This document shows positions 1 through 23,286 of a stretch of DNA of 23,286 nt, in pieces. The position numbers and the translations under genes are program-made. Source of the DNA: a virus. Position 1 is the first letter of the stretch; every line of letters starts with the position of its first letter. The stretch lies in IMG/VR virus record IMGVR_UViG_3300014502_000034, positions 1 through 23,286 of that record. The stretch is one strand, 5' to 3'. The notes beneath the pieces are model-generated. The model did no database searches, was not told the origin of the DNA, and saw nothing but the letters and a program-made list of their open reading frames with translations.

Positions 1-240
1 AGAAGAGTTTTCCCACGCTTCGACAGAAGAGTTTCCCCGCGCTACGACAGAAGAGTTTCCCCGCGCTACGACAGAAGAGTTTTCCCACGCTTCGACAGAA
101 GAGTTTCCCCGCGCTACGACAGAAGAGTTTCCCCGCGCTACGACAGAAGAGTTTTCCCACGCTACGACAGAAGAGTTTCCCCGCGCTTCGACAGAAGAGT
201 TTCCCCGCGCTACGACAGAAGAGTTTTCCCACGCTTCGAC
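1..240. repeat. Ten tandem 24-bp repeats with 72-bp higher-order period
   Basis: Ten head-to-tail 24-bp units begin exactly at base 1 and end at 240. Only three columns vary: unit position 11 (t/c), 15 (a/g) and 20 (t/a). Two main types alternate as A B B A B B A' B' B A, giving a 72-bp superperiod. The array codes for the octads of the minus-strand protein, and it is cut by the window edge, so the true copy number is unknown. Confidence 0.97.
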
Positions 241-357
241 TCGATATTTATATTTAAGTGATATTTTTATTCCGACACCTAATATTTTTATGATGCCGTC
301 AAAATCAACTTTTACCGCATCCAATTCTTTTTGGGTTGTGCAGATTATTTCTTTCAT
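1..357 (-). CDS. Octapeptide-repeat protein, partial (3' end outside window)
   Basis: Reading the minus strand from ATG at 357-355 gives an open frame to the window edge (119 codons, no stop). An AGGGGGTG ribosome binding site lies just upstream (about 361-369). A non-repetitive N-terminus of 39 residues (starts MKEIICTTQKELDAVK) is followed by ten perfect octads with consensus V-(E/V)-A-(W/R)-(E/G)-N-S-S. Trp-Glu octads occur at positions 1, 4, 7 and 10, so the true period is 24 residues. There is no signal peptide or membrane segment. Such short Val/Ala/Asn/Ser repeats are known from phage and bacterial hypothetical proteins and suggest a beta-solenoid, but that is inference. It is the only minus-strand gene seen and diverges from the XRE gene. 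The function is unknown. Confidence 0.82.
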   Translation of the reverse strand, partial: MKEIICTTQKELDAVKVDFDGIIKILGVGIKISLKYKYRVEAWENSSVVARGNSSVEARGNSSVVAWENSSVVARGNSSVVARGNSSVEAWENSSVVARGNSSVVARGNSSVEAWENSS

Positions 358-400
358 TGTCACCCCCTGATGTTTGTGTGGCTTTTGCTTTGTTGTGGCT

Positions 401-429
401 ATCCTAATTTATTTTTAATCGTTTGTAAA
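401..429 (-). promoter_or_regulatory. Putative sigma70 promoter for the octapeptide-repeat gene
   Basis: On the minus strand, TTTACA (429-424) and TAGGAT (406-401) are separated by exactly 17 bp. Transcription would start near 394, leaving a leader of about 37 nt that contains the ribosome binding site. The -35 hexamer lies inside the box CTTTACAAAC (430-421), which is repeated in inverted orientation at 505-514. The -10 match is moderate (4 of 6). Confidence 0.5.
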
Positions 430-430
430 G
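421..430 (-). promoter_or_regulatory. Left copy of CTTTACAAAC box (candidate operator)
   Basis: The minus strand reads CTTTACAAAC, the exact reverse complement of the plus-strand copy at 505-514. Each copy covers the -35 of one divergent promoter. Centres are 84 bp apart, about eight helical turns. A role as an operator for the neighbouring XRE protein is inference from position. Confidence 0.4.
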
Positions 431-504
431 CATTTTTTTTACTTTAAGGCAATAAATCTTTGTTATTTAATTATTTCAAACACTTATAAATTGTTAAGAT
501 TTTA

Positions 505-514
505 CTTTACAAAC
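505..514 (+). promoter_or_regulatory. Right copy of CTTTACAAAC box (candidate operator)
   Basis: The plus strand reads CTTTACAAAC, overlapping the TTTACA -35 hexamer of the XRE-gene promoter. It is paired with the inverted copy at 421-430. Binding here would block both transcripts, which would suit an autoregulated switch. No binding data exist; the assignment rests on symmetry and position. Confidence 0.4.
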
Positions 515-534
515 ATTTATTTTTAATATATGCT
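506..534 (+). promoter_or_regulatory. Putative sigma70 promoter for the XRE gene, near-leaderless
   Basis: TTTACA (506-511), a 17-bp spacer and TATGCT (529-534) predict a start site near 541, one base before the ATG at 542. No Shine-Dalgarno sequence is visible before the ATG. The transcript would therefore be leaderless or nearly so, as is known for lambda cI from PRM. Confidence 0.55.
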
Positions 535-541
535 ATGAAAC

Positions 542-733
542 ATGAAAATCAATTTTAAGTTAATCCAGAAAATATTAGACGAAAAAAAATGGACACATAC
601 AGACCTTGCCGATCAAATGGGAGTGACGCGACAATCTGTTTGTAATCAATTTAAAAAAGGTGCAAAGTCATTTTCCACTGCTGAAAAATATGCACGGGCC
701 CTGAAAATAAAAGCTAAGGATTTAATTTTATAA
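542..733 (+). CDS. XRE/Cro-family helix-turn-helix regulator
   Basis: A 63-residue protein consisting of a single HTH domain of the Cro/C1 type. Helix 2-turn-helix 3 lies at about residues 19-36 (DLADQMGVTRQSV, with the typical Ala, Gly and Val spacing), and there is no extra dimerisation or cleavage domain. It is expected to bind DNA as a dimer and act as a phage repressor or Cro-like switch. It stands divergent from the octapeptide-repeat gene, with candidate operators at both -35 sites between them. There is no ribosome binding site, and the promoter predicts a near-leaderless message. The stop TAA is followed directly by the ATG of the next small gene, so the two are probably co-transcribed. 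Confidence 0.85.
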   Translation: MKINFKLIQKILDEKKWTHTDLADQMGVTRQSVCNQFKKGAKSFSTAEKYARALKIKAKDLIL

Positions 734-874
734 ATGACCGAAGAACAACAAGATTACGAAAAGAACGGATTCTGTGAAGCGCCAACAGCAGAACAATGTA
801 TCAACTTTGAACCGGTTCACGATCTGCATGATGCCTGTAAATACTGCGGATTAGGGTGTACGTGCGAAGCATAA
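734..874 (+). CDS. Small cysteine-rich protein (46 aa)
   Basis: The ATG at 734 abuts the stop codon of the XRE gene (TAAATG), so translation is probably coupled. The product is 46 residues, acidic, with six Cys and two His: Cys14, Cys22, His29, His32 and a C-terminal cluster C35-x2-C38-x3-C42-x-C44. This spacing suggests a small metal-binding (zinc) fold. I do not recognise the family. Its stop codon lies inside the first arm of the attC-like hairpin at 867-934, the position a cassette recombination site usually takes relative to its gene. Confidence 0.6.
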   Translation: MTEEQQDYEKNGFCEAPTAEQCINFEPVHDLHDACKYCGLGCTCEA

Positions 875-934
875 CGCAGACATCAGCGTGAGCGAGCAAC
901 GCGAGCGAGTCGGCTGCATGTATTTGTTATGCTT
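867..934. other. attC-like recombination-site hairpin 1
   Basis: The outer arms AAGCATAAC (867-875) and GTTATGCTT (926-934) are perfect inverted repeats. After unpaired 5-nt spacers (876-880, 921-925), the inner arms CATCAGC (881-887) and GCTGCATG (913-920) pair over 7 bp with one extra base, C917, bulged on one side. The terminal loop region holds GAGCGAG twice (890-896, 903-909). Paired R and L boxes, an unpaired central spacer and an extrahelical base are the architecture of integron attC sites. The R' box GTTATGC departs from GTTRRRY at one base. The first 26 nt from 869 match the second site (2325-2350) at 23 positions. Confidence 0.45.
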
Positions 935-949
935 TTTTATTGAGGTAAT

Positions 950-1612
950 ATGGTTGAACTTTTAAACATAGATTGCATGGAATACATGAAAACATTGCCG
1001 GACAAGGCGTTTGATCTGGCTGTGGTTGACCCGCCGTATGGGATTGGACATTTCACGCAATCCGACAGATTGAGTAAGTATGGTAATTACGATTGGAATA
1101 AAAACACACCTAATCAAGAGTATTTTATTGAATTGAAGAGAGTTTCTAAAGAGCGAATTATATGGGGAGCAAATTATTACAACTGTTTTGAAAATGGAAA
1201 AGGTGCGCTTGTTTGGTATAAGGGCAATCAGACGCAAACCATATCTCATTGTGAGATTGCAAGTTTATCGTTTCAAACAAGAGTAAGTTATGTTCATATA
1301 AATTGGCAATCTGGATTTTTTAGAGAAATGAGAGAAGGTAAGGCAATACACCCCTGCCAGAAACCGATAACCCTTTACGACTGGATTTTAAGGAACTACG
1401 CAAAACCCGGACAGCGCATTTTAGACACGCACTTAGGCTCAATGAGTTCTGTTATAGCTGCCATTGCTGGAGGTTTTTCAATAGTAGGTTGTGAAATTGA
1501 TAGTGATTATTTTATAGCAGGTTGCAATAGGGTTAAAAAATATCTAAGCCAAAGTGATTTTACGCGGGGAGAGGTTGAATTAAAAATAAATAATGATACA
1601 CAAACGTATTGA
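950..1612 (+). CDS. DNA adenine/cytosine-N4 methyltransferase
   Basis: A 220-residue protein of the N6/N4 amino-methyltransferase family, which transfers a methyl group from S-adenosylmethionine to a base amino group in DNA. The catalytic DPPY motif (motif IV) is at residues 27-30. The SAM-binding motif I follows near the C-terminus (ILDTHLGSMSS, where relatives usually have GSGSS), preceded by a HPCQKP segment. Order IV before I is that of the beta class. There is no separate target recognition domain, so it is a small solitary phage-type enzyme. An SD-like GAGGT sits before the ATG at 950. It may protect phage DNA from host restriction. With the HNH gene downstream it is bracketed by two attC-like hairpins. 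The target sequence cannot be read from the gene. Confidence 0.88.
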   Translation: MVELLNIDCMEYMKTLPDKAFDLAVVDPPYGIGHFTQSDRLSKYGNYDWNKNTPNQEYFIELKRVSKERIIWGANYYNCFENGKGALVWYKGNQTQTISHCEIASLSFQTRVSYVHINWQSGFFREMREGKAIHPCQKPITLYDWILRNYAKPGQRILDTHLGSMSSVIAAIAGGFSIVGCEIDSDYFIAGCNRVKKYLSQSDFTRGEVELKINNDTQTY

Positions 1613-1637
1613 CAAAATATTAGATAACCATTATATT
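1609..1637 (+). promoter_or_regulatory. Strong sigma70-type promoter for the HNH gene
   Basis: A perfect -35 TTGACA (1609-1614) is separated by exactly 17 bp from TATATT (1632-1637, 5 of 6). The start site would be near 1644, 21 nt before the ATG at 1665. The -35 overlaps the methyltransferase stop codon. This is the best consensus promoter I found in the window. Confidence 0.65.
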
Positions 1638-1653
1638 ATATAAAAATAATGGT
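1627..1653. promoter_or_regulatory. Operator-like inverted repeat over the HNH promoter
   Basis: ACCATTAT (1627-1634) and ATAATGGT (1646-1653) are perfect 8-bp inverted repeats centred at 1640, covering the -10 and the predicted start site. The layout is that of a repressor operator. In RNA only the right arm would be transcribed, so a transcript hairpin is unlikely. The binding protein is unknown. Confidence 0.4.
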
Positions 1654-1664
1654 GGTGCAATATT

Positions 1665-2273
1665 ATGAAAAAGGGACAGAAAAAAGGCGAAGCATTGAAT
1701 CTTATTGGAAATATATATGGAAAGCTAACAGTGATAAGATTACTCGGAAGAAATGAAAGAAAAAGATATGTTTGGGCTTGTCAATGTGATTGTGGCGGAA
1801 TAAAAAATGTTCCACAAGACTTATTGCAATCAGGCAGGACAAAAAGTTGCGGTTGTCTTATCGGCCCTGCTCGGTTGGCCGCAAATAAATATCCAGACAG
1901 GGAAAAGGCATTATATAATTTACTTTATTTCTCTTTAAAGAAAAGGCATTTATCGAAGTCAAACGAAAAAATGATAAGTAAAGAAAAATTTATAACTCTA
2001 TCTCAAGAGCCGTGTTTTTATTGCGGAGACATTGCTTCTAGTGTCAGAAAAGATATGCGTAGAGATAGTAGAAAAGGAGTAGTAAAAATCAGCACTGTTT
2101 CTGAAACAAGAATAGAGTTCAACGGCATTGACAGAAAAGACAGTGGGATTGGATATATTGATGGTAACTGTGTTAGTTGCTGTAAACATTGTAATACTGC
2201 AAAGAATGTAATGTCACTAGATAAGTTTAAAGAGCATGTACTAAAAATATATGAACATTGGGCTAAACTTTAA
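1665..2273 (+). CDS. HNH homing-type endonuclease with N-terminal zinc-binding DNA-recognition domain
   Basis: A 202-residue protein. The N-terminal part (about 14-66: GKLTVIRLLGR, then CQCDCGG and KSCGCL) is the cysteine-rich domain often found at the front of phage HNH and AP2-linked endonucleases. The C-terminal part has CFYCG (about 118-122), then NGIDRKDSGIGY and GNCVSCCKHCNTAK, typical of phage HNH nucleases where the motif is NGIDR followed by a CxxCN knuckle. It probably cuts double-stranded DNA and may be a free-standing homing enzyme. It has its own consensus promoter and operator-like repeat and follows the methyltransferase by 52 bp. Pairing with a methyltransferase could also mean a restriction-like role, but no sequence feature proves it. 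Confidence 0.82.
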   Translation: MKKGQKKGEALNLIGNIYGKLTVIRLLGRNERKRYVWACQCDCGGIKNVPQDLLQSGRTKSCGCLIGPARLAANKYPDREKALYNLLYFSLKKRHLSKSNEKMISKEKFITLSQEPCFYCGDIASSVRKDMRRDSRKGVVKISTVSETRIEFNGIDRKDSGIGYIDGNCVSCCKHCNTAKNVMSLDKFKEHVLKIYEHWAKL

Positions 2274-2290
2274 CGCGGCAAGGGAACGAT

Positions 2291-2310
2291 TTGACCGGGA
2301 GACCCGGCAA
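2291..2310 (+). other. GC-rich hairpin after the HNH gene
   Basis: TTG-A-CCGGG (2291-2299) pairs with CCCGG-CAA (2303-2310) over 8 bp, with A2294 bulged and loop AGA. It lies 17 bp after the HNH stop. No U-tract follows, so an intrinsic terminator is doubtful; it could be a processing or regulatory stem. Confidence 0.35.
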
Positions 2311-2324
2311 GTTGCAATGTGGTA

Positions 2325-2380
2325 GCATAACGAAGAAATCAGCGGGAGCGCAGCGATCGGCTGGATTGCCCTTGTTGGGC
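2325..2380. other. attC-like recombination-site hairpin 2
   Basis: R'' GCATAAC (2325-2331) faces R' GTTGGGC (2374-2380), which fits the attC consensus GTTRRRY exactly; the arms pair at 5 of 7 positions plus one wobble. Spacers are GAAGA (2332-2336) and GCCCTT (2368-2373). The inner arms AATCAGC (2337-2343) and GCTGGATT (2360-2367) pair over 7 bp with an extra base, G2364, at the same place as C917 in site 1. The start is 23/26 identical to site 1. Two sites of the same design around the methyltransferase-HNH pair suggest an exchangeable cassette. No integron integrase is in the window. Confidence 0.5.
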
Positions 2381-2402
2381 AATAAAATAACGAGGTGATG
2401 CA

Positions 2403-2570
2403 GTGACCAATAGATTGAAGCATAAACCAAAATCAACCGTGTTCCATAAAAAGTGTGGTGATTGTGGTAAATTTTTAAAAAAATCATTGTGGGTTCCCCA
2501 AGATCACCCGTGGAAGAAAAAAGCAATATGCGACGAATGTTTATCAAATTACGATGGGCCGGAATATTAA
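2403..2570 (+). CDS. Small zinc-ribbon protein (55 aa, GTG start)
   Basis: GTG at 2403 follows GAGGTG (2392-2397) at usable spacing. The nearby ATG (2398) hits TGA after one codon, so GTG is the start. The basic 55-residue product has two CxxC knuckles: C19-G-D-C22 (followed by GKF) and C43-D-E-C46, a classic zinc ribbon. No other domain is present. Such proteins in phages are usually small DNA- or protein-binding accessories, and the function here is unknown. It follows attC-like site 2 directly, as a cassette-borne gene would. Confidence 0.65.
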   Translation: MTNRLKHKPKSTVFHKKCGDCGKFLKKSLWVPQDHPWKKKAICDECLSNYDGPEY

Positions 2571-2644
2571 CAGCCCAACAGAGTAATAGGCGGAATTTTA
2601 CAAAGATTAACTAATTAAAATGCTACGTTAATTTTTGAGGGAAA

Positions 2645-2851
2645 ATGACCAGAACAAAGCCCTACATAGTCCAGATACAGAAACCGGATAAGCGCAGTAA
2701 AAGCGGCTTCCGGTGGAAATTCTATTCTGACCACGGATGGGATGAAATGGCAATTATTAACGCAAATACTATCAGTAAAAGCAGAAAAGTGAAAACGCGG
2801 GTTATTTACACGCCAAACAGAAAAGTAATCTACGAGGCTGGGAATGAGTAA
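2645..2851 (+). CDS. Hypothetical protein (68 aa)
   Basis: ATG at 2645 has a TTGAGGGAA ribosome binding site. The protein is basic, with many Lys and Arg, and has no cysteines, membrane segment or recognisable motif. Its end overlaps the next gene by 8 bp (ATG at 2844), which supports real translation and coupling. I do not recognise the family. The alternating charged and hydrophobic pattern (PYIVQIQKPD, KVIYEAGNE) suggests a small beta-rich fold. Confidence 0.6.
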   Translation: MTRTKPYIVQIQKPDKRSKSGFRWKFYSDHGWDEMAIINANTISKSRKVKTRVIYTPNRKVIYEAGNE

Positions 2852-3236
2852 AGTATCAGACGACTACAATTTAAGACTATATCACGAGATAGTCGGATTC
2901 CGCGCAGATTGGCACTGCGAAATGCCTGATTGTGGGGCTATGGGCCACGATCTTAACCCACACCATGTCGAGGGCAGGGATAATAAATCAACCCGCTACG
3001 ATGCCGAATACAATGGAATATACCTTTGCTATAATCATCATTGCTTCGCACATAATAACCCCAGAGAATTTAAAAAAATACTTATCTACAATAAAGTTCG
3101 CACCCGGGAATGGTTTGAAGAGCTGACCAGAAGGGCAAATATAATTGTTAAATTTAATAACTCTTTCCGCGAAGAGTGGAAAGAAAAGCTGCTGGCGGAG
3201 TTGAAGAGGTTAGGGGCGAGGGCGTGGAGAGTATGA
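2844..3236 (+). CDS. HNH/NinG-like zinc-binding nuclease family protein
   Basis: A 130-residue protein. The core holds C25-x4-C30 (CEMPDCG), then LNPHHVEGR (His-His at about 40-41), and LCYNHH followed by HNN (about 62-71). This C-C/H-H pattern is that of small phage HNH-type zinc-binding nucleases, with the first His of HH as the likely general base and the later His residues binding metal. A charged C-terminal helix follows. It overlaps the previous gene by 8 bp and the next by 4 bp (ATGA), so it is part of a coupled operon. It could be a replication or packaging nuclease or a non-homing HNH protein; the exact role is not decided by the sequence. Confidence 0.7.
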   Translation: MSKVSDDYNLRLYHEIVGFRADWHCEMPDCGAMGHDLNPHHVEGRDNKSTRYDAEYNGIYLCYNHHCFAHNNPREFKKILIYNKVRTREWFEELTRRANIIVKFNNSFREEWKEKLLAELKRLGARAWRV

Positions 3237-3994
3237 ACGACCTGTTTACCGGCAAATCAAAAGAAGAGGTTGCGATTGAACGCATTAAGGCTTTCTGTCC
3301 GCCAGAGGGATATTGGGTTGGTATTTCCGGTGGAAAGGATTCCTCTGTAATAAACGATCTTGTAATTCGTAGTGGCGTTAAATCAGATTTTCACTTCCAT
3401 TTAACATCAATAGACCCACCGGAAGTTATTAAATTTGTTAAAAATTATATGCCCCACGTTGAAATACATCGTCCGGCCAGTACAATGTGGAAGTTGATTG
3501 TAGAAAATGGAATGCCACCGACGAGATTAATAAAATATTGTTGCCGTATTTTAAAAGAGGGTGGAGGAGAAAGTAGAACAGTTGTGACAGGTATAAGATG
3601 GGAAGAGTCATCGCGAAGAGGGAAAAGAAAGATGGTTGAGGCCTGTTTTCGTGATAACCGAAAATTTTATATTCATCCAATTATTGATTGGTCTAGCGAA
3701 GATGTTTGGCAATATATCAGATCACACAATCTTCCGTATTGTCAATTATATGATGAAGGATGGAAGCGTATCGGCTGTATTATGTGTCCCGAAAACAGAA
3801 ACAGAATAAACGAAACGAAGCGATGGCCGACATACAAACAAGCCTATATTAGGGCATTGGATAGAGCGTTAGTGGTGGCACGGGCAAAAGGGAACAAGGC
3901 AACATTTAGTAACGGTGAAGATTATTTTAACTGGTGGGTAACAAATTCCAGAACAGGCAAAACTGATCCAGACCAGACCGTAATGTTTGAATAA
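3233..3994 (+). CDS. PAPS reductase-family (PP-loop) protein
   Basis: The start at 3233 (ATGA overlap with the previous stop, GGAG upstream) is preferred over an in-frame ATG at 3176 that lies within the HNH gene. The 253-residue product has the PP-loop SGGKDS (residues 32-37) that binds the pyrophosphate of ATP or an adenylyl compound. C103-C104 (KYCC) and C182-x2-C185 (GCIMCP) supply four cysteines, as in [4Fe-4S] members of the PAPS/APS reductase and DndC-like group. Phages often carry such genes. They may act in sulfur transfer or nucleic-acid modification rather than sulfate reduction, since no partner thioredoxin or sulfate genes are nearby. The substrate is unknown. Confidence 0.85.
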   Translation: MNDLFTGKSKEEVAIERIKAFCPPEGYWVGISGGKDSSVINDLVIRSGVKSDFHFHLTSIDPPEVIKFVKNYMPHVEIHRPASTMWKLIVENGMPPTRLIKYCCRILKEGGGESRTVVTGIRWEESSRRGKRKMVEACFRDNRKFYIHPIIDWSSEDVWQYIRSHNLPYCQLYDEGWKRIGCIMCPENRNRINETKRWPTYKQAYIRALDRALVVARAKGNKATFSNGEDYFNWWVTNSRTGKTDPDQTVMFE

Positions 3995-4007
3995 AATTGG
4001 AGCAAGT

Positions 4008-4172
4008 ATGAGAGAAATAAAAATAAGAGTTTGGCATCGGATGCCTAAAGGTAAGTGGAATGAAAAGGATGACCTTAGTGCTGATGGCAGTTATGGCTAT
4101 ACCTATGATGTGACGAGCCATGGGTACGTACAATGTATAAAAATGGATATAAGGAGGGGTAATGACTTGTAA
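4008..4172 (+). CDS. YopX-like N-terminal fragment (54 aa)
   Basis: The ATG at 4008 follows GGAGC at good spacing. It is chosen over the upstream in-frame ATG at 3987, which overlaps the previous gene. The product begins MREIKIRVWHRMPKG, strongly resembling the start of YopX-family phage proteins, which usually run to about 120 residues or more. Here the frame ends after 54 residues, and its last 11 bp overlap the start of the next gene. It is probably a shortened or decayed member; no YopX-like continuation is seen in the other frames. The function of the family is unknown. Confidence 0.5.
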   Translation: MREIKIRVWHRMPKGKWNEKDDLSADGSYGYTYDVTSHGYVQCIKMDIRRGNDL

Positions 4173-4401
4173 ACAAGATCAATATTACATGGCCGCTGAT
4201 TGCCCTGTTTGTGGACAAAAAGATGAACCGTGGAAATGGAAGGGCGCCAGAATGGGAAGTACCGAGTGGGGGCATGATTATAGTTGCTGTTCGGATAAGT
4301 GCGGAAAGGCCTTTCTTAACAGCCCGAAACATAAAGAACTGGAACGGGAACGAATACAATTTAAAATAGATTTATTACAGGAAAAATTAAGGAATATTTA
4401 G
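4162..4401 (+). CDS. Small zinc-finger-like protein (79 aa)
   Basis: ATG at 4162 has a strong AAGGAGGGG ribosome binding site and overlaps the previous frame. The product has C14-P-V-C17-G, a C42-C43 pair and C47-G-K-A-F, consistent with a treble-clef or zinc-ribbon fold, then a charged C-terminal helix rich in Glu, Lys and Leu that may form a coiled coil. Such proteins are common among phage early genes as DNA- or RNA-binding accessories. No enzyme motif is visible. Confidence 0.65.
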   Translation: MTCKQDQYYMAADCPVCGQKDEPWKWKGARMGSTEWGHDYSCCSDKCGKAFLNSPKHKELERERIQFKIDLLQEKLRNI

Positions 4402-4442
4402 AGCATGAACAACTTACGACTTAATAATATGGCGGAGATAAA

Positions 4443-4808
4443 ATGAAATTAGGTTCGCGCTGGTATGCTGATGATCAGATTAAAAATATGAAGCAAGCAA
4501 CACCAATGAGTAGGCAAAATAAATTCCATAATGTCATTTGTGAAGCGGACAATATTAAATTCAGATCAAAGAAGGAACGGGCGCGATATTTGGAATTAAA
4601 AGCCCTACAATCCGCCGGCGAATGTTGGTTTCTTATGCAAGTACCTTTTCGGCTACTAGGTAACACGAAGTACCTTTTAGATTTTCTTGTCTTTTGGAAA
4701 GATGGGCACCAGACATTTGAGGACACGAAGGGCAAAAGAACGCCGATGTTTATCATGAAGAAAAAACAGGTTGAAGCGCTTTTTCCGATAAAAATTATAG
4801 AGGGATAA
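4443..4808 (+). CDS. DUF1064-family nuclease-like protein
   Basis: A 121-residue protein starting at an ATG preceded by GGCGGAG. It carries the DUF1064 signature: KFHNVICEADNIKFRSKKERARYLELKAL-type start (about 27-55), a core beta strand YLLDFLVFW (about 78-86) with the acidic Asp, and EDTKG (about 93-97). The D...ExK arrangement is that of restriction-endonuclease-like folds. The family is phage-borne and likely a metal-dependent nuclease, perhaps in recombination or DNA processing, but the activity is inferred. A 13-codon ORF (4405-4446) overlaps its start as ATGA and may couple translation. Confidence 0.8.
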   Translation: MKLGSRWYADDQIKNMKQATPMSRQNKFHNVICEADNIKFRSKKERARYLELKALQSAGECWFLMQVPFRLLGNTKYLLDFLVFWKDGHQTFEDTKGKRTPMFIMKKKQVEALFPIKIIEG

Positions 4809-4819
4809 AGGGGAAGGGT

Positions 4820-5350
4820 ATGAATAGAGGTGGAGGTGACTGGATTCAAACATATACAGGCAAGAAATTTTATCCGCTCGATCCGAGGCCGGAAGATATT
4901 TGTATTGAGGATATCGCTCATGCTCTCGCCAATACGTGCCGGTATAATGGCCATAGTCTGGTTTTTTATAGCGTGGCCGAGCACTGCGTAAGAATGAGTC
5001 AAGCAAACATTCCGGGGTGCCCAAAATGGCTATTAATGCACGATGCGGCTGAGGCATATATCTCAGACGTTCCACGTCCTATCAAGCCAATCTTGTCGGA
5101 ATTCAAAGATATTGAAAATCACATCATGTCGATAATCGCCATTAAATTTAAGCTGGACTATCCGGATCATTTCGCAATCCGTTACGCGGACAATGTCATG
5201 CTTGCCACAGAAAAAAGGGATGTTCTTTTGCCCGGCCCTAAATGGGAAATCGAACTACCGGAACCACTTGAGATAATAATACATCCGTGGCCACCGACAG
5301 TAGCGGAAGAATTATTTTTAAATACCGCAAAAGAATTGGGGATAATTTAA
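4820..5350 (+). CDS. HD-domain phosphohydrolase (YfbR/5'-deoxynucleotidase-like)
   Basis: A 176-residue protein with ATG at 4820 and an excellent GGGGAAGGG ribosome binding site. Metal ligands of the HD superfamily are visible: a first His in YSVAEHC (about 55), then the HD pair in LMHDAAEAYISDVP (about 73-74), and a later Asp in YADNVML (about 124). The AEAYxxDxPRPIK stretch is typical of phage and bacterial nucleotidases related to YfbR. It probably dephosphorylates dNMPs or related nucleotides to adjust pools during replication. Immediately downstream, the interrupted zinc-ribbon gene starts at the next base after the stop. Confidence 0.82.
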   Translation: MNRGGGDWIQTYTGKKFYPLDPRPEDICIEDIAHALANTCRYNGHSLVFYSVAEHCVRMSQANIPGCPKWLLMHDAAEAYISDVPRPIKPILSEFKDIENHIMSIIAIKFKLDYPDHFAIRYADNVMLATEKRDVLLPGPKWEIELPEPLEIIIHPWPPTVAEELFLNTAKELGII

Positions 5351-5536
5351 ATGCGCTGTCCAGCTTGTAACGGAAATATTTTATCTGATGGTAAATGCCT
5401 GTAATGCGGCCGGTATATAAAAAGGGAAGTTTATAGAAAGCGCAGCTCTGATTCACGGAAAAAATTACAGGGGAAAACTTTTCCCGGCGGGACCGAGAAC
5501 AACTTCCAAATCGACTATACGGATTTACCGTTTTGA
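5351..5536 (+). pseudogene. Zinc-ribbon gene interrupted by in-frame TAA
   Basis: Starting at the ATG directly after the HD gene, the frame reads 17 codons (MRCPACNGNILSDGKCL), then TAA at 5402-5404, then CGRYIKREVY and on to TGA at 5534-5536, 62 codons in all. The stop falls between the two cysteines of the second knuckle: C3-x2-C6 and C16-L-stop-C19-G. With any sense codon there the protein would be a standard 61-residue CxxC/CxxC zinc ribbon with a basic tail. TAA ends most genes here, so global reassignment is excluded. It is a recent nonsense mutation, a sequence error or a local readthrough site. Confidence 0.65.
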
Positions 5537-5634
5537 GAAAGAAAATAAGTCAGGGGATTTGTTCTAAGGCAGGTAACACATAATTCCCTTGATTTTTATA
5601 GGGGAAGGTGCTAGAAGAAATTATGGAGCGAGCC

Positions 5635-5784
5635 ATGAACAAAAACAATCGTATATATTTTAATTCAAAGCCAATAGATTTGCCCGAACCTGTTGCCATG
5701 CTTCCCAGTGTGGACTCGCCTTCAGGGGAGGGCTTTCTATTGGTGATGTTTCAACATATAAGGTACTATATATTATTATATTAG
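5635..5784 (+). CDS. Hypothetical small protein (49 aa)
   Basis: ATG at 5635 is preceded by GGAG at good spacing; an in-frame ATG at 5623 would add four residues. The frame begins MNKNNRIYFNSKPIDLPEP and ends in a hydrophobic Tyr/Leu-rich stretch over AT-rich DNA up to TAG at 5782-5784. No motif is recognised. The second half looks like low-complexity AT-rich sequence, so it could be the remnant of a longer gene. It lies just before the repeat-rich putative origin. Confidence 0.35.
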   Translation: MNKNNRIYFNSKPIDLPEPVAMLPSVDSPSGEGFLLVMFQHIRYYILLY

Positions 5785-5804
5785 CACTCGCGTGCGCTCG
5801 TGCT
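5783..5804. other. Hairpin upstream of the GAAAC repeats
   Basis: AGCAC (5783-5787) and GTGCT (5800-5804) are inverted repeats around a GC-rich loop with further GCG/CGC complementarity. It sits between AT-rich DNA and the phased GAAAC repeats. It may be a terminator or part of an origin; no U-tract follows. Confidence 0.35.
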
Positions 5805-5814
5805 TAGGAAAGCT

Positions 5815-5963
5815 GAAACATTTGAAACTTACGAAACATTAATAAAACAGGTTAAATATTTAATAAAAACATTAACTTAATATTAAAACGGTAAAAATAG
5901 GAATCTTGAAACATTTGAAACTATTTGTAACAATATGAAACTTGCTTGAAACATTATTGAAAC
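5815..5963 (+). repeat. Helically phased GAAAC repeats, candidate replication origin
   Basis: GAAAC occurs at 5815, 5824, 5833, 5908, 5917, 5937, 5948 and 5959, with one-mismatch copies at 5844 (AAAAC) and 5927 (GTAAC). Spacing inside both clusters is 9 to 11 bp, so the copies face the same side of the helix. Several copies extend to TTGAAACATT. An AT-rich stretch (5840-5900) separates the clusters. Iterons plus an AT-rich zone beside a helicase-like ATPase gene are typical of replication origins. Confidence 0.5.
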
Positions 5964-5995
5964 ACCTACGATATTATTGAGGATTTTATTGTAAA

Positions 5996-7078
5996 GTGGT
6001 AGAAGCCTGTAAAATAATTAAAGAAACAATAGACGATAGATTGACAAATATCACCGGCGCAATGCATTATATGCTGCAGGGTGGGATGAGTCCAGAATCA
6101 TGTCTTGAGTCTGTGATAAAATTATACAATGCTGAAAATTTAGATTATGAATATGCTAATATTCAACAGATAGTTACATCGGCATGGGAAGAAATTCAAA
6201 AAGGAGATTTTGATAAACGGAATAGTTTCAAAGCTGATGTTTTAGATTTTATAGTTTCATCTCCTCAAGGATTAATCTCATTAAACGATTGTTATAAGTC
6301 TGTCAATGCGAAAACAAAAGATGAGATGAGGGCGGTTAGGGTTGCCATTCATCGTATTGTACAAATGGGTTTAATTGAGCCAAGGGGAAGTAAATCAGGA
6401 GTTTATCATAAGGTTGATAAAACTTCACCTATGATAGATTTTAAAAATATACCTCAAGATCAAAAAGCGATTGACTTAAAGTGGCCGTTCGGATTAGAAA
6501 AATATTGCTTCATATTGCCTAAAAATATTGTCATTATTGCCGGTTATCCAGATACCGGAAAGACAGCATTTCTTTTAAATTTTATAAAATTAAATATGGA
6601 AAAACATAAGATACATTATTTTAGCTCTGAAATGGGAGCATTAGAATTAAGAACGCGACTTGAAAAATTCCCTATTCCGTTAGACCAATGGAAATTTTTC
6701 CCTAGAGAAAGATCGTCAAATTTTTCCGATGTAATTGTCCCGAATGAAATTAATGTGATAGATTTCCTTGAGGTTCACCAGGATTTTTATATGATGGGCC
6801 AGTGGATTAAAGATATTTTTGATAAATTAAAACAAGGAATTGCTATTATAGCAATCCAGAAAGATAAAAAAGAAAAGTCAAGTCTTGGCCGCGGAGGAAT
6901 TGGGAGCCTTGAAAAACCGCGCTTGTATATTACCCTAGATAATAATCCTCATATTTTAACAATAGTTAAAGCTAAAAATTGGATTAATGATATGATAAAT
7001 CCAAATGGAATGATGAGGAAATATAAAGTTTCATCTGGTTGCCATTTCCACATGGAGGGAGAATGGGAGCACGATTAA
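5996..7078 (+). CDS. Replicative RecA/DnaB-like ATPase with primase C-terminal-like N-terminus
   Basis: A 360-residue protein. Residues about 15-68 (LTNITGAMHYMLQGGMSPE ... YANIQQIVTSAWEE) resemble the helical PriCT module that normally follows a primase domain. About 80-140 looks like a winged helix (two helices then VYHKVD). The ATPase core has Walker A GYPDTGKT (183-190), a Walker B-like INVIDFLE strand and the IAIIAIQKDKK strand typical of RepA/DnaB-like phage helicases. It probably loads on or unwinds DNA at the GAAAC repeat origin just upstream. The start is GTG at 5996 with GAGGA 12 nt upstream. No primase catalytic domain precedes it, so the N-terminus may be what remains of a longer primase-helicase. 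Confidence 0.72.
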   Translation: MVEACKIIKETIDDRLTNITGAMHYMLQGGMSPESCLESVIKLYNAENLDYEYANIQQIVTSAWEEIQKGDFDKRNSFKADVLDFIVSSPQGLISLNDCYKSVNAKTKDEMRAVRVAIHRIVQMGLIEPRGSKSGVYHKVDKTSPMIDFKNIPQDQKAIDLKWPFGLEKYCFILPKNIVIIAGYPDTGKTAFLLNFIKLNMEKHKIHYFSSEMGALELRTRLEKFPIPLDQWKFFPRERSSNFSDVIVPNEINVIDFLEVHQDFYMMGQWIKDIFDKLKQGIAIIAIQKDKKEKSSLGRGGIGSLEKPRLYITLDNNPHILTIVKAKNWINDMINPNGMMRKYKVSSGCHFHMEGEWEHD

Positions 7079-7272
7079 AAAACTTATATGTGGGAAATTT
7101 TGTTTTCAATCGAGAAATGTATTTAAATAAATTCGTTAAGGCTTTCAGCGAGAAACAGGCATTAAACTTATTTGTTAAGAGGATTTCCAAACATCAAGAG
7201 GTTATCCCTAAAATTGTTTGGAATTATTTAAAAGAAAACCCAGATAAATATGAGGTTAAAATTTATGAATAA
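7063..7272 (+). CDS. Hypothetical protein (69 aa)
   Basis: The start at 7063 (MGARLKNLYVG) has a near-perfect GGAGGGAGA ribosome binding site and overlaps the ATPase gene by 16 bp; the in-frame ATG at 7039 has no such site. The product is basic, with aromatic residues and helical character (FVKAFSEKQALNLFVKRISK). No known motif. The tight overlap with the replication ATPase points to a linked role, perhaps as a helicase accessory, but this is inference. Confidence 0.6.
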   Translation: MGARLKNLYVGNFVFNREMYLNKFVKAFSEKQALNLFVKRISKHQEVIPKIVWNYLKENPDKYEVKIYE

Positions 7273-7453
7273 ATATCTTGTGAAATTTAATTACCACGGG
7301 GAAATGAACGAGATGACCACCGAGGCGGCAGATAACTATCATGCGATTTTAAAGTGTCTGCCAGTTATGGCTAAGAAATATGGCGTTACTAAAAATACTA
7401 TGATAAGATATTTCACGGCGGATAAATTAAATTGCGAAGCTGAAAAGAAGTAA
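7265..7453 (+). CDS. Hypothetical protein (62 aa)
   Basis: The start at 7265 (MNKYLVKFNYHGE) lies 10 nt after GAGG and overlaps the previous gene by 8 bp; the upstream ATG at 7250 is less likely. The N-terminal half (LVKFNYHGEMNEMTTEAAD) looks like a small beta-sheet fold, and the C-terminal half (AKKYGVTKNTMIRYF) has a helix-turn-helix-like rhythm but is too short to assign. The function is unknown. Confidence 0.55.
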   Translation: MNKYLVKFNYHGEMNEMTTEAADNYHAILKCLPVMAKKYGVTKNTMIRYFTADKLNCEAEKK

Positions 7454-7476
7454 CCGGCTAAGGGGCTTGGAATAAC

Positions 7477-7635
7477 ATGAATAATAAGTTAATTATAGAG
7501 CTAAAAGAAAAATTAATGCAAAATAATACGCCTACTAAAAAAATGACTTTATATGGCAATAAAGATTTTATAAAAAAAGCGAAAGAAATGTACGGTAAGC
7601 GATTTAATTACGTTGTAGAAAAAAAGTTGAGGTAA
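7477..7635 (+). CDS. Small basic protein (52 aa), ends at a slippery sequence
   Basis: ATG at 7477 follows AGGGGC. The 52-residue product is Lys-rich with no recognised domain. Its last codons read GAA AAA AAG TTG AGG TAA, so the heptamer A AAA AAG (7620-7626) is in the zero frame two codons before the stop. A -1 shift there would enter the open frame of the glycosyltransferase that follows. It may be a stand-alone gene or the front of a frameshift fusion. Confidence 0.5.
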   Translation: MNNKLIIELKEKLMQNNTPTKKMTLYGNKDFIKKAKEMYGKRFNYVVEKKLR

Positions 7636-7637
7636 TT

Positions 7638-8846
7638 ATAAAAATAAGCATTTTTACACCGACGCATGATAGTAAATATTTACCCGAAGTGTATGAAAGT
7701 ATCAAGTCTCAGAGCTTCGATGAATGGGTAATAATTTATAACCACGGCGCAAAAAAGATAGGATTTAATGATCCACGAGTAAAAGAAATCAGCCTAGACC
7801 TTGACGGCGGGATAGGATTTTATAAAAAGCTGTGCTGCCAGAATTGCTCAGGCGAAATCCTCATAGAGTGCGATCACGATGATTTATTGACCTCGGATGC
7901 CATTGAAGAAGTCAGAAAAGCGTTTAACGATCCTGAAGTTGGGTTTGTTTATTCTAATGCGATTATAACCGATATGAATTTCAGCAAGCGCGAACGATTC
8001 AGTCCTCTTCACGGGTGGAAATACAGAGAGACAGAATTCCAAGGGCATTTACTGGATGAGCCTTTATCTTTTGAAGCTACTCCGGCCAGCGTGTCGCGTA
8101 TCTGGTACGCGCCGGACCATCTAAGGGCTTTCCGAAGAGATGTTTATGATAGTGTCGGAGGATACGATGTTAATCTGAAAATCCTCGACGATCAGGATTT
8201 AATGTGCCGATTGTATCAGGTTACTGAATTCCATCATATTGACAACGCGCTTTATATTTACCGCGTCCACGGAGAAAATGCCTGGCTGAGATATAATCAG
8301 GAAATTCAAAACGGAGTCTATCCGCTTTACGACAAATACATCGAGGGGATGGCCTTAAAGTGGGCAAAAGACAAAGGGCTTGCTTGTTACGATCTCGGCG
8401 GACGATTAAACAGCGCAGTAGGCTATAAAACAGTTGACCTAAAAGATGCTGATGTTATTGCAGACCTTAACGGTAGATGGCCGTTTGAAGATAGCTCAGT
8501 CGGAGTCATTCGGGCATACGATGTTTTTGAGCATTTAAAAGACTCAATTCATACCATGAAAGAACTATACCGTGTTCTGGCTCCGGGAGGATGTGCTTTT
8601 ATTCAAGTGCCTTCAACGGACGGCAGGGGAGCTTTTCAAGATCCCACCCACATATCCTTTTTCAATGAAAACAGTTTTCTTTATTACACAAATCAAAGAT
8701 TGGCGCAGTATATTGATTCGCCTGTACGCTTTCAGGCAATGAGGCTTTACACAACAGAAATGAACAGCGAAAAGGTGTGTTGGGTGGTAGCGCATTTAAT
8801 CAGTTTAAAAAACGGCTTCGTACCGCCGGGGGTAATTGAGATTTAA
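7638..8846 (+). CDS. Glycosyltransferase family 2 fused to SAM methyltransferase domain
   Basis: A two-domain enzyme of about 402 residues. The GT2 domain has the first strand KISIFTPTHDSKYL, the metal/UDP-binding DHDD (about 79-82) and GGYDVNLKILDDQDL. The C-terminal part (about 240-365) is a class I methyltransferase: DLNGRWPFEDSSVGVIRAYDVFEHL and YRVLAPGGCAFIQVPS. It likely glycosylates a virion or cell-surface target and may also methylate it. The conserved first strand lies upstream of the first standard start (GTG 7689). In frame there are only ATT 7635, ATA 7638 and ATA 7644 downstream of GAGGT, so a rare start or a frameshift from the preceding 52-aa frame is needed. I give ATA 7638 as a best guess; the 5' end is uncertain. 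Confidence 0.75.
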   Translation: MKISIFTPTHDSKYLPEVYESIKSQSFDEWVIIYNHGAKKIGFNDPRVKEISLDLDGGIGFYKKLCCQNCSGEILIECDHDDLLTSDAIEEVRKAFNDPEVGFVYSNAIITDMNFSKRERFSPLHGWKYRETEFQGHLLDEPLSFEATPASVSRIWYAPDHLRAFRRDVYDSVGGYDVNLKILDDQDLMCRLYQVTEFHHIDNALYIYRVHGENAWLRYNQEIQNGVYPLYDKYIEGMALKWAKDKGLACYDLGGRLNSAVGYKTVDLKDADVIADLNGRWPFEDSSVGVIRAYDVFEHLKDSIHTMKELYRVLAPGGCAFIQVPSTDGRGAFQDPTHISFFNENSFLYYTNQRLAQYIDSPVRFQAMRLYTTEMNSEKVCWVVAHLISLKNGFVPPGVIEI

Positions 8847-8855
8847 GGAAATTAA

Positions 8856-9038
8856 ATGACCGAATGGCTTACGGGATGGAAAAAAATAGCAGCCTATCTT
8901 GATGTGTCTGTAAGGACGGCAAGAAATTACAAAAAGATAGGTTTACCGATTTATACACTATCAGGATCAGCAAAAGCTAAAACATCAGAACTTGACCATT
9001 TTATAAAATTAAAAAATAAATTGCCGAAGATTGCCTAA
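8856..9038 (+). CDS. Small helix-turn-helix (excisionase/HTH_17-like) protein
   Basis: A 60-residue protein with AAGGAAA before ATG 8856. WKKIAAYLDVSVRTARNYKKIGLP (8-31) is a MerR/excisionase-type winged HTH, followed by a short wing (IYTLSGSAKAKTSELDHFI). Such proteins bind DNA as Xis-like factors or transcription regulators. It sits between the early region and the packaging genes, so a switch to late transcription is plausible. Its 3' end carries the first two of three phased ATTGCC repeats. Confidence 0.75.
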   Translation: MTEWLTGWKKIAAYLDVSVRTARNYKKIGLPIYTLSGSAKAKTSELDHFIKLKNKLPKIA

Positions 9039-9045
9039 TATTGCC
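9020..9045 (+). repeat. Three ATTGCC repeats at exact 10-bp spacing
   Basis: ATTGCC starts at 9020, 9030 and 9040; the first and third are followed by GAA. The array overlaps the end of the HTH gene and lies about 100 bp before the small terminase gene. Equal spacing near one helical turn suggests cooperative binding by a ring or oligomer, so it is a candidate terminase recognition (pac/cos) or late-promoter activator site. Confidence 0.45.
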
Positions 9046-9068
9046 GAACTCTGCACATTCTAATACAA

Positions 9069-9139
9069 AAAAACACCATGCTATCATAAGGCCACAATTC
9101 AAATCGTGGTTTATAGACTATTTTAGCAGGGGTGTTTTT
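9069..9139 (+). promoter_or_regulatory. Structured leader covering the small-terminase ribosome binding site
   Basis: AAAAACACC (9069-9077) pairs perfectly with GGTGTTTTT (9131-9139), and TGCT (9079-9082) with AGCA (9125-9128). Inside, ATAA (9086-9089)/TTAT (9111-9114) and CCAC (9092-9095)/GTGG (9106-9109) close a 10-nt loop. The outer 3' arm contains AGGGGTG, the only ribosome binding site for the TTG start at 9142. Folding would hide it. It could equally act as a weak terminator, since the arm ends in five T. Confidence 0.5.
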
Positions 9140-9141
9140 AG

Positions 9142-9600
9142 TTGAAAGCAAAGAAAAAGTCCAAAAACCAGAATAAAAAGAATAATTCAGTTGGAAAGCC
9201 GCCTTTTTTTAAATCACCCAAAGAGCTTCAAGAGAAAATAAACGAGTATTTTGATTCATGTTGGATCGATAAGGTTGTTGAGGTAACCGATAAAGAGGGA
9301 ACTTGCACATCTACAAACAGCCGTTATCAGAATTCACCTTACACTGTTGCCGGTTTAACTTTAGCACTTGGATTTTCATCGCGTCAATCACTCTTAGACT
9401 ATCAATCTAAAAAGCAATATCTGGACATTATAAAAAAAGCAAAGCTGAAAATAGAAATGAACATCGAGGAATTTCTGATTGCAGGGAAGAATGCTGCAGG
9501 TCCTATATTCTGGTTAAAGAATCATGCAGGGTACAAAGATAAACAAGAAGTTGAACATTCAGGAATTATAAATCTTGAATCCATTGTTGCCGGGGATTGA
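9142..9600 (+). CDS. Terminase small subunit (P22 gp3-like)
   Basis: A 152-residue protein starting at TTG 9142 after AGGGGTG. After a Lys/Asn-rich N-terminus, residues about 20-140 follow the phage DNA-packaging gp3 pattern: GKPPFFKSPKELQEKINEYF, then YTVAGLTLALGFSSRQSLLDY, a long helix IIKKAKLKIEMNIEEFL, and GPIFWLKNHAGYKDKQEVEHS. This subunit forms a ring, recognises the packaging site and hands DNA to the large subunit. It overlaps the large terminase by TGATG. The rare TTG start and masked binding site suggest translational restraint. The phased ATTGCC repeats upstream are a possible recognition site. Confidence 0.88.
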   Translation: MKAKKKSKNQNKKNNSVGKPPFFKSPKELQEKINEYFDSCWIDKVVEVTDKEGTCTSTNSRYQNSPYTVAGLTLALGFSSRQSLLDYQSKKQYLDIIKKAKLKIEMNIEEFLIAGKNAAGPIFWLKNHAGYKDKQEVEHSGIINLESIVAGD

Positions 9601-12134
9601 TGACCAATTTAGAAAAAGCCAGAGAAAAGATCGCAAGTTGGCGAAAATCAGCACTGAAGTTTGTCGCCGATAACTGGCCGGGTATTGTGCTGGATAAGTG
9701 GCAGCATGACGCGATTGAATCATTGCCGGGGAATAACAGAGTCGCTATGAAGGCATGTACCGGCCCCGGAAAAGCGCAACCAGTAAATATGTTGCTAAAT
9801 ACACCCGATGGTCTTCGCCGGTGGGGTGATCTCAAAGCGGGGGACAGTGTTTTTGCACCCGATGGAACTCAAACGATAATTCTACATACTTTTATGCAGG
9901 GTATTATTCCTGTTTTTCGTGTTACTTTCAATGATGGATCAGAAACAGAATGTTGCCGCGAACATCTATGGAAAGTTCGCGGACGTACCGAAAGGCGGCA
10001 CGTAAAGCAGCGTGGTGGTAAATGGAGCGATAAGAAAGAGGCTCTTGCTATCAGCCAAAGACACTGGCGAACTCCCGCTGATGGGTGGTCAGTTATAAGT
10101 TTAGAACAAATCATAACACGCAATAAATCAAACGATGGAAAAACGAGAAGGCAATTTGAAATTCCAACGCAAGCAGCCGTGATACTTCCCCGTATTGATC
10201 TAAGTTTAGATCCTTATGTTTTGGGTGCGTGGTTGGGTGATGGTTGTAGAAAAACAAGCAGCGCATCGTGGATGGACGCGGAAATCGACAATGAAGTTAT
10301 TGAAAGAGGATATACAACACGGCGCACCAATGAAGGAAAAAATATCACTATTTATGGGATTTTAAAAGAGTTGAGGGATCTGGGCTTATCAGAATTGGGC
10401 AGCCATGAACGGTTTATTCCACCTCTTTACAAGCAATCATCAATCCAACAAAGAAAGGACATTCTCGCTGGATTACTTGATACTGATGGTTATATCTCTA
10501 CAGATAATAATATTAGTTTTGATTGCACTTCCCGGAAGCTTGTGGCAGATGTGGCATGGCTTGTAAGGTCTCTAGGTGGGGTAGCGGGTAGGATAAGAGA
10601 AAAACAGGGCTCATATAAAGATAAAATAACTGGTGAAAAAATAATATGCCGTACTTGTTATCGCGTAACGTTAGCTCTACCGTTTAATCCTTTCAAGGTA
10701 GAAAGAAAATCAAAACGGTGGACTTTACCACAACAACGGTATCTAACGCGATTTATCGATAAGATTGAACAGATAAAAGATGCGGAATCTATGTGTATTC
10801 AAGTAGCCCACGAATCACAGTGTTATCTTACAAACGATTTTATATGCACTCATAACACAATGGTTCTGGCTCTTGGCGGGTGGTGGCGTTTATCATGCTT
10901 TGCGGATAAAGGCGAACATCCAAAGGGCGCGGCTCTTTCAATCACAAAAGATAATCTGTCTGATAATCTCTGGCCGGAATTGTCTAAGTGGCAATCTCAA
11001 TCAGCTTTTTTAAGTTCTGCTTTTGAGTGGCATAAAGAGCGGATACAGGCAAAAGATCATCCGGAGACATGGTTCTTATCAGCAAGGTCTTACGCAAAGG
11101 ACGCAGATGTTGATGCTATCGGCAGGGCATTATCAGGGTTGCATAGCAAATACCCGTTTATTCTCTTGGATGAAACGGGAGATATGCCGGTTGCAGTAGG
11201 TAGAGCTGCAGAGCAGATATTCACCGGTAATCCCAAAGACGCTTTAATCATGCAGGGTGGAAACCCTACGTCAACAAGTGGCCTGCTGTATCAAGTTTGC
11301 AATACGCTCAGGGGCCAGTGGAAAATAGTCACCGTCACCGCCGACCCTGATGATCCTAACCGGACAAATCGCGTATCATTGGAATACGCCAAAGAACAGA
11401 TTGAAACCCACGGCAGAGAGAATCCCTGGGTAATGGCAACAATCCTCGGTCTATTCCCGCCGCAAGGATTTAATGCTTTGCTTGGGATTGAAGAAGTCGA
11501 AGCAGCCATGAGAAGGCATTTACAGCCAGATCAATTTGAGTGGGCCGGTAAGGTTTTAGGAGTTGATGTCGCTCGTTTCGGGGATGATCGTACTGTCATA
11601 TTCCCGCGTCAAGGTCTTTTCGCCGGAATGCCTACGATTCTACGGCAGGCGCGCACTACCGACATAGCCGCTAAATGTGCCATGATTAAGAAAGAATTGG
11701 ACTCTGATGCGTTTTTTATTGACGATACGGGGCATTGGGGTCACGGGGTCATTGATAACCTTCACACAGCAAGGTACAATCCCTTGGGGGTTCAGTTCCA
11801 CGGGCCAGCTACCGACCCTCGATATCGGAATAAAAGAGCGGAAATGTGGTTTGCTATGGCCGATTGGGTGAAATCCGGTGGGCAATTACCGCCTATCCCT
11901 GAGCTTGTAGCTGAAATGACCACGCCGACATATTCATTTACCAACGGGAAAATCATCCTTGAGGACAAAGATCAGGTTAAAAAGCGATTAGGAAGATCGC
12001 CTGACTTAGCGGATGCACTGGCTTTGACCTTTGCCTTTCCGGTTGCGCCAAAACAAACCGAAAGAGAAAAGCTATTTCAGGGCAGTAATTATGTTAATGA
12101 CTATGACCCATACGCAGAAGGAGCGAGAGCATGA
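9600..12134 (+). CDS. Terminase large subunit with in-frame intein
   Basis: 844 residues from ATG 9600 (overlaps the small-subunit stop; the TTG at 9597 is less likely). Removing intein residues 59-419 leaves 483 residues, usual for a P22-type large terminase. The ATPase half has Walker A T54-G-P-G-K58 joined to T420 after splicing, and Walker B ILLDE (about 521-525). The nuclease half has RNase H-like acids in VDVARFGDD (D656), FFIDD (D708-D709) and SPDLADALAL (D802, D805). It translocates DNA into the prohead and cuts it at headful or cos sites. The intein lies between Lys and Thr of Walker A, so packaging activity depends on splicing. The last 4 bp overlap the next gene (ATGA). Confidence 0.93.
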   Translation: MTNLEKAREKIASWRKSALKFVADNWPGIVLDKWQHDAIESLPGNNRVAMKACTGPGKAQPVNMLLNTPDGLRRWGDLKAGDSVFAPDGTQTIILHTFMQGIIPVFRVTFNDGSETECCREHLWKVRGRTERRHVKQRGGKWSDKKEALAISQRHWRTPADGWSVISLEQIITRNKSNDGKTRRQFEIPTQAAVILPRIDLSLDPYVLGAWLGDGCRKTSSASWMDAEIDNEVIERGYTTRRTNEGKNITIYGILKELRDLGLSELGSHERFIPPLYKQSSIQQRKDILAGLLDTDGYISTDNNISFDCTSRKLVADVAWLVRSLGGVAGRIREKQGSYKDKITGEKIICRTCYRVTLALPFNPFKVERKSKRWTLPQQRYLTRFIDKIEQIKDAESMCIQVAHESQCYLTNDFICTHNTMVLALGGWWRLSCFADKGEHPKGAALSITKDNLSDNLWPELSKWQSQSAFLSSAFEWHKERIQAKDHPETWFLSARSYAKDADVDAIGRALSGLHSKYPFILLDETGDMPVAVGRAAEQIFTGNPKDALIMQGGNPTSTSGLLYQVCNTLRGQWKIVTVTADPDDPNRTNRVSLEYAKEQIETHGRENPWVMATILGLFPPQGFNALLGIEEVEAAMRRHLQPDQFEWAGKVLGVDVARFGDDRTVIFPRQGLFAGMPTILRQARTTDIAAKCAMIKKELDSDAFFIDDTGHWGHGVIDNLHTARYNPLGVQFHGPATDPRYRNKRAEMWFAMADWVKSGGQLPPIPELVAEMTTPTYSFTNGKIILEDKDQVKKRLGRSPDLADALALTFAFPVAPKQTEREKLFQGSNYVNDYDPYAEGARA
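9774..10856 (+). mobile_element. Class 3 intein with LAGLIDADG endonuclease in the TerL Walker A loop
   Basis: 361 codons between Lys58 and Thr420 of the host protein. The first residue is Ala (AQPVNM), with the block A context TPDGLRRWGDLKAGDSVF. Block B shows H122-L-W124, block F has C399 (SMCIQV), and the C-terminus ends DFIC-T417-H-N419 before Thr+1. Trp at B:12, Cys at F:4 and Thr at G:5 are the WCT triad of class 3 inteins, which lack an N-terminal nucleophile. The endonuclease has two LAGLIDADG motifs, VLGAWLGDG (207-215) and LAGLLDTDG (289-297), with both catalytic Asp residues kept, so homing may still be active. The target is the most conserved stretch of the terminase gene. Confidence 0.9.
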
Positions 12135-12361
12135 TAAAAAGGCTTGTTAATCCGTTATTAAATAATCGCGGCTGTTTCGGAGGCAGTCCAAACGTAATTC
12201 CTACACCGACACCGGCACCACAACAAGCACAGGGTAACGTCCGGCTGGCAGAAGATGAGACGCGCAGGCGAAGACGTGCGGCGGCAAGCAATACAATTTT
12301 AACCAGTCCTATGGGCGCTCAGGCACCTACCATGCAGCCAAAATCTCTTTTAGGGTCGTAA
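12131..12361 (+). CDS. Small virion-region protein (76 aa)
   Basis: Starts by ATGA overlap with the terminase and ends one base before the portal gene. The product has a Pro/Thr/Gln-rich middle (PTPTPAPQQAQG), an Arg-rich stretch (TRRRRRAAASN) and the ending TILTSPMGAQAP ... KSLLGS. Short proteins with a TILTSP-type motif and terminal LLG are common just upstream of the portal in podovirus-like phages. The role is not known, perhaps a packaging or head accessory. Confidence 0.65.
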   Translation: MIKRLVNPLLNNRGCFGGSPNVIPTPTPAPQQAQGNVRLAEDETRRRRRAAASNTILTSPMGAQAPTMQPKSLLGS

Positions 12362-12362
12362 A

Positions 12363-14054
12363 ATGGCAGACAGACAGAGCAATGAAACATTAAGAGATCA
12401 TTTTAAGCGCCGATACAATTCGATGGAAGCGGAGAGAAACTCTTTTCTTCCCCACTGGCAGGAGATAGCCGACCATATACGCCCGCGCTCAGTTCAGATC
12501 AAGGCCACTTTAAACCCTTCAAAGGGTAATAAATACAATCAAAAGATCATTGATTCCACAGCTACATTAGCCAGCAGGAATCTTAGGTCTGGTTTGGTGG
12601 CTGGATTAACGTCACCGGCGCGTCCGTGGTTTAAGCTTGGCACGACAGATCCCCAGCTTCAGGAATTCGGGCCTGTCAAGGCGTGGCTCTATGATGTTGA
12701 GTCAATCATGCGCGATATCCTGATTAAAAGCAATTTATATCAGGTATTGCCGATTATCTATGGGAATTTGGGCGATTACGGCACTGCTGCAATGTCGTGC
12801 CTTGAAGATGAAAAGGCTTATGTTCGCTTTTACGCCTTTCAGACAGGTCAGTATCTTTTGGCGGTGGATGAGCAAAACCGTTGCGATTCTCTTTACCGCC
12901 GTTATCCCCGGACGGTCCGGCAGCTTATTCAGCGATTCGGGATGAAGAATGTTTCTCCGGCAGTTCGTAATATGTGGGACGCTCAACAGTATGAAACGGA
13001 AATCGAAATTGTAATGGCTATTGAGCCGAACGACAACAGAGATCATTTCTCTTATAGTTCAAACAATAAACCGATAAGACAGTGCTTTTACGAAGTCGGC
13101 GCGGGCTATGACCTGTTCCTTGAAAAGTCCGGCTTTGATGAATTCCCGATTATGGCCCCGCGCTGGGACATTTACGATGATTCAGTTTACGGATTTTCCC
13201 CGGGAATGGATGCCCTGGGAGATATTAAAGCCCTGCAGCTCGAGCAGAAGCGTAAAGCGCAGGCGATCGACAAGCACGTCAACCCGCCGATGCTAGGTGA
13301 TTCAGCTTTGCGAAATTTCAGAACATCAACGCTTCCCGGCGACATTACCTACATTGACGGACTTGCTAACCAGACTCATGCAGGATTTAGACCTGCCTAC
13401 ACTGTAACGCCGGAAATAACTCAGCTTCTTGAAGACATTCAGGAAATACAAGCGAGAATTAAGAGATGTTACTTTGAAGACATGATGCAGATGATGGTTG
13501 ATTCAGACGACACGCAAAAGACGGCGCGGGAGATTGAGGAACGACATTCCGAGAAGGTTTTAATCCTTGGTCCGGTTATGGAACGCCTTAATGACGAATT
13601 ACTTGATCGATTAATCAAAAGAACATTCTCAGTCCTCTTTCGTCAGGGAAGAATTCCACCCCCGCCTGAAGCATTACAGGGTCAGGAATTTCCGCAGAAG
13701 ATTGAATATACATCAATACTTGCGCAGGCGCAGAAGCTAATAGGAACAGCAAGCATCGAGAAAGTGGCTCAGTTCACCGGCAGTCTGGCTCAAATGAATC
13801 CTACTGCTTTGGATAAGTTCAATGTCGATGAAGCGATTGACACATACGCCGATATGCACGGAATCAATCCGAATATCATCAGGACGGCGGATCAGGTCAA
13901 ACCTATCCGAGATCAGAGAGCGAAGCAAGAACAGATGAAGCAAATGGCTGAAATGGCTGATCCTTTACATAAAGCGGCTCAGGCAGGGAAAGCCCTCGGA
14001 GATACAGACGGGCAGAACGTACAAGATTTAGTCAGGACGATGACCGGGCAATGA
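12363..14054 (+). CDS. Portal / head-to-tail connector protein (T7 gp8-like)
   Basis: A 563-residue protein of the podovirus head-to-tail connecting family. The N-terminus (LRDHFKRRYNSMEAERNSFLPHWQEIADHIRPR) and LRSGLVAGLTSPARPWFKLGTTDP are the family hallmarks; WDIYDDSVYGFSPGMDALGDIKALQ marks the core, and a Met/Gln/Lys-rich tail ends it. Length fits the family (about 500-560). It forms the dodecameric ring through which the terminase pumps DNA and to which the tail attaches. It overlaps the next gene by 4 bp (ATGA). Confidence 0.92.
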   Translation: MADRQSNETLRDHFKRRYNSMEAERNSFLPHWQEIADHIRPRSVQIKATLNPSKGNKYNQKIIDSTATLASRNLRSGLVAGLTSPARPWFKLGTTDPQLQEFGPVKAWLYDVESIMRDILIKSNLYQVLPIIYGNLGDYGTAAMSCLEDEKAYVRFYAFQTGQYLLAVDEQNRCDSLYRRYPRTVRQLIQRFGMKNVSPAVRNMWDAQQYETEIEIVMAIEPNDNRDHFSYSSNNKPIRQCFYEVGAGYDLFLEKSGFDEFPIMAPRWDIYDDSVYGFSPGMDALGDIKALQLEQKRKAQAIDKHVNPPMLGDSALRNFRTSTLPGDITYIDGLANQTHAGFRPAYTVTPEITQLLEDIQEIQARIKRCYFEDMMQMMVDSDDTQKTAREIEERHSEKVLILGPVMERLNDELLDRLIKRTFSVLFRQGRIPPPPEALQGQEFPQKIEYTSILAQAQKLIGTASIEKVAQFTGSLAQMNPTALDKFNVDEAIDTYADMHGINPNIIRTADQVKPIRDQRAKQEQMKQMAEMADPLHKAAQAGKALGDTDGQNVQDLVRTMTGQ

Positions 14055-14398
14055 GTGAAAAATCACCAGTTGAACAACATCAGGAAAGGTTGGCCGAATG
14101 GGACAAGGAAAATCTCAGGTCGCTTTTAAAGACTGAATACGGGAAAGGTTTTCTCTGGCGGCTATTAGAAAAATGCTTTGTATTCAGCGAGCCGGGAGTA
14201 TTTGACTCGTCAAACGCGACATTTCATAACCTCGGCAGGCAGGCAGTAGGGAAACAGTTGTTGACTCAGATACTTGAAATAAACCCTGATGCCTACACTG
14301 AATTGGCAAAGATAGGGAAACGTGAATCAAAATGGGCTATTGCAGCCCTCGAACAAGAAAAGAAATACAAGGAAACACAAGGAGAAGAAAATGCCTGA
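14051..14398 (+). CDS. Bbp19-like structural-region protein
   Basis: A 115-residue protein with the Bbp19-type core: LRSLLKTEYGKGFLWRLLEKCFVFSEPGVFD (about 22-53), then NLGRQAVGKQLLTQILEINPDAYTEL. The gene is regularly found between portal and scaffold in BPP-1-like and related podoviruses, as here. The function is not established. It is coupled to the portal gene (ATGA) and overlaps the scaffold start by 8 bp. Confidence 0.75.
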   Translation: MSEKSPVEQHQERLAEWDKENLRSLLKTEYGKGFLWRLLEKCFVFSEPGVFDSSNATFHNLGRQAVGKQLLTQILEINPDAYTELAKIGKRESKWAIAALEQEKKYKETQGEENA

Positions 14399-15098
14399 TC
14401 CAAACACCGAAGTAAAAATTGAAGCACCCGATGTTGAAGTGTCCGCGATGTTCACGCCGGACGAAGTTAAACAGAGGCAGGATGACCTGAAGTCTCTCTG
14501 GACTGATAGGCGCTCTAAGCTTTCAGATGACGACCGGAAAAAAGAAGACGAAACCTTTTTGACCGAGAAGCAGAAGAAAGACAAAGAAGCAGCTGATAAA
14601 GTTGACGCCGATAAATCCAACACCGTACCGGAAAAGTATGAGTTCAAGATACCTGACGGAATGGAAATGGACAGTGAGCTTTTGAAAGAGGCAGAGCCAA
14701 TGTTCAAGGAGTTGGGATTGTCTCAGGCCAAAGCTCAGAAGGTTATCGACCTTTACGCCCAGAAAGTCATGCCAGCTTTCCTGAAGAAGCAGGCGGACGC
14801 ATGGGAAGCCCAGAAAGATGGATGGAAGGAATCAGTCAAGACCGACAAGGAAATCGGCGGCGACAAGTTCGATGCCTCTGTCAAAGATGCTCAACGCGTA
14901 ATTTCTACCATCGGAACCCCGGAACTCAAAAAGGTTTTCGATGAATACGGCCTCGGCAATCATCCTGAATTTGTCAGGGTATTTGCAAGGATGGCAAAAC
15001 ATATGAAAGAAGGCACCATAGACACCGACAAGTCAGGCGGTGAAGTCAAACCTAAGACCGTGGAACAACTAGGCGATAAGCTCTATGGAAGTAATTAA
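14391..15098 (+). CDS. Capsid assembly scaffolding protein
   Basis: The start at 14391 (MPDPNTEVKIEAPD) follows AAGGAGAAG; an in-frame ATG at 14322 lies within the previous gene. The 235-residue product is highly charged (Lys/Asp/Glu), predicted mostly helical, with KYEFKIPDGMEMDSELL followed by FKELGLSQAKAQKVIDLY, the usual pattern of podovirus scaffold proteins. It would guide assembly of the capsid protein encoded next and then leave or be cleaved. The absence of Cys fits. Confidence 0.82.
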   Translation: MPDPNTEVKIEAPDVEVSAMFTPDEVKQRQDDLKSLWTDRRSKLSDDDRKKEDETFLTEKQKKDKEAADKVDADKSNTVPEKYEFKIPDGMEMDSELLKEAEPMFKELGLSQAKAQKVIDLYAQKVMPAFLKKQADAWEAQKDGWKESVKTDKEIGGDKFDASVKDAQRVISTIGTPELKKVFDEYGLGNHPEFVRVFARMAKHMKEGTIDTDKSGGEVKPKTVEQLGDKLYGSN

Positions 15099-15127
15099 TA
15101 AAACTAAAATTTAAGGAGGACATTAAT

Positions 15128-16180
15128 ATGTCAATGGTTTTCGGCACGGGTGTTTACCCGACTCTTTTAGAAGTGGCGAAGACGATGGACCCGGACGGCA
15201 AGACCTCCGAGATCGTCGAACTGTTACAGCAAACAAATCAGCCGTTGCTTGATATTCCCTGGGTAGAAGGCAATCTGCCCACCGGCCATCAGACAACGGT
15301 AAGAACCGGACTTCCTACCCCGATATGGCGCAAGTGGTATCAGGGCGTACCGGCAACAAAAAGTCAGTATGCTCAGATCACGGATGCCTGCGGAAATCTG
15401 GAAGCACGCGGTGAAGTGGACAAGGATGCCGCCGATTTCAACGGAAATACAAACTCTTTCCGTTTGATCGAAGCCCTTGGCCAGATTGAGGGAATGAATC
15501 AGTCCATGATGACCGCTTTACTGTACGGCGACTCAACAGTCAACCCCGAACAGTTTAACGGTTTTACCCCTCGTTTTTCGTCTCTGACCGCCGTAAACGG
15601 ACAGAACATCATAAACGGCGGCGGTACGGGCGCGGATAACTGCTCGGTCTGGCTGGTGTGCTGGGGTGCTCATACCGTCCACGGCATTTTCCCCAAAGGC
15701 AGCAAAGCAGGATTAAATCATCAGAACCTCGGAGAGATTGACTGCTTCGATGTCAACGGTGATAAATTCAGAGGCTACGGCGACATATGGAAGTGGAAAT
15801 GCGGCCTGACCGTTAAGGATTGGCGTTATATCGTCCGTATCTGCAACATCGATGTAAGCAACCTCGTTGCTCAGTCCAGCGCGGCAGACCTCATCATCTT
15901 GATGGTTAAGGCTCTTCACAGAGTCCCGAATCTGGGTATTGTCCAGACAGGGAGAGAAGCACCCGTGGCAAACGGCGCGGCTCCGATTCTTCTTGCTCCG
16001 AATCCCGTGTTCTACGTCAATAGAACCGTTGCCGAAATGCTGGATATCGAATCTCTCAACAGGACTCAGTACACCCTGAAGTCCGGCAATGATGTTTTCG
16101 GTCGCCCGGTTACTTTCTGCCGTGGAATCCCCGTGAGGACGTGCGACCAGTTGTTACTGACCGAAAGCGAAGTGACATAA
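15128..16180 (+). CDS. Major capsid protein
   Basis: A 350-residue protein with the best ribosome binding site in the operon (AAGGAGGACATTAATATG), fitting very high expression. It shows the pattern of the BPP-1/Bbp17-like capsids: TLLEVAKTMDPDGKTSEIVELLQQTNQPLLDIPWVEGN at the N-terminus, RTGLPTPIWRKWYQGV, and a central ALLYGDSTVNPEQFNGFTPRF. It should adopt the HK97 fold. It follows the scaffold by 29 bp and precedes a Bbp16-like gene, which supports the assignment. Confidence 0.9.
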   Translation: MSMVFGTGVYPTLLEVAKTMDPDGKTSEIVELLQQTNQPLLDIPWVEGNLPTGHQTTVRTGLPTPIWRKWYQGVPATKSQYAQITDACGNLEARGEVDKDAADFNGNTNSFRLIEALGQIEGMNQSMMTALLYGDSTVNPEQFNGFTPRFSSLTAVNGQNIINGGGTGADNCSVWLVCWGAHTVHGIFPKGSKAGLNHQNLGEIDCFDVNGDKFRGYGDIWKWKCGLTVKDWRYIVRICNIDVSNLVAQSSAADLIILMVKALHRVPNLGIVQTGREAPVANGAAPILLAPNPVFYVNRTVAEMLDIESLNRTQYTLKSGNDVFGRPVTFCRGIPVRTCDQLLLTESEVT

Positions 16181-16238
16181 GATAAACCGTTGTCAAGAGT
16201 GATTAAACACTAAACATATAAAAGTAAAGGAGAAAACT

Positions 16239-16739
16239 ATGATACTGGATATTTTGAGTAGCTTTTGTTTCAAAAAGGCTTTTACATCAACGGGTTATTC
16301 GACCGATGATACCAGCGCCGGTACGACCGGACACGGCTTCATCGATCTGGGCGCGACAGATGCCTTCGCTCTGAACAGCAATACCGGAACTGAATATTTT
16401 GGTGTTGGTGAGTCTATTGCCATTGTTATTCTGGTCACGACATTGATGAACGATGCTTCCACGCCGAGAGCTATTACGGTTGCCTGTACTCTGGAAACTG
16501 CCGATGATTCAGCCTTCACCAGCAACCTGACCACCATAGCCACCCTCGGAACTCTGGCAGCTGGCTCAGTGGCAGGCACAAGAATTGTCGGTCGTCTGCC
16601 GTTAGGAGCGGCTTACCGTCGTTATATCAGAGTGAAGTTCACCTTGAGCGGTACTCTGACCGGCGGCAAGTTCAGTGCATTCCTGGCTCACGATGTTGAT
16701 TTCAACACCGCGTATCCGTCAAGAATAATCGTCAGCTAA
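16239..16739 (+). CDS. Bbp16-like capsid cement/decoration protein
   Basis: A 166-residue protein with AAAGGAGAA before ATG 16239. It is Thr/Ala/Gly-rich and beta-type: FIDLGATDAFALN, TRIVGRLPLGAAYRRYIRVKFTLSGTLTGGKFSAFL. This matches the Bbp16-type protein next to the capsid gene in BPP-1-like phages, thought to be a capsid-stabilising decoration protein. Position right after the capsid and a strong following hairpin fit a highly expressed capsid unit. Confidence 0.75.
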   Translation: MILDILSSFCFKKAFTSTGYSTDDTSAGTTGHGFIDLGATDAFALNSNTGTEYFGVGESIAIVILVTTLMNDASTPRAITVACTLETADDSAFTSNLTTIATLGTLAAGSVAGTRIVGRLPLGAAYRRYIRVKFTLSGTLTGGKFSAFLAHDVDFNTAYPSRIIVS

Positions 16740-16749
16740 CCCTTTAACC

Positions 16750-16771
16750 GGCGCGGGGTAACTCCCGCGCC
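16750..16771 (+). terminator. GC-rich hairpin after the capsid genes
   Basis: GGCGCGGG (16750-16757) and CCCGCGCC (16764-16771) form a perfect 8-bp stem with loop GTAACT, 10 bp after the stop codon of the Bbp16-like gene. Only TTTGAGG follows, so it is a weak terminator or a stabilising 3' end that would lower expression of the downstream genes relative to capsid. The next gene's ribosome binding site (TTGAGGAA) follows immediately. Confidence 0.55.
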
Positions 16772-16782
16772 TTTGAGGAACT

Positions 16783-17301
16783 ATGGACATTCTTATTCTT
16801 TGCGGGACGGCCCCCTTTATTGATTTTGACATAGTTAAGTTAAAATCTATGTTCAATAAAGATGACAAGGTGAATGGTCACTTAATGGCCGTTGGTCTGG
16901 ATGCTTTCAAACGTCCGGTCCCGTGGAAATATGTTGTTACAGGCCACTTTGAAGATTTTGAATTTATCAGTAAATACGCCGGACTTCACAAGCAAAAAGA
17001 TTATCTTTTGATTCATCAGCAGCCGCAGGTAGGAGTTGACATTGTCATTCCTTTAGAAGAATGGGAAGGCGGATCATCGGCACTTATGGGAGTCATGGCC
17101 GGTTTAAGAATCGGCTATAAAAAGATAGTGCTTTGCGGTTGTCCGATGGAAGGCGCAAACCCGAATCATCCCGGCGCAGATTATTCCATGTTTCAATCTA
17201 AGTGGGTTGAGAAAAGAGAAGAACTTTTTAATGTAAGATCAATGTCTGGTTTTACGGCAGACCTTCTTGGAGAGCCGACAAGGGAGTGGTTGCTTGAGTA
17301 A
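16783..17301 (+). CDS. Phage glycosyltransferase-like / DUF115-MptE-like protein
   Basis: A 172-residue protein with a Rossmann-type start MDILILCGTAPFIDFDI, then a GSSALMGVMAGLRIGYKKIVLCGCPM core (about 97-122) and RSMSGFTADLLGEPTREWL. The GSS ... GYxxIxLxGxPM pattern is found in phage proteins related to sialyltransferase/6-hydroxymethylpterin pyrophosphokinase MptE-like folds. In phages these lie among structural genes with glycosyltransferases, so sugar transfer or nucleotide-sugar binding is likely. The exact reaction is unknown. It overlaps the next gene by 8 bp. Confidence 0.6.
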   Translation: MDILILCGTAPFIDFDIVKLKSMFNKDDKVNGHLMAVGLDAFKRPVPWKYVVTGHFEDFEFISKYAGLHKQKDYLLIHQQPQVGVDIVIPLEEWEGGSSALMGVMAGLRIGYKKIVLCGCPMEGANPNHPGADYSMFQSKWVEKREELFNVRSMSGFTADLLGEPTREWLLE

Positions 17302-18811
17302 AGTTCATATTGTAATGCCATTTTCGCGTAAGGATATGCTGCCTAAATTATTAAAGATTTACGGCAAAAATCCCTTACATCTTTTAATGTTTGAAAATCA
17401 ATATGTCGATTGGGACGCTGAATGGGCGAAGCCTATCATTGTCAATCCTTGCCCTCCGAGTGAAGATTATTGTTATTACAAAATCAATCAGTTTATCAAA
17501 ACTCAAAAAATTGAGGATAATGATTATTACTGGTGTATGTGTGATGACGATTCCATCGAGTCGAATGTTATTTCTAAACTGAAGAAAATGAAAGATGACG
17601 TTGTTTTCATTTCGATGAAACGCGGCTATCAAATTCCCGCAGCCTGTAAATACCAGCATCCGACAACAACCTTGATTGCAAAACCTGAAAACGTGCGCGT
17701 CAATGTCTTCGGTATTCAGCAGATGGTTGTTAAGGGTAAAATATTCAAGACTCTGAAATTCGATACTCAAAAGTCAAATGCTGATGGCTGGATGGGTATT
17801 TATCTCAAGGAACATTATCCTGTTCATTACGAGCCTGACCTTTTTGTTCTATTTAATTACTTTGAGCCGGGCCGGTGGGACAAACCTGAAGTCAAGCAGC
17901 CTGAAAAGAAAAACGGAATCACCTGTATTACCTGCACCGGCGACCGCCAAGTAGCTTTTGATTTATGTCAAAGGTGGATGAATCACCAGACTGTTAAGCC
18001 TGATCAGTGGATAATTATTGACGACGGCAAAGTACCCACTGAAGTATGGGATTTGCCGTGGACGCCGAAACAGGTTGATTATGTCCGCCGTGAACCTAAA
18101 AGCAATGATCCCGCTCATACTTTGATTTTAAATCTTAAAGAGGCTCTCCCGAAAGTAAAAGGCGATAAGATAATGTTCATTGAAGACGATGAATATTACG
18201 CGCCAACGTATATCGAAGAAATGTCAAAGCGTCTTGAAGATCACGAACTGGTAGGTATTTGCCAGAGTAAATACTATCACATAGCAGTTGCAAAATGGTT
18301 CCGAGACAATAATAAAGACCAAGCTTCGCTGGCCCAGACTGCCTTCAGAAAATCAATGCTCAAGTTTGTAACGACCTCCTTAAAAGGCAATCAGTTTGTT
18401 GATTTAAGGATATGGACTTATAGCGGGAAGAAATCATTATTTGTCGATGAGCCGAGTCTTTATTGCGGAATTAAAGGACTTCCTGGCCGTCCGGGGATAG
18501 GACAAGGCCACGATGTCACCATGCAGGGATACAAAACGGATATCGGATTGAACATGATTAAAGCGTGGATTCCCGGCAACTACCAATATTATCTCAGTCT
18601 TAACAATAAAAATTTCAACCTGAGTAAGTCTTCGGGGACTTATCAAGCTAACACAAGGGGATATATCAAGGGGATAGGCTTAATCATGCCCGGCGAAATA
18701 TTCGATTATGACGGCCCTAAGGGGTCGTGGATGAAACCAGTTGAAAGGAGAACATATGCCAACGTACATCGCGAAAGAGAAGGGTTATCTGAACGGTCAG
18801 GGAGTTATTAA
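17294..18811 (+). CDS. Tandem glycosyltransferase (two GT-A domains) with C-terminal repeat module
   Basis: I choose TTG 17294 (AGGGAGTGG upstream, LSKVHIVMPFSRKD) over the ATG at 17267 inside the previous gene, giving 505 residues. The first half (HIVMPFSRKDMLPKLL ... CMCDDDS) and the second half (ITCITCTGDRQVAFDLC ... IMFIEDDEYY) each look like a GT2-type domain with an acidic metal motif (DDD, EDD). After about residue 450, GYIKGIGLIMPGEIFDYDG-x2-GSWM-x-P repeats the module that starts the next protein. The final 20 residues overlap the next gene out of frame. It probably decorates virion or host glycans. Confidence 0.72.
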   Translation: MSKVHIVMPFSRKDMLPKLLKIYGKNPLHLLMFENQYVDWDAEWAKPIIVNPCPPSEDYCYYKINQFIKTQKIEDNDYYWCMCDDDSIESNVISKLKKMKDDVVFISMKRGYQIPAACKYQHPTTTLIAKPENVRVNVFGIQQMVVKGKIFKTLKFDTQKSNADGWMGIYLKEHYPVHYEPDLFVLFNYFEPGRWDKPEVKQPEKKNGITCITCTGDRQVAFDLCQRWMNHQTVKPDQWIIIDDGKVPTEVWDLPWTPKQVDYVRREPKSNDPAHTLILNLKEALPKVKGDKIMFIEDDEYYAPTYIEEMSKRLEDHELVGICQSKYYHIAVAKWFRDNNKDQASLAQTAFRKSMLKFVTTSLKGNQFVDLRIWTYSGKKSLFVDEPSLYCGIKGLPGRPGIGQGHDVTMQGYKTDIGLNMIKAWIPGNYQYYLSLNNKNFNLSKSSGTYQANTRGYIKGIGLIMPGEIFDYDGPKGSWMKPVERRTYANVHREREGLSERSGSY

Positions 18812-19022
18812 GAAAGGCGAAAAGTTTGATTATGATGGGAAACCCGGCTCATGGATGACACCTATCAAAGAAGCAAAAAAAGAACCTGAGAAAACAGAAG
18901 CCCAAAAAGTAAAGGAGCATACCGAAAAATCAGGTTTGATGGGCGCTGAGATAACCGATGCTCCGCCTGTTCAGCCGTCAGAAGAAACCCCTAAACCGAA
19001 ATCCAAAGGGAAAATGAAATGA
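18756..19022 (+). CDS. Small structural-region protein with GSWM module (88 aa)
   Basis: The start at 18756 follows AAGGAGAACAT; an in-frame ATG at 18741 is less well placed. The N-terminal half (GYLNGQGVIKKGEKFDYDG ... GSWMTPI) is 17/28 identical to the C-terminus of the preceding glycosyltransferase. The rest is a Lys/Glu/Pro-rich, probably disordered tail. It overlaps the preceding frame by 56 bp and the next by 4 bp. Short proteins of this sort lie near the head-tail junction in phages. The function is unknown. Confidence 0.65.
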   Translation: MPTYIAKEKGYLNGQGVIKKGEKFDYDGKPGSWMTPIKEAKKEPEKTEAQKVKEHTEKSGLMGAEITDAPPVQPSEETPKPKSKGKMK

Positions 19023-19651
19023 ACACCGTTGGACTGATAGCAATCTGCAATATGGCTCTTTCTCATGTCGGCGTGTCGAGATTTATAGACGACATTGACG
19101 AGGGCAGCAACGAAGCCAACATCTGTAAACTGTTCTGGGAAAGTTGCCGTGACCAGTGCCTTCAGGATTTTCCCTGGGGTTTTGCCATGAAGTACGCCGA
19201 ACTTCAGCTTCTTACCGACACTATTCAAGGATGGGCTTACTGTTATGGTTATCCCTCAGATTGCCTTCAGGCGCGAATGGTCATCCCGACAATAACGAGC
19301 ACGGATATTGTAAATCCGAAATACTATAAAGATTTTTTAAAGCCCGTGCCGTTTAAGATCGTATCAAACAGTGACGGCAACAAATTGATGATTGCGGTAA
19401 ATATAGAAACTCCGACGCTGGTTTATACCGTACGGATAACATCGTACGCGTTGTGGAGTCCGGCTTTCGTCAATGCGCTGGCCTATCTGCTGGCGACAAA
19501 AATCTGCTCTCCGCTATCGGCAAGTCCTGAATATGCAACATTGGCCGGTCAGGAGTATCAGGCGGCTTTGCTTCACGCCGGAGCATTGTCGATGAATGAA
19601 GGAAAAGAACATGAAGAGCCTGAAAGTGAATTTATAACCGCGAGAAGGTAA
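19019..19651 (+). CDS. Tail tubular protein A / adaptor (T7 gp11-like)
   Basis: A 210-residue protein with the family start ICNMALSHVGVSRFIDDIDEGSNEANICKLFWESCRDQCLQDFPWGFAMK, then GWAYCYGYPSDCLQARMV, and NALAYLLATKICSPLSASPEYA near the C-terminus. These match podovirus tail tubular A / head-tail adaptor proteins, which form the ring below the portal. Length is typical. It starts in an ATGA overlap and its stop TAA overlaps the ATG of the tail tubular B gene. Confidence 0.88.
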   Translation: MNTVGLIAICNMALSHVGVSRFIDDIDEGSNEANICKLFWESCRDQCLQDFPWGFAMKYAELQLLTDTIQGWAYCYGYPSDCLQARMVIPTITSTDIVNPKYYKDFLKPVPFKIVSNSDGNKLMIAVNIETPTLVYTVRITSYALWSPAFVNALAYLLATKICSPLSASPEYATLAGQEYQAALLHAGALSMNEGKEHEEPESEFITARR

Positions 19652-22089
19652 TGGTACAGAAAATTAACAAAGCAAAAGGATTGCCTCAGACCTCTTTTAC
19701 GCAGGGAGAAATATCGCCTGCGCTTTACGGTCGTCTTGATTTTGATGGATACTACCGGGGATTAAAGACTTGCCGGAATATGATCGTATCGAAATACGGG
19801 AGCGTTGATAATCGCCCGGGGACTCATTTTGTCGGAGAGATTAACGATTCAAATTATCTTGCGAGGCTTATACCTTTTCAGTTTAACGCTGAACAGCAGT
19901 ATGTTCTTGAGCTTGGGAATTATTCTTTAAGGATCATTATTGACGGGGCGTATGTCATGGATAATGGGGTTCCTTATCTTGTCACTACGCCGTGGCCATC
20001 GTCTGATATTTCAATTCTTAAATTTACTCAATCCGCGGATATAATCACCATTGAGCATCCTGACTATCCGCCCTATCAGATAAAAAGATACGGAGTAACA
20101 GATTGGCGGATTGAACTTTACGCCAACGTCAACGGACCATTCAGAGATATAAACAGTGACGAAACGATTTTTGTTTATGCGAGCGCGGCCATCGGATCGG
20201 CAACTGTAACAGCCAGCGCAAATATTTTTAAGCCTGATATGGTAGGTCTGCCTTTTTATATTGCCTGTTCAATCAATGATGACACTCCCGCGTGGGAAGT
20301 TGCGAAAGCCAGAACACAGGGCGACGTCGTTATTTACGGGATGAATTATTATCAGGCGTTAAATTCCTCTACGACAGGGACAGTTCCGCCGACGCATACA
20401 GAAGGCGTTAAGATTGACGGTGTAAGCGGCGTGAAATGGCAATATCTACATTCAGGTTTTGGGATTGTTCTAATCACCGGATATGTTGACGGCATGAATG
20501 TCAATGTCGCGGTACAATCAAGACTTCCCGATTCATGCGTTGGAGCGGCGCCTTCTTCTACGGTTAATATTTCTGATATTCAAAATGATGTTTTATGCCA
20601 GGTCACCACGGCCACCCCGCATGGCCTTGTAACAGATCAGGTTGTAACTATAAGCGGTGTCAATGGCATGAATGGAGTAAACGGCCAATGGAAAGTAACC
20701 GTCATTGACACAACCAATTTTATTCTTGATTATTGCCATCCTACCGGTACTTATTCGTCCGGTGGTACAGTTGGCATAACAGCAGGCGCGTCTTACCCTA
20801 CTTATCTCTGGGCTTTGCCGGCGTGGGGCTCAGATCAGGGCTGGCCGGGAACAACGTCTTATTTTCAGAACAGACAGCTTCATGCGCGAACTAACGGACA
20901 ACCGACAACTGTATTCATGAGCCGGTCAAACGGATTCCTTGACTTCGGAGTAAGTGACCCGGTTCTCGATGATGACGCTATAACCTACAGATTGCTTTCA
21001 ACTCAGGTCAACGTCATCAAACATTTTTTGGATCTCCAATATCTTCTTCTTTTGACCACGGGCGGAATATGGATGGTGCAGGGTGGCAGCAACGGAAAAG
21101 AGGTTTTAGTTCCGGGAACGCTTGACCTTAAATGGCAGGGCGAACACGGTGCCAGTGATGTACGGCCTTTGAAAATAAATAACTTCGGTCTGTTTGTCAC
21201 TGAATTAGGAAACGAAGTCCGCTCACTCGGTTACTCATTCGCTGAAAATGCTTTTGTCGGTCAGGACATTACCACCATGAGCCACCATCTTTTAAATTTC
21301 AATACTATAGTTGACTGGACGTATCAGCGTGATCCTTATTCATGCGTGTGGTCAGTCCGTGATGACGGTCTGCTTTTGGGTTGCACTTTCTTTCCGGAGC
21401 AGCAGGTTAATGCCTGGCATTGGCACGATACCCTCGGAGATGTTGAATCAGCTTGTTGCATAACTGAAAACAATCAGAATGTTGTCTATTTAATTGTCAA
21501 AAGAACTATCGGCGGGACGGATAAGCGATACGTCGAAAGAATGGCTCCCAGAAACTTTAACGATCCGGTTGATGCTTTCTTTGTTGATTGCGGATTGACC
21601 TACGACGGTCGAGTCCCGAATTTGCCAGCCTCAATCTTTTATGGGCTTGAGCATCTTGAAGGCGAAACCGTGTCTATCCTTGGCGATGGGATTGTATTTC
21701 CTCAGCAAATAGTACAGGCCGGAAGAATTACCATAGATCAGGACGTTTTGGTTTGTCATATCGGACTGCCCTATACATCTGACTTTGAAACGCTGCCCTT
21801 AGCTTCTATGCGCTCAGACATCAGAGACAAACAGAAACTTATCAGCGTTGTTTCCATGATAGTTGATAGATCATCTGGTTTTGAAATCGGTAACGATGTT
21901 GACCATTTAAAACCGTATAAAACACGGCGGACTGAGAACTACGATTACCCGGACGCTCTTATCAGCGAAATGATTGATATATCCACTCCGGCAACATGGG
22001 ATAAATCGGGAAGCATATGCGTGAGGCAGACTAAACCGTTACCTCTGTCAATATTGGCGGTAATTCCACAGGTTCAAATGGGTAGTTAA
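19651..22089 (+). CDS. Tail tubular protein B / tail hub (T7 gp12-like) with carbohydrate-binding insertions
   Basis: An 812-residue protein starting in a TAATG overlap with AGAAGG upstream. N-terminus LPQTSFTQGEISPALYGRLDFDGYYRGLKTCRNMIVSKYGSVDNRPGTHFV is the podovirus tail tube B hallmark; RNQxxxARTNGQPTTVFMSRSN and the C-terminal part follow. Around residues 210-270 (WEVAKARTQGDVVIYGMNYYQAL ... VKWQYL) lies a CBM5/12-like chitin-binding pattern. At about 305-375 (TATPHGLVTDQVVTISGVNGMNGVNGQWKVTV) lies an FCCH-like domain seen in phage tail proteins. It builds the tail tube and may help bind the cell surface. It is 4 bp from the next gene. Confidence 0.87.
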   Translation: MVQKINKAKGLPQTSFTQGEISPALYGRLDFDGYYRGLKTCRNMIVSKYGSVDNRPGTHFVGEINDSNYLARLIPFQFNAEQQYVLELGNYSLRIIIDGAYVMDNGVPYLVTTPWPSSDISILKFTQSADIITIEHPDYPPYQIKRYGVTDWRIELYANVNGPFRDINSDETIFVYASAAIGSATVTASANIFKPDMVGLPFYIACSINDDTPAWEVAKARTQGDVVIYGMNYYQALNSSTTGTVPPTHTEGVKIDGVSGVKWQYLHSGFGIVLITGYVDGMNVNVAVQSRLPDSCVGAAPSSTVNISDIQNDVLCQVTTATPHGLVTDQVVTISGVNGMNGVNGQWKVTVIDTTNFILDYCHPTGTYSSGGTVGITAGASYPTYLWALPAWGSDQGWPGTTSYFQNRQLHARTNGQPTTVFMSRSNGFLDFGVSDPVLDDDAITYRLLSTQVNVIKHFLDLQYLLLLTTGGIWMVQGGSNGKEVLVPGTLDLKWQGEHGASDVRPLKINNFGLFVTELGNEVRSLGYSFAENAFVGQDITTMSHHLLNFNTIVDWTYQRDPYSCVWSVRDDGLLLGCTFFPEQQVNAWHWHDTLGDVESACCITENNQNVVYLIVKRTIGGTDKRYVERMAPRNFNDPVDAFFVDCGLTYDGRVPNLPASIFYGLEHLEGETVSILGDGIVFPQQIVQAGRITIDQDVLVCHIGLPYTSDFETLPLASMRSDIRDKQKLISVVSMIVDRSSGFEIGNDVDHLKPYKTRRTENYDYPDALISEMIDISTPATWDKSGSICVRQTKPLPLSILAVIPQVQMGS

Positions 22090-22091
22090 TA

Positions 22092-22556
22092 ATGAAAGTC
22101 GAAATAGTCGAAGCAAAACCTGAACATATTCCTTATCTTGCTGAGAACATGAGAGAGGCGGATAAAAATGAGATTTGGGACATGGCTTTGCTTAAACCTT
22201 ACGAAGCTCTTGAAAAGTCGCTGAAAATTTCAGTCATGGCAAAGACAGGGCTTTTGGATGGCCTGCCGGTCTGCATGTTTGGCGTCGCTGATTCGTCCAT
22301 GCTGTTCGATGAAGGCCGTCCCTGGCTCTTAGGCACGGATGATATTGAAAAGTGCGCTATAGCCTTCTTACGAAGAAACAAGCCGGAAATTAAGGCCATG
22401 CTGGACTGTTTCAATCTGCTCGAAAACTATGTCTCAGTTGATAACAAGCGCAGTATTGAATGGCTGAAATGGTTAGGATTTAATTTTGACGATAAACCTC
22501 TTACGATAGGATTAAGAGGTCAAAAATTCATAAGATTCTGGATGGTGAATGAATGA
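22092..22556 (+). CDS. DUF2833 / T7 gp13-like acyltransferase-fold protein
   Basis: A 154-residue protein: MKVEIVEAKPEHIPYLAENMREADKNEIW, GLPVCMFGVADSSMLFDEGRPWLLGTDDIEK and NYVSVDNKRSIEWLKWLGF are characteristic of the phage DUF2833 family, related in fold to GNAT acetyltransferases and to T7 gp13, an internal virion protein or assembly factor. It sits where gp13 lies in T7-like genomes, after tail tube B. Catalysis is doubtful, as the usual GNAT acetyl-CoA loop is not clear. It overlaps the next gene by ATGA. Confidence 0.82.
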   Translation: MKVEIVEAKPEHIPYLAENMREADKNEIWDMALLKPYEALEKSLKISVMAKTGLLDGLPVCMFGVADSSMLFDEGRPWLLGTDDIEKCAIAFLRRNKPEIKAMLDCFNLLENYVSVDNKRSIEWLKWLGFNFDDKPLTIGLRGQKFIRFWMVNE

Positions 22557-23286
22557 GTTACATCAACACTCCGCAGGGTAAAATATTTGTCGGCAGAAAA
22601 GAACCTGAAGCACCGCAAGTCGATTTATCTAAAAAGTCCGTTCTGGTCATTGATACCCCGGACGGTATAGCCATTGAACACGCAGTCAGATTAGCCAGAG
22701 ATTTCGGGAAAGTCTGGTATGTCAATTATTGCGTTGATAGTTTTCCTTCTTTCTTGAAACACGCCACGGGAATAGGAATGGAAGGCGTTGAAAAAGTATG
22801 GAAAGTTCAACCCTATGCGGAGCAGGCAGACATGATTTGCTTCTTTGATGTTGGCTTCGGCGCGGAAATCGAATACTGGCGGCGGCAGGGCAAACCTGTT
22901 TTCGGCGGCGGCGCTGGAGAATATCTTGAAGAAGACAGAGGCCGGGCAAGGGAACTTCAAAAAACGATCGGATTGCCGACACAAAAAACCGAACCTATTA
23001 AGGGAGTTACCGCGTTAGAAAAATACATCAAGGAAAACAAGGACGTTTGGGTAAAGATCAATATTTATCGCGGTGATATTAAATCCTTCTACGCGAAAGA
23101 TTATGATTCAGTTGCTTTGAAATTTGATGAAATCCGGGCGGCTTTCGGTCCTTCAAAAGAGGACATTGACTTTCTGGTCGAAGAAAATATTCACGATGCA
23201 GTTGAAACAGGTTTTGATAGTTTCTTTAACGGGACTGACTTTCTAAGGCCGATCATGTGGGGAATTGAGGCCGATCATGCTTATCT
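22553..23286 (+). CDS. ATP-grasp ligase-like protein, partial (3' end outside window)
   Basis: Starts at ATG 22553 (ATGA overlap) and stays open to the window end (244 codons). After a Rossmann-like SVLVIDTPDGIAIEHAVRLARDFGKVWYVNY, residues about 117-150 (KPVFGGGAGEYLEEDRGRARELQKTIGLPT) and VKINIYRGDIKSFYAKDY fit the PurD/ATP-grasp-like proteins found in tailed phages, which join an amine or thiol to a carboxylate using ATP. The GFDSFFNG segment near the end is the usual continuation of such phage proteins. No other purine-synthesis gene is present, so the product is probably a modification enzyme. The substrate is unknown. Confidence 0.7.
   Translation, partial: MSYINTPQGKIFVGRKEPEAPQVDLSKKSVLVIDTPDGIAIEHAVRLARDFGKVWYVNYCVDSFPSFLKHATGIGMEGVEKVWKVQPYAEQADMICFFDVGFGAEIEYWRRQGKPVFGGGAGEYLEEDRGRARELQKTIGLPTQKTEPIKGVTALEKYIKENKDVWVKINIYRGDIKSFYAKDYDSVALKFDEIRAAFGPSKEDIDFLVEENIHDAVETGFDSFFNGTDFLRPIMWGIEADHAY

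Follow-up and report, generated by a model that had tools for sequence, protein, structure and literature searches.

Inverted attC sites bound two predicted gene cassettes, one carrying a DNA methylase, in the early region of an uncultured phage

The window, that is, the whole stretch of DNA analyzed, was the 23,286-bp contig of an uncultured phage (IMG/VR virus record IMGVR_UViG_3300014502_000034). The contig encodes a large terminase, a podovirus-like head-tail connector, a major head protein and tail genes, so that the two hairpins considered here sit in a phage early region. Between them lie genes for a DNA methylase, which from its sequence is plausibly an anti-restriction gene, and an HNH endonuclease, while two short ORFs adjoin the pair (Table 1). 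Family searches gave no matches for the 46-aa ORF, probably a native gene adjoining the insertion point, and the 55-aa protein had one weak viral match only. Elsewhere on the contig, positions 1-240 at the contig end consisted of a 24-bp unit, AGAAGAGTTTCCCCGCGCTACGAC, repeated ten times in tandem with a higher-order period of 72 bp. A gene with a PAPS-reductase domain in the early region (3234-3994, PF01507 E 5e-29) had a distant DNA match in the Methanosarcina virus MetMV. The large terminase ORF (9597-12134) seems to be interrupted at the P-loop by an intein-like insert that includes a region resembling a homing endonuclease; the insert, which by eye ends ...FICTHN/T, was common to contigs L003 and L004 at 93-94% identity.

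Table 1. Positions of the genes, attC sites and predicted cassettes in the window
Feature	Position	Strand	Remarks
46-aa ORF	734..874	+	TAA stop inside outer box GCATAAC (869-875) of site 1
attC site 1	869..932	- (top strand)	attC of methylase cassette; profile 50.8, Infernal E 3.1e-6
Predicted methylase cassette	875..2330	- (attC orientation)	Matching boxes; homology ends at boxes
N6/N4 DNA methylase gene, 220 aa	950..1612	+	PF01555 E 1e-11; phrog_67 E 5e-38
HNH endonuclease gene, 202 aa	1665..2273	+	phrog_374 E 2e-18; within methylase gene 3' end
Methylase C-terminus remnant, FNAARERFDRETRQVAMW-stop	2267..2323	+	DNA match to methylase ends
attC site 2	2325..2380	- (top strand)	attC of 55-aa-gene cassette; profile 29.7
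Predicted second cassette	2331..2578	-	55-aa gene antisense to attC; unique matching boxes
55-aa ORF	2403..2570	+	No known family

On the plus strand, site 1 comprised GCATAAC (869-875), a 5-nt spacer, CATCAGC, a loop, GCTG(C917)ATG, TATTT and GTTATGC (926-932), and site 2 comprised GCATAAC (2325-2331), GAAGA, AATCAGC, a loop, GCTG(G2364)ATT, GCCCTT and GTTGGGC (2374-2380). Both had a 7-bp inner stem (L''/L') with a single extra base on the plus-strand 3' arm. The hairpin plan proposed in the sequence-only reading (GCATAAC arm, 5-nt spacer, 7-bp stem, extra C917 or G2364) agreed base by base with this anatomy, the TAA codon of the 46-aa gene was correctly placed within the first arm, and the similarity claimed for the hairpin starts (23/26) was borne out by a repeat comparison in which 24 of the first 27 nucleotides were identical (89%, repeat family D13). 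When the R''/R' boxes were compared with RYYYAAC/GTTRRRY, the GCCCAAC of site 2 was an exact fit and its GTTATGC was one base off, while each box of site 1 was one base off, as with many reference attCs. The one-base departure of GTTATGC had been remarked upon for site 1 in the earlier reading; it is real but is not a defect, GTTATGC being a common R' box of real Vibrio and Shewanella integrons in the reference set.

An attC profile was made from 21 attC sites of known integrons and phage TJE1, the sites of the latter having been shown in earlier work to recombine with IntI1 (PMC9892861). Read on the gene-sense strand, the references have their extra-helical base in the 5' arm, an AA after R'' and, usually, a GC before R'. 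The plus strand of the window was the mirror image of this arrangement and the minus strand fit it, the position of the stem with its extra-helical base being appropriate in both sites; because of this base and the AACAA/CGTTA flanks, the attC top strand was assigned to the minus strand. For site 1 the score was 50.8 on the minus strand, above the 33-47 of the 21 references, and 24.2 on the plus strand. The minus strand of site 2 scored 29.7, only modestly above the shuffled background, because its outer arms mismatch; the score rose to 35.1 when the start of its own cassette was used as the R' box. Scores of at least 40 were obtained for 16 sites in 1.78 Mb of loci, and 5.35 Mb of shuffled sequence yielded no such site. 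An Infernal covariance model was also constructed from 17 of the references, leaving out an alignment that mixed class 1 with Vibrio/Shewanella attC registers. The search with such a model, suggested in the sequence-only reading, returned site 1 as the sole match in the window (minus strand, 31.9 bits, E 3.1e-6 by a rough calibration); site 2 fell below threshold, and there were many matches in related loci. The profile and the Infernal model were used in place of a first rule-based hairpin finder that was rejected as too loose (39 shuffled vs 68 real). There was no match in an Rfam scan of the window, and exact-pattern searches for the window hairpin among viral contigs found none.

Folding of the hairpins was uninformative. 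The energy of site 1 as DNA was unremarkable (z about -1), and for site 2 the fold of lowest energy differed from the drawn hairpin because the outer arms mismatch. An interpretation as ordinary intergenic RNA stems that serve in termination, processing or mRNA stability, with no role in recombination, is very unlikely. Site 1 is intergenic and is followed by TTTTTTATT, and attC sites can be weak terminators (PMC9892861). However, no intrinsic terminator was detected by pattern search, the folding energy was not special, and a terminator would not fit the AACAA, the extra-helical base and the R boxes on one strand. Moreover, the boxes of ordinary stems would not match across genes or coincide with homology limits, as described below.

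In an integrated cassette, the start box and the R'' box of the cassette's own attC originate from the same circle, so the boxes should match across the gene and not across the hairpin. This signature was present in the window. GTTATGC (926-932) matched GCATAAC (2325-2331) at 7/7 positions across the methylase and HNH genes, and GTTGGGC (2374-2380) matched GCCCAAC (2573-2579) at 7/7 positions across the 55-aa gene. GTTATGC, GTTGGGC and GCCCAAC each occurred once on the plus strand of the window, at cassette edges. The outer arms of site 2 thus mismatch because the matching boxes bracket genes rather than the hairpin, and the signature revealed a second cassette, containing the 55-aa gene, that was absent from the sequence-only reading. 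In the viral loci, gene-flanking boxes matched 7/7 in 44 of 63 consecutive site pairs, compared with 25 of 126 for the two boxes of one hairpin. The rule is symmetric and is therefore silent on orientation by itself. Since the attC top strand is the minus strand, the crossovers are predicted at 874/875 and 2330/2331, and a sequence lacking both cassettes would have the exact junction GAAGCATAACAGAG. The methylase-HNH unit of the cassette originally proposed was retained, but its edges at 926/927 and 2374/2375 were not. The assumption in annotation that cassette genes run in the attC sense displaces the deduced cassette boundaries by tens of bases.

Methylase relatives were gathered from viral contigs and bacterial genomes, and relatives of the cassette turned up in two bacterial MAGs as well as in unrelated phage contigs. 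The comparison showed that homology ended at or near the boxes. In a Bacteroidota MAG (L178), DNA similarity (83% over 113 nt) started at base 1 of GTTATGC, while in L128, L074, L073, L090 and L077 it started no more than 15 nt from the GTTATGC edge. At the other edge, similarity to L128 and to L234, from a Syntrophaceae MAG, ended at the final base of GCATAAC, so that L178, L128 and L234 were each exact at one edge. The hairpins flanking related methylase cassettes differed. No more than about one in ten of the methylase loci had a bracketing attC, and many phages have the methylase without an attC. With the covariance-model match of site 1, the box matching and these breakpoints in support, the identification of the window hairpins as integron-type attC sites is supported, most directly for site 1.

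The 54 bases preceding site 2 form the terminal part of a methylase gene, with 93% DNA identity to L074 and matches also to L128, L126 and L234. Because this remnant stands downstream of the HNH gene, the HNH gene must have been inserted into, or have replaced, the 3' end of the methylase gene. The two genes do share one cassette, as had been proposed, but the HNH gene was not the original partner. A possible empty site was seen in L008, whose terminase is 85% identical to that of the window phage. There, an HTH gene almost directly precedes a 68-aa gene (76% identical), and L008 lacks the 46-aa gene as well as both cassettes and the 55-aa gene. The arrangement agrees with cassette insertion but is only suggestive because the junction alignment was weak (24 of 500 shuffles were as good). 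L003, the closest terminase relative (93%), provides no test of cassette presence because it ends 510 bp upstream of terL. In L138, attC-like sites with near-repeated arms of the GATTAAAGAA type occurred on both strands, and in L136 a 35-bp stretch, GTATTATGCCTTATTCTCGGAGATAATTAAATG, was repeated before and after the methylase gene; these repeats are possibly other exchange units.

Comparable arrays were present in other viral contigs. In L069, which reads as a phage from its terminase-like, SSB-like and exonuclease-like ORFs, there was one attC between each short gene and the next. A 72-aa gene occurred there twice in inverted orientation (117-394 and 6653-6930, 95% over 278 bp), and the homology of the duplicate stopped in the flanking attC hairpins. 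Long antisense attC arrays with boxes matching across genes were found in viral contigs L334, L384, L386, L389 and L356, the first of which also has ORFs reading as phage early genes.

The attC top strand in the window is antisense to the methylase, HNH and 55-aa genes. Bacterial cassette genes are predominantly, although not always, in the attC sense. The reference integron group comprised TJE1, a class 1 array and loci that contain or adjoin an integrase; there, 41 of 45 neighboring genes had the attC sense, while in the viral methylase loci 34 of 37 neighboring genes ran against the attC. A further set of viral loci was fetched independently by attC sequence pattern; these are a sample, and part of the records labeled viral were taken without a check for phage genes. 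Among the matches listed, 55 of their 80 genes were antisense. The ratio of sense to antisense for ORFs with a stop in the terminal box was 10:2 in the references, 0:17 in the viral methylase loci and, among the matches listed, 9:39 in the pattern loci. Fisher tests gave p values of 6e-5 to 4e-15, with sites within one array not being independent. Some reference sites used in these counts had also trained the profile, and the ORF caller and model were the same for all groups. Counted by locus, the methylase set had 8 antisense, 1 sense and 2 ties, the pattern set 21, 5 and 5, and the combined viral loci 29, 6 and 7, the last two among the matches listed. The canonical sense orientation was observed in viral loci L344 and L354 and in the cultured phage TJE1; the published phage ctTUS972 has one attC antisense to a methylase gene. 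The attC is therefore inverted relative to the genes in most of the viral arrays examined.

A search for integrase genes in the rest of this genome had been proposed as a check, and its result was negative: no tyrosine recombinase or Phage_integrase match was present in the 23-kb contig, which is possibly incomplete. In the 18 viral array contigs tested, no match to the integron integrase family passed its cut-off, while two bacterial MAGs with such loci did have this integrase. Since the window contig and the viral array contigs lack an integron integrase, we infer that the cassettes were moved by that of a host acting in trans. It is probable that the early region contains two phage cassettes (875-2330 and 2331-2578), bounded by attC sites and moved by host IntI. 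The host enzyme would recombine attC bottom strands that fold in phage DNA during entry or replication. With an inverted attC, the coding strand would be the recombinogenic bottom strand and, if the genes point in the direction of fork movement, this strand would be the lagging-strand template. In Vibrio, excision is strongly raised when attC bottom strands serve as template for the lagging strand (PMC11023631), so that phage cassettes placed in this way may be excised more strongly and swap more easily. Five of six phage attC sites tested with IntI1 recombined (PMC9892861). The methylase would shield phage DNA from host restriction, and the HNH gene would have interrupted the methylase cassette at a later stage.

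Two other origins were considered. The sites could be fossil attCs that arrived on pieces of bacterial cassettes by illegitimate or homologous recombination and are now shuffled by homology or by HNH homing. The viral contigs without an integrase, the HNH gene inside the methylase and similar AACGNNGNNATCAGCG stretches that could act as short homologies are all in keeping with this origin, which we nevertheless consider unlikely for several reasons: 1) breakpoints lie at or near R boxes in several unrelated phages, 2) neighboring hairpins differ internally, 3) box matching across genes requires integrase-type crossovers or descent from such, and 4) random bacterial pieces would not be expected to give a consistent inversion. 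Alternatively, a different recombinase, phage-coded or Xer-like, could act on attC-like hairpins, the inversion then marking a separate, non-integron system. The consistent inversion does depart from integrons and the viral contigs do lack IntI, but the one-strand fit to the bacterial attC model is detailed and the gene orientation alone differs, the window has no Phage_integrase match, and a related inverted cassette (L234) resides in a MAG, G029, that carries integron integrases. This explanation is highly improbable, and mobilization by a host integron integrase is preferred.

Integron-like cassettes in a phage early region had been expected to be unusual. The setting was correct but the rarity was overestimated, as phage attC arrays, some with methylases, are already known. 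The phage CALINs of TJE1, P12002L, PH101 and ctTUS972 (Qi et al. 2023, PMC9892861) resemble the window in being integrase-free attC arrays with DNA methylase genes. The cassettes of TJE1 and PH101 were described as co-oriented, like bacterial arrays, with divergent sites only as single cases (PMC9892861); the TJE1 attC is gene-sense, whereas that of the window is antisense. The sedentary chromosomal integrons of Vibrio and Shewanella share with the window the R and L boxes, the extra-helical base, the GTTATGC-type R' and box matching at the edges, but differ in that their array lies next to an integrase and attI and their genes point in the attC direction (41/45 in the reference set). Sites of the attI type share no general consensus sequence. 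In the inverted Vibrio cholerae integron (PMC11023631), lagging-template bottom strands raise excision and the phage arrangement may do the same, although there the whole array was turned experimentally relative to replication and here the attC is turned relative to the genes, naturally. A description of systematically inverted attC sites in phages was not found in the open-access literature, the scope of the search being confined to it and excluding subscription papers and preprints; nor was one found there of a methylase cassette shared edge to edge by unrelated phage contigs and MAGs.

It is possible, although we hold this tentatively, that inverted-attC cassettes are a distinct and widespread phage form that favors exchange by host integrases during replication and lets phages shuttle counter-restriction genes. 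If the inversion is general, phage cassettes would be differently organized mobile genes and not accidental fragments of bacterial integrons. It would then be predicted that 1) the cassettes are excised at high frequency when an integron integrase is present, 2) they are captured at attI in a non-expressed orientation and 3) unrelated phages exchange anti-restriction methylases.
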